Positions 1 to 64,000 of a DNA stretch of 64,000 bases are shown in pieces. Both the position numbers and the translations under genes were made by a program. Origin of the DNA: Terribacillus sp. FSL K6-0262 (GTDB lineage: Bacteria; Bacillota; Bacilli; Bacillales; Amphibacillaceae); assembly GCF_037977385.1 (NCBI RefSeq), contig NZ_CP150277.1:2643001-2707000 (forward strand), written 5' to 3'. Under the pieces are notes generated by a model that saw nothing but the letters and a program-made list of their open reading frames with translations, was not told the DNA's origin and did not search any database. Positions within the stretch are counted from its first letter, which is position 1. Every line of letters starts with the position of its first letter.

Positions 1-576
1 GATGGCAGCTTCTTCTGGATCTGGCGTAGTGCAGCCATTGTCTGGATGGACGCCGTTTGTACCGAGGAAACATTTATCGAAACTGTATTGGGTGAGTGCG
101 GTCATCGCACCCCTGCCGATTAAAGTTCTCGTTTTATCCTTTACTAAACCGCCTGTCACATACACAGTGATGTCCTTTTCATAAAGTGCCTCCAAATGAG
201 TCAAACCATTTGTGACGACGGTTACATTTCTGCCTGTCAAGAAGGGGATCATCTGATATGTCGTCGTACCGGCGTCGAGGAAGATGCATTCATCTTGTCC
301 GACGAGACTGGCAGCGTATGCTGCGATTAGGTGCTTTCCGGTCCGGTTTTGCGTCTCTTTCTCGGTATAGCTCATTTCATATCTTAAAGAAGATACTGTC
401 GTCGCGCCGCCATGGACCCGCTGAAGCAGCTTCTGCTTTTCTAGTTCGATCAAATCCCGGCGTATTGTCGAGACGGAAGCGCCTGTTGATTCCACGAACT
501 CTGGAATCGTGACAACGCGCTGTTCTTGCAGCATCTGCAGGATCATTTCCTGCCGCTCAGGTGTAAGCATTTCCAT
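1..576 (-). CDS. DeoR-family transcriptional regulator, FruR-like (3' part outside window)
   Basis: The first 192 codons of a minus-strand gene that runs off the left edge; a family member is about 250 residues, so roughly 60 are missing. The N-terminus (MLTPERQEMI...) is a DeoR helix-turn-helix, with the recognition-helix stretch STIRRDLIELE and the following RVHGGA that are typical of sugar-phosphate-responsive regulators; the ligand-binding part shows DAGTTTYQM and VVTNG, the phosphosugar-isomerase-like fold. The wording resembles B. subtilis FruR, which controls fructose PTS genes, but the downstream genes are outside the window, so the sugar is not established. Start ATG at 576 follows AGGAGG; the internal ATG at 570 is an alternative. 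Confidence 0.85.
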   Translation of the reverse strand, partial: MEMLTPERQEMILQMLQEQRVVTIPEFVESTGASVSTIRRDLIELEKQKLLQRVHGGATTVSSLRYEMSYTEKETQNRTGKHLIAAYAASLVGQDECIFLDAGTTTYQMIPFLTGRNVTVVTNGLTHLEALYEKDITVYVTGGLVKDKTRTLIGRGAMTALTQYSFDKCFLGTNGVHPDNGCTTPDPEEAAI

Positions 577-606
577 TACCTCCTCCTGAACTTAAGTCCA
601 CTATAA

Positions 607-620
607 AGGAAACGGTTTCA
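607..620. promoter_or_regulatory. cre-like / palindromic operator upstream of the DeoR-type gene
   Basis: The palindrome GAAAC-G-GTTTC (609-619) lies about 30 bases upstream of the DeoR-type start. It matches the CcpA catabolite-responsive consensus TGWAANCGNTNWCA with two mismatches. This is compatible with carbon-catabolite control of a fructose-type operon, but an operator for the regulator itself is equally possible. Confidence 0.45.
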
Positions 621-718
621 CCTTGCAACCAAAAAAATTCAAAAAACGCCATAAAAATTCAAATTTCTTAAAAACTGTTCAAGATTTTGTCAGAACTTGC
701 AGGGCGGACAAGAACATC

Positions 719-748
719 TTGCCAATTATCTGACACGTATGCTACAGT
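719..748 (+). promoter_or_regulatory. Candidate SigA promoter of secG
   Basis: TTGCCA (719-724) and TACAGT (743-748) are separated by 18 bases and lie about 35 bases ahead of the secG start. Both hexamers are imperfect, so this is a reasonable but unproven promoter for the secG-est-rnr group. Confidence 0.4.
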
Positions 749-783
749 TGACATAGGTATTTGCCGTTATAGGAGGTGCTGGG

Positions 784-1017
784 ATGCAGACAACTTTAGT
801 AGTTCTATTAATAATCGATGCCATCGCGCTGATTGCGTTAGTCCTTTTACAATCTGGTAAGAGTGCAGGTCTGTCCGGAGCTATTTCCGGAGGAGCTGAG
901 CAATTATTTGGAAAGCAGAAGGCCCGTGGTTTGGACTTGTTCCTCCATCGTGCAACAATCGTTACAGGAGTCATTCTTTTTGTATTGACGTTCCTTTTGG
1001 CGTATGTCCTGCAGTAA
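784..1017 (+). CDS. secG: Preprotein translocase subunit SecG
   Basis: SecG is the small third subunit of the SecYEG membrane channel and helps SecA-driven export. The 77-residue product has two hydrophobic segments (about 4-22 and 57-76) flanking a loop with the family stretch [15 protein letters not shown], and is of normal family length. A strong AGGAGG precedes the ATG. It heads the secG-esterase-rnr-smpB-ssrA order that is conserved in Bacillaceae. Confidence 0.97.
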
Positions 1018-1136
1018 TCGAATAGCCAATTCCATCCCTCGTCACAACTTCTGTGGTGGGGGATTATTTATTCCCGGGGAAGGGAAAACTAGTTCGGAAA
1101 TCTACAATATAAATAGTCATAACAGGGGAGATACAT

Positions 1137-1892
1137 ATGGTCACAATGAAACAGCCAGAGCCGTTCACATTCGAGGGGAAAGGAGATCGCGCTGTGCTGC
1201 TGCTGCATGGTTTCACCGGCCATTCAGCGGATGTCCGGATGATGGGGCGTTTTCTTGCAGGCAAAGGGTATACCGCTCACGCGCCTATCTATCGCGGACA
1301 TGGGAAAACACCGGATGATATCGTCGCTTCCAATTCTGATGAATGGTGGGAGGATGTACAGAATGCTTATCGGTATCTGAAGGATAAGGGATATGAAAAG
1401 ATTGCTGTAGCTGGTTTGTCACTGGGCGGGGTACTCAGCTTGAAGCTGGCCTACTCCTATCCGGTGAAGGGCGTCATCACGATGTGTTCGCCGATGTTTT
1501 TCGATAATGAAGCCCAACTGAACAAAGGCTTCAAGCTATATGCGAAACAGCATAAACAGCTGCAGGGAAAAGATGAGCAGACCATCGAACAGGAATTGGC
1601 AGAATTGATGGAGGCGCCCGCGACTGCAGATATGTTTCAGCGCCTGGGGGCCTTCATCACGGATGTAAGCAAGCATGTCGACGAAATCTACGCACCTCTT
1701 TTCGTGGTACAAGCTACAGAAGATCAAATGATCAATACGGATAGTGCCAACTATATTTATGAAAACGCGGAATCCGATTGGAAGGAGATCAAGTGGTACG
1801 AGAATTCTTCCCACGTGATTACGATGGGAAAAGAAAAAGAGCAGCTGCATGAGGATGTATATCAGTTTCTCGAATCGCTTGATTGGGAATAG
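1137..1892 (+). CDS. est: Carboxylesterase, alpha/beta hydrolase (YvaK/Est30 type)
   Basis: A 251-residue alpha/beta-hydrolase of the monoacylglycerol-lipase-like carboxylesterase group found between secG and rnr in bacilli. The oxyanion region LLLHGFTG is at 21-28, the nucleophile elbow GLSLGG gives Ser95, and Asp196 and His226 complete the triad. No signal peptide is seen, so it acts in the cytoplasm; its natural substrate is unknown for the family. GGGGAG six bases before ATG 1137 supports this start. The gap to rnr is only 42 bases, so co-transcription is likely. Confidence 0.93.
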   Translation: MVTMKQPEPFTFEGKGDRAVLLLHGFTGHSADVRMMGRFLAGKGYTAHAPIYRGHGKTPDDIVASNSDEWWEDVQNAYRYLKDKGYEKIAVAGLSLGGVLSLKLAYSYPVKGVITMCSPMFFDNEAQLNKGFKLYAKQHKQLQGKDEQTIEQELAELMEAPATADMFQRLGAFITDVSKHVDEIYAPLFVVQATEDQMINTDSANYIYENAESDWKEIKWYENSSHVITMGKEKEQLHEDVYQFLESLDWE

Positions 1893-1934
1893 TTCATACT
1901 AGATGAAAAAAGCCGAAAAGAAGGTGAAGCAATA

Positions 1935-4223
1935 ATGGACGAAATAAAGCAGAAGATATTGGCTTATTTCAAAGAAAACGCGGCTAAGCCGTTGACAGTC
2001 GAAGAAATCGAACAGCAATTGGAGCTTGATGAAGCAAATGAATTCACCGTCCTTGTCAAAGGACTTAATGAATTGGAAACAGAAGGACAGCTTGTCCGGA
2101 CAAGAAGCAACCGCTTCGGACTGCCTGAAAAACTGAACCTTGTGCGCGGCAGGATTCAAATGCACGCAAAGGGCTTCGCTTTCCTCATACCAGATGAAGA
2201 AGGCGTGGATGATGTTTATATCCACTATAGCGATCTGCAGTCTGCCATGAATAATGATACAGTGCTTGTACGGATCGAGAATAAAGCAGAGGACGGACAG
2301 CGCCGCGAAGGACAGGTGGTCCGGATCCTGGAGCGGGCGATAGCGGAAGTTGTCGGTACATATGAAGATAACGGCCGTTTCGGATTCCTCATTGCCGATG
2401 ACAAACGGATACCGAATGATATCTTCATACCGAGAGGGGCTTCCGGCGGCGCGACAGACGGTCACAAAGTCATTGCCAGGATCACGAAGTACCCGGAAGG
2501 ACGTATGAGTGCCGAAGGGGAAATCATCCAGATACTTGGTCATAAGAATGACCCGGGCATCGATATATTGTCCATCATCTATAAGCACGGTATTTCGACG
2601 GAGTTCCCGCCGGAAGTGCTGCAGCAGGCGGCAGAGACACCCGATACCATCGACCCTTCCGAGATAGAGAATCGCCGGGATCTCAGGGAGATGATGACGG
2701 TGACGATCGATGGAGCGGACGCGAAGGACTTGGATGACGCCGTAGCTGTCAGCCGTCTGGAAAACGGGAATTACCGCCTGGTCGTTTCCATTGCGGATGT
2801 ATCCTACTATGTCGAAGAGGGCTCTCCGATAGACGAAGAGGCTCTGGAGAGGGCAACCAGCGTTTATTTGGTCGACAGGGTGATCCCGATGATCCCGCAC
2901 CGCCTCTCCAATGGAATCTGTTCCCTGAATCCTCAAGTGGATCGCCTTACTTTGACTTGTGATATGCAGATCACCCCACAAGGGGAAGTGGTGGAGCATG
3001 AGATTTACCAGAGTGTCATCAAGACGAATGAACGGATGACATATGGGGATGTGAACCGGATTTTGCTGGAGGATGATCAAGAGCTGAAAGCCCGTTATGC
3101 CGATCTTGTCCCTATGTTTCAGCAAATGGAGGATTTGGCTGCGATCCTGCGGAAAAAGCGCATGGACAGGGGGGCGATCGATTTTGACTTCCCTGAAGCA
3201 AGGGTTGCTGTCGATGAAGAAGGAAAGGCAGTGGATGTCGTCCTTCGGGAACGTTCTGTTGCAGAGAAGCTGATCGAGGAGTTCATGTTGGCTGCCAATG
3301 AAACAGTCGCGGAGCATTTTCACTGGATGGATGTGCCTTTCATTCACCGGATCCATACTGATCCCGATCCGGATAAGCTGCAGCATTTCTTCGAATTCAT
3401 TACCAGTTTGGGATATACCGTCAGAGGATCATCCTCGGATATCCATCCGCAAACATTGCAAAAAATCGTCGAGCGGGTGAGAGGCACGCAGGAAGAGATG
3501 ATCATCAACCGCCTCATGCTGCGCTCGATGCAGCAAGCAAAATATGATCCGCAAGGCCTGGGGCACTTCGGGCTGGCGACGAAATTCTATACACATTTCA
3601 CCTCGCCGATCCGCCGTTATCCGGATTTGATCGTGCATCGATTGATCCGCACCTATATCGTCAATAATCAGCTGGATAAAAAGACACAGGACCATTGGAA
3701 AGAGCGTATGCCTGAAATCGCGAGACAGTCTTCGGAACGGGAACGTGCTGCTGTCGATGCAGAAAGGGAAACGGATGACCTGAAGAAAGCCGAGTATATG
3801 CAAGATAAAATCGGCGAGGAATTCGATGGCGTCATCAGTTCCGTCACCGGTTTTGGATTGTTTGTCGAGCTGCCTAATACCATCGAGGGCCTTGTTCATG
3901 TCAGTTACCTGACCGATGATTTCTATCACTTCGATGATAAGCGTTATGCGATGGTGGGGGAACGAACTGGCAACCAATTCCGTATCGGTGATGAAATCAC
4001 GGTCCGTGTGGTGAAGGTGAATATCGAGGAACGCGTCATCGATTTTGAAGTGGTTGGCATGAAACCGAGGAAACCACGCGAAAATCGCGACCGGCCAACG
4101 ATCATCAAAGCAGATAAGAAGAAAAAGCCTGGTGATCACCGCCCGCCGAAGAACAAGGGCAAACGGAAACCACCGGCAAGAGGTAAGAAGAGCAAGAAAC
4201 GCAATACAAGGAAAAGACCATAA
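1935..4223 (+). CDS. rnr: Ribonuclease R, 3'-5' exoribonuclease
   Basis: RNase R degrades structured RNA from the 3' end and, with tmRNA/SmpB, removes non-stop mRNA. The 762-residue protein has the expected order: winged-helix N-terminus (about 1-65), two cold-shock/OB domains (about 70-230), the RNB catalytic domain with [11 protein letters not shown] at 259-269 carrying the metal-binding aspartates, an S1 domain (about 625-710) and a Lys/Arg-rich tail ([15 protein letters not shown]...). Location two genes upstream of smpB and ssrA matches its role in trans-translation. No frameshift or missing domain was noticed. Confidence 0.97.
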
Positions 4224-4227
4224 AATG

Positions 4228-4256
4228 AACGCCCCGACTACATGAGCCGGGGCGTT
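4228..4256. terminator. Bidirectional terminator between rnr and the GNAT gene
   Basis: Perfect inverted repeat AACGCCCCG/CGGGGCGTT with an 11-base loop. It lies between the convergent stops of rnr and the minus-strand acetyltransferase gene; the T-run on either side is short. Confidence 0.75.
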
Positions 4257-4258
4257 TA

Positions 4259-5119
4259 TCATCTGATGTATTTACCATAGATTAGCCAGGGATCATCATC
4301 CTCCGCGAAGCTCTCCTTAAAGACTGCGGGTATGCAGGAAGCATTCCCCGGTGAAACATCCAGCTGGGGGACGAGCTGTCTATCGGATTGCTGCAAATAG
4401 TCGAACACAGCAGCCCACAGGCCATCCTGCTCAAACACATCCGGCCAGAAATATTGGATCTGGGCTAAGTCCCTGCCTTTAAAGTCTTCTTGGATCGCCA
4501 TGATGCGACTGGCATCCGTATTGCGGAATACGGAGAGTTTCTCTATGTACTCATCCTCCAGTATGGCGGCAGCATAAGGAATAGGAAAATAGGCTTCATA
4601 TGGATAAAAAGCCAATTTTGTATCCTTGGCTGCTTGTTCGATTGCATCGCGCTTCGCTTCGGTTCCTTCGATTGGCTGCCATGGTGCAGCGGCAGGAAAC
4701 TCGGCCTCCCCTGGATTTTCCATCAGCAGACTGATGAATTGACTGTTATACCGCATATTGAGCTTGTCCAGTACCCGCTGTGCAGGTAGGTTGGACTTGC
4801 GGGTGATGGCGCCAAGCCAATTCATCCTAGGGTCTTGTTCACAATAGGCAATGATATGCTTCAGTAAAGCTGTGGCATTCCCTTTGGATTGATAGCGGAT
4901 ATCACTGCGTAATCTGCCTAATATACCGTTTCCATTCGGCAAACGGTATACCCCTGCCACTGCAGCAAGCCCTTCCTCTGTCATCAGGCCGAACAGGGAT
5001 TGAGCAGGGTTTTCGATCAGCTGCGGGAAAGACCCGATCACATAATCATCCTCGATGCCGGTTTGCATATCGAGCACTGACCGGTAATCATCGATAGTCA
5101 ATTGCCTTATCGTCGTCAT
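4259..5119 (-). CDS. GNAT-family N-acetyltransferase
   Basis: A 286-residue protein with an N-terminal GNAT fold: the acetyl-CoA-binding stretch RSDIRYQSKGNATALLKHII (about 89-108) is a variant of the R/Q-x-x-G-x-G/A loop, preceded by the VAGVYRL strand. The C-terminal half (about 150-286) matches nothing I recognise and may bind the substrate. It is a single gene on the opposite strand, inserted between rnr and smpB, which are usually adjacent in B. subtilis. The acetyl acceptor cannot be predicted. Confidence 0.75.
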   Translation of the reverse strand: MTTIRQLTIDDYRSVLDMQTGIEDDYVIGSFPQLIENPAQSLFGLMTEEGLAAVAGVYRLPNGNGILGRLRSDIRYQSKGNATALLKHIIAYCEQDPRMNWLGAITRKSNLPAQRVLDKLNMRYNSQFISLLMENPGEAEFPAAAPWQPIEGTEAKRDAIEQAAKDTKLAFYPYEAYFPIPYAAAILEDEYIEKLSVFRNTDASRIMAIQEDFKGRDLAQIQYFWPDVFEQDGLWAAVFDYLQQSDRQLVPQLDVSPGNASCIPAVFKESFAEDDDPWLIYGKYIR

Positions 5120-5236
5120 CTTCTATTACACTCCAATCAATCAGGTTCTTATCCATTCCCGATTCAGTATATGAATCGTTAGGATAATCATACAGTTTCT
5201 GATAAAATAAAGCTCGTAGTTAGGAGGAAGAAGTCT

Positions 5237-5701
5237 ATGGCTAAGGGACAAGGTAAAGTACTCGCACAGAATAAGAAGGCCAATTTCGATTATGCAATCG
5301 AAGAGACGATCGAAGCTGGCATCGTTCTGCAAGGTACCGAGATCAAATCGATCCGTGCCGGCCGAGTCAATTTAAAAGATAGTTTTGCCAGGATCGACCG
5401 CGGGGAAGTCCGCATCATCAATATGCATATTTCGCCGTATGAACAAGGAAACCGATTCAACCATGATCCGACACGGACAAGGAAGCTGCTATTGCACCGC
5501 AAGCAGATCGATAAACTGATCGGTCAGACGCAGCAGCAGGGTTATTCCTTGGTGCCGATCAAGCTGTACATCAAAGACGGCTTTGCAAAAATCCTGCTTG
5601 GTGTCGGGAAAGGGAAAAAGAAATACGATAAACGTGAAGATCTCAAACAAAAGCAAATGAAACGCGATGTAGATCGTGCGATGCGCGACCGCGATTATTA
5701 A
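5237..5701 (+). CDS. smpB: SsrA-binding protein SmpB
   Basis: SmpB binds tmRNA and places it in the A site of stalled ribosomes. The 154-residue sequence is full length, with the OB-barrel stretch [22 protein letters not shown] and the basic C-terminal tail ([17 protein letters not shown]...) that reaches into the empty mRNA channel. AGGAGG precedes ATG 5237. The partner ssrA gene starts about 100 bases downstream. Confidence 0.98.
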
Positions 5702-5703
5702 AC

Positions 5704-5731
5704 TTGCATTTCCTGATAAAGATGATATAAT
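5704..5731 (+). promoter_or_regulatory. Candidate ssrA promoter
   Basis: TTGCAT (5704-5709), 16-base spacer, perfect TATAAT (5726-5731). It sits directly after the smpB stop and would give a precursor with about 60 bases of 5' leader to be trimmed to the mature tmRNA end. Confidence 0.6.
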
Positions 5732-5797
5732 GGAATTTGTCTGGGATTTGAATTTATCCTAAGTGAACGGGTTACTTCCTGTAGCCCCCATTATCAT

Positions 5798-6160
5798 GGG
5801 GACGTTACGGATTCGACAGGGGTAGATCGAGCTCAGGCTGCGTGTCGAGGTTACGGCTCGTAAAACGTTACGCCTAAATATAACTGGCAAAACTAACAAC
5901 AACTACTCTCTAGCAGCTGCGTAAGCACTCCTGGAGGATCCTTGCTGCCATCGCCCATGTGGCAGATTCGAGGGTCTCAAACTGAAGTGGGCTACGCCAT
6001 CATCCTCCGCTTGCGGATGATCGGAAGAAGACAATCAAGCTAGCCTCGCTGAAAGCCTGTCGTTAGGCCGAAGCGTGTGCGAATTATAATATGACGACTA
6101 CACACGTAGATGCCTGAGTGCCGATATCTCTGGACGTGGGTTCGACTCCCACCGTCTCCA
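5798..6160 (+). ncRNA. ssrA: Transfer-messenger RNA (tmRNA)
   Basis: The tRNA-like ends are clear: GGGGACGTTACGGATTCGAC at the 5' end and GGTTCGACTCCCACCGTCTC near the 3' end, with the acceptor stem GGGGACG pairing to CGTCTCC (6153-6159, one G-U pair) and discriminator A6160. The next bases are TCC, so the CCA end appears not to be encoded. The tag reading frame starts at GGC 5886 after the resume region and ends at TAA 5922-5924, giving (A)GKTNNNYSLAAA, which carries the usual GKTN start but an unusual LAAA end. Position after smpB is conserved. Confidence 0.96.
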
Positions 6161-6182
6161 TCCTTACATACGGATGGAAAAG

Positions 6183-6220
6183 AAAGCTTCGGAATACTGA
6201 TTTCAGTATTCCGAAGCTTT
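6183..6220 (+). terminator. Rho-independent terminator of ssrA
   Basis: Long perfect stem AAAGCTTCGGAATACTGA/TCAGTATTCCGAAGCTTT with a tiny loop, followed by T-rich sequence. The following 260 bases up to 6490 hold no convincing gene. Confidence 0.9.
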
Positions 6221-6505
6221 TTTATTTTTCCCGCACGTCTGGAATGACTGATGGGTGAATATTGCAGGACGAGAAATGCCCATGCATTGTGATGCTTTTT
6301 CAAATAGTGGCATAAAACCTGTAATCGGCCGGGAGTATCTGCAGCATGATATACAAGAAGCCTTTGGAGTACATGTGAGCCTTAACTTATATTGTTGCTT
6401 ACTCTGAATGGTTTCGGACAAACCATATGTCTTTCTTAAAGGTCGGTAACGGGATACAATTAGGTTGGCTAGAAAGAATATTCGAGTAGAATGGAGTTAC
6501 GACAA

Positions 6506-7129
6506 GTGGCAGAAACACAAATTACATTATCGACCGGAGAAAAGATCGCTACACAAGCATCAGAACGACAAATCCTGCAGCATATAACGAATAATCAAGG
6601 CATGATCAATAAAGCCTTTATCGTGATTGGCGACGTACATATCGCTACTGCTCATATAGTCAAGGTGGAATCGCTGGAACAGCCGGATACGATGGGAGAG
6701 CTGTATCAGGATCAACAAGCTGTTGAGACAGAGAGTGCTTATCCGAGCGACCAAGCAGGTGAAACCGGGGGCCAAGAGCAATTCGAACTTCTGGAGCAGG
6801 AGCTTCGGGAGGCCATGCAGACACGTGATATCTTCCTGCTGGATACGCTTTTGCATGATGAGCTGGTTTCCATCAACCATGAAGGCAGTCAAATCACGAA
6901 AGAAATGCATTTGGAAGCACATCGGACACTGGCTGTCCGTTTCACGGAAGTATCCTGCAAGGACCTGCAGATCAAACCGACAAAGGATGGAGCGGTGACG
7001 ATTTCACAAATCCACTTAAAGGGTGAGGCAGGAGATGAAAAGATCGATGGGGACTATATCCACACACGTGTATGGCAGCTGATCGGTGATCAATACCAGG
7101 TCATCGCCGGACATTGTTCGAGGCTGTAA
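6506..7129 (+). CDS. Unknown protein with C-terminal DUF4440/SnoaL-like (NTF2-fold) domain
   Basis: About 207 residues. Residues from about 90 on (LLEQELREAMQTRDIFLLDTL...HDELVSINHEG...) read like a DUF4440/SnoaL NTF2-fold domain, including the alternating strands before the final VWQLIGDQYQVIAGH. The first 60 residues (TLSTGEKIATQASERQ...) form a separate, unrecognised segment joined by an acidic linker. I prefer GTG 6506, because GGAG lies nine bases upstream; an in-frame ATG at 6491 lacks a clear ribosome site. Function unknown; it stands alone downstream of ssrA. Confidence 0.65.
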   Translation: MAETQITLSTGEKIATQASERQILQHITNNQGMINKAFIVIGDVHIATAHIVKVESLEQPDTMGELYQDQQAVETESAYPSDQAGETGGQEQFELLEQELREAMQTRDIFLLDTLLHDELVSINHEGSQITKEMHLEAHRTLAVRFTEVSCKDLQIKPTKDGAVTISQIHLKGEAGDEKIDGDYIHTRVWQLIGDQYQVIAGHCSRL

Positions 7130-7195
7130 AGCAGGCGCATCGTTCCTTTTATTGCATAGACTATAGGTGTCTGGCCTAACAGGAAAATAAGAGCA

Positions 7196-7225
7196 TTGTC
7201 ACGTGTGTGATATGTGGTATACAAT
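7196..7225 (+). promoter_or_regulatory. Candidate SigA promoter of murB
   Basis: TTGTCA (7196-7201) with TATACA (7218-7223, 16-base spacer) or TACAAT (7220-7225, 18-base spacer), about 55 bases ahead of murB. Confidence 0.5.
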
Positions 7226-7277
7226 ACAGGTTGGGGTACGCTCATTTGCAGCGGCTAATACAGTAATGAGGGATTAA

Positions 7278-8219
7278 ATGATGAATGTGAACACGCTTGA
7301 AAAGGATTTAAAGCAGTTTGTAGATGCCAATGATGTACTGATAGAAGCACCGCTTGCGGATTACACATATACAAAGGTGGGCGGAAAAGCGGATGTACTC
7401 ATTTTTCCGAGGAATTATGCGGAAATCGAACAGATTGTTGCCTACACAAAAGAAAATGATGTACCGCTGACAATACTCGGTAATGCATCGAATGTGATCA
7501 TCCGTGATGGCGGCTTGCGCGGAGTGGTGGTCATCCTTACCAAAATGGATGAAGTGAAAGTGGAAGGGAACCGAATCACAGCCCAGTCTGGTGCTGCGAT
7601 CATCGATGTTTCCAGAAGGGCATTGGATGCAAGCTTGACAGGTTTGGAATTTGCCTGCGGCATTCCGGGATCGATCGGCGGAGCCTTATATATGAATGCT
7701 GGTGCGTACGGCGGGGAAGTGAAGGATATCCTGGAAGAAGTAGTCGTCATCACTGATACAGGTGAGCGTAAAGTGATGTCGAGCGATGAATTGGAGCTCG
7801 GCTATCGCACGAGCATTTTGCAGAAGAATAACTACATCGCTGTCGAGGCAACATTCGTATTGGAAAAAGGTGAACAGACGGCTATCAAAGCGAAGATGGA
7901 TGAACTGACGCATCTTCGTGAATCGAAGCAGCCTTTGGAATATCCATCTTGCGGAAGTGTTTTCCAGCGCCCTCCGGGTCATTTTGCTGGAAAGCTGATC
8001 ATGGATGCCGGACTGCAGCTGACACGAATCGGCGGTGTCGAGGTGTCGGGGAAGCATGCTGGCTTCATGGTGAACGTGGCAAATGGTACAGCATCGGATT
8101 ATATCAATCTGATCAAACACGTACAGAAGACAGTCAAAGAGAAGTTCGGCGTCAGTTTGCACCGGGAAGTGCGGATCATAGGGGATTCACCCGATGAAGA
8201 GATAAGTACATCACTTTGA
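7278..8219 (+). CDS. murB: UDP-N-acetylenolpyruvoylglucosamine reductase MurB
   Basis: MurB is the FAD/NADPH enzyme that reduces UDP-GlcNAc-enolpyruvate to UDP-MurNAc in peptidoglycan precursor synthesis. The 313-residue protein shows the FAD-binding stretches [14 protein letters not shown] and [13 protein letters not shown], the [19 protein letters not shown] core, and [11 protein letters not shown], which holds the proton-donor serine region; lack of the type I insertion marks it as type II. ATG 7278 or 7281 both fit; GAGGGA spacing slightly favours 7281. The gene is solitary, away from the division/cell-wall cluster where it lies in B. subtilis. Confidence 0.97.
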
Positions 8220-8230
8220 TAAGTGATGTA
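8207..8230 (+). terminator. Terminator overlapping the murB stop
   Basis: Stem TACATCACTT/AAGTGATGTA with loop TGAT (which holds the murB stop), followed by seven T. It separates murB from the next small gene. Confidence 0.85.
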
Positions 8231-8258
8231 TTTTTTTATAGGAAAGAGAGGGAAGGAT

Positions 8259-8522
8259 TTGCTGGCATATACCTGTCCTTGCTGCGGATATAAAACCTTG
8301 GAAAGTGACGGATCATATGATATATGCCCCATTTGCTTTTGGGAGGATGATCCGTTTCAGAAAGAACATATTTATGAAGGAGGAGCAAACACCGTTTCTC
8401 TCATAGAGGCACAGCAAAATTACAAAGAATTTGGAGCTTGTGAAAGACATGTCATCCAGTACACGAGGAACCCCGCCGCTGAAGATGAAAAAGATCCGGG
8501 CTGGAAGCCTGTAAAGGGATGA
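8259..8522 (+). CDS. CPCC-family cysteine-rich small protein
   Basis: About 87 residues beginning MLAYTCPCCGYKTL, with a second pair CPIC in DICPICFWEDDP. These two CxxC/CPCC units suggest a zinc-ribbon-like metal site, and the FWEDDP stretch is characteristic of CPCC-type hypothetical proteins of bacilli. I prefer TTG 8259, which follows AGAGAGGGAAGG and aligns with related starts; an ATG at 8223 lies inside the murB terminator. Function unknown. Confidence 0.7.
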   Translation: MLAYTCPCCGYKTLESDGSYDICPICFWEDDPFQKEHIYEGGANTVSLIEAQQNYKEFGACERHVIQYTRNPAAEDEKDPGWKPVKG

Positions 8523-8610
8523 TCCATAACAGAACAGCTTCTGCACGTTGGAATGTCAACAGCGAAAAAGAGTGATTTTCGGGTTTGGAGCATTATATTG
8601 TGTAAAAGAA

Positions 8611-8647
8611 AAAGGATAGATGAACAAGTGCTGTTCATCTATCCTTT
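8611..8647 (-). terminator. Terminator of katA
   Basis: Stem AAAGGATAGATGAACA/TGTTCATCTATCCTTT; read on the minus strand it is followed by TTTTTCTTTT. It closes katA just past its stop at 8663. Confidence 0.88.
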
Positions 8648-8662
8648 ATTTATCTTCTCGGA

Positions 8663-10114
8663 TTAAACTTCCTGTGGAAGGGCAATTCCAAGACCGTCAG
8701 CGACACGCTGACCCCATTCTTTATCTGCTTTGTAGATATGAGCTACTTGGCGTTCAAGAATTTCTTTTCTTGTAACAGGCTTCATTGCATTAACGAAGTT
8801 TTCTACAAGGCGAGTCTTTTCATCATCAGTCATAAGACGGTAAAGATCACCTGGTTGTGTGTAGTGGTCATTTTCATCATAAGCAACGCTATCAGCTTGT
8901 CCGGATACTTCGAATGGCGCCATCTTGCTTGCTGGATCTTCTTTCGGACCGTTTAAGCTGTTAGGCTCGTAATAAACGCCGCTTCCGCCATTATCATCGA
9001 AACGCATTTGACCATCACGCTGATAGTTGTTCACTTCGTTGCGTGCACGGTTGATCGGAAGTGCCTGGTGGTTGGCACCTACACGATAACGGTGGGCATC
9101 ATGATAAGCGAATAGACGGCCTTGAAGCATCTTGTCAGGAGATACTTCGATACCAGGTACAAGTGTCCCTGGAGAGAACGTCGCTTGTTCCACTTCCGCG
9201 AAGTAGTTCTCTGGGTTGCGGTTCAATACCATACGGCCGACTTCGATCAGCGGGTAATCTTTTTGGGACCATACTTTTGTTACATCGAATGGATCGAAGC
9301 GATAAGTGTTCGCATCTTCAAGCGGCATGATTTGTACATAAAGCTTCCACTCAGGGAAATCGCCGTTTTCGATTGCGTTGAACAGATCTTCTGTATGGTA
9401 GTCCGGATTTTCACCAGCAAGTTTCTCCGCAACGGCAGGATCAAGGTTTTTAACGCCTTGCTGTGTTTTGAAGTGATATTTCACCCAAACACCTTCGCCT
9501 TTGTCGTTAACCCATTTGAATGTATGGGAACCGAAGCCATGCATATGGCGGAATGTCGCCGGGATACCGCGGTCAGACATAAGGATCGTCACTTGATGCA
9601 GGCTCTCTGGAGAAAGGGACCAGAAATCCCATACTGCATCAGGATTTTTCAAATGTGTCTGCGGATGTCTTTTTTGTGTATGGATGAAGTCAGGGAACTT
9701 GATCGCATCACGGATGAAGAATACAGGTGTATTGTTACCGACTAGATCATAGTTGCCTTCTTCTGTATAGAATTTAACAGCGAAACCGCGAGGGTCGCGC
9801 ACTGTATCAGCAGAGCCCAGCTCGCCAGCTACAGTAGAGAAACGGATGAACATATCTGTTTTCTTGCCTACTTCTGAAAGGAAGGCTGCTTTGGTATATT
9901 TAGAAACATCATTGGTGACTTCAAAGTATCCATGTGCACCAGCACCTTTAGCGTGTACCACACGTTCAGGAACGCGTTCACGGTTGAAGTGTGCCAGTTT
10001 TTCAAGTAAATGCACATCTTGGATCAGTGTCGGTCCACGTGAACCAGCGGTTTGTGAATTCTGGTTGTCGCCAACTGGAGCTCCCCAGCTTGTAGTCAAT
10101 TTTTTGTCTGCCAA
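8663..10114 (-). CDS. katA: Heme catalase (clade 3 type)
   Basis: Monofunctional catalase that converts hydrogen peroxide to water and oxygen. In the 483-residue numbering from TTG 10114, the distal residues His54 ([12 protein letters not shown]) and Asn127 (LVGNNTP) and the proximal heme tyrosine Tyr337 ([14 protein letters not shown]) are present; length fits small-subunit catalases. TTG 10114 is preferred because GAGGTGA precedes it with proper spacing and the protein then starts MADKKLTT, as in relatives; a GTG at 10123 overlaps that site. A perfect PerR box lies upstream, so peroxide induction is expected. Confidence 0.96.
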
Positions 10115-10155
10115 GAAAATCACCTCGTATGTAATGTTTTAGTAAATCTATCAAT

Positions 10156-10183
10156 ATAGTAACATCTTTTTATTAAAAATCAA
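10156..10183 (-). promoter_or_regulatory. Candidate katA promoter
   Basis: On the minus strand, TTGATT (10183-10178), 16-base spacer, TACTAT (10161-10156), about 40 bases before the katA start. The PerR box lies seven bases upstream of the -35 element. Confidence 0.5.
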
Positions 10184-10190
10184 TACTTAA

Positions 10191-10205
10191 TTATAATAAT
10201 TATAA
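10191..10205. promoter_or_regulatory. PerR box upstream of katA
   Basis: TTATAATAATTATAA is an exact match to the Bacillus PerR consensus TTATAATNATTATAA (7-1-7 palindrome). PerR is the peroxide-sensing Fur-family repressor known to control katA in B. subtilis. Binding itself is inferred. Confidence 0.88.
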
Positions 10206-10229
10206 ACTTATTAACAAAAAAATTAAAAA

Positions 10230-10259
10230 GGATAAACCAGCTAGAAAGCAGGTTTACCC
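10230..10259 (-). terminator. Terminator of the 24-codon gene
   Basis: On the minus strand GGGTAAACCTGCT pairs with AGCTGGTTTATCC (13 positions, one mismatch and one G-T), loop of four, followed by TTTTTAATTTTTTT. It lies 33 bases past the stop of the small gene and just ahead of the PerR box. Confidence 0.8.
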
Positions 10260-10291
10260 TGATAGGTTGAATGATACCGTTTCCAAAAATC

Positions 10292-10366
10292 TTATAAAGA
10301 AGTTACCCATGTGACTAAAGCCCATCCTATTATGCTACCGTTGATTAACAAGTTTGTTTTCCACAT
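10292..10366 (-). CDS. Putative 24-residue hydrophobic peptide gene
   Basis: A 24-codon frame starting ATG 10366 and ending TAA, encoding MWKTNLLINGSIIGWALV followed by TWVTSL. It has three tryptophans, one basic residue near the N-terminus and a hydrophobic stretch (6-24) long enough to span or lie in a membrane. Support for expression: a GGAGGAGGGGTG ribosome site four bases upstream, a promoter TTGAAA-17-TAAACT (10419-10391), and its own terminator at 10230-10259. It is on the same strand as katA and directly upstream of it. I do not recognise a family; a small membrane peptide or toxin-like peptide is possible. Confidence 0.6.
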   Translation of the reverse strand: MWKTNLLINGSIIGWALVTWVTSL

Positions 10367-10390
10367 TGGCACCCCTCCTCCGTTGGTTTA

Positions 10391-10419
10391 AGTTTAACAA
10401 AAAATGAAAGGGTTTTCAA
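10391..10419 (-). promoter_or_regulatory. SigA-type promoter of the 24-codon gene
   Basis: On the minus strand TTGAAA (10419-10414), 17-base spacer, TAAACT (10396-10391); the start codon follows about 25 bases after the -10 element. Confidence 0.6.
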
Positions 10420-11027
10420 TACTGGGATGAACCCAATTATTGGTTTGGACATCTTTAAAAATGCAGTTTGCTTTTATACCTTTTTCGGCCGGCTGATGCC
10501 ACCATTCCTGTTACTGTCAAAGAGGAGTCAGGGGATGAGGAGGGAAGGAGAAGCTTACCGCAATCAACGTCATCTTGATTCATTGAAACATGCTGACTTA
10601 TCAAGGGATGCTTCGGAATGGGGGCCGGTAAAAGGGCTCAGCCGCCTTGGCAGAGATTTTCCCCCTGACAGGCCGGGTGCTTTCAGGGAGGCGATTGATT
10701 AACTGATCATCTGCAAGATGCCCGTGTCAGTCATTGAGCTGGTTAGAAGTGTTTGCATCTGTGAAGGCTAAAAAGGTCCCGGACTACTTGGTAAACGTCT
10801 GCTGCTTATGGAGAAGCCATCTTTTTTCATGTCTGGGCAGCCGAAAAGGAAGCATCATCCAGTTTGGAGAAAGCAACGGCAATGCGCGCTGCAGTCCTTT
10901 CTCAAGTAGCGATGGAAACTGAGAGTGATCAGGGTAATCACTGTCATTTCCTTGTTGGCTTGATAAGCATGATCGCTAGATGAACAGGCTCGTCGATAAA
11001 GCTGTTATAAGAAAGAGATAAAAAAAG
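10420..11027. other. 600-base stretch with no convincing gene
   Basis: Short open frames occur on the plus strand (10427-10702 and 10734-10922), but they lack convincing ribosome sites and recognisable domains. The first begins MNPIIGLDI, like the start of IS110-family transposases, but the similarity ends there. The stretch may be a decayed insertion or non-coding DNA. Confidence 0.4.
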
Positions 11028-11047
11028 AGAGCTGCACTCGCAGCTCT
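11028..11047 (-). terminator. Terminator of the bacilliredoxin operon
   Basis: Stem AGAGCTGC/GCAGCTCT with loop ACTC; on the minus strand it is followed by CTTTTTTTATC. It overlaps the last base of the bacilliredoxin stop. Confidence 0.8.
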
Positions 11048-11475
11048 TAGAGATGATTATCATAAGCAGTTGTCAAATTCTCCACAATTTCTTCCACATC
11101 ATAGCCTTCAATCTGTTCGCGCGGGATGAAATGAACCAGTTCCCCGTCCTGCATCAAAGCAATCGATGGGGAGGATGGCGGCTGATCCGTGAAGTATTCG
11201 CGCATTTTTTCGGTCGCTTCCTTGTCCTGCCCGGCAAAAACCGTCACAAGATGCTCAGGTTTTTTCTCGTTTTTCAGAGATTCCCTTACGGCAGGCCGGG
11301 CAAGCCCTGCTGCACATCCGCAAACAGAATTGACGACGACCAATGTGCTGCCTTTTGCCTGGTTCACATAATTTTCTACCTGTTCTGCATCCGTAAGTTC
11401 CTGGAATCCTGCCTGTGTCAGTTCGTCCCTCATCGGCTGGACGATACCGCGCATGTATTCTTCATATGCATTCAT
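11047..11475 (-). CDS. brxA: Bacilliredoxin, BrxA/BrxB family (YphP-like)
   Basis: Bacilliredoxins remove bacillithiol from S-bacillithiolated proteins after oxidative stress. The 142-residue protein has the diagnostic NSVCGCAAG motif with Cys52 (nucleophile) and Cys54, and the end SSPSIALMQDGELVHFIPR... typical of the DUF1094/YphP family. Its overall wording is closer to B. subtilis YphP (BrxA) than to YqiW. Its ATG is directly next to the stop of the upstream HEAT-repeat gene, so the two are translated from one message. Confidence 0.93.
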   Translation of the reverse strand: MNAYEEYMRGIVQPMRDELTQAGFQELTDAEQVENYVNQAKGSTLVVVNSVCGCAAGLARPAVRESLKNEKKPEHLVTVFAGQDKEATEKMREYFTDQPPSSPSIALMQDGELVHFIPREQIEGYDVEEIVENLTTAYDNHL

Positions 11476-12603
11476 TCATTTTTCCTCCTTTTGTTTGGCT
11501 GCTTCCGTCATTTGTTTCCAGACGGAGCCCTGTGCTGCTTCACCGCCGGCAATCCGTTCGATGGCCATATTCAGTTGCAGCTTCACTTCGAATTCTTTTT
11601 CCTGCCTTGCTGCTTTTTCCAGCATGGGAAGGCTTTCGGCTTCACCAAGCTCATAAAGGAACATTGCTGCCCGCCAGCGGACGATCCGATTCGGGTCGGC
11701 AAGTGTCGCTTCCATGGCTGGTGTCGCCTCTTTGAAGCCGAGATCGGAAAGGCAGTCGCCAGCCGTTCGGCGGACTGTCACGACTTTATCCTGCAGTGCA
11801 CGATAAAGCAAGGGAAGGACTGCCTTGTCTTCGATCATGCCAAGATAGGCAGTTGCCAGACGGCGGATGGATGCTTTTGGATCCTGTAATGCTTTCTCAA
11901 GGAAGGCAAGATGCTCGATGTCCGGCTCCAGTTCATCCAATGCACGATAGCGTACACGCCAATCCTCTTCTTCCCAGACAGCCATGGTCGGCGAATTTCG
12001 TGTGGGAAGGGGTGCTTGAGGGTTCTTGGCACGGGAAACGAGTTCTTGGAGGCGTTCCGGACTGTAGCTTGCCAGCAGTTCCTCATAGACATCCTGACCG
12101 ACTTGCTCCGGATCACCGTAACGGGGATATTGTTCTTCCCATTTACGGGCGAAAACGATATTATCGCTCCCTGCTGCTTCCATTGCTGCTTCGGTAAACA
12201 AAGCCGGAAGTCCGATTCGCTTCTCCTGATCCTCGAACAGAAGCTTGATTTGCATCGGTACACCGTAGATCGTCTGAATCTGGACATCGACTTGTCCATA
12301 ATGAGGCTCTTCGCTGCCGGCTCCTGCAGCTGAACCTTGATTTTCCTCCCCGAAGACCTTGCGGACAGCAGGGAGGATTGTTTCCCAGGCTGCTTTTGGG
12401 CTCCGTTCCAGTGCAAGGAAATCTGCAACACGATATATCCCTTTGACACCTTCGATTTGGAACAATGCTTGGATATACTCCGGATCGGCAGCGGTCACTG
12501 TTTCTTTTTTATAATCGAAACTGCTGCCCATCGGCAGCATATCATCCACTACGATCTTCATCGAGTATGGACTTGGGGTAGGCTCGATAGTCACGATCTT
12601 CAT
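11476..12603 (-). CDS. CvfC/YpgR-like protein: NifU-N domain plus HEAT repeats
   Basis: 375 residues. The N-terminus (MKIVTIEPTPSPYSMKI..., to about 85) is an Nfu/NifU N-terminal-like domain; the rest is a run of HEAT/PBS-like helical repeats, visible as repeated D..iR..A...L stretches (EDWRVRYRALDEL, PKASIRRLATAYLG, KVVTVRRTAGDCLSDLG, PNRIVRWRAAMFL). The family includes B. subtilis YpgR and Staphylococcus conserved virulence factor C. The exact role is unknown. It is operonic with the bacilliredoxin gene (no gap), which hints at redox or iron-sulfur repair. A GGGGG ribosome site precedes ATG 12603. Confidence 0.88.
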   Translation of the reverse strand: MKIVTIEPTPSPYSMKIVVDDMLPMGSSFDYKKETVTAADPEYIQALFQIEGVKGIYRVADFLALERSPKAAWETILPAVRKVFGEENQGSAAGAGSEEPHYGQVDVQIQTIYGVPMQIKLLFEDQEKRIGLPALFTEAAMEAAGSDNIVFARKWEEQYPRYGDPEQVGQDVYEELLASYSPERLQELVSRAKNPQAPLPTRNSPTMAVWEEEDWRVRYRALDELEPDIEHLAFLEKALQDPKASIRRLATAYLGMIEDKAVLPLLYRALQDKVVTVRRTAGDCLSDLGFKEATPAMEATLADPNRIVRWRAAMFLYELGEAESLPMLEKAARQEKEFEVKLQLNMAIERIAGGEAAQGSVWKQMTEAAKQKEEK

Positions 12604-12793
12604 CGTATTCCCCCTATATACAAAATCATTTTTCTTCCTATAGACTATATCACAGAAAGGGTGAAAGTTGCGACAATGCGGCTCTAGGACTACAGCCCAA
12701 TGAAAACTAAGTCTCTGTTTCTATTAACCTTGCGCACACTGTCTGCTAGAATGTTAATAATCCGTAAAAAATTCCACTTTTTTGAGCGCAGGA

Positions 12794-12802
12794 TGCTATA
12801 AT
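12794..12802 (+). promoter_or_regulatory. Extended -10 promoter of dedA-uppP
   Basis: TGCTATAAT: a perfect TATAAT with the TGn extension, about 35 bases before the dedA start. No good -35 element is needed for this class and none is obvious. Confidence 0.65.
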
Positions 12803-12836
12803 GATTTGGTAAATAATTTACGTTTGGAGTTGTGAA

Positions 12837-13451
12837 ATGGATAATTGGATAACGCAGTTTATGGAACAATTCGGTTATTTTGCGATCGTATTGCTGATGG
12901 CCGGCGAGAACGTTTTCCCGCCTATCCCTTCAGAAATCATCCTGCTGTTCGGCGGCTTTTTGACAACCACTTCGGATAGTGTGACGGCAGTCGGTGTCAT
13001 TATCGCAGCGACGATTGGTGCAGTCATCGGAGCCATTATCCTTTATGGAATCGGACTTCTCTTGGATGTCGAGCGCCTGGAGAAAATCGTGGACCGCTGG
13101 GGACATATATTGCGCATTAAAAAAGAAGATATACATAAAGCAGATGCTTGGTTCGACAAATATGGTGTATGGACGATTTTCCTTTGCCGTTTCGTACCGG
13201 TGATCCGGAGCTTGATTTCCATACCAGCCGGTATGTCCAATATGAATTTCCCGCTATTCCTTATCTTTACGACATTAGGGACACTCATTTGGAATACAGT
13301 ATTAGTATTGCTCGGTATGTGGCTCGGTGAATCCTGGACGACGGTGGAAACTTATCTCGGGTATTATCAGGATGTCGTCATCGTGATACTGGCGATCATC
13401 TTCGTCCTGTTCGTCATTTGGTTCATCAGAAGGAATAAAAAGAAAAAGTAG
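12837..13451 (+). CDS. DedA-family membrane protein, UptA/YngC-like
   Basis: 204 residues with five or six hydrophobic segments and the DedA signatures ENVFPPIPSE (24-33), GRF/CRFVPVIRSLISIPAGMSNM with the conserved F-x-R-x-x-P-x-x-R and G residues. It is closest in wording to B. subtilis YngC, now described as the undecaprenyl phosphate translocase UptA. The adjacent gene (16 bases downstream) is uppP, so a joint role in returning the lipid carrier to the inner face is a strong contextual inference. The tail RRNKKKK is cytoplasmic. Confidence 0.88.
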   Translation: MDNWITQFMEQFGYFAIVLLMAGENVFPPIPSEIILLFGGFLTTTSDSVTAVGVIIAATIGAVIGAIILYGIGLLLDVERLEKIVDRWGHILRIKKEDIHKADAWFDKYGVWTIFLCRFVPVIRSLISIPAGMSNMNFPLFLIFTTLGTLIWNTVLVLLGMWLGESWTTVETYLGYYQDVVIVILAIIFVLFVIWFIRRNKKKK

Positions 13452-13467
13452 TCAGAGGAGTAGAGGC

Positions 13468-14328
13468 ATGAGTATTATCGAATTCTTTTCGGCCTTGATC
13501 ATGGGGCTGGTAGAAGGGCTGACAGAGTTTGCCCCGGTTTCATCCACCGGTCACTTGATCATCGTCGATGATATGTGGCTGAAGATCCATGAGTTATTCA
13601 ATGAAGAAGTGGCAAATACGTTCATCATCGTCATTCAGCTTGGTTCCATCTTGGCTTCGGTCATTGTATTTTGGGACAAGTTCATGCAGATTCTCGGCAT
13701 CCGCAAACTGCAAGGGAAAGAAGAGGCGATGCCTGGCAAGAAAAACAAATTCAATCTTGGTATTGTCATTGTCGGTTTGCTGCCTGCGGGTGTCCTTGGA
13801 CTTTTGTTCGACGATCTGATTGATAAGTATCTATTCTCCGTATGGTACGTAATCGTAGCATTGGTCGTAGGTGCTTTCTTTATGATCTTTGCGGATAGGG
13901 TATCCTCAAAGAAGAGAGAAACCATCGATTCGCTGGATGACCTTACCTATAAAAAAGCCTTCCTGATCGGATTATTCCAGTGTATTTCCTTATGGCCTGG
14001 GTTCTCCCGTTCCGGAGCAACGATTTCCGGCGGTGTCATCCTTGGATTGAATCACCGGGTGGCATCTGACTTCACCTTCATCATGGCAGTGCCGATCATG
14101 GCTGGTGCAAGCCTTGTCTCATTACGCAATCATCTGCATGCGTTCACGCCTGATGTGATCCCGTTCTTTATCGTCGGATTCATCAGCGCTTTCATTTTTG
14201 CTTTGATTGCCATCCGTACTTTCTTGAAAATCATTTCCAAATATAAACTTGTTCCTTTTGCCTTCTACCGCATCGGGTTGGCGATTGTGATCGTGATCTT
14301 CTTGATCTTCAATGGATCCCTGTCTTGA
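13468..14328 (+). CDS. uppP: Undecaprenyl-diphosphatase UppP (BacA family)
   Basis: UppP dephosphorylates undecaprenyl pyrophosphate outside the membrane so that the carrier can be reused in wall synthesis; overproduction gives bacitracin resistance. The 286-residue polytopic protein has both family motifs: EGLTEFAPVSSTGHL (16-30) with the Glu pair, and LWPGFSRSGATISGG (175-189) with the Ser-Arg-Ser group. A ribosome site AGAGGAG precedes the ATG. Its terminator overlaps the stop codon. Confidence 0.97.
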   Translation: MSIIEFFSALIMGLVEGLTEFAPVSSTGHLIIVDDMWLKIHELFNEEVANTFIIVIQLGSILASVIVFWDKFMQILGIRKLQGKEEAMPGKKNKFNLGIVIVGLLPAGVLGLLFDDLIDKYLFSVWYVIVALVVGAFFMIFADRVSSKKRETIDSLDDLTYKKAFLIGLFQCISLWPGFSRSGATISGGVILGLNHRVASDFTFIMAVPIMAGASLVSLRNHLHAFTPDVIPFFIVGFISAFIFALIAIRTFLKIISKYKLVPFAFYRIGLAIVIVIFLIFNGSLS

Positions 14329-14337
14329 GCAGGGGTC
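14315..14337 (+). terminator. Terminator of dedA-uppP
   Basis: Stem GATCCCTG/CAGGGGTC (one G-T pair) followed by eight T. It contains the uppP stop codon. Confidence 0.88.
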
Positions 14338-14412
14338 TTTTTTTTGGCTAGAAGTGCCTTTCATATTATGGCGCAAAAGACAGAAGCTAATGCAGAAAGG
14401 AGGAGGAGCATC

Positions 14413-14583
14413 ATGAAAAAGCATCGCGTTGATGGAGGAATCCGGATTGATGAAACGTATCAGCCAGGCATGGAGGAAGGACTTACAGCCAGCCGCAACG
14501 AGCAGGAACCGAAAAAGAATCATGTGCGGGCCGATTATGAAGGCGATACAGGTGATGAGCATACGCTCGGGCATTACCGATGA
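14413..14583 (+). CDS. Small hydrophilic protein, first of a spore-gene cluster
   Basis: 56 residues (MKKHRVDGGIRIDETYQPGM...). It is very hydrophilic, has no cysteine and ends in GHYR. A strong AGGAGGAG precedes ATG 14413, and its TGA overlaps the ATG of the next gene (ATGA), so the two are coupled. The stretch MEEGLTASRNEQ faintly recalls DUF4025-type small Bacillus proteins, but I do not assign it. Its neighbours suggest expression in the forespore or mother cell. Confidence 0.7.
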   Translation: MKKHRVDGGIRIDETYQPGMEEGLTASRNEQEPKKNHVRADYEGDTGDEHTLGHYR

Positions 14584-14801
14584 CAAGGCGTAATCGGATT
14601 TTGGTCCCGCAAGCACGGGAAGGTCTGGATGAGCTGAAGCACAAAATCATCCAGGAAGCCAACCAGCCATACAAAACAGAGCAGGCTTGCGATCCAGGGA
14701 ATAGAACAAGCAGGGAAAATGGTAGGACAGGCGGCAGTATAGGCGGCAGCATGGTCCGCGAACTCATACGGATGGCAGAAGAGAATCTGAAGCACCGTTA
14801 A
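14580..14801 (+). CDS. Alpha/beta-type small acid-soluble spore protein family member
   Basis: 73 residues. The start (MTRRNRILVPQAREGLDELK) and end (GGSIGGSMVRELIRMAEENL) match the two conserved DNA-binding blocks of alpha/beta-type SASPs. The middle is short and irregular (PYKTEQACDPGNRTSRENGR), and no clear GPR protease recognition pentapeptide of the E-(I/F)-A-S type is visible. Proteins of this family coat and protect spore DNA; this one is divergent, and its DNA-binding ability is inferred. It overlaps the preceding gene by four bases. Confidence 0.82.
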   Translation: MTRRNRILVPQAREGLDELKHKIIQEANQPYKTEQACDPGNRTSRENGRTGGSIGGSMVRELIRMAEENLKHR

Positions 14802-14814
14802 GGAGGAAAAGCCC

Positions 14815-14982
14815 GTGAACGAAAAAGACAAATCAATGGAAGATTATTATATGAAGTATACGGATTTGGATGGAGACGGTAAAGATATTTCATTTTCACA
14901 GGAAGAAGCCGATGCCGGGGATCTGGAGGCACAGGCCCGTTCCGATGCTGCCGATGCCCGTGTGGCAAAAAGGCATAAATAA
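14815..14982 (+). CDS. Small acidic protein with EF-hand-like loop, spore cluster
   Basis: 55 codons from GTG 14815, preceded by AAGGAGG at normal spacing, ending TAA. The product (MNEKDKSMEDYYMKYTDLDG...) contains DLDGDGKDISFSQEE (residues 17-31), which resembles a calcium-binding DxDxDG loop but with one extra residue before the Ile and Glu. It is acidic with a basic end (RVAKRHK). It sits between the SASP-like and CotF-like genes, so a spore role is likely but unproven. Confidence 0.6.
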   Translation: MNEKDKSMEDYYMKYTDLDGDGKDISFSQEEADAGDLEAQARSDAADARVAKRHK

Positions 14983-15049
14983 CCGGTCATATCTGAAGGA
15001 AGCACACGCCATACTAAGAAGGCACGACATCTCATAGGGGGTTATCACT

Positions 15050-15664
15050 TTGGAAAATCAAATGCAAACTGCACAAATGAATCAGCCGACAACCTTGCAT
15101 GGCAAACAGAACCATGGTGGTCATGAGATCTTTGATACACATGAAATCCTTACCGGGATGATCAGTGTGATGGATCAATACAAGATCTTTGAACAATTCA
15201 TCCAGGATCCAGAGCTGAAGACAATTGCGCAACGCCAGGGTGATTTTCTAAAACAGACCTACAATACAATGGTGGTATCATTCAAAACAGGCCAGGATCC
15301 GACAGTGCCGACTACTTCCTACAGCATGCAGCAGGGAAATGATGTCGTCTACGGGCTGCAGCCAGCAGAACCGAAAAAGCCGATAACATCGGTCAATGAG
15401 GTGACGGATGAGTGTCTTTCCACGTATATGCTTTCTCAGGTGAAGGGACTTGCTTCCATGAGTGCGCTAAGTGCTTGTGAATTGACAAATCCTGTGCTGA
15501 GAAGGGTTGTAGCTGATTCCATACCGAACTTGATCGAGATGAGCTATGAAATATTCCTGTATCAGAACAAACATCATTATTATCAGGTGGCACAATTGCA
15601 GCCGAGTGATATGGCTGCAATGATGCAAAGTTATGATACAGCTCCTATGAATCAAACGCATTAA
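15050..15664 (+). CDS. Spore coat protein, CotF family
   Basis: 204 residues with the CotF-domain pattern: a ferritin-like helical block around DTHEILTGMISVMDQYKIFEQFIQDPELK, and a second around LSTYMLSQVKGLASMSALSACELTNPVLRR, followed by YEIFLYQNKHHYY. The N-terminus is Gln/Met/His-rich, and so is the C-terminus. Start TTG 15050 follows AGGGGG. It belongs to the small spore-gene cluster 14.4-15.9 kb; coat location is known for the family, not shown here. Confidence 0.82.
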   Translation: MENQMQTAQMNQPTTLHGKQNHGGHEIFDTHEILTGMISVMDQYKIFEQFIQDPELKTIAQRQGDFLKQTYNTMVVSFKTGQDPTVPTTSYSMQQGNDVVYGLQPAEPKKPITSVNEVTDECLSTYMLSQVKGLASMSALSACELTNPVLRRVVADSIPNLIEMSYEIFLYQNKHHYYQVAQLQPSDMAAMMQSYDTAPMNQTH

Positions 15665-15668
15665 ACGG

Positions 15669-15693
15669 AAGGTCCGCCATATAGGCGGACCTT
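15669..15693. terminator. Bidirectional terminator between cotF-like and tlp
   Basis: Perfect stem AAGGTCCGCC/GGCGGACCTT between two convergent stops. Confidence 0.85.
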
Positions 15694-15694
15694 T

Positions 15695-15934
15695 TCATTG
15701 ATCCTTTTGCTGCTGATAATTCGCTTCTTCTTTCAGTTCATGACGCAGGCTTTCCACACTTGCTGCGCGTCTGTCGTTCTTTTCGTGCAAATAGGAAATT
15801 TCCTCATCGTTCAAATGCTCACTATTTGCTTTGACAAAATCCTCGGTCTGATGAACACGCTGCAGAGTATGCTGGATCGTATCTTCAATCCGTTCGGCAT
15901 TGTCTGCGCGATTGTCCGGCTTTGGGTTTGGCAT
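15695..15934 (-). CDS. tlp: Small acid-soluble spore protein Tlp
   Basis: 79 residues starting MPNPKPDNRADNAERIEDTI. The pattern PxPDNRsDN...L/IQxxvQ...T followed by EKNxRRxxSxxxLRxEIKxE (here EKNDRRAASVESLRHELKEE) is that of Tlp, a minor SASP of Bacillus spores. ATG 15934 follows AAGGAGG; a longer frame upstream is not needed. A possible SigG/SigF-type promoter (TACATA-18-GATACTA) lies upstream, in keeping with forespore expression. Confidence 0.88.
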   Translation of the reverse strand: MPNPKPDNRADNAERIEDTIQHTLQRVHQTEDFVKANSEHLNDEEISYLHEKNDRRAASVESLRHELKEEANYQQQKDQ

Positions 15935-15963
15935 GATAAACCTCCTTTCAAGCAGATATAAGG

Positions 15964-15994
15964 TAGTATCCGCTATTGAAATGGAAGTTATGTA
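15964..15994 (-). promoter_or_regulatory. Possible forespore (SigG-like) promoter of tlp
   Basis: On the minus strand TACATA (15994-15989), 18-base spacer, GATACTA (15970-15964); compare the SigG consensus TGAATA and CATACTA. Weak but correctly placed. Confidence 0.35.
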
Positions 15995-16140
15995 TCCTAC
16001 ATATCTTTGGGGGAAGCCAGGCAATGGCAAAGTGCCCAGCCAGGGAGCTATATTTTATAGCAATCCTTGTCTGTTTTCGTTACAAGCAAAACATCATGTA
16101 ACAAAGTTGTCATTATTTTTAAAGAGATTCAAAAGTTCTA

Positions 16141-16169
16141 TTGACGTCTCTTTTTCCATTTACTATACT
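16141..16169 (+). promoter_or_regulatory. SigA promoter of the yclNOPQ-like operon
   Basis: TTGACG (16141-16146), 17-base spacer, TATACT (16164-16169). Transcription would begin near 16176, immediately ahead of the Fur box. Confidence 0.75.
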
Positions 16170-16185
16170 AAAATAAGAATCTAAT

Positions 16186-16200
16186 TGATAATGAATATCA
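16186..16200. promoter_or_regulatory. Fur box in front of yclN
   Basis: TGATAATGAATATCA differs at one position from the 7-1-7 Bacillus Fur consensus TGATAATNATTATCA. It overlaps the early transcribed region of the promoter at 16141-16169, where Fur-Fe would block transcription. Confidence 0.85.
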
Positions 16201-16235
16201 GTATCACCGATGCTGCCGAAGAGGTTTTGACGCTT

Positions 16236-17186
16236 ATGAAGTTGGTTTATTTGCTTATCGTTACAGTTTTATTAGCTGTTTGTTCCCTGTTTGTGGGAGT
16301 GGAAAATGTGTCATTTTCCGCTTTGTGGAACATGGATGGGGAAGCTTGGAATATCGTGCTTATCAGCCGGCTGCCTCGGATGCTCAGTATCATCATGGCT
16401 GGTGCAAGTCTCGGTATATGCGGGCTGATCATGCAGCAGCTTACCCAGAATAAATTCGTCTCACCGACAACTGCCGGGACGATGGATTGGGCAAGATTAG
16501 GGATCCTTGTTTCCTTGCTGTTCTTCACCGATGCGAGCCCGATATGGAAAATGTGTATCGCTGCGGCTTTTGCTTTATTCGGAACCTTGCTCTTCATGGG
16601 TATCCTCCAAAGATTGAAGCAGAAAGATACGATCTTTATCCCGCTGGTGGGAATCATGCTTGGTAATGTGGTCAGTTCCATTGCGACATTTTTCGCCCTG
16701 AAATTCGACCTGGTTCAAAATATGTCCTCATGGCTGCAGGGGGACTTCTCCCTGATCATGGAAGGGCGCTATGAACTTCTTTACTTGAGCATCCCGCTGC
16801 TGATCATAGCATTTTTATTTGCCAACATGTTCACGGTAGCGGGTATGGGGGAGGACTTCGCTACGAACCTCGGACTTCCATATAAGTATGTGGTGAATGT
16901 TGGTTTGATCATTGTAGCGATCATTACAGCAGTGGTCATCCTGACGGTCGGTGTCATCCCGTTCCTCGGTCTGATCGTGCCGAATATCGTCAGCATGTAT
17001 CGCGGTGATAATTTGAAGAACAGTATTTGGCATACGGCTGTACTTGGTGCATTATTCCTGCTGATATGTGATATAGCAGGGCGCTTGATCATCTACCCAT
17101 ATGAAATTTCAGTAGGTTTGATGGTGGGCGTCATCGGGACAGGTATCTTCCTTTATATGCTGTTGAGGAGGAAGGCCTATGCTTAA
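16236..17186 (+). CDS. yclN: Iron-siderophore ABC transporter permease, YclN-like
   Basis: 316 residues, FecCD-type permease with about nine hydrophobic segments; the stretches SRLPRMLSIIMAGASLGICGLIMQQ and PFLGLIVPNIVSMYRGDN are the family hallmarks. Wording is very close to B. subtilis YclN (FpbN), part of the petrobactin importer. I prefer ATG 16236 (MKLVYLLIV), which aligns with YclN; an upstream in-frame ATG at 16185 would place the start inside the Fur box. It overlaps the next gene by eight bases. Fur control is supported by the upstream operator. Confidence 0.92.
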   Translation: MKLVYLLIVTVLLAVCSLFVGVENVSFSALWNMDGEAWNIVLISRLPRMLSIIMAGASLGICGLIMQQLTQNKFVSPTTAGTMDWARLGILVSLLFFTDASPIWKMCIAAAFALFGTLLFMGILQRLKQKDTIFIPLVGIMLGNVVSSIATFFALKFDLVQNMSSWLQGDFSLIMEGRYELLYLSIPLLIIAFLFANMFTVAGMGEDFATNLGLPYKYVVNVGLIIVAIITAVVILTVGVIPFLGLIVPNIVSMYRGDNLKNSIWHTAVLGALFLLICDIAGRLIIYPYEISVGLMVGVIGTGIFLYMLLRRKAYA

Positions 17187-18129
17187 GCGAAAAATTATCA
17201 TACTCGTCTTGATTGCCTTGGGATTGGCTGGTTTATACCTGTTCATCCATATGAACTTCCAAGCGATGGAGTACTTGCTGCGTACCCGGCTGGAGAAAAT
17301 CCTGGCCATGTTCCTGTGCGCTGTATCCATCGGAGTCTCGACTGTCGTATTCCAGACGATTACACATAATCGGATTTTGACGCCAAGTATCATGGGTCTC
17401 GATAGTGTGTATATGTTCATCCAGACCATCGTCGTCTTCCTGTTCGGTTCAGGGACATTTGCCATCCTCCAGAGTGATGCTTATTTCTTTGTCACCATCC
17501 TGCTGATGGTCGGTTTCGCTTTTGGATTGTATCAGCTGCTGTTCCGCAGGGGAGAGAATAATCTGTTCCTGCTGCTGCTTGTCGGGCTGGTGCTTGGGAC
17601 ATTTTTCAGCAGTCTTTCATCGTTCATGCAGATGATAATCGACCCAAATGAATTTCTCCTGATCCAGGATAGCATGTTCGCAAGCTTCACGGATGTAAAT
17701 ACGAATCTCCTGCTTGTCTCGGCAGTGATCATCATTTTGCTGTGTATTTACATATTCCGATACCGTCATTATTTCGATGTCATGTCGATCGGGCGTGATC
17801 ATGCAGTCAACCTTGGCGTCCCTTACGAAAAAATCGTCAAACGGATGTTCTTGGTTATTGCAGTGATGGTTGCCGTATCCACTGCGTTGGTCGGACCTAT
17901 CACTTTCCTGGGATTGCTGACTGCCAATCTGGCACGGGAATTCCTCCAAACGTTCCGTCACACATATCTGCTGATGGCAGCAAGTCTGCTCAGCGTCATC
18001 GCATTGCTCGGCGGCCAGCTGATTGTCGAAAGGATTTTTTCTTTCTCTACGCCAATCAGTGTCATTATCAATTTCGTCGGCGGTATTTACTTCATTTATT
18101 TATTGGTAAAGGAGAGTAAGAAGATATGA
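17179..18129 (+). CDS. yclO: Iron-siderophore ABC transporter permease, YclO-like
   Basis: The second, 316-residue FecCD-type permease, which forms the heterodimeric channel with the upstream product. Conserved stretches include NRILTPSIMGLDSVYMFIQT, VGPITFLGLLTANLARE and GGIYFIYLLV near the C-terminus. It overlaps yclN by eight bases and yclP by four, so translation of the three is coupled. Confidence 0.92.
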   Translation: MLKRKIIILVLIALGLAGLYLFIHMNFQAMEYLLRTRLEKILAMFLCAVSIGVSTVVFQTITHNRILTPSIMGLDSVYMFIQTIVVFLFGSGTFAILQSDAYFFVTILLMVGFAFGLYQLLFRRGENNLFLLLLVGLVLGTFFSSLSSFMQMIIDPNEFLLIQDSMFASFTDVNTNLLLVSAVIIILLCIYIFRYRHYFDVMSIGRDHAVNLGVPYEKIVKRMFLVIAVMVAVSTALVGPITFLGLLTANLAREFLQTFRHTYLLMAASLLSVIALLGGQLIVERIFSFSTPISVIINFVGGIYFIYLLVKESKKI

Positions 18130-18881
18130 TCGTAGCAGAAAAGCTGTCTAAGTTTTTTGGATCCAAGAAAGTCATCCAGGATGTTTCCGTCGAGGTGAAG
18201 CGCGGTGCGATCACTTCCTTCATCGGCCCTAACGGTGCTGGGAAGAGTACCTTGCTTTCCATGGTGAGCAGACTGCTGAAACAAGATGATGGGATTGTAT
18301 ATCTTGACGGTAAAGATGTACACAAACAAAAAAGTAAGGACTTGGCGAAGACAATAGCGATACTGCGTCAATCCAATGTTGTCCAGATGAGGCTGACAGT
18401 GCGCGAGCTGGTCAGCTTCGGCCGATTCCCGTATTCCAGCGGTCGACTCACTCCCGAAGATGAGGAGAAGGTCAGTGAGGCCATTGCTTATGTGAATCTG
18501 GAGGATTTGGAAGATAAATACTTGAACGAACTGAGCGGGGGACAAAAGCAGCGGGCATTCATCGCCATGGTCCTGGCGCAGGATACAGAATACATCCTGC
18601 TGGATGAACCGCTGAATAATCTCGATATGAAGCATGCCGTTCAAATGATGAAGCTTCTCCGCAGGCTGGTGGAGGATTTTGGTAAGACGATCCTCCTTGT
18701 CATCCATGATATCAATTTTGCTTCCGTCTATTCGGACCGCATCGTGGCAATGAAGGATGGCCGGATTATCGCGGAGGGTCCAACGGAAGAAATTATCCAA
18801 TCTGACGTTCTCAAATCCATATATGATCTGGATATCGATGTCCATAATATCAGCTGTAATCGGATTTGTGTCTACTTTTAA
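18126..18881 (+). CDS. yclP: Iron-siderophore ABC transporter ATP-binding protein, YclP-like
   Basis: 251 residues. Walker A GPNGAGKST (34-42), signature LSGGQKQR, Walker B YILLDEPLNNLD and the switch histidine in LLVIHDINFA are all present. It supplies the energy for the two permeases. It belongs to the YclP type by context and overall wording. Confidence 0.93.
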   Translation: MIVAEKLSKFFGSKKVIQDVSVEVKRGAITSFIGPNGAGKSTLLSMVSRLLKQDDGIVYLDGKDVHKQKSKDLAKTIAILRQSNVVQMRLTVRELVSFGRFPYSSGRLTPEDEEKVSEAIAYVNLEDLEDKYLNELSGGQKQRAFIAMVLAQDTEYILLDEPLNNLDMKHAVQMMKLLRRLVEDFGKTILLVIHDINFASVYSDRIVAMKDGRIIAEGPTEEIIQSDVLKSIYDLDIDVHNISCNRICVYF

Positions 18882-18906
18882 TCAACTGGGGTTAAAGGGG
18901 TGATGC

Positions 18907-18931
18907 CGTTATGAAGCATAATGCCTTTTTT
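18907..18931 (+). terminator. Weak intercistronic hairpin between yclP and yclQ
   Basis: CGTTATG/CATAATG (one G-T pair), loop AAG, followed by CC and six T. It could act as a partial terminator or stabilise mRNA ends so that binding protein and membrane parts are made in different amounts. Confidence 0.35.
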
Positions 18932-18974
18932 GGCCAGCAATTCATCCATCAAAGAGAAAAAGGAGAGGGATAAA

Positions 18975-19916
18975 ATGAAAAAACTGACGTTGTTGATGAC
19001 AGGTCTATTATTCGTACTTCTGCTTGCAGCATGCGGGAGCAATTCCGATAGCGCAAGCAGTGCAGATAAAGAGGAAGAAAAGCTTACCATCAAGCATGAA
19101 CTAGGTGAAACGGAAGTCGCTAAGAATCCAGAAAAGATTGTTGCATTCGATATGGGAGCATTGGACACTTTGGATAAGCTTGGTGTCGATGTAGCAGGTG
19201 TCCCGCAAGAGAGCCTTCCTGATTATCTTTCCAAATACAGCAGTAAGGACTATGAAAACGTCGGCGGCCTGAAGGAGCCGGATTTGGAGAAAATCGCAGA
19301 AATGCAGCCGGATGTCATCTTCATTTCCGGTCGTCAAAGCGACTATTATGACCAGCTTAGTGAGCTTGCACCAACAATTTATGTTGGGGTCGATACGACG
19401 GATTATATGAATTCATTCAAAAAGAATACAGAAACGATTGCAAAAATCGTAGGTAAAGAAAAAGAAGCAGAACAAGCATTGGGTGAAATCGATGACGCAA
19501 TTGCGGAATTGAAAAGCAAAGCAGAAGGCATGGATGAAAAAGCTTTGATCACACTTGTGAATGATGGCAGTGTAAGTGCTTATGGGAAAGCTTCCCGTTT
19601 CGGTGTGATCCATGATGTATATGGTGTGCCTGCTGTCGATGACACGATTGAAGCTTCCACACATGGTCAATCCATCGGTTTCGAGTACATCTCAGAAAAG
19701 GATCCTGATTACTTGTTTGTAGTAGATCGCGGTGCTGTTGTAGGCAACGGTACTTCTTCAGCCGAAAAAGTATTGGATAATGAATTGGTCAACGGCACAA
19801 AAGCTGCGAAAGAAAACCACATCACTTATCTAAACCCAAACTACTGGTATCTATCCGGCGGCGGACTGGAGTCCGAATTGGAGAAAGTGAAAGAAGTCTC
19901 CGACGCATTGGAATAA
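18975..19916 (+). CDS. yclQ: Siderophore-binding lipoprotein, YclQ-like
   Basis: 313 residues; lipoprotein signal MKKLTLLMTGLLFVLLLAAC with the lipobox LAAC, then an acidic Ser-rich linker and a periplasmic-binding (Fhud/BtuF-type) domain with KNPEKIVAFDMGALDTLDKLG and EPDLEKIAEMQPDVIFISGR. It delivers the ferric siderophore to YclNO; petrobactin and its precursor are the known ligands of the B. subtilis homologue. ATG 18975 follows AGGAGAGGG; a longer frame from 18921 would spoil the signal peptide. Confidence 0.92.
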   Translation: MKKLTLLMTGLLFVLLLAACGSNSDSASSADKEEEKLTIKHELGETEVAKNPEKIVAFDMGALDTLDKLGVDVAGVPQESLPDYLSKYSSKDYENVGGLKEPDLEKIAEMQPDVIFISGRQSDYYDQLSELAPTIYVGVDTTDYMNSFKKNTETIAKIVGKEKEAEQALGEIDDAIAELKSKAEGMDEKALITLVNDGSVSAYGKASRFGVIHDVYGVPAVDDTIEASTHGQSIGFEYISEKDPDYLFVVDRGAVVGNGTSSAEKVLDNELVNGTKAAKENHITYLNPNYWYLSGGGLESELEKVKEVSDALE

Positions 19917-19930
19917 GTAAAACAAAAAAA

Positions 19931-19954
19931 GCGCAAATGCACATGCATTTGCGC
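19931..19954. terminator. Bidirectional terminator between yclQ and nos
   Basis: Stem GCGCAAATGCA/TGCATTTGCGC, with A-run before and T-run after, between convergent genes. Confidence 0.88.
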
Positions 19955-19961
19955 TCTTTTT

Positions 19962-21029
19962 TCAATGTGCATCTTCTTGATGGAAGTAATTCGGCTTCAA
20001 AATCCTGTTTGGATAGGGCTTGTGAAAAATATGGGTCGTCGCAGGCGACATTGGCGGAATAAGCCAGCTCCACATTCCCGTCACATCTCGTCCTGCTTTT
20101 TGCTCTTGCTTCTCGAAATGGGCAAATTGCTTGGCGGCGGTATGATGATCGACAATGGTAATGCCTGCTTTATGGAACGATTGAAGCACTGCGATATTCA
20201 ATTCGACCAATGCCCGGTCCTTCCATAGGGTCGATGTTTTGCTTTGATCAAGACCAATCAGCTCCGCCACTTTCGGAAGCAGGTTGTAACGATCCTCATC
20301 GGCAAGATTCCGCGCCCCGATTTCCGTGCCCATGTACCAGCCGTTGAACGGCGCTGCGTTATAAGTGATGCCTCCAATCTCCAATTTCATGTCGGAAATG
20401 ATCGGAACTGCATACCAGCGCAAGTCAAGCTCAGCAAAATCAGGGTATTCCTCATGCTCGATACGTACTTCCTTCACGATTTCTGCTGGTATTTCCTTAA
20501 GTGCGGGCTTTTCATCACCGACTTGCACAACGAGCGGCAGGATATCAAAGGCCGTCCCTTTGCCTTTCCAGCCAAGAGCATTGCAAATAGAGGTGAAGCG
20601 GATGGAAGCAGGATCTCCGATGATGCCATCCTCCGTTTCATATCCGGCATATCGGAGCAGCTGATGATTCCAAATCCGGATATTTTTATCTGGTGAGAAA
20701 ACCGTGATCAAAGGTTTTATCTTTCCGTCATTTGTCGCTTTGTCAATATGATCGAACAGCCTCTGCAATACTTCTTCATTATTATTTGCATCGCGGGCGT
20801 CTATCACTTGCAGACCATTCCAGAACAAGCGTCCGATGCAGCGATTCGAATTACGCCATGCCATTCTGGCCCCATGCGTCAGTTCTTCTGCTGTATGGGT
20901 ATATGTTGCATCGCGTGTTATATCGTGCCTGATTTCGCTCAGACGCCGATTCATTTCCATTTCTGATTTCCCCAGTTCCTGGTAGCTTTCCCGAATGAAT
21001 TCGGTTGCTTCTTCCAAAAGTCCCTCCAT
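19962..21029 (-). CDS. nos: Nitric oxide synthase, oxygenase type
   Basis: Bacterial NOS makes NO from arginine using heme and tetrahydro-pterin; partner reductases are ordinary flavodoxins. The 355-residue protein is the oxygenase domain only. Heme-thiolate Cys64 lies in [10 protein letters not shown], the substrate glutamate Glu236 in [12 protein letters not shown], and the pterin region in [13 protein letters not shown]. In related bacilli NO protects against oxidative stress and some antibiotics. It is a single-gene unit, convergent with yclQ and divergent from the chemoreceptor gene. Confidence 0.97.
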
Positions 21030-21057
21030 ATGATGCAGCCTCCTTTAGTCAGTTAGT

Positions 21058-21066
21058 AGTATAGCA
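21058..21066 (-). promoter_or_regulatory. Extended -10 promoter of nos
   Basis: On the minus strand TGCTATACT, an extended -10 element about 30 bases before the nos start; no good -35 element is seen. Confidence 0.45.
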
Positions 21067-21166
21067 TCCGATGAAGGAAAAGATTTAATGTGGTGAAAAA
21101 TGTAGAAAAAGGTTCATGATTGCAGCAGATAAGCCGATAGAAAAGAAGAGGGATAAAGGGGGAACA

Positions 21167-22240
21167 ATGATGAAAAAACGATATCCAGTCACTATGCTTA
21201 GTTTGGGATACCTTTATGCATGTTTGCTTATCCTGCAAAATGAAAGGGTTTTCTTGCTGGATTGGCGGATCAATGTGATCATTGGTATTGTTTTGGCAGG
21301 GGGAAGCTTTGCTTTTGTTTTTGCATACAAACAGGAAAAGCCGGAGGGGATGGCGGAAGAGCCGATTGCAGCCGAGACGATCGTTCAGGAGCCGCCAGCG
21401 ATAATCGAACCTGATGCCGAACCAGTGATCGAAACGGGGACTGCCGAACTGGAACAGGCAGGTGAAGCGCTGAAGCAGATTGTCAAAGCTTTGGAAGAAG
21501 TGACGGTTGGATCCGAGCATCAATCCCGGTCATCAGCAGAGCTGGCCGCAGCAATGCAGAAGTTTGCGGAAAATGTCATGATGGTTGCCCTGAAAGGGGA
21601 AGAAGCGAAGCAGATTGCAGCAAAAATGGATGCATTAACAAAAGAAGGGGCCTCTCATATGGATGATTCAGTAAATCATATGGACACGATAACAAGTAAA
21701 ATTACATTCTCCTATGAAAAAGTGAGAGGCTTGAATGGCAAGACAGATCAAATCAGTGCCTTGCTCAAGGCAATCAAGGATATAGCCGAGCAGACGAATC
21801 TGCTGGCACTGAATGCTGCCATCGAAGCAGCCCGGGCAGGCGAGCAAGGACGAGGGTTCGCTGTTGTGGCCGATGAGGTGCGCAAACTTTCCGATCAGGT
21901 CCGTGTTGCAGTGACGGATATAACAGATGTGTTCCAAAGCATCCAAACAGAATCGAAGGAAGCTGTCGAAGCTCTCGGTGCAGGAAGGGAAGCCGTGGCT
22001 GCCGGTTCTGATAAAATCACGACGACCCAAAGCACATTCGAACAGCTGTCGGAGGAGATCGGCATCACCAGCAGCCAAATCGAAGAGATTGCTGCAGCGA
22101 TGTATGATGTGCTTGATAATACACGTGGTGTAACAGATAGTATCAATAGTATAGTTGCGGTGGCGCAACAGAATGCAGCAAGTATGCAGGAGGTTACAGC
22201 CATTACGCAGGATATCCAGCATAAATTCGATAAGAAATGA
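21167..22240 (+). CDS. Minimal methyl-accepting chemotaxis-like protein
   Basis: 357 residues. Two hydrophobic segments (about 8-25 and 35-54) separated by only about ten residues, then an acidic Pro/Glu-rich linker and a complete MCP signalling domain whose hairpin tip [20 protein letters not shown] is intact, followed by [14 protein letters not shown]. There is no extracellular ligand domain and no recognisable HAMP domain, so sensing would be of the membrane or cytoplasm. I prefer ATG 21167 or 21170 behind AAAGGGGG; a longer frame from 21116 is less likely. Confidence 0.88.
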
Positions 22241-22241
22241 A

Positions 22242-22267
22242 AAAAGCGACCAGAAATGGTCGCTTTT
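22242..22267. terminator. Bidirectional terminator after the MCP gene
   Basis: Stem AAAAGCGACCA/TGGTCGCTTTT with loop GAAA, between convergent genes. Confidence 0.88.
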
Positions 22268-22270
22268 CGT

Positions 22271-23866
22271 TTAGGCTGCAATTCCCCAAGGGGAGAAAAG
22301 TATATACAAACCGATGATGCAGATTGTGATGAAGATCGCAAATGACTTTGCATATTTCCAAGGTGTCATATCGACAACTGCCGCATCCCTCAGTACAAAA
22401 GGCTCTTTCCGCGGCTTCCATTTGCCTAGGGCGATCATAAGGAGCAGGCTGAACGGGAAGAGGATGGCCAATACATAAAGGAAGTGTACTTCGCCAAAAA
22501 ATACCTTGGATAAACCATACAGAATCAAATGTGTCACGATTGCAATCTTAACTGCAAACGCAGGTACCCGTTTCGTAAAGAACCCAATGAAGATGGCTGC
22601 CACGATCGGTACGTTGATGAATCCGAACATCTCTTGCAGATAATTATATAACCCGCTAGGGAAGAAGATGATGAATGGTGCGATGATGATGGAAATGACA
22701 CCGACTGCAATCGCGAATATACGTCCTGCTTTCACAAGCTCGGAATCGGTCGCGTCCTTACGGAAAAGAGGTTTGTACAAGTCCAAAGTGAACAATGTCA
22801 TCGTACTGCTCAAGGCACCATTGAACGAACTGAGGATGGCGCCGAACAGGATGGCTGCAAAAATACCAGTTATGGCTGTAGGCAGCAAATCGATGACCAA
22901 AGTTGGATAGGCATCATCCGCCGTTTTCAATGTATCCCCGTAAAGATGGAAGGCTATCGTACCGGGCAGCAGCAGATAAAGAACACCGAACATCTTGAAG
23001 AAGCCTGTCAAAAGGACACCTTTTTGCCCCTCGGCCAGATTTTTTGCCCCTAGCGATTTTTGGACGATTGCCTGGTTGGCTGCCCAGTAGAAGAGGTTGT
23101 TTACAAGCAACCCGGTAAAGATTGTCGGCCACGGAACATTGGCATCATTGCTGCTGTCGATTGCATTCAGTTTTTCGGGATGATCGTTTATCAGCTTGTC
23201 GATGCCTCCGGTGATGCTGCTGTCTCCCAAGGTCCAAAGGCCCAGCAGTAAAATACCTATACCACTTACAATCAGGGCGATGCCATATAAGGTATCAGCG
23301 GCCGAAATCGCACGCAGACCCCCGAATACCACGTAGCCAAGGCTGACTAATCCGATCACCCCGGCAATCAACGCAACCGCCCAAAATGTACTGATATGTA
23401 ATCCGCCAGTTAAATCAAATATGGAATCCAGCACTAATGCCCCGGAATAAAGGACAGTCGGCAAGAAAGAAGTCATATAGCCCAGAATGAACAAAACAGA
23501 TACGAACTGACGCGTCCGCATATCAAAGCGTTGTTCAAGAAAGTCGGGTATGGTTGTGATCCCCGTTTTTAAATATCGGGGAAGGAAAAGAAATGCAAGG
23601 ACGAACAAAGCAAGCGGTGATGTGACTTCCCAGGCCATCGCAGTGAAGTTGCCGCCGAACGTCTGACCGTTCTGTCCGACCAGCTGTTCCGTGGATAGGT
23701 TTGTCAGGAGCATCGAACTTCCGATTGCTATTCCAGTAAGACTGCGGCCTCCGAGGAAATAACCGTCCGATGTTGCAAGATCGATCCCCCTCGTCTTGCG
23801 CCAGGAATAATAGGCGATACCGATCGTCACAAGGATGAATGATAGAATGATGAACGCATAAAGCAT
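22271..23866 (-). CDS. Sodium:solute symporter family transporter
   Basis: 531 residues with about 14 hydrophobic segments. The SSS/SGLT pattern is visible in DGYFLGGRSLTGIAIGSSMLLTNLSTEQLVGQNG, in TTIPDFLEQRFD and in GAILSSFNGALSSTMTLFTLDLY. It is closer to the sugar/YidK-type branch than to proline or pantothenate carriers, so a sugar or sugar-acid substrate driven by sodium is a guess. AAGGAGG precedes ATG 23866. It forms a single-gene unit. Confidence 0.85.
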   Translation of the reverse strand: MLYAFIILSFILVTIGIAYYSWRKTRGIDLATSDGYFLGGRSLTGIAIGSSMLLTNLSTEQLVGQNGQTFGGNFTAMAWEVTSPLALFVLAFLFLPRYLKTGITTIPDFLEQRFDMRTRQFVSVLFILGYMTSFLPTVLYSGALVLDSIFDLTGGLHISTFWAVALIAGVIGLVSLGYVVFGGLRAISAADTLYGIALIVSGIGILLLGLWTLGDSSITGGIDKLINDHPEKLNAIDSSNDANVPWPTIFTGLLVNNLFYWAANQAIVQKSLGAKNLAEGQKGVLLTGFFKMFGVLYLLLPGTIAFHLYGDTLKTADDAYPTLVIDLLPTAITGIFAAILFGAILSSFNGALSSTMTLFTLDLYKPLFRKDATDSELVKAGRIFAIAVGVISIIIAPFIIFFPSGLYNYLQEMFGFINVPIVAAIFIGFFTKRVPAFAVKIAIVTHLILYGLSKVFFGEVHFLYVLAILFPFSLLLMIALGKWKPRKEPFVLRDAAVVDMTPWKYAKSFAIFITICIIGLYILFSPWGIAA

Positions 23867-24065
23867 GACTGTTCCTCCTTATACTTTCGAGAAGATGTTA
23901 CTGTGATTCTCTTGATGGGATACCCCTGACTTTCTTTGGCCAAACCTAGCTGGATGTTTGGATCCGCTTCCTTGATTTTTTTGTTAAATAAATGGGTTTT
24001 GGTTTGTATCGAGGACTTTTCTGTTGTATCTTAAGCCAATGTCATGCTTTAAAAGGAGGATTAAA

Positions 24066-25250
24066 ATGTCTTTAGCGAGCAGGCAGTTCAAGCCTGCGAC
24101 AGTCATCGCCGTCCTTATGATCTGTGCTTTTGCCATCGGGACGACGGAATATGTAGTGACAGGGGTGCTCACCCATATAGCCCAGGACCTTGGAGTCACA
24201 ATTGCAGCTGCCGGTCTTGTAGTCAGCATGTATGCGCTTGGTGTTGCGGTATTCGGCCCGCTGATGACGACACTTTCGGTCAAGCTGCCCCGCAAGCCGA
24301 TGCTGCTTTTATTCATGCTGATATTCATCATCAGTAATATTATCAGTGCGACAGCGCCAAATTTTACGGTATTGCTCATTTCAAGGGTCACTTCCGCATT
24401 CATCCATGGTCCGTTTTTTGCATTGGCATTCGTCATGGCAAGTGAGCTGGTGGAGCCGCGCAAACGGGTCCAGGCAATCGCGGCAGTCAACGGAGGCCTG
24501 ACGATTGCCATCATGATCGGGGTGCCATTCGGGGCCTACCTTGGTTCTCTCATTGAGTGGCGCCTTGTATTCTGGCTGATTGCATTGCTCGGGATCATAG
24601 GTTTCATTGGCTTGCTCATTTGTGCGCCGAATACGAAGCCCGAAGAAACCCCGCGCATCAAGCAGGAGCTTAGTGTGTTCAAGCATAAGCAAGTGCTGCT
24701 GACGATAGCCATCATCATTTTTGGATATTCAGGTGTATTCACTGCTTATACGTATATTGAACCATTGCTGCGTTCGGTCACCGGCTTTGGCGGTATAGGT
24801 ATCATGATCAGTCTGTTCTTTTTCGGAATGGGCAGTGTGATCGGTAATTTTTCCACACCCAAATTGGCTGGAGGGAATGTGACCAGGACGCTTATCTATG
24901 TGTTTGCAATACTGACAGTGATCCTATTGCTGTTTCCGCTGGCAACGCCACATGCCGTCGCAGCTGTTTTGGTCATCGGCCTGTTCGGGGCAGGGGCATT
25001 CGGCACGACGCCTTTATTACAGTCGAAAATCGTCATGGCAGCAGCTGAAGGTCCGACAATCGCAGCAGCCACAAGTGTTTCCGCGTTCAATCTAGCCAAT
25101 GCCGGAGGAGCTTATATAGGCGGGATCGTATTGGATGCAGGACTCGGATTCACATGGCTGACCGTCATCGGGGCCGGGATATCCATCATCGGCATACTAT
25201 TATCTGCCATCAGCTTTCGGGAAGGGAAAAAAGAAACCGAAGCCGCTTAA
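24066..25250 (+). CDS. MFS transporter, DHA1 drug/sugar efflux type
   Basis: 394 residues, 12 hydrophobic segments. The start FAIGTTEYVVTGVLTHIAQDLGVTIAAAGLVVSMYALG is typical of the AraJ/YdhP/ChlR-type proton-driven exporters (DHA1 family). Motif A is partly changed (TLSVKLPRKPMLL). The substrate cannot be told. AAAAGGAGG precedes ATG 24066, which is preferred over the upstream frame start at 24024. Confidence 0.85.
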   Translation: MSLASRQFKPATVIAVLMICAFAIGTTEYVVTGVLTHIAQDLGVTIAAAGLVVSMYALGVAVFGPLMTTLSVKLPRKPMLLLFMLIFIISNIISATAPNFTVLLISRVTSAFIHGPFFALAFVMASELVEPRKRVQAIAAVNGGLTIAIMIGVPFGAYLGSLIEWRLVFWLIALLGIIGFIGLLICAPNTKPEETPRIKQELSVFKHKQVLLTIAIIIFGYSGVFTAYTYIEPLLRSVTGFGGIGIMISLFFFGMGSVIGNFSTPKLAGGNVTRTLIYVFAILTVILLLFPLATPHAVAAVLVIGLFGAGAFGTTPLLQSKIVMAAAEGPTIAAATSVSAFNLANAGGAYIGGIVLDAGLGFTWLTVIGAGISIIGILLSAISFREGKKETEAA

Positions 25251-25254
25251 ACTA

Positions 25255-25283
25255 TTGTAAGTCCTGATATATTCCTGCATACT
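25255..25283 (+). promoter_or_regulatory. Candidate promoter of the RimJ/RimL-type acetyltransferase
   Basis: TTGTAA (25255-25260), 17-base spacer, CATACT (25278-25283), placed between the MFS stop and the acetyltransferase start. Confidence 0.45.
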
Positions 25284-25314
25284 AGAGTAAATTCGGGGCA
25301 GGGGGGAGCAGGAC

Positions 25315-25875
25315 ATGGATCCAGTGTTGAGAGATTTCAAGACCATAATCGAAACGGAACGGCTTATCATCAGGCAGCCGCTAATCGGTGACGGGAAAGC
25401 TGTCAATGAAGCGATCAAGGCCTCGTTGCCGGAGTTGAAAAGGTGGATGGCTTTCGCACAGGAATTGCCAGCACCAGAGGAAACCGAAGCAAATATCAGG
25501 CAGTCGGTTGCAGATTGGATCAATCGGACGAACTTGCGTATGCTCATCTTTCACAAGGATACGGGAAAATTCATCGGGTCCAGCGGTTTTCATGCCATCG
25601 ATTGGGATATTCCAAAAGTTGAAATAGGCTATTGGATGGATACACGCCACACCGGTCGTGGTTATATGACCGAAGCCGTAGGGGCGCAGACGGAGTATGC
25701 TTTTACCGAGCTTGGTGTCCGGCGGATCCAGATACTCTGCGATGAGGAAAACAGTGCAAGCCGGGCCGTCCCGGAACGGCTCGGGTATAAGCTGGAGGGG
25801 ATACATCATTGCGACAGCCTCCGTGCCGATGGAAAGACAGTCCGCAATACGGTGTATTACAGCAAAACCAGATAA
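25315..25875 (+). CDS. RimJ/RimL-type GNAT acetyltransferase
   Basis: 186 residues. The opening ETERLIIRQPLIGDGKAV..., the KVEIGYWMDTRHTGRGYMTEAV acetyl-CoA loop (H-T-G-R-G-Y) and the late stretch NSASRAVPERLGYKLEG are typical for ribosomal-protein serine/alanine acetyltransferases. Similar enzymes also modify small molecules, so the target is not settled. The start follows GGGGGGAGCAGG. Confidence 0.88.
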   Translation: MDPVLRDFKTIIETERLIIRQPLIGDGKAVNEAIKASLPELKRWMAFAQELPAPEETEANIRQSVADWINRTNLRMLIFHKDTGKFIGSSGFHAIDWDIPKVEIGYWMDTRHTGRGYMTEAVGAQTEYAFTELGVRRIQILCDEENSASRAVPERLGYKLEGIHHCDSLRADGKTVRNTVYYSKTR

Positions 25876-26236
25876 CGTATGGATTACCAATAAATGAGCA
25901 TAAATTACATAAAACGTTCAAATTTTGTTCACTACTTATTCGTATTCTCTCTTTTTGCCGGTGTTAGAATGTAAAATGAACTGTTTACTTACCGGGCAAG
26001 TCTGGTCTTTTTGGCTGCTTTGTATTACACTAGTTTCTGGATTGTTGTCAGACACTGCCGATCAGGCAGTGTGATTATGTGTTTCCAGTTGAATTTCTGC
26101 AGCTTTTAGGTATTGCGGAAGGTTCATTGTGAAATACTTATCAAAAACCCTATTAAAGCGAAGGGGTCGTTTTCTTATGCAGAGGGAAAATGACACATTC
26201 GTGAACTCAGGTAAAGAAAGGAAGGGAAGCAGGCGC
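25876..26236. other. Long leader ahead of the quinol oxidase operon
   Basis: About 360 bases without a gene. It contains an inverted repeat ACACTGCC/GGCAGTGT (26052-26072, five-base loop) without a T-run, and a possible -10 element TAAAAT near 25971. The region probably holds the qox promoter and regulator sites, but I cannot place the promoter with confidence. Confidence 0.4.
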
Positions 26237-27259
26237 ATGCTTAAAAAATTGAAACCCTTGAGTCTTCTGTTGTTCCTTGCCCTGCCGCTAATGCTCGCCG
26301 GATGTTCAACACCGGAAGTGCTCGATCCGAAAGGACCAGTGGCAAGTCAGCAAAGTGACCTTATTATTCTATCAATCATCTTCATGCTTACAATCGTTGC
26401 GGTTGTATTCGTACTGTTGACGATCATCCTTGTCAAGTACAGAGAAAGAAAGGATCACGATAAGTACAGCCCTGAATTACACGGCAGCACGCTGCTCGAG
26501 ACGATCTGGACGATCATCCCGATCATCATCGTCATCATCTTGGCTGTCCCAACCGTCAGAACGATCTACTCATTAGAGGACGCGCCTGAGCCGAAAACGG
26601 CTGAAGCTGCGAATGAGGATCCGCTGGTGATCCACGCAACATCCATCAACTGGAAATGGGTATTCTCCTATCCGGATGAAGACATTGAAACAGTGAACTA
26701 TCTGCACATCCCGATTCACCGTCCGGTGGAATTCAAACTGACCTCCGCCGATTCCATGGCTGCTCTATGGATACCGAGCCTGGGCGGTCAGAAATACAAC
26801 ATGGCAGGCATGCAGACGACACTATATCTGCAGGCCGATGAAGCAGGCGTCTATAATGGACGGAATGCCAACTTCACAGGAGAAGGCTTCAATGAACAGC
26901 GATTCAAAGTCTACGCTGAGGAAGAAGCCGATTACGATCAGTGGGTGGAAGAAGTGCAAAACTCCGCTCCGGAACTGACACAATACGAGTATGACAATCT
27001 TCTGATTCCTGGTGTATATGACGGAACAGCTGAATTCAATGGTACGCATTTGCAATGGATCGACCATTCCAAAGATGCGGAATACACATTGGAAGCATGG
27101 GATCGCCTAGGCTATGAGCCGAAGAATCCGCATGCAAAAGACAAATCTCAACATATCTTGCCTGAAGACGAAATTCCATACTATCAGCAAGACAATACTG
27201 TAGACTACTCGGATGAAGACATGGACTCCAAAGAACATGCACATGCGAGTCACGAGTAA
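26237..27259 (+). CDS. qoxA: Cytochrome aa3 quinol oxidase subunit II
   Basis: 340 residues: lipoprotein signal with lipobox LAGC ([20 protein letters not shown]...), two membrane helices (about 40-65 and 85-105), then the extracytoplasmic cupredoxin domain. The CuA cysteines of cytochrome c oxidases are absent; instead the segment [18 protein letters not shown] typical of menaquinol oxidases is found. The long acidic/His C-terminus ([14 protein letters not shown]) is usual for QoxA. I prefer ATG 26237 after GAAAGGAAGGGA; in-frame upstream ATGs would bury the signal peptide. Confidence 0.95.
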
Positions 27260-27279
27260 CAGAGAGAGGGGGAAGAGTT

Positions 27280-29229
27280 TTGGACTTAAAATGGAATGAG
27301 TTTATCATTACCGGCGACCCATTGATCCTGGGTGCACAGATCAGCATCTTACTCGGCGGTATCGCCGTTGTAGCTGCCCTTACTTACTTTAAAAAATGGA
27401 GTTGGCTATGGAAAGAATGGCTGACTTCCGTCGACCATAAGAAACTGGGTATCATGTATATCCTCAGTGCCCTTTTAATGCTTTTCCGCGGCGGTATCGA
27501 TGGTTTGATGATCCGTACGCAGCTTGCTAAACCAGGGATGGAATTCCTGGATCCGCAGCATTATAATGAGGTATTCTCGACACACGGTGTCATCATGATT
27601 CTCTTCATGGCGATGCCATTCCTGATCGGTTTGATCAACTATATCGTACCGTTGCAAATCGGTGCGCGTGACGTTGCATTCCCTTATTTGAACAACTTGA
27701 GCTTCTGGACATTCTTTGTCGGTATGGCTCTATTCAACATTTCCTTCATCATCGGTGGTTCGCCGGATGCCGGATGGACTGGATATACGCCGCTTGCGAC
27801 GAATGAATTCAGCCCGGGTCCTGGACAGAACTACTACGTGCTAGGTATCCAGATTGCCGGTATCGGTACATTGATGACAGGTATCAACTTCTTCGTCACC
27901 ATCTTGAAGATGCGTACGAAAGGTATGACATTGATGAAAATGTCCATGTTCACATGGACGACTTTGATCACAATGCTGATCATCATCTTCGCATTTCCAG
28001 TGCTTACAGTCGCACTTGCTATGCAGACATTCGACCGTCTATTCGGTTCCGTACTCTTCACCTTGCAAGGTGATGGTAACCCGATGCTTTGGGTCAACCT
28101 ATTCTGGGTATGGGGTCACCCTGAAGTATATATCGTTATTCTTCCTGCTTTCGGGATTTTCTCTGAGATCATCTCGACATTTGCAAGGAAACAGCTATTC
28201 GCCTATAAAGCGATGGTTGTATCGATTGTGACGATTTCCGTGCTGAGCTTCCTTGTATGGGTTCACCACTTCTTCACGATGGGTAATAGCGCAGAAGCGA
28301 ACAGTTTCTTCTCTATTACGACGATGGCTATCTCGATCCCGACCGGGGTTAAGATATTCAACTGGCTCTTCACGATGTATCGGGGCCGTATCAGCTTTAC
28401 CACACCGATGCTCTGGTCCCTTGCCTTCATCCCGAACTTCGTTATCGGTGGGGTGACAGGGGTCATGCTCGCGATGGCAGCAGCTGACTATCAGTATCAC
28501 AATACGTACTTCCTGGTATCGCACTTCCACTATGTGCTGATTTCTGGTACAGTATTTGCTTGTTTTGCAGGTTTGATTTTCTGGTATCCGAAGATGTTCG
28601 GACATAAATTGAACGAAAAAATCGGTAAATGGGCATTCTGGATTTTCGTCATTGGCTTCAACGTATGTTTCTTCCCGCAGTATTTCCTAGGGTTGGACGG
28701 TATGCCAAGACGTATTTCCACGTATACACCGGAAGATGGCTGGACAGGATTGAACATGATTTCGACAATCGGTGCGTTCATGATGGGTCTTGCATTCATC
28801 ATCTTCGTGTACAACATCTACTATAGCTGGAGACATGCACCAAGAGAGAAGACTGGCGATGCTTGGGGTCTTGGACGTAACTTGGAATGGGCGACAAGTT
28901 CATCGATCCCGCCGCATTACAACTTTGCAGTCCTTCCTGAAGTGACAGGTCTCGATCCATACTGGGATATGAAAGAAAAAGGCCTTGATCGACAGAAGAA
29001 CACGGATTATAAGCCGATTCATATGCCAAGCAACTCTTCCATTCCAGCAATCATGTCAGTATTGATGGGGATTGCAGCTTTCGGGCTTACATTCCAATGG
29101 TACTGGGTTGGAATCGTAGGTGCCATCGGTATCTTCATCACAATGATCGTCCGTTCATTCGATTACAATGACGGCTACTATATCAGCGTGGAAGAAATAA
29201 AAGAAACAGAAGCGAAAGCGAATAAATAA
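27280..29229 (+). CDS. qoxB: Cytochrome aa3 quinol oxidase subunit I
   Basis: The catalytic, proton-pumping heme-copper subunit, 649 residues. Low-spin heme ligands His102 and His417, heme a3 ligand His415 ([11 protein letters not shown]), CuB ligands His280 (WVWGHPEVY), His329 and His330 (VHHFFTMG), and the cross-linked Tyr284 position are all present. Start TTG 27280 follows AGAGGGGGA. The operon order qoxABCD is standard. Confidence 0.97.
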
Positions 29230-29245
29230 AGGAGGTTGTGAAGAA

Positions 29246-29857
29246 ATGGCACATGATCACAATGTGAACCCCAACGCTCCATTGGAATACCAATCAGAAA
29301 CCGGCCGTTTGAACATCACCGGTTTCTGGACCTTCCTTGGTGCAGAGATCGCTTTGTTCTCGACACTATTCGCATCCTATTTCGCGTTACAATCACGTGT
29401 AGGCGATGGACCGACATCAATCGAGATGTTCGAAGCAGGCCTGGTCATGATCATGACGATGCTGCTTCTTACAAGTAGTTTCACATGCGGTATCGCGATT
29501 CACGAAATGCGTGCGAACAATGTAAAAGGCGTTATCATCTGGATGATCATCACACTCATCCTGGGTGCAGGATTTATCGGTTATGAGCTTTATGAATTTG
29601 TACATTACGTACATGAAGGTGTTACACTAGGAACAAGTGCACACTGGTCAATGTTCTTCATCTTGCTTGGTACTCACGGTCTGCACGTTTCGATCGGTAT
29701 CGGCTGGATCATCCTGCTGCTCATCCAGCTTGCAAGAAGGGGACTTACACCAAAAACAGCGTCGAAAGTATTTATTTCTAGTCTTTATTGGCACTTCCTG
29801 GACGTTGTGTGGATCTTTATCTTCACATGCGTCTACTTGATGGGGATGGTGAATTAA
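29246..29857 (+). CDS. qoxC: Cytochrome aa3 quinol oxidase subunit III
   Basis: 203 residues with five hydrophobic helices, as in bacterial short-form subunit III; TGFWTFLGAEIALFSTLFASYFAL and LGTHGLHVSIGIGWIILL are family stretches. AAAGGAGG precedes the ATG. It stabilises the oxidase core and ends one base before qoxD. Confidence 0.96.
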   Translation: MAHDHNVNPNAPLEYQSETGRLNITGFWTFLGAEIALFSTLFASYFALQSRVGDGPTSIEMFEAGLVMIMTMLLLTSSFTCGIAIHEMRANNVKGVIIWMIITLILGAGFIGYELYEFVHYVHEGVTLGTSAHWSMFFILLGTHGLHVSIGIGWIILLLIQLARRGLTPKTASKVFISSLYWHFLDVVWIFIFTCVYLMGMVN

Positions 29858-29858
29858 T

Positions 29859-30179
29859 ATGAGTCAACAAACGAAAAAAGGACATTTCCCTTGGAAGCAT
29901 GTCATCGGCTTTTTGATTTCGATTGCATTGACACTCGTCGCCTTCGCAACAGCGCTATGGACAGACTGGTCATCATCAACGATTTTCATCATCATCTTGA
30001 TTTTTGCGGTTATCCAGGCAGCATTGCAGCTTGTTATGTTCATGCACATGACAGAAGGAGAAGACGGTGGATTGATTTCCGGGAATACACTTTTCGGTTT
30101 CTTCATCGCTATCGTCATCATTCTCGGTACTTACTGGCTGATGACTTCCGGTCACATGCACATGGGTATGAGTATGTAA
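29859..30179 (+). CDS. qoxD: Cytochrome aa3 quinol oxidase subunit IV
   Basis: 106 residues with three hydrophobic helices and the HWKHV/FPWKHVIGFLISIALTLVAF start and LVMFMHMTEG middle known from CyoD/QoxD proteins. It is the last gene of the operon; the terminator follows immediately. Confidence 0.95.
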   Translation: MSQQTKKGHFPWKHVIGFLISIALTLVAFATALWTDWSSSTIFIIILIFAVIQAALQLVMFMHMTEGEDGGLISGNTLFGFFIAIVIILGTYWLMTSGHMHMGMSM

Positions 30180-30185
30180 GATAAG

Positions 30186-30204
30186 ACCCGCTCTTTGAGC
30201 GGGT
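30186..30204 (+). terminator. Terminator of qoxABCD
   Basis: Stem ACCCGCTC/GAGCGGGT with loop TTT, followed by a T-run. Confidence 0.9.
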
Positions 30205-30265
30205 TTTTTTGTATTATTTTCTGCTTTTCAATAGAATGGAAAAGAGAAATGAGGAGGTACGGCGC

Positions 30266-31405
30266 ATGATAATCGCAAATGAGGAACATATTCTTGAAAA
30301 GGCCAAGCAAGCAGCGGAAGTTGCAAGACAATATAAAAGGATCGGCGATGAGCAGGCACGGCTCGCTCCGCAGGTGGTGGATGCATTTCGCTCGACTGGT
30401 TATACATTGCTGACCATCCCGAAAATGCACGGAGGGGATGGAGCCAATTTGCATGATTTCCTGCTGGCACAGGAAACGGTAGCTGCTGGTGATGGAGCGG
30501 CGGCTTTATCCATAGGCTGGCATCTCAGCACGATGCAGGATTTGACTGAAAATGCGGATTGGCCCGATGGGGTGTTTGAGGATTTCCTGCAAGAAGTCAT
30601 CCAGGAGCGTAAGATAGTCAATCGTGCAGCGTCGGAACCGAATACAGGGAGTCCTACACGTGGAGGCATTCCAGAAACGAAAGCTGTGCGGGAGGGCAAT
30701 CATTATATAATAACCGGCCGTAAAACCTTCACTTCCATGGCTGCTGATCTGGATTATTATTTGGTTACGGCTTATGTAGAAGATGATGATACTGTCGGAA
30801 GCTTTTTGATTTCCAGGGAAATAAATGGAGTACGTGTCGAAAAGACATGGAATCCCATGGGAATGCGTGCAACCGGAAGTGACGATTTGATTTTGGAAAA
30901 GGTTAAGGTGCCAGCTGATCATTATGTAGAACGAACCAGGAAGAAGTCAGGGCCAAAAGGATCGTTACTGCATATTCCAGCCTGTTATTTAGGCATTGCC
31001 AAAAGCGCACGTGACGAAGCTGTCAAGTTCGCTAAAGCATTCCAGCCGAATACATTGGATAAACCGATCATCAGTGTTCCTCACATACGGGAGAAAATCG
31101 GGAAAATGGATTTGGAATTGATGCAAGCCAGACATTTCATGTATCATGTTGCCAGTTTGTGGGATAGCTATCCTGAGAAGCGGAAATACCTGGGACCTGA
31201 GCTGGCAGCAGTAAAAGTAAATGCCACCAGGGCTGCTTCCGAGGCAGTGGACTTGGCGATGCGGATTGCCGGCGGCAGGGGACTTGCCAAGTCACAAGTC
31301 TTCGAGCAGCATTATCGGGATGTACGTGCCGGCCTGCATAACCCGCCTATGGATGATGCTGTATTGGAGCTCCTGGCTTCCCATGCTGAGAAAAAAGATA
31401 ATTAA
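30266..31405 (+). CDS. Acyl-CoA dehydrogenase family flavoprotein (YdbM-like)
   Basis: 379 residues. The FAD/acyl-CoA dehydrogenase order is visible: N-terminal helical part (TGYTLLTIPKMHGGDGANLHDFLLAQE), beta domain with SEPNTGSPTRGG, GRKTFTSMA and MGMRATGSDDLILE, and a C-terminal four-helix bundle ending HYRDVRAGLHNPPMDDA. No obvious catalytic Glu of classical short-chain enzymes could be assigned, and the group also contains flavin monooxygenases of organosulfur compounds, so the reaction is open. ATG 30266 follows GAGGAGG. Confidence 0.8.
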   Translation: MIIANEEHILEKAKQAAEVARQYKRIGDEQARLAPQVVDAFRSTGYTLLTIPKMHGGDGANLHDFLLAQETVAAGDGAAALSIGWHLSTMQDLTENADWPDGVFEDFLQEVIQERKIVNRAASEPNTGSPTRGGIPETKAVREGNHYIITGRKTFTSMAADLDYYLVTAYVEDDDTVGSFLISREINGVRVEKTWNPMGMRATGSDDLILEKVKVPADHYVERTRKKSGPKGSLLHIPACYLGIAKSARDEAVKFAKAFQPNTLDKPIISVPHIREKIGKMDLELMQARHFMYHVASLWDSYPEKRKYLGPELAAVKVNATRAASEAVDLAMRIAGGRGLAKSQVFEQHYRDVRAGLHNPPMDDAVLELLASHAEKKDN

Positions 31406-31476
31406 TTTATTCTTTTTAGTACCAGGTATTAAAACTAGATGGTATAATGGAGGCAGATGTAAAGGAGGCAGATAAT

Positions 31477-32463
31477 ATGGAATCCAAAGCACGCATAACA
31501 GCGATTGGAACATATATACCGGAAAAGGTGTTGACCAATGCAGATTTTGAAAAAATGGTCGATACTTCCGATGAATGGATTGTACAGCGAACTGGCATCA
31601 AAGAAAGAAGAATCGCTGCTGAAGATGAATATGTAACAGATTTATGTGAAAATGCTGCACGGAACCTGGCGAAGAATTTCAACAAGTCATTGGATGATGT
31701 GGACTTGATCCTTGTGGCTACAGTGACTGGGGAATATAAATTCCCTAGTGTTTCCAGTCAGCTGCAAGCAAGACTAGGCCTGAAGAACACGGGAGCCGTC
31801 GATTTGGGCGGTGCATGTGCAGGCTTCGTATATGGACTGCATATGGCTAATGGATTGGTCACTGCCGGCATGCATAAGAAAGTACTTGTTTTAGGCGGAG
31901 AAACATTGTCCAAGATCACTGATTATACCGACCGTACAAGCTGTATCCTATTTGGGGACGGTGCTGGTGCGGCATTGGTGGAGTACGATGCTGAAAATCC
32001 TGGCTTCTTCGGCTTTCACATGGGAACGAAAGGGGAAGGCGGCCGCCATCTATACCAAACGGGCTTGTCCACAAAGATGAATGGGGAAGAGCTCACCAAC
32101 CCAGGCAAATTGGTCCAAAACGGACGCGAAGTATATAAATGGGCCGTTTCCGGTGTTCCAAAGGGTGTCAAGAAACTGGTGGAAGAAGCAAACATGTCCA
32201 TGGATGATATCGATTGGTTCATCCCGCACAGTGCGAACATGCGGATGATCGAGTCCATCTGTGATCGTTTGGATTATCCGGTGGAAAAGACGCTTACCAG
32301 CATGGCGACAGCTGGTAATACATCTTCGGCTACGATTCCTTTGGCTTTTGATTTCGGATTGCAGGAAAACAAGGTCAAAGATGGAGATACCATGCTATTA
32401 TACGGATTCGGCGGCGGTCTGACCGAATGCGGTATCATCATCAAATGGGATCCAAAAGCATAA
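31477..32463 (+). CDS. fabH: 3-oxoacyl-ACP synthase III (FabH family)
   Basis: 328 residues. FabH starts fatty-acid chains by condensing an acyl-CoA with malonyl-ACP; in bacilli branched acyl-CoA primers are used. The catalytic triad Cys114 (GGACAGF), His251 (IPHSANMRM) and Asn281 (TAGNTSSA) is intact, as is the DEWIVQRTGIKERR start region. It is not in a fab operon; this resembles the solitary second copy (FabHB/YhfB) of B. subtilis. ATG 31477 follows AAAGGAGG. Confidence 0.93.
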   Translation: MESKARITAIGTYIPEKVLTNADFEKMVDTSDEWIVQRTGIKERRIAAEDEYVTDLCENAARNLAKNFNKSLDDVDLILVATVTGEYKFPSVSSQLQARLGLKNTGAVDLGGACAGFVYGLHMANGLVTAGMHKKVLVLGGETLSKITDYTDRTSCILFGDGAGAALVEYDAENPGFFGFHMGTKGEGGRHLYQTGLSTKMNGEELTNPGKLVQNGREVYKWAVSGVPKGVKKLVEEANMSMDDIDWFIPHSANMRMIESICDRLDYPVEKTLTSMATAGNTSSATIPLAFDFGLQENKVKDGDTMLLYGFGGGLTECGIIIKWDPKA

Positions 32464-32468
32464 AAAAT

Positions 32469-32496
32469 AAGCCCGTGGGTATTACTCCACGGGCTT
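32469..32496. terminator. Bidirectional terminator after fabH
   Basis: Stem AAGCCCGTGG/CCACGGGCTT between convergent genes, with T- and A-rich flanks. Confidence 0.88.
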
Positions 32497-32512
32497 TCTT
32501 CTGTTCATTTCT

Positions 32513-32959
32513 TCAAGAATCCTTATGCGGACCGCGAACAGGCAAATCACCAGCGATTTTCGTACGGAATTGATCCAGGAAGATGACATTGTAGTATTGA
32601 TCTTTGCCATTGCGTATGACGTATTTCCGCACGTAAGCATGCAAAAATGTCCCATCCAGCCAAGCCAGGATCAGTCCTGCTGGAATGGCACCTGCCAATG
32701 GATGCACATGTCCATCGGACGCCAGGAAGATCAGCATCCAGCTGACAATGGTGAAGAAGATACAATCAAGCCATCCAGTGCTTTTATTTGTTTTACCTGG
32801 GAGCAATGCCATGTCGATCAAGTAACCGATGACTGTCAGGATGACTGTCAGCTGTGCTACTTTGGTGAAAGATAATTGATAGATTAAACCTGCGAAGAGA
32901 TAAAGGATAGCCACGGCAAAGATGCCTTTCAGAACTATGGCTTTGATATGTTTCATCAT
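32513..32959 (-). CDS. YndM-like DUF2512 membrane protein
   Basis: 148 residues with four hydrophobic segments in the first 100 (KGIFAVAILYLFAGLIY, AQLTVILTVIGYLIDM..., CIFFTIVSWMLIFLAS, AGAIPAGLILAWLDG), then a hydrophilic tail. The GYLIDMALLP and WLDCIFFT stretches fit DUF2512. Function is unknown. Adjacent ATG codons at 32959 and 32956 compete; CAGGTGA spacing slightly favours 32956. Confidence 0.75.
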   Translation of the reverse strand: MMKHIKAIVLKGIFAVAILYLFAGLIYQLSFTKVAQLTVILTVIGYLIDMALLPGKTNKSTGWLDCIFFTIVSWMLIFLASDGHVHPLAGAIPAGLILAWLDGTFLHAYVRKYVIRNGKDQYYNVIFLDQFRTKIAGDLPVRGPHKDS

Positions 32960-33038
32960 TGTTCACCTGCTGCTTTTTTTATACAATATGTCCAGTTTGA
33001 GCCGCTTGTATACGCAGCTGCAACAAGTCCGGAAAATA

Positions 33039-33047
33039 TGGTATAAT
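33039..33047 (+). promoter_or_regulatory. Extended -10 promoter of the SulP gene
   Basis: TGGTATAAT: perfect TATAAT (33042-33047) with TGn extension, about 30 bases before the start codon. Confidence 0.6.
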
Positions 33048-33077
33048 AACCTGCTGTAAGTCAAGAGATAGGAGTTT

Positions 33078-34532
33078 ATGTCGATTATGATTACAAATAT
33101 AAGAGAAGCATGGTTTTCCAATGTGCCGAAAGATGTATTATCAGGCATTTTGGTCGCTTTGGCACTCATTCCAGAAGCAATTGCTTTTTCCATCATTGCT
33201 GGTGTCGATCCGATGGTCGGATTGTATGCCTCTTTCTGTATAGCCATCGTAATATCATTCGCTGGCGGAAGACCCGCGATGATATCTGCAGCTACAGGCG
33301 CGATGGCACTCGTGATGGGAAGTCTGGTGGCTGATCACGGACTGCAGTATCTTTTCGCGACGACAATCCTGACGGGTATCATCCAAATTCTATTCGGTGT
33401 CTTTAAAGTGGCGAGATTGATGATTTTCATCCCGCGTCCGGTCATGATCGGATTCGTAAATAGTCTGGCAATCTTGATCTTCATGGCCCAGCTTGTACAT
33501 TTCAAAGGTGAATCATGGCAAATTTATGCTTTCGCAGCAGGTGCCCTGCTGATCATCTATGTGCTCCCGCGGTTTGTGAAAGCTATTCCATCACCGCTGG
33601 TGGCGATTGTCGTGATGACCATCATCGCCATCTTTACCCATAGCTCGACGAAAACAGTCGGCGACATGGGAGAGCTGAAGCAGGCTTTGCCCTCGTTCTT
33701 CATCCCGGATGTCCCGTTCAATATGGAAACACTTCAAATCATTTTTCCGTATGCGATTGCTTTGGCGATCGTCGGTCTGATGGAGACCTTCCTGACAGCG
33801 CAGCTATTGGATGAATATACGGATACAGATAGTAATAAGAACCGTGAAGCGCGCGGACAGGGGATTGCCAATATTGCTGCCGGATTCTTCGGCGGAATGG
33901 CAGGCTGTGCGATGATCGGGCAATCCGTCATCAACGTAAAAGCTGGGGGACGCACCCGCCTATCGACCTTCATCGCAGGTGCCTTTCTCATGCTGCTGAT
34001 TCTCGTCTTCCAGGATGTTTTAGTACAAATCCCTATGGGGGCACTTGTTGCTGTCATGTTCATGGTCAGTATCGGTACATTTGACTGGTCATCGGTACGG
34101 AATCTGCATCGGATGCCGCGGACGGATGCAGTGGTCATGATCGTGACAGTGATTGCCGTCGTGTGGACAGATAATCTGTCCATCGGTGTCATCATCGGTG
34201 TATTGATGAGCGCTGTATTCTTTGCTGCTAAAATTTCCAAGGTGGATGTCAAAGAGACAAAGCAGAAAGATACGAAGGTATATAAAATCAAGGGTCAATT
34301 GTTCTTCGTTTCCGTGACTGATTTTCTGGCAAGCTTCCATCCCAAACAGGAAACTTCCAAGCAAATCATCCTTGATTTTCAGGAAGCAAGACTATGGGAT
34401 GATTCTGCTGTCGGAGCATTGGATAAACTTGTGCTGAAATATCGGGAATACGGCATCCAAGTCGACATCCAAAACTTGGATCATGCAAGCCAGGCCTTGG
34501 TCGATCGGCGGGCTGCTTATATTCAGGCATAG
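33078..34532 (+). CDS. SulP-family anion transporter with STAS domain
   Basis: 484 residues: a UraA-fold membrane part of about 10-14 segments (SulP stretch [64 protein letters not shown]) and a C-terminal STAS domain from about 395 ([18 protein letters not shown]... [21 protein letters not shown]). Family members carry sulfate, bicarbonate or dicarboxylates; the substrate here cannot be told. It is a single-gene unit with its own terminator. Confidence 0.92.
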
Positions 34533-34566
34533 AAAATAGCGTATACCGGATGGTATACGCTATTTT
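34533..34566. terminator. Bidirectional terminator between SulP and GtrA genes
   Basis: Perfect 15-base stem AAAATAGCGTATACC/GGTATACGCTATTTT with four-base loop, between convergent genes. Confidence 0.9.
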
Positions 34567-34994
34567 TTTCTTTTGAACACAATGTATTTCATGAACAAGA
34601 AGCTGCTGGAGGAAGAAAGGAACATTGCCGCCCCTTTTGCTGCATTGTGCTCTATATATGCCGGGATCGAAATGAAAGTGATGGCTCTCAGGACGGAAAG
34701 ACCGGCAATGAAGACAAGATTGCTGATTACTAACGCAATCAAGGCTTGCGCAAAGAACAAGCCTTTCTCGGCCATGTTTGATTTTTTTTGACTGCGGAAG
34801 GTATATCTCGTATTCCAATAGTAACTATTCCAGATACATACCAAATAGCTGATCGTATTGAATAGTAACAGTAAAAGATTATCCTTTGTCGGCCAAATGA
34901 GTAGCAATATATTCAGCACAGCCAAATCGACTGCTGCATTCAGTACGCCAATAGAGGTGAATTGCAGGATTTGGGTCCGGGTCCGTTTTAACAT
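34560..34994 (-). CDS. GtrA-family membrane protein
   Basis: 144 residues with four hydrophobic segments; the start QILQFTSIGVLNAAVDLAVLNILL and the middle YLVCIWNSYYWNTRYTF match GtrA, which helps move lipid-linked sugars in surface polysaccharide or teichoic acid glycosylation. No glycosyltransferase gene lies next to it here, so the sugar system is unknown. Confidence 0.88.
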   Translation of the reverse strand: MLKRTRTQILQFTSIGVLNAAVDLAVLNILLLIWPTKDNLLLLLFNTISYLVCIWNSYYWNTRYTFRSQKKSNMAEKGLFFAQALIALVISNLVFIAGLSVLRAITFISIPAYIEHNAAKGAAMFLSSSSSFLFMKYIVFKRKK

Positions 34995-35143
34995 GATTTT
35001 TCACAGCCTTCGGGTGACATGGTTATATCTTAACATTCTTCCCTCATTTGCTGCTTTTTTAACGTTTCAAGTAGCTTGGATGTGGTATGTAGTGCTATAT
35101 GCTAGTTTCATTCAAGCAAATCTGGAAGAGGAGTGATTGCAGT

Positions 35144-35947
35144 TTGTGTTATGCAAAAAATATGGAGAAACTTGCACAAAAAGCCAAGCACCATCCTCAA
35201 AAAGTACTTAGCATGTATGTGAACACCGATCCGGCCAATCGTGATCAGACAGGCGGGGAATGGAAGATTCATGTGAAAAATGGCTTGAAGAATTTCGAGA
35301 CATATCTCAAGAATGATCCCGAAGAATGGAAGCAATTCTTGAAAGTGAAGGAAAAGGTGAAAGCTTTTTTGGACGATAACGGTCAAAGCATGAAAAAAAG
35401 CTGTGTCGTGTTTGCATCAGCAGATGATATTTGGTTTGCCGAATGCCTACAAATGCCCGTAACAACGGAATTCCACTGGGAGGATGAGCCAAAGCTGGAA
35501 CAATTCCAGTCGCTGTATGACCGATTCCCGGAATCTGGTGTGATCTTGGTCCAAAAAAATCAGGTGAAAGTGATCGATGCCGTACTGGGAAAGATCAAGG
35601 ATACGAAACTTTATGAAATGGATTTGGATACGGAGAAATGGAAGGTGCAGGCAAGCCCTCAGCGAGCTTTATCGATAAAAGGAAAAGGCGGCAAAGGATC
35701 GAAAAAGGAGACGATCGAGAGCCGTTTGGAAGCCAATCAAAAACGCTGGTATAAGTCTTTGGCGCCGGATCTCGATAGACTGGCCAAGGAAAAAGAATGG
35801 AAATGCATCCACCTTGTGGGTAATAAAGAAGAAGCAAGATTGATTGAAAGCCATATGCAGAAGCAGGTCCAGCAAACCGAAAGCAAAAACCTTTTTGATC
35901 AAGAGGAGAGGAAAGTCCTGGAAGAAGTGATGCCAGCCTATTCATGA
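35144..35947 (+). CDS. VLRF1-type (baeRF-like) release-factor family protein
   Basis: 267 residues. The domain order resembles bacterial archaeo-eukaryotic release factor homologues: an N-terminal beta strand LSMYVNTDPANRD, an acidic region, a central SGVILVQKNQVKVIDAVLG strand pair, and a C-terminal helical part after a Lys/Gly-rich loop (SIKGKGGKGSKKETIE). Family members are thought to act on stalled ribosomes or peptidyl-tRNA. I cannot find a clear GGQ; the Gly/Lys loop is in that position. TTG 35144 behind AAGAGGAGTGA is the best start. Confidence 0.62.
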   Translation: MCYAKNMEKLAQKAKHHPQKVLSMYVNTDPANRDQTGGEWKIHVKNGLKNFETYLKNDPEEWKQFLKVKEKVKAFLDDNGQSMKKSCVVFASADDIWFAECLQMPVTTEFHWEDEPKLEQFQSLYDRFPESGVILVQKNQVKVIDAVLGKIKDTKLYEMDLDTEKWKVQASPQRALSIKGKGGKGSKKETIESRLEANQKRWYKSLAPDLDRLAKEKEWKCIHLVGNKEEARLIESHMQKQVQQTESKNLFDQEERKVLEEVMPAYS

Positions 35948-35968
35948 TCAAAGTTGCGAGAGGAGTGA

Positions 35969-36000
35969 AAAAGCAGCATGCCCAGTGGCATGCTGCTTTT
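35969..36000. terminator. Bidirectional terminator
   Basis: Stem AAAAGCAGCATGCC/GGCATGCTGCTTTT between the release-factor-like gene and the minus-strand tautomerase; it would also end the znuC-znuB-zur-tautomerase transcript. Confidence 0.9.
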
Positions 36001-36003
36001 CCA

Positions 36004-36183
36004 TTAGGATAGGCGTTTCCCCGCCACACCATAATTTGCTTTGTTCATTTCTTCGATGACGATGGAAACTGCTTCAGCGCGTGCGCCGGTTGTTTCGACC
36101 ATTACATCGGTCATCTTTTTGATCATTTGCTCTTTTTGTTCATCTGTACGGCCTTCCAGCATTTTGACGGTAATGATTGGCAT
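36004..36183 (-). CDS. 4-oxalocrotonate tautomerase family protein
   Basis: 59 residues. After removal of Met the N-terminal Pro (MPIITVKMLEGRTDEQK) is the catalytic base of this family, and the conserved Arg/Lys stretches (EGRTDEQKEQMIKKMTD) are present. Such enzymes interconvert 2-hydroxymuconate and 2-oxo-3-hexenedioate, but many are uncharacterised. Its AAGGAG ribosome site overlaps the stop of zur and the gap is 13 bases, so it appears to be the fourth gene of the Zur operon. Confidence 0.88.
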   Translation of the reverse strand: MPIITVKMLEGRTDEQKEQMIKKMTDVMVETTGARAEAVSIVIEEMNKANYGVAGKRLS

Positions 36184-36196
36184 ATATATCGACTCC

Positions 36197-36613
36197 TTAG
36201 CGATTGTGACACGTCGGGCAAAGTCCATAAAGCTCGAATGCGTGTGTATTTATATGATAATCCGCCAATTCATCTGTGTAAACCGGCAGCGGACATTTTT
36301 GGAGCGGCTTGGTCAGCCCGCAGCTTTCGCAGATGAAATGATGGTGATGCGTGCCGCTTTTACAAGCGATCTTGAAGAGTTTCTCCCCGTTTTTCTCGCG
36401 GGTCTCCAGCAGCCCAAGCTGTTCGAAAAGGCGGAGGTTTCGGTAAATCGTATCCAAACTGATGCCCTTATAGCTGGTTTCCATGAACGCAAGCAGGGCC
36501 TTTGCACTTCGATACCCTTGGGCATGAATGAAATAAGATAGAATATCCGCGCGTTTATCCGTATATTTATGACCATTTTCTTTCAGGATGGCAATGCCTT
36601 CGTCCACTTGCAT
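36197..36613 (-). CDS. zur: Zinc uptake regulator Zur (Fur family)
   Basis: 138 residues with the Fur winged helix (GHKYTDKRADILSYF; GISLDTIYRNLRLFEQLGLLE) and two zinc-binding pairs, Cys95/Cys98 and Cys132/Cys135. The stretch THHHHFICESCG is typical of Zur. ATG 36613 lies one base past the znuB stop, and GGGGGT precedes it. With zinc it should repress the operon in which it lies, through the two tandem boxes upstream of znuC. In B. subtilis zur is separate from the importer genes. Confidence 0.93.
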   Translation of the reverse strand: MQVDEGIAILKENGHKYTDKRADILSYFIHAQGYRSAKALLAFMETSYKGISLDTIYRNLRLFEQLGLLETREKNGEKLFKIACKSGTHHHHFICESCGLTKPLQKCPLPVYTDELADYHINTHAFELYGLCPTCHNR

Positions 36614-36614
36614 A

Positions 36615-37481
36615 TTAGGAACCCCCTTTCTCGAATGCAGTTTTTCGTTTGTTCGCAAGCAGCAGCTTTTGAACGATGAAACTCAACAGAAGGATAAGGA
36701 TCGATACGACAACGATGGTACCTCCGGGCGGTATCTCGAAGTAATAGCCGGAGAACAATCCTACAATGACAGATGTCTCACCGAAGAGGATTGCAAGTAT
36801 CATTGCCTGTTTGAATCCTTTGGCCAGACGGATGGCTGCTGCGACAGGAATGGTCATCAAGGCGCTTACGAGCAGCACGCCGACGATGCGGATGCTCGCT
36901 GCGATGACAAGGGCAGTCAGCAGCATGAAAATGAAGTGGATCACTTTTGCATGCAAGCCGCTGACACGTGCATGCTCTTCATCAAAGGAGAGCACGAGCA
37001 GCTGTTTGTAAAGGACGCCGATCACCAGCAAAACAATGATGGAAATGATGATGATGACTTGCAGATCGTCACTGCTGACAGCTGATACAGAGCCGAATAA
37101 ATAAGAAAACAAATCGGTCGTGAAGCCATTTGCCAGTGAAATGAAGATGACGCTCAATCCGACTCCGCCGGAAAGGATGATCGGGATGGCGATTTCCTGA
37201 AAATTACGGAACATACTGCGAAGCTTCTCGATCAACAAAGAAGCGACGACGGAAAATCCAAGACCTGCATAAAATGGTGATATCACAGGTGTTGCCAGCT
37301 TTTTTTCCATTAAGAGGCCGAAAGCAATCCCGGCCAGTGTCACATGGGATAAGGCGTCCGCAATCAAGGATAACCTGCGGACGACGATGAAGCAGCCCAG
37401 TAATGGGGCTATCAAGCCGATCAGCAGACCAGTATATAGTGTATTGCGTAAAAATTCGAATTGAAGGAAATCAGCAATCAT
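36615..37481 (-). CDS. znuB: Zinc ABC transporter permease ZnuB
   Basis: 288 residues with about eight hydrophobic segments. The ABC-3 family stretches NTLYTGLLIGLIAPLLGCFIVVRRLSLIADALSHVTLAGIAFG and VGVLLVSALMTIPVAAA are present. It overlaps znuC by four bases. No znuA-type binding-protein gene is in the operon; it must lie elsewhere. Confidence 0.92.
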   Translation of the reverse strand: MIADFLQFEFLRNTLYTGLLIGLIAPLLGCFIVVRRLSLIADALSHVTLAGIAFGLLMEKKLATPVISPFYAGLGFSVVASLLIEKLRSMFRNFQEIAIPIILSGGVGLSVIFISLANGFTTDLFSYLFGSVSAVSSDDLQVIIIISIIVLLVIGVLYKQLLVLSFDEEHARVSGLHAKVIHFIFMLLTALVIAASIRIVGVLLVSALMTIPVAAAIRLAKGFKQAMILAILFGETSVIVGLFSGYYFEIPPGGTIVVVSILILLLSFIVQKLLLANKRKTAFEKGGS

Positions 37482-38206
37482 GCATGGATACCTCGCAATA
37501 CATGTAAGTCGGTTTCAGGCAAGCTGAATTGCTCGGGACTGCCTTCGTATCGGACTTGCTGATCCAAATAAACCAGTTTGGATGCGTAACGTGCAATTCC
37601 CTCCAAATCATGGGTGATCATCACAAGTGTCAGTCCGTTTTCATTATTCAACCGCTGCAGCAATTCATAAAAGCCTTTTACATTGGCATGATCGATCCCG
37701 ACTGTGGGTTCATCTAGGATGATCAATTCCGGCTGGCTTACGAGTGCCCTGGCGATGAACACACGCTGCTGCTGACCGCCGGATAGGCTGCTGATATTTT
37801 CATGCAGATAATCGCTCATATCCACCTGGGCCACTGCCTGTTTCACTGCAGCTCGGTGCTTAGCCGAAAATCTGCGGAAATAACCGATCTTCGGGGTGAG
37901 TCCCATTGCGACCACCTCAAAGACAGTAGCTGGGAAACCTTTATTGAAGGCATTTGCTTTTTGCGATACAAAGCTTACTTTATTCCAGTCCTTGAAAGAG
38001 GGGACAGGCTGTCCGAAGAGCTGGATGGAGCCCTTATTTGGCTGAAGCAGTCCGAGTGCAAGCTTGATCAGCGTTGTTTTGCCTCCGCCGTTCGGACCGA
38101 TCAAACCAAGGAAGTCCCCCCTTTCGACTTGTAAGGATACCTCGCGCAAAGCGGCTTTTTGTTCATAGGAAAAATTAATCTTGTCTATTTGAAGGATAGA
38201 TGTCAT
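37478..38206 (-). CDS. znuC: Zinc ABC transporter ATP-binding protein ZnuC
   Basis: 242 residues. Walker A GPNGGGKTT (37-45), signature LSGGQQQRVFIARAL, Walker B LIILDEPTVGID and the LVMITHDLEG histidine are all present. First gene of znuC-znuB-zur-tautomerase. Assignment to zinc rests on the Zur gene and Zur boxes. Confidence 0.92.
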   Translation of the reverse strand: MTSILQIDKINFSYEQKAALREVSLQVERGDFLGLIGPNGGGKTTLIKLALGLLQPNKGSIQLFGQPVPSFKDWNKVSFVSQKANAFNKGFPATVFEVVAMGLTPKIGYFRRFSAKHRAAVKQAVAQVDMSDYLHENISSLSGGQQQRVFIARALVSQPELIILDEPTVGIDHANVKGFYELLQRLNNENGLTLVMITHDLEGIARYASKLVYLDQQVRYEGSPEQFSLPETDLHVLRGIHA

Positions 38207-38251
38207 ATTCTATCACCTTTCTATTCACGTACTCTTTCACAAGGAATTATT

Positions 38252-38272
38252 CTATCGTAATCATTTCGATTT
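38252..38272. promoter_or_regulatory. Zur box 1 upstream of znuC
   Basis: The 21-base site with core TCGTAATCATTTCGA (38255-38269) matches the B. subtilis Zur consensus AAATCGTAATNATTACGATTT at 17 or 18 of 20 defined positions. Confidence 0.8.
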
Positions 38273-38274
38273 GT

Positions 38275-38295
38275 AAATCATAATCGTTTCGATTT
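38275..38295. promoter_or_regulatory. Zur box 2 upstream of znuC
   Basis: The 21-base site with core TCATAATCGTTTCGA (38278-38292) matches the Zur consensus at 17 of 20 positions and lies two bases from box 1, one in tandem with the other. Confidence 0.7.
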
Positions 38296-38391
38296 ATTGA
38301 TGAATTTCTCTTTCATGCCACATGGAGCGATTTTTTTCTTGTCTGATAGATGCATTGGAGTGGTGATGAAAGAAAATGTCCTAACAGATAA

Positions 38392-38421
38392 AAAACCTCC
38401 GCACGAATTAGCGGAGGTTTT
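38392..38421 (-). terminator. Terminator of the marR-permease unit
   Basis: Stem AAAACCTCCGC/GCGGAGGTTTT immediately after the permease stop; read on the minus strand it ends in a T-run. Confidence 0.85.
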
Positions 38422-38424
38422 CGT

Positions 38425-39495
38425 TCATACTGCTGAAGCTGGCTCGTCTTTTTTGACGAATTGAACTGGCTGCTGTTTCTTCAGTGCCAATGCAAGGCAT
38501 GAAAGCAGGAAGGTGATGATCAATATCAATCCAAGATGAAGGATTGTCGAAGGTACACTTTGGCCTGCGTAGATGAGCTGACTGAAGCCCTGTACGCCAT
38601 TGGAAGCTGGCAGTGCTGCTCCTATCGCACGGAACACAGGAGACAATAGATCTGTCGGGATGATATTCCCTGCTGCCATCAGCTGGAACGGAATCATCGC
38701 AACATTGAACAGGGCGCCGGCATTGCCGAAAATAGCGAAGCTCATTTGGGTGAAGCTGATGCAGGCAAACACGACAAGCAGCTCGTAGCCCCATAGCTGC
38801 ATATAAGAAGCGGCGGTATCATTTGCAAAGTAGTGAATCGTAACGATGATTGTCGTAACGACAAGACCGACGATCAGTAAAAGAAGCTGTTTGTTCCAAA
38901 AGACTTGCCATTTACCGAACTTGCGGTTCACGATTTGCGTGACGATGTTCATTTGGATATTCATTGTCATGAAAGCAATGAATACAATGAAGCCGAGAAT
39001 CATCGGAACCATGGAAGTGGCAAAGTTACCGATCGGATTTTCTTTGATGATTTCTGCTTGTACATTGGATCCTGCGATGGAAGCCGTCATTTGTCTGGCT
39101 GCATTTTCGGCTATCGACAGCGCGACTTGGGAATTGGAACTATTCATGTAAAACTGTAAGGATGTATCACCCTGCTTGGCCAAGCTTTCCGTGAACGCCT
39201 CTGGAATGACAATCAGCATCGCAATATCATTTTGATCAAGCTGTTCTTGCGCATCGTCATAGGAAGCAAGCTCTGCATCGAATGGCAGGCTGTCGATCAT
39301 TCGATCGGCCAATGCATCGGCCTGGGTGCCGTCCTCATTGACTATGGCAGCTTGCAGGCGATCCAGATGGTTGGTTGCATCATGATAGCCTGTCAGCCAA
39401 ATGATGGAAAAGAGTAATGGGACAATGATGGCAAAAGCGATGCCGACTTTCGTATTCGGGATCTTGAACATTTCCCGTAAAGGTTGTAAACGCAA
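38425..39495 (-). CDS. YhgE/Pip-like ABC-2-type membrane protein, MarR-linked
   Basis: 356 residues: one N-terminal membrane helix (KVGIAFAIIVPLLFSIIWLTGY), a long extracytoplasmic domain (about 40-165) and five hydrophobic segments at the C-terminus, the layout of YhgE/Pip and DUF3533-type exporters. No ATPase gene is beside it. TTG 39495 with GGAG eight bases upstream is the best start. The neighbouring MarR gene and shared operator sequences suggest drug- or stress-induced expression. Confidence 0.75.
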   Translation of the reverse strand: MRLQPLREMFKIPNTKVGIAFAIIVPLLFSIIWLTGYHDATNHLDRLQAAIVNEDGTQADALADRMIDSLPFDAELASYDDAQEQLDQNDIAMLIVIPEAFTESLAKQGDTSLQFYMNSSNSQVALSIAENAARQMTASIAGSNVQAEIIKENPIGNFATSMVPMILGFIVFIAFMTMNIQMNIVTQIVNRKFGKWQVFWNKQLLLLIVGLVVTTIIVTIHYFANDTAASYMQLWGYELLVVFACISFTQMSFAIFGNAGALFNVAMIPFQLMAAGNIIPTDLLSPVFRAIGAALPASNGVQGFSQLIYAGQSVPSTILHLGLILIITFLLSCLALALKKQQPVQFVKKDEPASAV

Positions 39496-39516
39496 ATTAA
39501 AAACTCCAATCTATAC

Positions 39517-39535
39517 TAGTTGCATGTGCATGTAT
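39517..39535. promoter_or_regulatory. MarR operator candidate ahead of the permease
   Basis: TAGTTGCATGTGCATGTAT in the 53-base gap between marR and the permease gene. It matches the site upstream of marR at 16 of 19 positions, with the imperfect palindrome TGCAnnTGCA in its centre. Confidence 0.65.
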
Positions 39536-39548
39536 TTAGTTAAAAAAA

Positions 39549-39971
39549 TCACTGCAAATTCTGATGCAGTCTGTGAATCAGAGTATGCAGCAATTCAATT
39601 TCACTTTGTTGGAAACCATTGTATGCATGTTTTTCGACTTCTTCTATCCTTGGTTTGATAAGCTGGACCAGCTCCCGGCCTTCACCCGTGATCTGCAAGC
39701 GGATCGCCCTGCGATCATGCGGATCATGACCTCGTATCACCAGGTTCTTCTTGGCGAGCTTATCAATGATCTTCGTCACCGTCGTCTGTTCTCTCTCTGT
39801 CAGTTCGGCAAGCTCTTTTTGTGTGATATCATCCTGCTTGTCCAATTCCGCTATCAGGGAGAATTGCTCGGGTGTCAGTTCGAACTGCTGGAGCATGCGG
39901 GAGGTCTCCCGTTTCAAGGATAGGTAAGTCCTGGATAAAATCAATCCCAACTCGTCCTGTGTCCTGCTCAT
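39549..39971 (-). CDS. MarR-family transcriptional regulator
   Basis: 140 residues with the MarR winged helix: LTPEQFSLIAELDKQDDITQKELAELTEREQTTVTKIIDKLAKKNLVIRG, followed by the wing motif DPHDRRAIRLQIT. It is upstream of and collinear with the permease gene. Two near-identical palindromic sites, one before each gene, imply that it represses itself and the permease. The ligand is unknown. Confidence 0.9.
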   Translation of the reverse strand: MSRTQDELGLILSRTYLSLKRETSRMLQQFELTPEQFSLIAELDKQDDITQKELAELTEREQTTVTKIIDKLAKKNLVIRGHDPHDRRAIRLQITGEGRELVQLIKPRIEEVEKHAYNGFQQSEIELLHTLIHRLHQNLQ

Positions 39972-39988
39972 GATTTGCTCCCTTCAAA

Positions 39989-40007
39989 TAGTTGCACATG
40001 CAAGTAT
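39989..40007. promoter_or_regulatory. MarR operator candidate ahead of marR
   Basis: TAGTTGCACATGCAAGTAT, containing the palindrome TTGCACATGCAA, 18 bases upstream of the marR start. Confidence 0.65.
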
Positions 40008-40088
40008 ATTACAGGATGGAACTCCGTCCGTCAATAATTTTTTAGGTTCAATGAAAGAGGACAACCAGCAGCTGATTGTCCATCTGTC

Positions 40089-40412
40089 TCATGTATAAGG
40101 AAGTTCCTGGCGTGTCTTGCTGAATTGCTGATAGGCTTGATCCACCTTTTGCTGCGCGGCTTGTTCCAGGCTGTACCAGCCGTGCTGGAACATCAAGTTA
40201 TACAGATTGCGCTGGGCATCCTGTGCTTCCTTGAAAATGCGAGCCGCTGTTTCATAAAGCGATTGATTGCTCATTTCATTAAGTGCAGTACTATACGAAG
40301 CTGTCATATACTTTTCGGTTGCAAGCAAATCAGTCACATGATCCCGGTCATTCATATCCTGCGTCGTCGGTACAGTCGTTTGCGGATTCTGTATCTTCTG
40401 GTTCTCTGGCAT
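40089..40412 (-). CDS. CotF-family spore coat protein (YraD-like)
   Basis: 107 residues with the CotF helical domain: DRDHVTDLLATEKYMTASYSTALNEMSNQSLYETAARIFKEAQDAQ followed by LYNLMFQHGWYSLE. The Pro/Gln-rich N-terminus is usual. It follows a smaller related gene 17 bases upstream, and both probably belong to one sporulation-time transcript. Confidence 0.82.
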   Translation of the reverse strand: MPENQKIQNPQTTVPTTQDMNDRDHVTDLLATEKYMTASYSTALNEMSNQSLYETAARIFKEAQDAQRNLYNLMFQHGWYSLEQAAQQKVDQAYQQFSKTRQELPYT

Positions 40413-40428
40413 GGTGCTCCCTCCTTCC

Positions 40429-40668
40429 TTAATTGAGCGGTTTCGTCTTCAAATGCTCCAGTAGCATGTCATAATGGCGCTGGTGCATCTGGCCGACAGT
40501 ATGCAAGGCTTCCTGGGCATCTGTAAGCTGTACTTCCCTGGCAGCATGCTGTGCTTTCTTGGCGGCATTCAGATTCCAATTGAGCATATCGGCCAAGTAC
40601 AGCAAGTCCTTTTCGGAAATCATCTCCGGCGGCTGCAGCATGACATCGTGTGTATTTCCTGCTGGCAT
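40429..40668 (-). CDS. Small coat-type spore protein (YraE/YraG-like)
   Basis: 79 residues (MPAGNTHDVMLQPPEMISEK...) with a two-helix hairpin, LLYLADMLNWNLNAAKKAQHAA and HTVGQMHQRHYDMLLEHL. This pattern is that of the short partner proteins encoded next to CotF-domain proteins in B. subtilis (yraDEFG). GGAGGGA precedes the ATG. Role in the coat is inferred from the neighbour. Confidence 0.7.
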   Translation of the reverse strand: MPAGNTHDVMLQPPEMISEKDLLYLADMLNWNLNAAKKAQHAAREVQLTDAQEALHTVGQMHQRHYDMLLEHLKTKPLN

Positions 40669-40745
40669 GGGATCCCTCCTTTTTCCTTTCTATCGTGCCC
40701 GGGATCCATTCGTTTATTCTGTGCAAATGTTGCATAGGACTATGC

Positions 40746-40751
40746 TAAAAT
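40746..40751 (+). promoter_or_regulatory. Extended -10 element of the ArsC/Spx-like gene
   Basis: TGCTAAAAT, with TAAAAT at 40746-40751 and the TGn extension, about 25 bases before the start codon. Confidence 0.45.
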
Positions 40752-40776
40752 AACAGTATGAAAGGAAGGGGATTAC

Positions 40777-41136
40777 ATGTTCCGATTTTATTGGTACCCG
40801 AATTGCAGCACATGCAAAAACGCAAAAAAATGGCTGGATGCGAATGGGATATCGTATGAAGCAATACATATCGTCGAGACTCCGCCAAGTCCTGAAGTGC
40901 TGCAGGAAGCAGCGGACAAAAGCGGCCTGCCGCTTACCAAACTGTTCAATACGAGCGGGAAAGTCTATCGCGAGGGCGGCTATAAGGAGAAAATCAAAGG
41001 TGCCGATGACGCCCAGCTCAAGGCATGGCTGTCTGAAAACGGTATGCTGATCAAGCGTCCGCTTTTGATAGGGGAGGATGCGGCTGCTGTCGGTTTCAAG
41101 CCGGAAATGTACGAGAGTGTGACTGCCGCGAATTAA
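40777..41136 (+). CDS. yusI: ArsC/Spx-family thioredoxin-fold protein (YusI-like)
   Basis: 119 residues with the CSTC motif (Cys10, Cys13) in WYPNCSTCKNAKKWL and the late stretch LIKRPLLIGEDAAAVGF typical of ArsC-like proteins of the YffB/YusI group. It lacks features needed for RNA-polymerase binding that define Spx, so a redox role is more likely, but the substrate is unknown. Next to gcvH as in B. subtilis. Confidence 0.85.
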   Translation: MFRFYWYPNCSTCKNAKKWLDANGISYEAIHIVETPPSPEVLQEAADKSGLPLTKLFNTSGKVYREGGYKEKIKGADDAQLKAWLSENGMLIKRPLLIGEDAAAVGFKPEMYESVTAAN

Positions 41137-41219
41137 GCTGAATCGGTGGTAATTTTATCTATTACCTCTTATAGTAAATATGTTAGCTATTCTTGTAGAA
41201 AATAGGTGGAGGAATAAAA

Positions 41220-41609
41220 ATGAGCAACTTACCGAAAGATCTACGTTACACGGAAGAACATGAATGGATCAAAAAAGAAGAAGGCAATCAGTACCGGATC
41301 GGCATAACCGACTTCGCCCAGGATGAACTCGGGGATATCGTATTCGTGGAACTGCCATCCGTTGGTGATGAATTGAAAGCGGACGAGCCATTCGGCAGCG
41401 TCGAATCTGTCAAAACAGTATCCGAGCTGTATGCTCCGATCAGCGGTAAAGTCGTGGCTGTGAACGAAGACTTGGACGACAGCCCCGAATTTGTAAATGA
41501 ATCCCCATACGAGAAGGCATGGATGATCGTGGTGGAAGCAGACGATGAAGCAGCTTATGAAAGCCTGCTTTCGGTAGAGGATTACGAAGGAAGAATCAAA
41601 GAGGATTAA
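41220..41609 (+). CDS. gcvH: Glycine cleavage system H protein
   Basis: 129 residues. The lipoyl-lysine is Lys65 in [10 protein letters not shown], inside a complete lipoyl domain (EHEWI...[19 protein letters not shown]). Besides carrying the aminomethyl group in glycine cleavage, GcvH is the hub of lipoate transfer in bacilli. The other gcv genes are not in the window. GGTGGAGG precedes the ATG. Confidence 0.97.
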
Positions 41610-41741
41610 TTTTTGCTGCCCTTGTTGGCAAGGGCAGCGGTTTCTTTTCATATACTATGGCAAGCGTCATTGCTAAGCTGCCTTTATTCGGAGCACGGGC
41701 AAGGAAGCAATCAAATATCGATCAGAATAGGTGATGCCAGT

Positions 41742-42092
41742 ATGGGTGATGAAGAAAAGGTCATTATTGTGGAAGGACGCTCGGATAAAGAGCAGATAAA
41801 GAAGATCATCGATGAGGAAGTGACGATCATCTGCACCAATGGAACATTGGGCATCGAGCGGCTGGAACAGCTTTTGTATGACTATGACTTGGATCACAAG
41901 CAAGTATATATCATGGTGGATGAGGACAGCGCCGGACATAAGCTGAGGAAACAGCTTGCCAGAGAGCTTCCGCATGCCCAGCATATTTACGTAGACAGAA
42001 CCTATCGAGAGGTAGCGGCGACCCCGGCACCTGAATTGGCCACGGCCCTGCTTAGCCGAAGTATCATGGTGCATCCATTCTTCCTCGCCTGA
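41742..42092 (+). CDS. yusF: Toprim-domain protein (YusF-like)
   Basis: 116 residues forming a stand-alone Toprim fold: VIIVEGRSDKEQIKK with the catalytic-type Glu, then YIMVDEDSAGHKLRKQL with the DxD pair. Such small Toprim proteins are related to RNase M5/primase metal-binding domains; activity is unknown. ATG 41742 follows AGGTGA. Its position between gcvH and a thioredoxin gene is conserved with B. subtilis. Confidence 0.88.
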   Translation: MGDEEKVIIVEGRSDKEQIKKIIDEEVTIICTNGTLGIERLEQLLYDYDLDHKQVYIMVDEDSAGHKLRKQLARELPHAQHIYVDRTYREVAATPAPELATALLSRSIMVHPFFLA

Positions 42093-42107
42093 TGAAAGAA
42101 GGGATGA

Positions 42108-42410
42108 ATTATCAACGTCATCGAAAAAGAGGTCCGGGAAGTCATTCGGCAGGAACAGGCAAGGATATTTGTGCATACACCGTTCTGCGGCACATGCCAG
42201 CTTGCCGAGAAAATGCTCCTGACAGTGGAGACTTTGACGGGCCAGGAATATTATCATAAACTGAACGCCTCCCTATTTCCGGATTTCATGCAGGAATATC
42301 GGATTGAGAGCGTACCTTGTCTGATTGTCTTTGAACAAGGGGAAGTTCAGGAGAAAATATATGCGTTTCATTCTGTCCAGCATATGCTGGCAAAAACGCT
42401 GGGTGAATAA
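42108..42410 (+). CDS. yusE: Thioredoxin-like protein (YusE-like), apparent ATT start
   Basis: About 100 residues. The HTPFCGTCQLAEKML motif gives the redox pair CGTC; SVPCLIVFEQGEVQEKIYAF holds the cis-proline. No ATG, GTG or TTG is found in frame between the stop at 42105 and GTG 42171, which would cut off the first beta strand. ATT 42108, preceded by AGAAGGGA, gives MINVIEKEVREVIRQEQ and aligns with YusE, so it is the likeliest start. A sequence error near ATG 42104, which is in another frame, would be the alternative. Confidence 0.72.
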   Translation: MINVIEKEVREVIRQEQARIFVHTPFCGTCQLAEKMLLTVETLTGQEYYHKLNASLFPDFMQEYRIESVPCLIVFEQGEVQEKIYAFHSVQHMLAKTLGE

Positions 42411-42438
42411 AACAGCTTTCCAATTGGAAAGCTGTTTT
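42409..42438 (+). terminator. Terminator of the gcvH-yusF-yusE group
   Basis: Stem AAAACAGCTTTCC/GGAAAGCTGTTTT with loop AATT and a T-run. Confidence 0.9.
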
Positions 42439-42493
42439 TTCTTGCAGGAATTCGGAGGGCACGGAGCCAAATACAAAGCAGGGGGGATGAAGG

Positions 42494-42823
42494 ATGATCA
42501 TGGAAGAAATGGAAAAGCTCAAACGGCAAATCGAGGCAAGGGAGGATCTGCTGCCTTTATGCAATGACAAACGGCTGAAGGTCTTTATAGAATGGGAAGA
42601 TGATCATTTCGATTTGCATATTGATAGGAGCAGTCTGACGACGCCGGCCACGAAGCCTTATGGATTTCTGTATATCCGTACGGATGAGCGCACACTTCAT
42701 CAGCTTCTTGCGGGCCAAGTGCAGCTTCGCAGTTTATGCGACAGGCAGGTAGTGGAAGGGGATTATCAGCATATCCTTCTTATGGAAGCGCTTTTGTTCC
42801 TTGGAGCCCGTGGCAGTTTGTAA
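42494..42823 (+). CDS. yusD: SCP2-like small protein (YusD-like)
   Basis: 109 residues. The second half (YIRTDERTLHQLLAGQVQLRSLCDRQVVEGDYQHILLMEALL) follows the SCP2 sterol-carrier-like pattern of a helix, the L-L-x-G loop and an EGD turn. Its place between yusE and metN is that of B. subtilis yusD, which encodes an SCP2-domain protein. Ligand and role are unknown. Confidence 0.65.
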   Translation: MIMEEMEKLKRQIEAREDLLPLCNDKRLKVFIEWEDDHFDLHIDRSSLTTPATKPYGFLYIRTDERTLHQLLAGQVQLRSLCDRQVVEGDYQHILLMEALLFLGARGSL

Positions 42824-42829
42824 TATATG

Positions 42830-42858
42830 TTGACAGAACTTTGTACTAGTGCTAAACT
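42830..42858 (+). promoter_or_regulatory. SigA promoter of metNPQ
   Basis: TTGACA (perfect), 17-base spacer, TAAACT (42853-42858), 25 bases ahead of the S-box. Confidence 0.85.
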
Positions 42859-42882
42859 CCTTTTTAGCAATCATATATAAAA

Positions 42883-43042
42883 CTCTTATCAAGAGTGGCG
42901 GAGGGACTGGCCCGATGAAGCCCGGCAACCACAGGTTTTCCTGTATGGTGCCAATTCCTGCAGGGAAACCTGTACAGATGAGAGAACAATTTTCGCAACC
43001 AAAAGCGTCTTTTTGTTCTCATGACAAAAAGACGCTTTTTTA
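42883..43042 (+). promoter_or_regulatory. SAM-I riboswitch (S-box) with terminator
   Basis: The aptamer runs from P1 CTCTTATCAAGAG (42883-42895) through GCGGAGGGACTGGCCCGATG and AAGCCCGGCAACC to the closing GATGAGAG near 42984; these are diagnostic S-box segments. A terminator AAAAGCGTCTTTTTGT/ACAAAAAGACGCTTTT (43001-43039) with T-run follows. AGAGAACA (42981-42988) can pair with TGTTCTC (43014-43020) to form the antiterminator. SAM binding should stop transcription of the methionine importer. Confidence 0.96.
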
Positions 43043-43087
43043 TGTTTTTTATGTTTGCAGAGCAACATGGGGAAGGAGGAGCGGATA

Positions 43088-44110
43088 TTGATTACCATCA
43101 AGAACCTCTCCAAAATATATCGTACGAAAAAACAGAATATTACAGCGGTTGATCAGCTTGACTTGACGATCGAGTCGGGTGAAATCTTTGGTGTGATCGG
43201 GTACAGCGGTGCTGGTAAAAGTACCTTCGTGCGCTTGCTGAACCGTCTGGAAGAACCGACAGCCGGTGAAATAATCATCAATGGCAAGGATATTGTAAAA
43301 CAGCGGAAAAACGAACTCCGGCTTGCCAGACAGGAAATCGGGATGATCTTCCAGCACTTCAATCTGCTATGGTCCCGTACGGTGCACCAAAACATCGCTT
43401 TTCCACTGGAAATAGCGGGCGTACCGAAAAAAGAAAGAAAAGCGAAGGTTGATCGATTGATTGAGCTTGTCGGTCTGAAAGGACGCGAAAATGCTTACCC
43501 ATCCCAATTAAGCGGCGGTCAGAAGCAGCGTGTCGGCATTGCGAGAGCACTGGCGAACGATCCGAAAGTACTGCTGTGTGATGAAGCGACATCTGCATTG
43601 GATCCGGAAACGACAGACAGCATCCTCGATCTGCTGGTGGACATCAACAAACGTCTCGGTTTGACGATCGTCATGATCACGCATGAAATGAATGTCATCC
43701 GTAAAATCTGCCATCGTGTTGCCGTAATGGATACCGGCAGGATCGTGGAGAAGGGTGATGCAGCGGAAGTGTTCCAAAATCCGCAGCAAGCGATCACGAA
43801 GCGTTTCGTCCAGCAATTGGATGGAAGCGAGCAATATGAATCCTTATCGGCGGCTGCGATGAAAGAAGGTTCAGGCACGATCGTGAAGCTTTCCTTCTCA
43901 GGGGACAATGTCAATCAGACAGTTGTCAGCCAGACCGCGAAGCAATTTGATGTGGACATCAATATCCTGCAGGGGAATGTACTGCAGACACAAACCGGCG
44001 CAGTCGGCAGCCTGTTCCTGCAGCTTGTGGGCAGTGAAGCGGAAGTGGAGAAGGCACTTGACTTCATCCGCGGGGCGAATGTGAAAGTGGAGGTGCAGGA
44101 ACTTGTTTGA
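43088..44110 (+). CDS. metN: Methionine ABC transporter ATP-binding protein MetN
   Basis: 340 residues from TTG 43088, which lies seven bases after GGAAGGAGGA. Walker A GYSGAGKST (38-46), signature LSGGQKQRVGIARAL and Walker B VLLCDEATSALD are present; the C-terminal NIL domain (about 265-340) is the methionine-sensing part. It overlaps metP by eight bases. SAM control through the upstream S-box agrees with methionine import. Confidence 0.96.
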   Translation: MITIKNLSKIYRTKKQNITAVDQLDLTIESGEIFGVIGYSGAGKSTFVRLLNRLEEPTAGEIIINGKDIVKQRKNELRLARQEIGMIFQHFNLLWSRTVHQNIAFPLEIAGVPKKERKAKVDRLIELVGLKGRENAYPSQLSGGQKQRVGIARALANDPKVLLCDEATSALDPETTDSILDLLVDINKRLGLTIVMITHEMNVIRKICHRVAVMDTGRIVEKGDAAEVFQNPQQAITKRFVQQLDGSEQYESLSAAAMKEGSGTIVKLSFSGDNVNQTVVSQTAKQFDVDINILQGNVLQTQTGAVGSLFLQLVGSEAEVEKALDFIRGANVKVEVQELV

Positions 44111-44771
44111 GAAATGGTTTCCGAATGTAGATATAGCAGATTTGAATACCGCCATCTATGAGACATTCTATATGACGATTCTTTCCTTGATCGGTACTTT
44201 CATCATCGGAATCATCCTTGGTCTTTTGCTTTATCTGACCAGTAAGGGAAAACTGTGGGAGAATAAAGTCGTTTATTGGATTGTGGCAGCGGTCGTCAAT
44301 ATATTCCGTGCGATCCCGTTCATCATCCTAATCTTGCTGCTGTTCCCATTCACCGATTTCATCGTCGGTACGATCCGCGGTCCGGAGGCAGCATTGCCGG
44401 CGCTGATCATCGGATCTGCACCATTCTATGCAAGGTTAGTCGAGATCGCATTGAAAGAAGTGGACAATGGAGTAGTCGAGGCTGCCAAGGCAATGGGGGC
44501 AAAGAATAGTACGATCATGTTCAAAGTTCTGCTGAAAGAGTCCATGCCGGCACTTGTCTCGGGTATTACCGTAACGGCAATCGCCCTTATCGGATCCACA
44601 GCAGTGGCGGGCGTCATCGGTGCAGGCGGATTAGGCGACTTCGCTTACTTCTACGGCTTCCAGCGCCGCCAATTCGATGTCGTATTCATCTGTACGCTAT
44701 TGATTGTCATCGTGGTTTTCGTCTTCCAATTCATTGGAGATTTGATATCAAATAAACTAGATAAACGATAA
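44103..44771 (+). CDS. metP: Methionine ABC transporter permease MetP (MetI)
   Basis: 222 residues with five hydrophobic segments and the EAA loop VVEAAKAMGAKNSTIMFKVLLKESMPAL that contacts MetN. A GSTAVAGVIGAGGLGDFAYFYGFQR stretch is typical of MetI. TTG 44103 lies inside the end of metN, so translation is coupled. Confidence 0.96.
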   Translation: MFEKWFPNVDIADLNTAIYETFYMTILSLIGTFIIGIILGLLLYLTSKGKLWENKVVYWIVAAVVNIFRAIPFIILILLLFPFTDFIVGTIRGPEAALPALIIGSAPFYARLVEIALKEVDNGVVEAAKAMGAKNSTIMFKVLLKESMPALVSGITVTAIALIGSTAVAGVIGAGGLGDFAYFYGFQRRQFDVVFICTLLIVIVVFVFQFIGDLISNKLDKR

Positions 44772-44786
44772 AGGAGAGGGATCCAT

Positions 44787-45611
44787 TTGAAAAAGGCATT
44801 ATTAGTCATTTTATCAGCAGTATTCATGGTGTTCCTGGCAGCTTGCGGATCTTCCGGCAGCGGTTCGGGCGATGAAGAAACGACAATAAAAGTGGGTGCT
44901 TCCAGCACACCGCATGCAGAAATTCTTGAAGAAGCAAAACCACTCTTGGAAAAAGAGGGAATCAATCTCGAGATTGAAGAGTATCAGGATTATGTCCTTC
45001 CGAACGATGATTTGGCAAGTGGCGACCTGGATGCCAACTACTTCCAGCACATCCCTTACTTGGAGACTTCCAATAAGGATACTGGATATGATTTGATCAG
45101 CCTTGGCGGCGTTCACTTGGAACCAATGGGTGTCTACTCCAAAAACATCAAGAATGTCGACGATATCAAAGATGGTACAGAAGTGCTCATGGGCCGTAAC
45201 GTAGCAGAGCAGGGACGTGTCCTTTCCATCTTCCAGAAGGAAGGCCTCATCAAAATCAAAGATGGTGTCGATCCTGTCGATGCAACGTTTGATGATATCG
45301 CAGAAAACCCGAAAAACTTGAAGTTCAGCATGGAAGTAGATCCTGCATTCCTGCCGGATACGTATGAATCCGAAGAAGATGCATTGGTTGTCATCAATAC
45401 AAACTACGCATTGCAGGCAGGACTGAAACCTTCCGAGGACGCCTTGATCCTGGAAGGAACGGATTCCCCGTATGCGAACATCATTGCCGCACGTGCGGAA
45501 GACAAAGACAATGAGGCTTTGCAAAAATTGATGGATGTACTTCACTCCGATGAAATCAAACAATTCATCGAAGAGAAATACGATGGCTCCATCCTCCCTG
45601 TAGATGAATAA
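44787..45611 (+). CDS. metQ: Methionine-binding lipoprotein MetQ
   Basis: 274 residues; lipoprotein signal with the lipobox LAAC (MKKALLVILSAVFMVFLAAC), then a NlpA-type binding domain with VGASSTPHAEILEEAKPLL and FQHIPYLE. It delivers D/L-methionine to MetNP. TTG 44787 follows AAAGGAGAGGG. Confidence 0.96.
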   Translation: MKKALLVILSAVFMVFLAACGSSGSGSGDEETTIKVGASSTPHAEILEEAKPLLEKEGINLEIEEYQDYVLPNDDLASGDLDANYFQHIPYLETSNKDTGYDLISLGGVHLEPMGVYSKNIKNVDDIKDGTEVLMGRNVAEQGRVLSIFQKEGLIKIKDGVDPVDATFDDIAENPKNLKFSMEVDPAFLPDTYESEEDALVVINTNYALQAGLKPSEDALILEGTDSPYANIIAARAEDKDNEALQKLMDVLHSDEIKQFIEEKYDGSILPVDE

Positions 45612-45625
45612 GAAATAGCATTCTC

Positions 45626-45656
45626 ATGCCTTTGCTGGTATTCTCAGCAAAGGCAT
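45626..45656 (+). terminator. Terminator of metNPQ
   Basis: Stem ATGCCTTTGCTG/CAGCAAAGGCAT, followed by TGTTTTT. Confidence 0.9.
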
Positions 45657-45661
45657 TGTTT

Positions 45662-45689
45662 TTGGCTGGAAATCGAAGTGTGATACAAT
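45662..45689 (+). promoter_or_regulatory. Candidate promoter of sufCDSUB
   Basis: TTGGCT (45662-45667), 16-base spacer, TACAAT (45684-45689). It lies about 150 bases ahead of sufC; a second candidate -10 TATAAT is at 45763-45768 without a matching -35. Confidence 0.4.
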
Positions 45690-45841
45690 AGGGGAAGGCC
45701 ATGTTAAAACTGTGTTTTTATCTAGTAAAAAAGTTGATAATGGTCGAATAATGCTTTAAGATTATAATGAGAATAAATTGATAATGTGTTTAAATAACGT
45801 TATCGAAATTTATAAAATAGCAGCTATCGGAGGGGTAATAA

Positions 45842-46621
45842 ATGGCAGGTTCAGTTCTAGAGATCAAAGACCTACATGTTTCGATTGAAGATAAGGAAAT
45901 TCTTAAAGGTGTGAACCTTACGATAAAGAGCGGGGAATTCCATGCGGTAATGGGACCTAACGGTACAGGTAAATCCACATTGGCATCCGCAATCATGGGA
46001 CATCCGAAATACGAAGTGACTAGCGGAAGCATCACGTTGAACGGTGAAGATGTCCTGGAAATGGAAGTGGACGAGCGCGCCCGTGCCGGTCTATTCCTTG
46101 CTATGCAGTATCCTAGTGAAATCAGCGGTGTTACAAATGCCGACTTCCTTCGTTCTTCCATCAATGCCCGCCGCGAAGAAGGCGACGAGATCCCATTGAT
46201 GAAATTCATCAAGGAAATGGATGAAGCGATGGAATTCCTTGAAATGGATAAGAACATGGCACAGCGTTACTTGAACGAAGGTTTCTCCGGCGGTGAGAAA
46301 AAGCGTAATGAAATCCTTCAGCTTCTTATGATGAAAGCTGAAATCGGTATCCTTGACGAGATCGATTCCGGTCTTGATATCGACGCACTGAAAGTGGTTG
46401 CAAAAGGTATCAACAGATTGCGTGACGAGAACTTCGGTTGCTTGATCATTACCCACTATCAGCGTTTGCTGAACTACATCGAGCCTGACTTCGTACACGT
46501 CATGATGCAAGGCCGCGTCGTGAAATCCGGCGGATCCGAGCTTTCCCAGCGCCTGGAAGCGGAAGGTTACGATTGGATCAAAAAAGAGCTGAACATCGAA
46601 GACGAAACTATTAACGCGTAA
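45842..46621 (+). CDS. sufC: Fe-S cluster assembly ATPase SufC
   Basis: 259 residues. Walker A GPNGTGKST (38-46), the SufC-type signature FSGGEKKRNEILQLLMMKAE, and Walker B IGILDEIDSGLDIDALK are all present. SufC drives the SufBD scaffold on which sulfur and iron are joined. First gene of sufCDSUB, the essential system for iron-sulfur clusters in bacilli. Confidence 0.97.
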   Translation: MAGSVLEIKDLHVSIEDKEILKGVNLTIKSGEFHAVMGPNGTGKSTLASAIMGHPKYEVTSGSITLNGEDVLEMEVDERARAGLFLAMQYPSEISGVTNADFLRSSINARREEGDEIPLMKFIKEMDEAMEFLEMDKNMAQRYLNEGFSGGEKKRNEILQLLMMKAEIGILDEIDSGLDIDALKVVAKGINRLRDENFGCLIITHYQRLLNYIEPDFVHVMMQGRVVKSGGSELSQRLEAEGYDWIKKELNIEDETINA

Positions 46622-46638
46622 ACTGGAGGAGGGATCTT

Positions 46639-49593
<2,955 letters not shown>

Positions 49594-49647
49594 TACTTGA
49601 ACACTGTCACGTGTGAAATAGATGTAATTCCATAAGGAGGTTTTACC

Positions 49648-51045
49648 ATGGCTAAAAAAGCGCCTGAAATTGGAGATTACCGGTATGGCTTCAGTGATCG
49701 TGATGTTTCCATTTTCCGTACGGAAAAAGGCCTTACACCTAGAATCGTTGAAGAAATCTCTAAGATGAAAGAAGAACCACAATGGATGCTTGACTTCCGT
49801 CTTAAATCCTTGGAGCAATTCTATAAGAAGCCGATGCCGCAGTGGGGCGGAGATCTTGCTGAGCTTGACTTCGATGAAATCACTTATTACGTGAAACCAT
49901 CCGAGCGATCCGAGCGTTCATGGGATGAGGTACCGGAAGAAATCAAAAACACATTTGATAAACTCGGTATTCCGGAAGCCGAGCAGAAATACCTTGCCGG
50001 TGTTTCCGCACAATACGAATCAGAAGTTGTTTATCACAACCTCAAAGAGGAATTGGAAGAAATGGGTATCGTATTCAAGGATACGGATACTGCACTTAAA
50101 GAGAATGAGGATCTTTTCCGTGAGTATTTCGGTAAATTGATTCCGGCATCGGATAACAAATTCGCTGCATTGAACTCTGCGGTATGGTCCGGGGGCTCCT
50201 TCATCTATGTGCCGAAGGGCGTCAAGACAGATATTCCATTGCAAGCATATTTCCGGATCAACTCCGAGAATATGGGGCAGTTCGAGCGTACACTTATCAT
50301 CGTTGATGAGGGCGCATCCATTCACTATGTCGAGGGATGTACAGCTCCGGTGTATACAACGAATTCCTTGCACAGTGCGGTTGTTGAGATCTTTGTTGCA
50401 AAAGATGCTTACTGCCGTTACACAACAATCCAGAACTGGGCTAACAACGTTTACAACCTGGTTACAAAACGTGCGACAGTCGATGCGAACGGTACGATGG
50501 AATGGGTCGATGGCAACATCGGTTCCAAGCTTACAATGAAATACCCTGCTGTGATCCTGAAAGGTGAAGGCGCCCGCGGTATGACATTGTCCATCGCCTT
50601 GGCTGGTAAAGGCCAGCATCAGGATGCCGGTGCAAAAATGCACCACTTGGCACCAAACACTTCTTCAACGATCGTTTCCAAATCCATCTCCAAACAAGGT
50701 GGTAAAGTAACGTATCGCGGAATCGTCCACTTCGGTAAGAAAGCGGACGGGGCACGCTCCAACATCGAGTGTGATACGCTGATCCTGGATAACAAATCCA
50801 CTTCCGATACGATTCCTTACAACGAGATCTTCAACGAGAACATCTCCTTGGAACACGAAGCGAAAGTTTCCAAAGTATCCGAAGAGCAATTGTTCTACTT
50901 GATGAGCCGTGGTATCTCTGAAGAAGAAGCAACAGAAATGATCGTAATGGGCTTCATCGAGCCATTCACGAAAGAACTTCCAATGGAATATGCCGTTGAA
51001 ATGAACCGCCTGATCAAGTTCGAAATGGAAGGTTCCATCGGTTAA
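49648..51045 (+). CDS. sufB: Fe-S cluster assembly scaffold SufB
   Basis: 465 residues, full length. Conserved stretches include [45 protein letters not shown] and [23 protein letters not shown], and the late [12 protein letters not shown]. With SufC and SufD it builds the cluster before transfer to targets. AAGGAGG precedes the ATG. Last gene of sufCDSUB. Confidence 0.97.
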
Positions 51046-51052
51046 TGCAACG

Positions 51053-51087
51053 AACGGAGTCATGTCTGAAAAGACGGACTCCGTTTT
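51053..51087 (+). terminator. Terminator of sufCDSUB
   Basis: Stem AACGGAGTC/GACTCCGTT, loop of 15 bases, followed by a T-run. Confidence 0.88.
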
Positions 51088-51157
51088 TTTATACTACTAA
51101 AGTGGAAAACGTTTCGTTACCTAACCCAAATGATAATCAGAAAGTGATGAACAGTTC

Positions 51158-51179
51158 AAGCATTCCTGGTGGGATGCTT
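51158..51179 (+). terminator. Second, orphan terminator-like hairpin
   Basis: AAGCATTCC/GGGATGCTT (one T-G pair), loop TGGT, followed by a T-run. It lies 70 bases past the suf terminator with no gene between, so it is a back-up terminator or the end of a small transcript or leader. Confidence 0.6.
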
Positions 51180-51288
51180 TTTTATTTGAGTGAATCAGTA
51201 AAAAAATATCCTTATTTAATAATTATTTATTGTAAAACGATAAATGATGTATTAAAATGATTTTTAGAAATGAAATGAGGTGCTTAAT

Positions 51289-51768
51289 ATGAAAAAAGAA
51301 ACACTTTTTTTAAAGGCAGCTGTTTTTCTGATGGCATTGCCGGTGATTGCATTATGTATTTTTGTGATTCCGCCGATTGCTCTTGGTTCAGCCGATTATT
51401 ATCCGGAAGTAGCATTTTTAAAATATTTTGCTTTGGTTGGATTGTATATAACGGCATTGGCATACTTTCTAGCCCTTTATCAGTCTTTCCGCCTGCTTGG
51501 TTATATCGATAAGAATGTAGCTTTCTCTGATTTGTCTGTGAAGGCATTAAAGAATATTAAGCTCTGCGCTGCAACCATAAGTATCGTTTACGTCATCCTT
51601 CTTCCGCTAATTTATATCGTGGCCGAGAGAGACGATGCCCCAGGTCTTATTTTGGTAGGAATGGCGCTTATCTTTGCACCGTTAGTAGTAGCGATTTTTG
51701 CTGCTGTCCTGCAAAAGCTTCTGAAAAATGCCATCGATATAAAATCTGAAAATGACTTGACGATCTGA
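51289..51768 (+). CDS. DUF2975 membrane protein (YoaS-like)
   Basis: 159 residues with four hydrophobic segments (about 8-28, 42-62, 90-110, 122-146), the DUF2975 layout. ATG 51289 follows GAGGTG. The next gene, for a small HTH protein, begins 11 bases after the stop and a DUF817 gene follows. B. subtilis has the same three in order (yoaS, yozG, yoaT). Function unknown; DUF2975 proteins are usually paired with this kind of regulator. Confidence 0.82.
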   Translation: MKKETLFLKAAVFLMALPVIALCIFVIPPIALGSADYYPEVAFLKYFALVGLYITALAYFLALYQSFRLLGYIDKNVAFSDLSVKALKNIKLCAATISIVYVILLPLIYIVAERDDAPGLILVGMALIFAPLVVAIFAAVLQKLLKNAIDIKSENDLTI

Positions 51769-51778
51769 GGTGAACAAT

Positions 51779-51991
51779 ATGGCTATTATAATCAATATCG
51801 ATGTAATGCTGGCTAAAAGAAAAATGAGTGTAACAGAGCTTTCGGAAAAGGTCGGCATAACCATGGCGAATCTGTCCATATTGAAAAACGGAAAGGCAAA
51901 GGCAATTCGAGTATCAACGTTGGATGCCATTTGTAAGGCTCTGGATTGTCAGCCTGGGGATATCCTCGAATACCGAACTGATGAAGTGTAA
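51779..51991 (+). CDS. Small XRE-type HTH regulator (YozG-like)
   Basis: 70 residues, essentially one Cro/C1-type helix-turn-helix: MLAKRKMSVTELSEKVGITMANLSILKNGKAKAIRVSTLDAICKALDCQPGDIL. GAGGTGA just ahead favours ATG 51779 over GTG 51770. It belongs to the group paired with DUF2975 membrane proteins and probably controls its own operon, perhaps through that partner. Confidence 0.85.
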   Translation: MAIIINIDVMLAKRKMSVTELSEKVGITMANLSILKNGKAKAIRVSTLDAICKALDCQPGDILEYRTDEV

Positions 51992-52042
51992 GGTAATAGT
52001 GAAATAGAAGGAAGCAGAAGAAAATATCGGAGGGATAGGGCT

Positions 52043-52900
52043 ATGGATAAAAAACGCAACCTGACTTACTATGCTGGACAGGGATTACCTGCATTCCAAA
52101 AGCGAAAGTTAGCTCCCAGAATGCTGGAAGCATTAACACAGCTCGTCCGTTTTGGCTGGGAGCAGGCATTATCCTGTTTGTTTCCGGTCGTGATTTTTGC
52201 TTCTTTGGCTCTGACTCAAGTTATTTCGCTGCCCTTTCTGCCGCGTTATGACTGGCTGCTTATCATCTGTCTTCTGATGCAAATGCTGATGTTACGTTCC
52301 GGTCTTGAAACAAGGGATGAACTAAAGGTAATTACGGTATTCCACCTAATCGGTCTTGCGCTTGAATTATTCAAGGTACATATGGGTTCCTGGTCTTATC
52401 CTGAAGAAGGCTATTCCAAATTCTTCGGCGTTCCATTGTATAGCGGATTCATGTACGCCAGTGTCGCGAGTTATCTTTGCCAGGCATGGAGAAGGCTTAG
52501 GGTTGATCTTGTTGATTGGCCGCCGTTTCTGGCCGTTGTACCGCTGGCATCTGCGATTTACTTGAATTTCTTCACCCATCATTATTGGATGGACATTCGC
52601 TGGATATTATCCGGATTGGTGCTCGTTGTTTTTTGGCAATCATGGGTAACCTATGAAATCGGAGGAACCCGTTATCGAATGCCACTCGCGCTTTCCTTTG
52701 TACTCATCGGTTTTTTCATCTGGATTGCCGAGAATATCGCCACCTTCTTTGGCGCTTGGGAATATCCGAACCAAGCTGATGCATGGAGTCTCGTCCATCT
52801 GGGGAAGGTGAGTTCATGGCTTTTATTAGTGATAGTGAGTTTTATGATTGTGGCAACGTTGAAGCTGGTCAAGGGGAAAAATGACTCGGTCAATGGTTAA
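52043..52900 (+). CDS. DUF817 membrane protein (YoaT-like)
   Basis: 285 residues with seven or eight hydrophobic segments. The DUF817 stretches RFGWEQALSCLFPVVIFASLALTQ, ALELFKVHMGSWSYPE, SGFMYASVASYLCQAWRRL and THHYWMDIRW are clear; several His/Trp residues lie near membrane ends. Function unknown. Third gene of the yoaS-yozG-yoaT-like trio; a terminator follows. Confidence 0.85.
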   Translation: MDKKRNLTYYAGQGLPAFQKRKLAPRMLEALTQLVRFGWEQALSCLFPVVIFASLALTQVISLPFLPRYDWLLIICLLMQMLMLRSGLETRDELKVITVFHLIGLALELFKVHMGSWSYPEEGYSKFFGVPLYSGFMYASVASYLCQAWRRLRVDLVDWPPFLAVVPLASAIYLNFFTHHYWMDIRWILSGLVLVVFWQSWVTYEIGGTRYRMPLALSFVLIGFFIWIAENIATFFGAWEYPNQADAWSLVHLGKVSSWLLLVIVSFMIVATLKLVKGKNDSVNG

Positions 52901-52974
52901 GGAGTCCGATAGAACATTATCTTTCTGTCACGCTTACGTTGCATGCAAATCACTGATATGAAAGGACTATAAGA

Positions 52975-53005
52975 AAAAGCTGTTGATTCGGAATTAACAG
53001 CTTTT
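52975..53005 (+). terminator. Terminator of the yoaS-yozG-yoaT-like operon
   Basis: Stem AAAAGCTGTT/AACAGCTTTT followed by TT and C. Confidence 0.85.
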
Positions 53006-53349
53006 TTCTATATACGTGAAACAGATACTGTTATAGGATGAGCATTCATACCAGGGAATATAATATTCATGAAAAAATATTTTATTTTTTCAGAAAGTAA
53101 CTTGAAGGAAATTACCACCCATGATATTATGAACTCAAGTCAGATTGATAAGACATTGAATAAATTACAGAAAAAAGAAAGCGTTATCAGAATAATAGGA
53201 AGGAGATGTATGATACGTAAAGCTTGAATATACTTGTTCAATGGGGAAAATAACGTCATCATGAATATTTTTTTCTTTATTTTATAATATTTTATGGAGA
53301 AAATAATCTTCATCGCTTAAAACTTTTCAAATTGAAGGAGACTGGCACA
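53006..53349. promoter_or_regulatory. AT-rich control region ahead of the sugar locus
   Basis: About 340 AT-rich bases. A perfect inverted pair AATATTCATG (53062-53071) and CATGAATATT (53260-53269) brackets it, and a TATAAT (53283-53288) lies 60 bases ahead of the first gene without a good -35. A weak 52-codon frame (53069-53227, MKKYFIFSESNLKEITTHDI...) lacks a good ribosome site. The likely content is the promoter and operators of the sugar genes. Confidence 0.45.
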
Positions 53350-54387
53350 ATGAAGGCTGCGATTTTTCATGGACCAGGAAGGTTGAAAGTGGAAGACGTC
53401 ATCAAGCCAGACATAGAAGAGAATGAAGTTCTTCTTAGGGTCAATGCAAGCGCTGTATGTGGGACAGATGTCAGGATCTTCGAAGGGAAGAAAACGAAGG
53501 GTGTGAGAACCCCATCTGTAATTGGTCACGAACTCGTCGGTACGATTGAAGAGGTCGGGGCCTCTGTAGCCGGATTTTCCAAAGGCGATCGGGTTGGTGT
53601 TATGCCGGTAATTCCCTGCAGAAGATGTTACTATTGCTTGAATAAGCGGGAAAATGTTTGTGCGAATCGTACGGCTATCGGTTATGAGTATGATGGCGGT
53701 TTTGCAGAGTATGTAAAAATTCCAAACGCAGCTTTAAGTGCGGGCAATCTGGTAAAAATCCCTGATCATATAACATTTGAAGAAGCAGTTGTTACGGAGC
53801 CTCTTGCTTGTTGCATCAATGGCCAAAAAAAAGCGAAAGTGAAAATGGGGGATGTCGTGGTTGTCATGGGGGGCGGTCCCATCGGTCTGATGCATGTACA
53901 GCTGGCAAAATTATCAGGTGCCAAATCAGTGATACTGAGTGAACCTATTGAACATCGCAGGGAAAAAGGATTGGCTGCCGGGGCTAAATATGCAATAGAT
54001 CCCAATCAGGAATCATTGAAAGATGTTGTATCAAGGGAGACAGATACTTTAGGTGCAGATGTGGTCATCATGGCTATAGGGGTACCTGCACTAGTGAACA
54101 CGGGTATAGGTTTATTGAAAAAAGGCGGTACTTTAAACCTTTTTGCAGGATTTACAAAAGGTGTACTATCCGAAGTAGATCCGAATGTAATTCATTATAA
54201 TGAAATTACAATTAACGGAACATCCGCTTTGACTAGAGCTGATTACCATGAGGCGCTATCCCTCATTTCATCTGGAAGCATTAACACAGCAGTGATAACA
54301 ACAACCGGCTATAAATTGGAGAATATAGAACAGGCTATCTTGGATGTGCGGAATGGATCTGGCATGAAAACGGTTATTACCCAATAA
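53350..54387 (+). CDS. Zinc-dependent polyol/sugar-type dehydrogenase (MDR family)
   Basis: 345 residues. Catalytic zinc ligands Cys37 (SAVCGTD), His60-Glu61 (IGHE) and probably Glu150; structural zinc Cys90/93/96/104; NAD-binding GGGPIGL (174-180). The layout is that of sorbitol, threonine and galactitol dehydrogenases, so the reaction is oxidation of a secondary alcohol of a polyol or sugar acid. ATG 53350 follows GAAGGAGA. First gene of an operon with aldolase, kinase and importer. Confidence 0.88.
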   Translation: MKAAIFHGPGRLKVEDVIKPDIEENEVLLRVNASAVCGTDVRIFEGKKTKGVRTPSVIGHELVGTIEEVGASVAGFSKGDRVGVMPVIPCRRCYYCLNKRENVCANRTAIGYEYDGGFAEYVKIPNAALSAGNLVKIPDHITFEEAVVTEPLACCINGQKKAKVKMGDVVVVMGGGPIGLMHVQLAKLSGAKSVILSEPIEHRREKGLAAGAKYAIDPNQESLKDVVSRETDTLGADVVIMAIGVPALVNTGIGLLKKGGTLNLFAGFTKGVLSEVDPNVIHYNEITINGTSALTRADYHEALSLISSGSINTAVITTTGYKLENIEQAILDVRNGSGMKTVITQ

Positions 54388-54415
54388 CAAATTATAAGAA
54401 AGAGGAGTGCTTATT

Positions 54416-55240
54416 ATGACATTGTTAGGTAAGGAAATCCGGATGAACCGCCTTATTAACCGCGAGTCTGGGAAACTATTGGCTGTAGCTGTCGATCAGG
54501 CTTTGGCACGTGGAATATTCGAGGAGCTTATGCCAATCCAGCGAAAGATAGATGAAATTGTAGCAGGTGGACCGGATGCAATGACTATGCATAAAGGAAT
54601 TGCGGATATGTGTTTCCGATCACATGCAGGAAAAACAGGTATGATCTTAAAATGCTCTACTTTTTCGCCATGGCAGCCGAACTATGATACATGGGTAACG
54701 GAAGTGGAAGAAGTGGTTCGTTTAGGAGCAGATGCTGTTTCTATGGGATGCATTGTTGGAGGCGGTGATCAGCCAGAACAGCTCCGTAATCTGGGTATTA
54801 TCGCTGGGCAGGCAGCCAAGCATGGTCTTCCGATGATAGCGCATATCTATCCGAGAGGAAACCAAATTCCAGACAGCGAGAAGAATGATTGGAAACATGT
54901 TGCCTATGCAGTTCGTGCAGGCGCAGAGCTAGGTGTGGATATTGTAAAAACAAAGTATACTGGCAACCCGGAAACATTCCATAAGGTCGTTGCTTCCACT
55001 CCTGGGAAGGTTGTAGTGGCTGGCGGAGATAATGGCAGCAATATAGAGGATTATTTCCAGATGGTTTATGATGTAATGGATGCCGGCGGTACTGGTATAA
55101 CATTTGGCAGGATAGTCTGGAATAACCCTAATCCCACGGCTGTAGTCCGGGCGTTCAAACATATCATCCATAATAAGGGTACAGTGAAAGAAACAGTGGA
55201 GCTTTATGAGGAATTAGTTAATTCACCATTAAATGTATAA
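54416..55240 (+). CDS. Class I aldolase of the DhnA/LsrF (FbaB-like) fold
   Basis: 274 residues, TIM-barrel. The Schiff-base lysine is predicted in GVDIVKTKYTGNPETF; VAVDQALARG at the start and VVVAGGDNGS...GITFGRIVW near the end form the phosphate-binding site typical of DhnA/LsrF-type enzymes. Known members cleave or thiolyse phosphorylated keto-sugars. In this operon it probably splits the phosphorylated intermediate made by the kinase. ATG 54416 follows AAGAGGAG. Confidence 0.82.
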   Translation: MTLLGKEIRMNRLINRESGKLLAVAVDQALARGIFEELMPIQRKIDEIVAGGPDAMTMHKGIADMCFRSHAGKTGMILKCSTFSPWQPNYDTWVTEVEEVVRLGADAVSMGCIVGGGDQPEQLRNLGIIAGQAAKHGLPMIAHIYPRGNQIPDSEKNDWKHVAYAVRAGAELGVDIVKTKYTGNPETFHKVVASTPGKVVVAGGDNGSNIEDYFQMVYDVMDAGGTGITFGRIVWNNPNPTAVVRAFKHIIHNKGTVKETVELYEELVNSPLNV

Positions 55241-55255
55241 TGGACGGTGACAAAA

Positions 55256-56776
55256 ATGTCTCATATTATTGGTATTGATATAGGGACCAGTGGAATCAAA
55301 GTTGGGGCAATGGATAGGGAAGGAATATTAGGCTGCTTGGAATATCAGCCTTACTCCCTTCTTTTCCCTGCCCATGGTTTGGCCGAAATAGATTTAGAGG
55401 ATGTTTGGCGGAAGACAAAGTCGTTATTTTTAAAGGTCTGGAGTCAGGTAGAGCGGTTAGGTGCCGTAGATGCAATCTCTCTTTCTACTTTTTGTAATTG
55501 TTCTGTTTTTTTGAATGAAGAAGGAGAGCCTTTATCACAAGGGATAATGTACTTTGACCAGCGTAGCAAGTTTGAATCCAGCTGGGTGAAAGATGTTATC
55601 GGTGAGGACCGGATATTCGAAGTGTCGAAAAACCGAATGGAGCCAGGAATGTTTACAATTACGACTCTTCTTTGGTTTAAGAATAATCATCCAGATCTCT
55701 ATGATCAGATGTATAAATGGGGAAACCTATCCACGTTTATCTTGAATAAGCTGACCGGCAGTTTTGTCATGGATTGGACTCAAAGCTCTTTTACAGGAAT
55801 GTACGATTTGAAAAATTATGAGTGGTCTTTGGACATTATAATGAAAGTAGGCATAGATAGGGAAAAACTTCCATCAGTGGTTGATCCAGCTTCCATTGTC
55901 GGCAATTTGGCTCTTGAAGAGATTGGTATAGAGGGCATACCAGTATTTGCCGGAGCTGCGGACACTGCTTGCTCCACTGTTGCACTCGGTGTCGGGATCA
56001 ATGACATGTTTGAATCGGTAGGGACTTCGAATGTGCTGACTGTTTGTACCGATAATCCTGACAACTTGGATAATCGTTTTTTAAACAGATGCCATGTAAT
56101 GAAACACCGCTGGCTCTCCCACGGCGCGATGTCATTTCCAGGTGCATGCATTCAGTGGTTTTATGAACAATTCTTAAAGCCGGAAGGGTATTCCAAGGAT
56201 ATTCTTGAAAACTTATGCAAGCAATCTCATATTGGTGCAGGCGGAGTATTCTTTCTGCCGTACATGCAGGGAGAACGATCGCCTATCTGGAATTTCGACG
56301 CAAGAGGAGTATTTGCGGGAATCAATTTAAATACTTCCAAAGCTGATATGTTCAGAGCTATATTAGAAGGATGTGCTTTCGGGCTCAAACAGATTTATGA
56401 AATTATCGAAACAAACTATCAGCTTCATGTGGAAAGCTTCCCATCTATCGGTGGGGGAGCAAAAAATAAGGAATGGGCTGGTATTAAATCAAACATCCTG
56501 AATAAAAAAATCCATCTGAAGGATATATCCGAAACGGCAGTCTTAGGAACATGTTTAATTGCTGGTTCATCAATCGGTTACTATTCATCTTTGGAAGAAG
56601 CAGCAAAGGCAGTCAGAAATCGCACTGTTTGCACTATAGAACCAAATACTGCTGTATTAAGCCAATATGAGGAACTATATGAGGTATTCAAGCAATTATA
56701 TCCATCGTTGCAGATGTTCTTTGCTCTAAGTTCCAAATCCAGACGAGAGAAAAACTCTCTTGAAGAAATAGTGTAG
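55256..56776 (+). CDS. FGGY-family carbohydrate kinase
   Basis: 506 residues, two-domain FGGY kinase. The N-terminal phosphate loop IIGIDIGTSGIKVGAMD, the catalytic aspartate region GIMYFDQRS, and the second-domain segments GTSNVLTVCT, PYMQGERSPIWNFDARGVFAG and SIGGGAKNKEWAGIKSNILNKKI are in order. It resembles xylulokinases and gluconate kinases broadly, but the sugar cannot be named. ATG 55256 has GGTGA at proper distance; GTG 55247 is an alternative. Confidence 0.88.
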   Translation: MSHIIGIDIGTSGIKVGAMDREGILGCLEYQPYSLLFPAHGLAEIDLEDVWRKTKSLFLKVWSQVERLGAVDAISLSTFCNCSVFLNEEGEPLSQGIMYFDQRSKFESSWVKDVIGEDRIFEVSKNRMEPGMFTITTLLWFKNNHPDLYDQMYKWGNLSTFILNKLTGSFVMDWTQSSFTGMYDLKNYEWSLDIIMKVGIDREKLPSVVDPASIVGNLALEEIGIEGIPVFAGAADTACSTVALGVGINDMFESVGTSNVLTVCTDNPDNLDNRFLNRCHVMKHRWLSHGAMSFPGACIQWFYEQFLKPEGYSKDILENLCKQSHIGAGGVFFLPYMQGERSPIWNFDARGVFAGINLNTSKADMFRAILEGCAFGLKQIYEIIETNYQLHVESFPSIGGGAKNKEWAGIKSNILNKKIHLKDISETAVLGTCLIAGSSIGYYSSLEEAAKAVRNRTVCTIEPNTAVLSQYEELYEVFKQLYPSLQMFFALSSKSRREKNSLEEIV

Positions 56777-56851
56777 AATTTTGTAAGCCCTTACATCAGG
56801 TTGCGCATCTGCTGTGTATTTTAATAAATGAAATTTGGGGGAGGCAAGACA

Positions 56852-58177
56852 ATGGCTTTACCTGAATCTGAATTTCGCACGAAGAATAAATCCAACTACC
56901 GTTGGATAGTCCTCTTGATCATATTCATTCTGTATATTGTCTGTTATGCGGATCGCGCAAATATAGGTGTGCTGCTGCCGTTTATTCAAGAAGACTTTGT
57001 TCTTAGTAACTTTCAGGCAGGTGCAATCTCAAGTTTCTTTTTCTTAGGCTATGCTGTATCACAAATTCCAGCTGGTTTTTTACTCAGTAAAAGAGGGACT
57101 CGCAGCATTGTAGCCATCGCAGCTATTGCATTTTCCATAGTCACTTTCCTTCTGGGGACTGTCTCAGGTGCGGCAATGCTGATTTTGCTCCGTTTAGCTC
57201 TGGGTCTGGCTGAAGGACCAGTTCCTGTCAGTATGTCTACAACGATAAATAACTGGTTCCCAGCTAAAGAAAAAGCGACTGCAACTGGTGTTTATATTGC
57301 TTCTACACAGCTTGCTCCGATATTTGTACCAATCGTGACCACGGCAATCGCTGTTTCATTAGGCTGGCGTTATGTGTTTTTCTGGTTTGCGGTTCCAGGT
57401 ATCATCATAGCCATCATTTGGTACTTTTTGGTTAGGACAAAACCGGAAGAAAGTACCAAAGTATCCAAAGCCGAATTGGAATATATCCGCCATGAAGAGG
57501 CTCCCATAATGGAATCGGTAGTACAGGAAGAAAAATCACTTGGATGGATTGATAAAGTGATTCGTTACAAGAAGGTGGAGCCATTAAGTACCTACAAAAG
57601 CATTTTCACCTCTTGGAATATCATGGGTAATACATTTACTTACTTCTTAATGAATAGTGTTTTGTATGGCATGTTAACTTGGGTCCCGATGTATCTGGTT
57701 AATGCCAAGGGCTATTCCTTTATGCAAATGGGGTTTGTTGCGGCCACTCCTGCAGTTGGCGGATTGGTTGGTGCTATTTTAGGAGGGATCATATCAGATA
57801 AAGTTTTTCTCAATAGGCGTAAACCAACCATGTTGATTACAGCAATCGCTACAGCGATCATGATGCTTGTTGTGATAAATATTCCAGACAATGGAGCGGT
57901 TGTAGCAATAAGTCTAGCTCTGGCTGGATTCTTCCTCAATATCGGGTGGCCGGCATTTACTGCCTATCCTATGGGACTTACAACCAGGGAAACCTTTCCA
58001 GTGGCGATTGCTACGGTAAATAGTGGTGGAAACCTAGGGGGATTTTTTGCTCCAATGATAGTAGGAGCAATTCTGGATGCGACAGGGAATTATGATATTG
58101 CCTTCGGTTTCTTTGGGATATTGCTTGTTCTCGGGTTCCTCATCATTCTCACATTGAAAGAACCTAAGGTAGCATGA
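56852..58177 (+). CDS. MFS transporter, ACS (anion:cation symporter) type
   Basis: 441 residues with 12 hydrophobic segments. RWIVLLIIFILYIVCYADRANIGVLLPFI and RLALGLAEGPVPVSMSTTINNWFP are characteristic of the ACS group, which imports hexuronates, galactonate, glucarate and related anions with protons. This hints that the substrate of the locus carries a carboxylate. ATG 56852 lies eight bases after GGGGGAGG. A terminator follows. Confidence 0.88.
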   Translation: MALPESEFRTKNKSNYRWIVLLIIFILYIVCYADRANIGVLLPFIQEDFVLSNFQAGAISSFFFLGYAVSQIPAGFLLSKRGTRSIVAIAAIAFSIVTFLLGTVSGAAMLILLRLALGLAEGPVPVSMSTTINNWFPAKEKATATGVYIASTQLAPIFVPIVTTAIAVSLGWRYVFFWFAVPGIIIAIIWYFLVRTKPEESTKVSKAELEYIRHEEAPIMESVVQEEKSLGWIDKVIRYKKVEPLSTYKSIFTSWNIMGNTFTYFLMNSVLYGMLTWVPMYLVNAKGYSFMQMGFVAATPAVGGLVGAILGGIISDKVFLNRRKPTMLITAIATAIMMLVVINIPDNGAVVAISLALAGFFLNIGWPAFTAYPMGLTTRETFPVAIATVNSGGNLGGFFAPMIVGAILDATGNYDIAFGFFGILLVLGFLIILTLKEPKVA

Positions 58178-58200
58178 CATGGACTTTAGCTGAATCCGCA

Positions 58201-58217
58201 ATTCATGTTAAATGAAT
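58201..58217. promoter_or_regulatory. Palindrome ATTCAT-5-ATGAAT between importer and RpiR gene
   Basis: ATTCATGTTAAATGAAT is a 6-5-6 inverted repeat. It shares ATTCATG with the inverted sites in front of the first gene of the locus, so it may be an operator of the RpiR-type regulator. Confidence 0.35.
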
Positions 58218-58237
58218 AATGTGTTTTTTATGTCGGG

Positions 58238-58258
58238 GGCATGGAAAATTCCATTGCC
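58238..58258 (+). terminator. Terminator of the four-gene sugar operon
   Basis: GGCATGGAA/TTCCATTGCC (one bulged T), followed by TTTCTTTTTTC. Confidence 0.8.
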
Positions 58259-58290
58259 TTTCTTTTTTCAATTAGAAAAGAAGGCACCAT

Positions 58291-58296
58291 TATAAT
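58291..58296 (+). promoter_or_regulatory. Candidate promoter of the rpiR-type gene
   Basis: Perfect TATAAT at 58291-58296, about 45 bases before the start codon; the best -35 is a weak TTCAAT at 58267-58272 with an 18-base spacer. Confidence 0.5.
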
Positions 58297-58341
58297 AAAA
58301 TAGTAATTACAAGAAATAAGAAGAGAAGGTAGGAATTATCA

Positions 58342-59208
58342 ATGAACGGTTTAAATATCAATACCACTCCCGGTTTTTTTACCAGAATTAATGCAGCGAA
58401 GACAAAGCTGAGGGATTCTGAGAAAAAGATAGTTGAGTTCATTGAAAATCATCAAGAAGAAATCATTCATCTGTCTATTACGGAAGTTGCAGAAAGAAGT
58501 GAAACAAGTGAATCCTCTGTTGTCCGTTTATGTAAGCGGCTCGGGTATAAAGGATTTCAGGACTTTAAAATTCATCTGGCCAAAGAGGTTGTTGCCCCAG
58601 ACAAGCAGATTTCGGAAGTGATCGAAAAAGGTGATGATTTCATTACAATAAAAAAGAAGGTTTTCCAATCAAATATCCAAGCTCTGTATGATTCCATTGA
58701 AGTATGCAGCGACGAGGAAATCCAGGAAGCTGTAAAAGCGATATCTAAAGCAAGGTTGATTGAATTTTATGGTACCGGTGGTTCAGGAACAGTTGCGCTG
58801 GATGCTCACCATAAGCTATTAAAACTAGGGATAAAATCGTTTGCCTATAATGATGCTGTACTCCAGGCAATGTCCGCCAGCGTGCTTACAGAACAGGATG
58901 TTGTGATAGGGATTTCCCATACTGGATCGAATAGAGAAGTTCTGGCAGCCATGGAATTGGCTAAAGAGGCAGGAGCAACACGGATTTGCATTACCAATTC
59001 AACTAAGTCACCGATTACAAAAATATCTGATATCGTCCTTCAAACAGCGTCGAATGAAACATTATTCCGCACAGATGCAATATCCTCCAGGATTGCTCAG
59101 TTGACGATTGTCGATGTGTTAGTGGCAGCTGTAGCTAACCAGAGATACGAATATTATCTATCTAATTTACAGAAGACTCGCACCTCGACCACTGGAAAAA
59201 AACTGTAG
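58342..59208 (+). CDS. RpiR/MurR-family transcriptional regulator
   Basis: 288 residues: an N-terminal HTH_6 domain (KLRDSEKKIVEFI...SITEVAERSETSESSVVRLCKRLGYKGFQDFKIHLA) and a C-terminal SIS phosphosugar-binding domain (about 125-260; IEFYGTGGSGTVALDAHHKLLKLG, VVIGISHTGSNREVLAAMELAK). Such regulators respond to phosphosugars; here the ligand should be the product of the FGGY kinase or the aldolase substrate. It has its own promoter between the operon and the dehydrogenase gene. Confidence 0.92.
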   Translation: MNGLNINTTPGFFTRINAAKTKLRDSEKKIVEFIENHQEEIIHLSITEVAERSETSESSVVRLCKRLGYKGFQDFKIHLAKEVVAPDKQISEVIEKGDDFITIKKKVFQSNIQALYDSIEVCSDEEIQEAVKAISKARLIEFYGTGGSGTVALDAHHKLLKLGIKSFAYNDAVLQAMSASVLTEQDVVIGISHTGSNREVLAAMELAKEAGATRICITNSTKSPITKISDIVLQTASNETLFRTDAISSRIAQLTIVDVLVAAVANQRYEYYLSNLQKTRTSTTGKKL

Positions 59209-59324
59209 GGAGATTTCTTCTTTGGAGATATATTTGAAGGAAACTTCCACCTGTTTAATGTATCGGAAATTGAAAACGAATTCCTTAATAGTTTGATTTC
59301 CATCCCAAAAAGGAGGAGAAAAAC

Positions 59325-60293
59325 TTGAAGAGCAAGGTTTATCTGACTAGGAAGCTGCCAAGAGAAGTTCTTGATAAGCTATCTGGCTATTTTCAATTGA
59401 AAATGTGGGAGGAAGAAAACATACCTGTACCGAGAGATGTTTTGCTGAAAGAAATAGAAGATACAGATGGCTTATTATGTTTGTTAACAGATGCCATTGA
59501 TGAAGAAATGGTAAATAGAGCTGCTCAGCTAAAGGTTATTTGTAACCTGGCTGTCGGCTATGACAATATCGATATGGAAGCAGCGGCAAAGAAAGGTATC
59601 ATCATTACAAATACGCCGGGAGTTTTGACCGAAACTACAGCCGATTTGACTTTTGCATTGTTAATGGCAGCTGGACGGAGAGTTGTGGAAGCATCAGATA
59701 CATTGCGCAGTGGGGGCTGGGGAGCGTGGTCCCTAATGCAGTTGACGGGACAGGATATTCACGGCGCTACCATAGGCATCATTGGATTGGGCCGAATTGG
59801 AGAAGCACTTGTGAAACGGGCGAAAGGCTTTGATATGAACGTACTTTATTATAGTCGAACCAGAAAGATTAACAAGGAACAGGAACTGGATATCTCATAT
59901 GCAAATCTGCCTGACTTATTACGACAGTCTGATTATGTATGTATCATGATTCCGTATAACGATGAATCCCACCACATGATTGGGGAAGAAGAATTATCAC
60001 TCATGAAAAACACTGCGATATTAGTAAATTCATCAAGAGGCGGAATTGTCGATGAGGATGCTCTATATAATGCCTTGAGCCGAGGGGACATATGGGCGGC
60101 AGGGCTGGATGTTTTCGAACAAGAGCCGGTACGCCTTGAGCATCCATTACTTTCCTTGCCAAACGTGGTCGCGCTGCCACATATAGGAAGTGCCAGTGTA
60201 AGAACCAGAATGCAGATGGCTCATTTAGCTGCTGATAATTTGGTAAGTGCCCTGACTAGAGGTATTCCTATTACTCCTGTCCGTGAACACTGA
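59325..60293 (+). CDS. D-isomer-specific 2-hydroxyacid dehydrogenase (glyoxylate/hydroxypyruvate reductase type)
   Basis: 322 residues. NAD-binding GLGRIG (154-159) and the catalytic Arg238 (NSSRGG), Glu267 (FEQEP) and His286 (LPHIGSA) are present. In the sugar locus it could reduce glyoxylate or hydroxypyruvate released by the aldolase, or oxidise a sugar acid. TTG 59325 follows AAAAAGGAGGAG. AT-rich like its neighbours; the stretch after it returns to backbone composition. Confidence 0.88.
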   Translation: MKSKVYLTRKLPREVLDKLSGYFQLKMWEEENIPVPRDVLLKEIEDTDGLLCLLTDAIDEEMVNRAAQLKVICNLAVGYDNIDMEAAAKKGIIITNTPGVLTETTADLTFALLMAAGRRVVEASDTLRSGGWGAWSLMQLTGQDIHGATIGIIGLGRIGEALVKRAKGFDMNVLYYSRTRKINKEQELDISYANLPDLLRQSDYVCIMIPYNDESHHMIGEEELSLMKNTAILVNSSRGGIVDEDALYNALSRGDIWAAGLDVFEQEPVRLEHPLLSLPNVVALPHIGSASVRTRMQMAHLAADNLVSALTRGIPITPVREH

Positions 60294-60386
60294 GTGATTT
60301 CCATATAAGTTGAGAGCCAGTATGCACGGTGCGTTTGAGGATGACCAGTGCCGGGAACATTTCCTTTAACAAAGGAGATGAAGCCC

Positions 60387-61175
60387 ATGCACTACAATCT
60401 GGAAGGAAAAGTAGCAATCGTTACCGGGGCCAATGATGGTATTGGTCTGGAAACAGCAAAAGCATTTCTGGATGAAGGAGCCAAAGTCGTCGGAGTCAGC
60501 TTGAAAACAGATGATGTGAAGGACATGGCGGATCGTTCTTCGTTCCTGCCGCTGGCACTGGATCTGACAGATGAAGGTGCAGCGGATAAAGTAGTGGAGG
60601 CTGCCGTCTCCCATTTCGGGAAGCTGGATATGTTAGCTAATATTGCTGGAATTGCCATCTATAAAGATAGCTTCATGGATGTGACACTTGATATTTGGCG
60701 TGAGACTTTCGAGACGAACTTGTTTGCAGTGGTAGCCCTGACGAAGGCTGCCATTCCGGAACTGAAGAAACAGCCGGGTGCAAGCATCGTGAATGTGGCA
60801 TCCGAAAGCGGGCATGTGCCGGATTCGTTCGCGATAGATTATAGCGCAAGCAAAGCAGCCATTCTCAATCTCACGCAGGCTTTGGCTGATGAATTCGGCG
60901 GGGATATCCGAGTGAATGTCGTCTCACCAGGTCCGACGCGGACGACGATGTGGAATAAACCCGGCGGCATGGTCGATATGCTCAGCGATATGTTCGATAA
61001 AGAAGGCGAGGAGGCTGTCAGCTACTTCGCGAAGGAAGTCCGTCAGATACCTCGCGGGGAAATCGGCAAGCCGGAGGAGATCGCCAATGTGATTGCCTTC
61101 TTGGCTTCCGATAAAGCAGCATATGTCAATGGCGCGGAAATTCCGGTGAACGGCGGATCGGTCAAATATAAATGA
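60387..61175 (+). CDS. Short-chain dehydrogenase/reductase
   Basis: 262 residues of the classical SDR type. NAD(P) motif TGANDGIG (13-20), NxAG (NIAGIA), and catalytic Ser139, Tyr152 and Lys156 (DYSASKAAIL). Its base composition is that of the conserved backbone rather than the AT-rich sugar locus, so it is probably not part of that pathway. ATG 60387 has AAAGGAG nine bases upstream; ATG 60378 is too close to it. Substrate unknown. Confidence 0.88.
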   Translation: MHYNLEGKVAIVTGANDGIGLETAKAFLDEGAKVVGVSLKTDDVKDMADRSSFLPLALDLTDEGAADKVVEAAVSHFGKLDMLANIAGIAIYKDSFMDVTLDIWRETFETNLFAVVALTKAAIPELKKQPGASIVNVASESGHVPDSFAIDYSASKAAILNLTQALADEFGGDIRVNVVSPGPTRTTMWNKPGGMVDMLSDMFDKEGEEAVSYFAKEVRQIPRGEIGKPEEIANVIAFLASDKAAYVNGAEIPVNGGSVKYK

Positions 61176-61191
61176 ATTCTGTTATAATGGT

Positions 61192-61212
61192 ATGACTGCG
61201 GTATGCAGTCAT
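61192..61212 (+). terminator. Terminator-like hairpin after the SDR gene
   Basis: Stem ATGACTGC/GCAGTCAT with loop GGTAT, followed by GCTATTTTTA. A TTATAAT-like element at 61181-61187 just ahead of it may belong to the promoter of the following gene. Confidence 0.65.
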
Positions 61213-61252
61213 GCTATTTTTATATTCTACATAAAAGATGGAAGGGATACCT

Positions 61253-62065
61253 ATGGTTTTTGCCGTAAGTTTAGTAATAGGACTCCTTGCAGCAGCGCTC
61301 GGCAGTCTGGTAGGTTTGGGAGGAGGAATCATCCTTGTGCCGTCGCTGCTGATTTTGAGCAGCTTTTGGGAGGGATTCAGTTGGGCTACACCACAAGCAA
61401 TCGTTGGTGTATCTGTCATCTTTATGATTTTTACAGGCTTGTCTTCTACGCTTACATATATGAAAAGCGGGCGGGTTGATTACAAAAGCGGACTCATTTT
61501 CTTGGCAGGCGGGATGCCGGGAGCTATTCTTGGTTCATTCCTGAATCGTTTTATCTCGGGTGATGGTTTTTCGCTATACTTTGGCATACTGGTGCTGCTT
61601 GTTTTCTTTATGTTCTTCGTAAAACGCAAGGAACGAGAAGTGATCAACCCGAAAGGTATCATCGTTACAAAAGAGATCGACGGAACCACATATACATATA
61701 GCTTCCGTTTCATAGCGGCATTTGTACTGTCGTTGTTTGTGGGACTGCTTTCCGGTATGTTCGGCATTGGCGGAGGCAGCTTCATGGTGCCTGCCATGAT
61801 CCTGATGTTCGGATTCCCGGCACATGTCGCTGTCGCCACAAGTATGCTGATGGTATTTTTCCTGAGTATCGTTAGTACTGTCATGCATATTTCCCTCGGG
61901 CATGTGGAATGGAACGTTGTATGGGCCTTTATTCCAGGGGCGATTCTTGGCGGTATACTCGGAGCGAAAGTCAACCAGCTGCTCAAGGGGAATACGGTTG
62001 TCTGGATATTGCGTATCATGCTCGTATTAGTTGCTGTCCGTCTGATCTGGGATGGGTTGTCGTAA
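61253..62065 (+). CDS. yunE: TauE/SafE-family membrane exporter (YunE-like)
   Basis: 270 residues with about eight hydrophobic segments; ALGSLVGLGGGIILVPSLL and the repeat SGMFGIGGGSFMVPAMILMFG are the two TauE/SafE hallmark repeats. Family members move sulfonates, sulfite or related anions; the substrate here is unknown. ATG 61253 follows GGAAGGGA. Order with yunD and yunC matches B. subtilis. Confidence 0.88.
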   Translation: MVFAVSLVIGLLAAALGSLVGLGGGIILVPSLLILSSFWEGFSWATPQAIVGVSVIFMIFTGLSSTLTYMKSGRVDYKSGLIFLAGGMPGAILGSFLNRFISGDGFSLYFGILVLLVFFMFFVKRKEREVINPKGIIVTKEIDGTTYTYSFRFIAAFVLSLFVGLLSGMFGIGGGSFMVPAMILMFGFPAHVAVATSMLMVFFLSIVSTVMHISLGHVEWNVVWAFIPGAILGGILGAKVNQLLKGNTVVWILRIMLVLVAVRLIWDGLS

Positions 62066-62082
62066 TAAAGGAGTAGAGAAGG

Positions 62083-63474
62083 ATGCAGGAAAAGCTGACT
62101 ATCAACTACACAAATGATTTGCATAGCTATTTTGAAAACTGGCCGAAGATCACCGGTTATTTGAAGCGGAATAAGCAGAAGCTTACGGATGCTGGGGAAA
62201 CATGCTGGCTGATTGATATTGGTGATCATGTCGATCGATCCCGGCCGATTGCAGAGGCATTCCGCGGCAAAGCGAACATAAGCTTGCTGAATGAAGCGGG
62301 TTATGATTTCGCCACGATCGGGAACAATGAAGGGATCACACTGGATTATGATGATCTTTATCATTTATATGATGAAGCGGAATTCCGTGTAGCCGTAGCG
62401 AATCTCCATTCACAAAAGGATGAGGATCCTGGCTGGATGGAGTCTTCCTGGATTGTCGAAACTGCCGGCGGGATGAAAGTCGGCATGATCGGGCTGACGG
62501 CGCCTTTTCCGGATTTCTATAATCTGATCGGCTGGGATATCGAGGATCCAATGCAAGTGCTGAAGCGTGAGATCGGCAAGCTTGGGCCTTCCTGTGATGT
62601 GGTTGTATTGCTTTCCCACTTAGGTATTTATGCGGATCGTGATATAGCGGCTGCCTTTCCGGAAATAGACATAATCATTGGCGGGCATACCCATCATCTG
62701 CTTCATGAAGGCGAATATGTAAATCAATGCCTGATCACGACTGCAGGCAAGCAGGGCTTTTATTTCGGTGAAGTGGAAATCATCTGGGACGCAGAACAGC
62801 AAGTCATCATCGAAAAGAAAGCCAAGGCCATACCCGTGGCAGACTTGGAAGAGGATGCCGACATGGCTGAGCAGGTTGCGGTCTATTCGGATAACGCAGT
62901 GAAAGCCATGCATCGTCCTGCCGTTGTGCTGCCGGATCCAATGCCGTCTGCTCCATATGAAGATTCCCATGTGATGGATCTTTTGACAGATTATCTGCAT
63001 CGATGGACGGGCGCAGATCTTGCTTTTCTGAATGCCGGCGTGCTGCTGGATAGTTTTCCGGCAGGAGCTGTATCCTATATGGATATCCACCGAATCTGCC
63101 CGCATCCGATCAATCCCGCAACGGTACCATTGACGGGCGAAGAGCTGCAACAGATTGTCGACGCTGCCCTGCAGCCCGATTTCGTCACTTTCCCGCTCAA
63201 AGGTTTCGGCTTCCGCGGCAAGGTCATCGGAAAGATGGTGTACAGCGGATTATCGTTTGATATAGCTGGTACGACAGCAAAACCGAAAGCGGTGAATTTG
63301 CGGATCAACGGCAAGCCGCTTGAACCGGAACGACGCTATATCACTGCCATGGCTGATACATTCACTTTCGGCAGTTTGCTCCCGTGTATCAAGCAGGCGG
63401 AAGGAAAGAAATATTATATGCCGGAAATGCTTCGGGATCTGCTCCTGGAAGCATTGAAGGAAATTGAAAAATGA
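62083..63474 (+). CDS. yunD: Metallophosphatase / 5'-nucleotidase family protein (YunD-like)
   Basis: 463 residues. N-terminal calcineurin-type metallophosphatase (about 1-235): NYTNDLHSYF, DIGDHVDRS, TIGNNEG, LLSHLGIYADRDIA and IIGGHTHH give the di-metal ligands. C-terminal 5'-nucleotidase domain (about 270-460) with NAGVLLDSFPAGAVSYMDIHRICPHP. No signal peptide is seen, so it is cytoplasmic, unlike secreted UshA-type enzymes. Substrate unknown. The neighbouring yunC starts 50 bases downstream. Confidence 0.9.
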   Translation: MQEKLTINYTNDLHSYFENWPKITGYLKRNKQKLTDAGETCWLIDIGDHVDRSRPIAEAFRGKANISLLNEAGYDFATIGNNEGITLDYDDLYHLYDEAEFRVAVANLHSQKDEDPGWMESSWIVETAGGMKVGMIGLTAPFPDFYNLIGWDIEDPMQVLKREIGKLGPSCDVVVLLSHLGIYADRDIAAAFPEIDIIIGGHTHHLLHEGEYVNQCLITTAGKQGFYFGEVEIIWDAEQQVIIEKKAKAIPVADLEEDADMAEQVAVYSDNAVKAMHRPAVVLPDPMPSAPYEDSHVMDLLTDYLHRWTGADLAFLNAGVLLDSFPAGAVSYMDIHRICPHPINPATVPLTGEELQQIVDAALQPDFVTFPLKGFGFRGKVIGKMVYSGLSFDIAGTTAKPKAVNLRINGKPLEPERRYITAMADTFTFGSLLPCIKQAEGKKYYMPEMLRDLLLEALKEIEK

Positions 63475-63479
63475 GCAAA

Positions 63480-63516
63480 CACCTCCGTTTTTCCTACATA
63501 GGATATAACGGAGGTG
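63480..63516 (+). promoter_or_regulatory. Hairpin that masks the yunC ribosome-binding site
   Basis: Perfect 10-base inverted repeat CACCTCCGTT (63480-63489) and AACGGAGGTG (63507-63516), with an inner palindrome TCCTACATAGGA. The right arm is the yunC Shine-Dalgarno sequence. No T-run follows, so it is not a terminator; it could limit yunC translation until opened. Confidence 0.6.
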
Positions 63517-63524
63517 TATTTAAA

Positions 63525-63827
63525 TTGATGACTGTAGAACCCATGTTTTTGGAAGGGAAGCCTTTTACCGCCGTAACAGTCAAACTGCCGAAAACAACCC
63601 TGCTGGTCGTGTCGAATGATGTCGGTTATATCATGTGCGGAGCGCTGGATGTTGATTTGCTCAATGACAGATTAGCCGATCGAAACATCATTTCCGGGAG
63701 GGCGGTCGGTGTCAAGACGATAGAGCAGCTGCTGGCTGCACCGCTTGAAAAAGTAACGGATGCTTCTTTGGCGTACGGCTGGAAACCTGGTATCACAGGT
63801 AAAGAAGCGCTGCTCCTCCTGCCTTGA
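63525..63827 (+). CDS. yunC: DUF1805 protein (YunC-like)
   Basis: 100 residues, whole DUF1805 domain: GKPFTAVTVKLPKTTLLVVSNDVGYIMCGALDVDLLNDRLADRNIISGRAVGVKTIEQLL. Function is unknown for the family. TTG 63525 or ATG 63528 lies behind GGAGGTG; TTG aligns with B. subtilis YunC. Its ribosome site is inside a strong hairpin. Confidence 0.9.
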   Translation: MMTVEPMFLEGKPFTAVTVKLPKTTLLVVSNDVGYIMCGALDVDLLNDRLADRNIISGRAVGVKTIEQLLAAPLEKVTDASLAYGWKPGITGKEALLLLP

Positions 63828-63879
63828 AAAAATTGTCGAAGCCTGTATCATCATTCTAGATTGTTTGCCGTTTTTCTGG

Positions 63880-63885
63880 TACTAT
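63880..63885 (+). promoter_or_regulatory. Extended -10 element ahead of the last gene
   Basis: TGGTACTAT: TACTAT (63880-63885) with the TGn extension, 40 bases before the start. An alternative is TTGCCG-17-TATCAG (63865-63893). Confidence 0.35.
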
Positions 63886-63926
63886 TTTATCAGAATGGAA
63901 TGTTGGAGAAGATAAGGGGTACGACA

Positions 63927-64000
63927 ATGAGATTAGTTTCGACAAAATCGGTAAAGCCCGGAAGCCGGCTCGCCCAGCCCGTATATAATGATAAAGGCAG
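63927..64000 (+). CDS. N-terminus of a gene cut by the window edge, HD-GYP-like start
   Basis: 24 codons (MRLVSTKSVKPGSRLAQPVY...) follow an AAGGGG ribosome site. The stretch V-K-P-G-x-x-L-A-x-P-V-Y-N is common at the start of HD-GYP-type phosphodiesterases, but too little is visible for a firm call. Confidence 0.45.
   Translation, partial: MRLVSTKSVKPGSRLAQPVYNDKG

Follow-up and report, generated by a model that had tools for sequence, protein, structure and literature searches.

In the lower myo-inositol route, as usually outlined, the kinase IolC phosphorylates a 5-keto-hexonate (the name of its family model says likewise), and an aldolase, IolJ or a DUF2090 protein, then yields dihydroxyacetone phosphate (DHAP) and a C3 acid semialdehyde. 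The L-idonate and L-galactonate pathways employ a zinc alcohol dehydrogenase at C5 of the aldonate (IdnD, LgoD) together with an acid importer; the 5-keto acid is then reduced or dehydrated, and the routes end in Entner-Doudoroff steps. In the rhamnulose- and fuculose-1-phosphate pathways, deoxysugars are phosphorylated next to the ketone by an FGGY kinase and then cut by DHAP aldolases of class II. The AI-2 Lsr system also pairs a kinase with a DhnA-fold enzyme, and the same aldolase family includes 2-amino-3,7-dideoxy-D-threo-hept-6-ulosonate synthase (ADH synthase, MJ0400).

Each of these resembles in part a locus of Terribacillus sp. FSL K6-0262, located in a 64,000-nt stretch of its genome (the window). 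Six complete and intact open reading frames, all co-directional on the + strand, encode an alcohol dehydrogenase, an aldolase, a kinase, an importer of the major facilitator superfamily (MFS), an RpiR-type regulator and a 2-hydroxyacid dehydrogenase (HADH) (Table 1). The gene families, the approximate boundaries of the locus, a repeated motif and a conserved module can be read from the sequence. Pfam and NCBIfam agree on all six families, bearing out the first-pass annotation, which had placed them at the same positions. The alcohol dehydrogenase starts with ATG, with an alternative TTG 18 nt upstream also possible, and most aligned homologues of the aldolase start at the ATG at 54416. Gaps of 19, 6 and 51 nt separate the first four genes and are operon-like, in keeping with the operon proposed earlier. 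The terminator proposed with it holds only in part, as the fold of 58240-58300 is more stable than that of shuffled sequence (z -3.6) but received no call in a consensus terminator scan.

Table 1. Positions of genes and predicted elements of the locus, numbered from the first letter of the window.
Feature	Position	Strand	Basis or predicted role
Inserted island (approximate limits)	52881..60352	.	Loss of similarity to genus relatives
Terminator-type hairpin	52968..53012	+	Follows the DUF817 gene; lies within the insertion
Operator copy 1 (TTGAAGGAAATTACCACC)	53102..53119	+	Exact motif; overlaps -35 and spacer of presumed operon promoter
Predicted -10 element TATTAT	53125..53130	+	Promoter scan
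Zinc alcohol dehydrogenase	53350..54387	+	PF08240, PF00107; predicted C5 (penultimate carbon) aldonate oxidation
DhnA/DeoC-LacD class I aldolase	54407..55240	+	Predicted 5-keto-aldonate-6-phosphate aldolase
FGGY carbohydrate kinase	55247..56776	+	PF00370/PF02782; predicted 5-keto-aldonate 6-kinase
MFS (ACS/SLC17-type) importer	56828..58177	+	NCBIfam scores; DgoT residue match
Hairpins between MFS and RpiR genes	58241..58286	+	Possible weak terminator
RpiR-family regulator (HTH_6 + SIS)	58342..59208	+	Presumed operator binder
Operator copy 2 (TTGAAGGAAACTTCCACC)	59234..59251	+	Exact motif, upstream of HADH
D-2-hydroxyacid dehydrogenase (HADH), GRHPR/glyoxylate-hydroxypyruvate reductase type	59325..60293	+	Pfam, NCBIfam, PDB

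The locus is apparently a horizontally acquired island of about 7 kb from another bacterium. Similarity to nine relatives stops on its left at 52858-52881 and restarts on its right at 60351-60371. The flanking genes, DUF817 and SDR, adjoin in 9/9 same-genus relatives, and the aldolase was found in none of the nine examined. Carriers of the aldolase number 3 among 159 genomes of the family, the source genome included. Near the left edge, 52960-53015 contains a self-inverted match and folds strongly (z -6.3), with a run of T. A regulated pathway apparently travels between bacterial groups as one unit.

Regulation is suggested by an 18-nt motif, TTGAAGGAAAYTWCCACC, which occurs exactly just twice in the 3.35-Mb genome, once upstream of the operon and once upstream of HADH; the next best site in that genome has 2 mismatches. 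At up to 3 mismatches, the true operator matches 12 times in the source genome, against 5 for its reversed form as a control. A search of 15 related genomes, L023 not among them, gave 23 near-exact sites (against 2 for the reversed control), every one of them within the module; outside it, these genomes showed no site with at most one mismatch. The operon promoter is predicted as TTGAAG, 17 bp and TATTAT, with TG ahead of the second hexamer, by a scan that returned 20 sites as a whole against 19.5 in shuffles, i.e. no excess. Its -10-like positions are moderately conserved among relatives, and the scan called no promoter at operator copy 2. The literature searched, which covers few subscription journals, contained no instance of the operator's 13-letter core. 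The regulator scores above cut-off for both HTH_6 and SIS (87.9 and 79.3 bits), and across the 15 loci L009-L023 its identity is 78-86% in twelve and 68-74% in three. From the co-occurrence of regulator and motif, RpiR is presumed to bind the motif. Acting at this site, which in the operon promoter spans the -35 element and spacer, it would repress both transcription units until a pathway metabolite frees it.

The aldolase carries K181, Y148, G206-G207 and G234-R235, all invariant in an alignment of 30 of the 120 listed homologues. We take K181 to be the Schiff-base lysine, Y148 the catalytic tyrosine and the two pairs the GG and GR loops. These are the hallmarks of DHAP-type DhnA class I aldolases, all present in the island enzyme (mean pLDDT of the model, 92). 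K181/Y148 align with K184/Y153 of MJ0400 and K177/Y146 of archaeal fructose-bisphosphate (FBP) aldolase, as do the loops. That family handles ketose-1-phosphates, and the alignment supports the cleavage proposed below. The enzyme passes the subfamily model NF005556 (250.2 vs 241), and two named identities were rejected because its scores lie under the curated cut-offs: ADH synthase (TIGR01949; 210.3 vs 299.45) and archaeal FBP aldolase (154.7 vs 430). Despite the aligned lysine and tyrosine, it further differs from ADH synthase in its catabolic context, and the archaeal relatives form a separate clade in the tree. The first-pass annotation had called it a DhnA/LsrF-fold enzyme; the DhnA family stands, whereas LsrF does not, since MJ0400 matches better, the LsrF score is low (121.5 vs 297) and the tyrosine, which LsrF lacks, is present. 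AI-2 processing, doubted from the outset, is accordingly exceedingly improbable. Although a kinase and a DhnA-fold enzyme do occur together, the LsrK score also lies far below its cut-off (134.5 vs 528), and the island frames include no ABC importer and none of the Lsr type. Homologues of the aldolase are annotated, for example, as fructose-bisphosphate aldolase or as an archaeal enzyme of aromatic biosynthesis.

No NCBIfam equivalog is passed by the kinase, which belongs to the FGGY and not the IolC family; it falls below the xylulokinase (TIGR01312; 296.1 vs 380.25), fuculokinase (149.8 vs 470.9) and rhamnulokinase (61.2 vs 527.95) models. Nor is any passed by the alcohol dehydrogenase, which scores best with the TDH and IolM models and falls below IdnD (126 vs 469). 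Among the best 25 of 52 NCBIfam families compared, the importer is below cut-off for the DgoT family (TIGR00893; 239.3 vs 395). Its D42, R43, R122 and E129 match D46, R47, R126 and E133 of DgoT, which include the carboxylate-binding arginine and both proton sites according to PMC6532931. In many relatives, TRAP or GntP organic-acid transporters take the place of the MFS protein. For two TRAP binding proteins compared, the closest PDB entry is 7bbr, presumably the sugar-acid-binding CxaP. The CxaP paper is among the references of PMC12076931. The DgoT residues and the transporters of relatives argue for a sugar acid, so that of the "sugar acid or polyol" first suggested as substrate the polyol is now less supported.

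We tentatively favour, at somewhat less than an even chance, a self-regulated, horizontally acquired island for sugar-acid catabolism that would convert a hexonate to DHAP and a C3 oxo-acid. The MFS protein would import a six-carbon aldonate with protons, and the alcohol dehydrogenase would oxidize its penultimate carbon to give a 5-keto-aldonate, a group that includes 5-ketogluconate, fructuronate and tagaturonate. The FGGY kinase would then phosphorylate O6, and the aldolase, through a Schiff base at C5, would cut between C3 and C4 to release DHAP (C4-C6) and tartronate semialdehyde (C1-C3), a tautomer of hydroxypyruvate. Finally, HADH would reduce the C3 acid to D-glycerate, which would enter glycolysis via a glycerate kinase encoded elsewhere. 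The order of import, oxidation, phosphorylation, aldol cleavage and oxo-acid reduction suggested earlier agrees with the comparison of relatives and is made more specific here, its steps being predictions still. Such a route would follow the logic of the lower inositol pathway (IolC/IolJ) but employ a different set of proteins: an FGGY kinase, a DhnA-type aldolase, a preceding alcohol dehydrogenase and an importer, with a C3 product that would bear a hydroxyl group and be reduced by HADH. No other iol-type gene is recognised in the island. Additional support comes from a precedent, as a DUF2090 domain, related to the LacD type and fused to IolC, is proposed as a 2-deoxy-5-keto-gluconate-6-phosphate aldolase in PMC9007349.

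The catabolic route of the island appears uncharacterised. As in the first-pass annotation, which knew of no standard route to match it, no description of a matching pathway was found among the literature matches listed; most subscription journals lay outside that scope, so one may have been published. The motif at HADH, the acquired nature of the island, the presence of HADH and glycerate kinase in some relatives and the IolC-type kinase in two are added here. If true, the proposal would assign a role to a subfamily of bacterial aldolases so far named for FBP or for archaeal aromatic biosynthesis. It offers a complete, testable pathway hypothesis that takes in the operator, the transporters and the enzymes further down the route and that extends to organisms in several phyla.

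Context was examined in 48 of 80 loci; L057-L088 (n=32, of lower identity and mostly archaeal) lie outside the counts. A gene was counted wherever in the locus piece tblastn matched it (E up to 1e-12), so some matches may not belong to the module, and the recount covered all 48 since ORF calls contained no aldolase in four (L027, L031, L034, L043). Alcohol dehydrogenase occurs in 40/48 loci, FGGY kinase in 44/48, HADH in 31/48, TRAP genes in 27/48 and GntP in 3/48. Among the transporter matches are weak ones to MFS (26-31%; L017, L035) and TRAP (29-34%; L033, L034, L038, L039, L042) that may lie outside the module. This genome-neighbourhood comparison, proposed in the first-pass annotation, brings the same genes together again in relatives, which places their grouping far from chance. 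Judged from these sequences, the module is old, and its carriers span several phyla. Both the TRAP and GntP genes and the DgoT residues support an acid as substrate. A 5-keto-hexonate is supported by an IolC-type 5-dehydro-2-deoxygluconokinase that lies near the aldolase, in place of the FGGY kinase, in Sporomusa (L026; 345) and Aeromonadales (L034; 319), the only loci above the cut-off of 300 among those scored. Weak IolC matches (25-27%) in L013-L015 were left out of this count. The aldolases of L026 and L034 are sisters in the tree (support 100/95), L034 being a long branch of unsure placement. Neither FGGY kinase nor HADH was found by tblastn in these two pieces; their substrate may be a 2-deoxy acid, and loci of this kind without HADH count against the proposed hexonate route.

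HADH and glycerate kinase (9/48 loci, directly 3′ of HADH in L040 and L056) support a C3-acid product. Glycerate kinase was not found in the island or in the other 39/48 pieces, which counts against the proposed hexonate route. In its favour, two proteins of the source genome score above cut-off as glycerate kinase and one as tartronate semialdehyde reductase. With tartronate semialdehyde as an intermediate, one would expect a GarR-type reductase or the hydroxypyruvate isomerase Hyi. With GarR, GlxR and Hyi of E. coli K-12 as queries, GarR-type genes occurred in 2/48 loci, on the opposite strand and beside hexarate-type genes, and Hyi in 0/48; both were dropped as hidden partners, and no Hyi scored above cut-off in the source genome. 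Hydroxypyruvate suits HADH better than tartronate semialdehyde does.

The best HADH model is a glyoxylate reductase (NF009714; 392.2 vs 455, below cut-off), and glyoxylate reductases are also close in the PDB. These favour a pentonate oxidized at C4 and phosphorylated at O5, with cleavage to DHAP and glyoxylate and reduction of the latter to glycolate. This otherwise identical chemistry needs no isomerase, but it is unlikely, as the glycerate kinase of nine loci would be needless for glycolate and IolC-type kinases act on hexonates. Alternatively, oxidation at C2 would lead to a 2-keto-6-phosphoaldonate and thence to hydroxypyruvate, made directly for the HADH present in so many loci, and glyceraldehyde-3-phosphate. 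We consider this improbable: the Gly/Arg loops are common to ketose-1-phosphate enzymes and suit DHAP rather than a carboxylate, and C2 of aldonates is usually oxidized by other families. The substrate could instead be a branched acid, namely a 2-C-(hydroxymethyl)-pentonate; one example is hamamelonate (2-carboxyarabinitol), which occurs in leaves and has a link to the control of Rubisco. Such an acid could be oxidized at C4, phosphorylated at O5 and cut between C2 and C3 to DHAP and hydroxypyruvate directly, which HADH would reduce to D-glycerate. HADH and glycerate kinase would then be explained without Hyi or GarR. This reading too is quite unlikely, as no branched-acid gene is recognised among the annotated genes, the IolC-type kinase that stands in for FGGY in two lineages suggests linear 5-keto-hexonates, and L039, L042 and L048, which have GntP and no alcohol dehydrogenase, would require a pre-oxidised substrate. 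Bacterial degradation of hamamelonate was not seen among the literature matches listed. A branched substrate is the boldest form of a broader idea to which we assign a small chance: a previously undescribed pathway, spread over several phyla, would rely on an aldolase of the DhnA family to split the phosphate of a keto sugar acid into DHAP plus either hydroxypyruvate or the tautomer of the latter.

Distant relatives in other contexts also weigh against a hexonate. In L028, the neighbours of the aldolase include a ribokinase, a nucleoside hydrolase and an amidohydrolase resembling deaminases, and in L024 and L037 a lipoprotein resembling a sugar-binding protein precedes genes of two shared clusters, which suggests a sugar ABC importer. 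These would fit salvage of a neutral sugar, polyol or deoxysugar (e.g. a 5-deoxypentose) through a ketose-1-phosphate aldolase. Such a role is a slender prospect for the island, since DgoT-type or TRAP transporters, along with HADH, are present both in the window and in the other loci nearest to it (L009-L023).

The six gene families named in the first-pass annotation, a zinc alcohol dehydrogenase (ADH), a DhnA-type aldolase, an FGGY kinase, an MFS importer, an RpiR regulator and a 2-hydroxyacid dehydrogenase (HADH), are borne out; all genes are intact and co-directional, with the first four spaced by 19, 6 and 51 nt. By genome comparison, this six-gene locus is an island. DNA similarity to nine same-genus relatives ends at window 52858-52881 and returns at 60351-60371; in all nine the upstream DUF817 gene adjoins the downstream SDR gene, and the aldolase was found in none. 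The G+C content of the island (0.39-0.44 vs 0.47-0.50 in the downstream backbone) is weak evidence because low values also extend to the genes just upstream, at 51-53 kb. No mobile-element genes were recognised among the island genes. Three of 159 genomes in the family, the present one counted, carry the aldolase. In the aldolase tree (n=83), the window clusters with Neobacillus, Fictibacillus, Fredinandcohnia and Bacillus (98/83) and the other two carriers with Oceanobacillus and Metabacillus (98/93), which suggests separate acquisitions.

The module is real, conserved and mobile. It ranges across Bacillaceae, Clostridia, Selenomonadaceae, Synergistota and Succinivibrionaceae, and is old. Of 593 stretches confirmed in a scan of the genome collection, the top 80 were retained, archaeal relatives of ADH synthase (an aldolase-family enzyme) among them, and context was examined in the 48 closest. 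Tblastn placed FGGY kinase in 44, ADH in 40, HADH in 31, RpiR in 31 (all 15 of the closest loci, L009-L023), TRAP receptor in 27, PRPP synthetase in 11 (a lower hit in L051), glycerate kinase in 9, window-type MFS in 8 (two weak), GntP in 3, GarR in 2 and Hyi in none; some weak matches may be unrelated genes, and absences are soft because several contigs are short.

Judged from sequence, the module is most likely a sugar-acid pathway. It falls within the kinase-plus-DHAP-aldolase kind and is no new category; no described equivalent appeared among the papers listed by the literature searches. None of the six proteins exceeds an NCBIfam equivalog cut-off among the families listed, which for the importer were the top 25 of 52. 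The aldolase passes a single subfamily model, that of 2-amino-3,7-dideoxy-D-threo-hept-6-ulosonate synthase (250 vs 241), and fails the corresponding equivalog (210 vs 299), so synthase-type names on close homologues are probably wrong. Of the features typical of ketose-1-phosphate enzymes, it conserves the Schiff-base Lys, the Tyr and the Gly/Arg loops, and it would cleave a 5-keto-6-phospho-hexonate between C3 and C4 into DHAP and a C3 oxo-acid. The MFS importer keeps the proton and carboxylate residues of DgoT, and MFS, TRAP and GntP importers take turns across most loci.

The kinase is of the FGGY type in most loci; in Sporomusa (L026) and Aeromonadales (L034) an IolC-type 5-dehydro-2-deoxygluconokinase takes its place. 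IolC itself adds a phosphate at O6 of a 5-keto-hexonate, and its product goes on to a DHAP-forming aldolase. In the tree, the L026 and L034 aldolases pair with each other (100/95) next to the group linked to FGGY kinases, with the caveat of a long L034 branch, and no other inositol genes lie among the neighbours scored (eight proteins in L034, two in L026). These aldolases are candidates for a further type of 5-keto-(2-deoxy)gluconate-6-P aldolase. A published proposal assigns the aldolase step after IolC to a DeoC/LacD-related domain fused to it (PMC9007349).

The handling of the C3 acid is the weakest step of the proposed route. HADH adjoins glycerate kinase in two loci (L040, L056), which suggests conversion to D-glycerate; two glycerate kinases are encoded elsewhere in the genome, and one of them shares 61% identity with GarK of E. 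coli. Cleavage of a linear hexonate is expected to give tartronate semialdehyde, whose usual reductase is GarR, but the module has a hydroxypyruvate/glyoxylate-reductase-type enzyme (HADH) in that place and no isomerase. HADH might accept tartronate semialdehyde, the tautomers tartronate semialdehyde and hydroxypyruvate might interconvert, or the host might assist with GarR, a GarR-type enzyme scoring over cut-off elsewhere in the genome. Alternatively, the route may use another substrate: a branched acid or a 2-keto acid would yield hydroxypyruvate directly, and a pentonate glyoxylate.

The island also appears to have its own switch, an 18-nt motif presumably bound by RpiR, which would repress the module through it. 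TTGAAGGAAAYTWCCACC has two exact copies in the 3.35-Mb genome, the next best site having two mismatches; here exact copies alone are informative, because at up to three mismatches the motif gives 12 matches and its reversed control 5. Across 16 related loci, 24 sites lie within one mismatch (reversed motif, none). In 15 related whole genomes, 23 sites match WTGAAGGAAATTACCACC within one mismatch (reversed control, 2), spread over 13 genomes, and all 23, judged by their coordinates, fall inside module loci; the L012 and L024 genomes have none within that limit. The motif's inner half is palindrome-like, and the palindrome is full in L022. In the operon copy, TTGAAG resembles a -35 hexamer and the motif also makes up most of the spacer; an extended -10 follows after 17 bp, in a promoter scan that was overall at chance level (20 found vs 19.5 expected). 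Several first-gene sites in relatives share this arrangement; the relatives' sites directly before ADH, and the window's HADH copy, have no such fixed -10. In relatives, the motif also precedes TRAP genes and ADH, and in L010 and L011 it lies directly upstream of a PRPP synthetase paralogue followed by glycerate kinase.

Positions of motif copies (in the window) and of features in related loci
Feature	Location	Context
Motif copy 1	53102	before ADH operon; exact match to TTGAAGGAAAYTWCCACC
Motif copy 2	59234	before HADH; exact match to TTGAAGGAAAYTWCCACC
Aldolase near IolC-type kinase and acid transporter	L026:10001-11860
Aldolase near IolC-type kinase and acid transporter	L034:2190-6837
PRPP synthetase paralogue	L010:15936-16904	within module
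PRPP synthetase paralogue	L009:13328-14329	within module
Split RpiR	L019, ~4900-5800	two adjacent ORFs (127 + 170 aa)
Distant ADH and aldolase	L028:890-8057	beside ribokinase, nucleoside hydrolase, deaminase-type amidohydrolase (below cut-offs)
Hexarate-type set	L052:1524-4768	opposite strand, near module; MR_MLE, DHDPS-type, GarR-like (64%)

The PRPP synthetase paralogue lies within the module of many Bacillaceae loci and is absent from the window's island. Three loci (L039, L042, L048) form an ADH-less variant with RpiR, kinase, GntP permease and aldolase, which would fit import of a keto acid oxidised beforehand. The module of L016, a record under the name Chryseobacterium sp. ISL-80, is of the Bacillaceae type, and its aldolase (82%) clusters with Bacillus timonensis (97/89); the assembly is likely mislabelled or contaminated. 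The split RpiR of Halobacillus andaensis (L019) is possibly a frameshift or sequencing error. The neighbours in L028 suggest that the family can serve in salvage of nucleosides or deoxyribose, and the hexarate-type set of Synergistaceae L052 recurs in L050.
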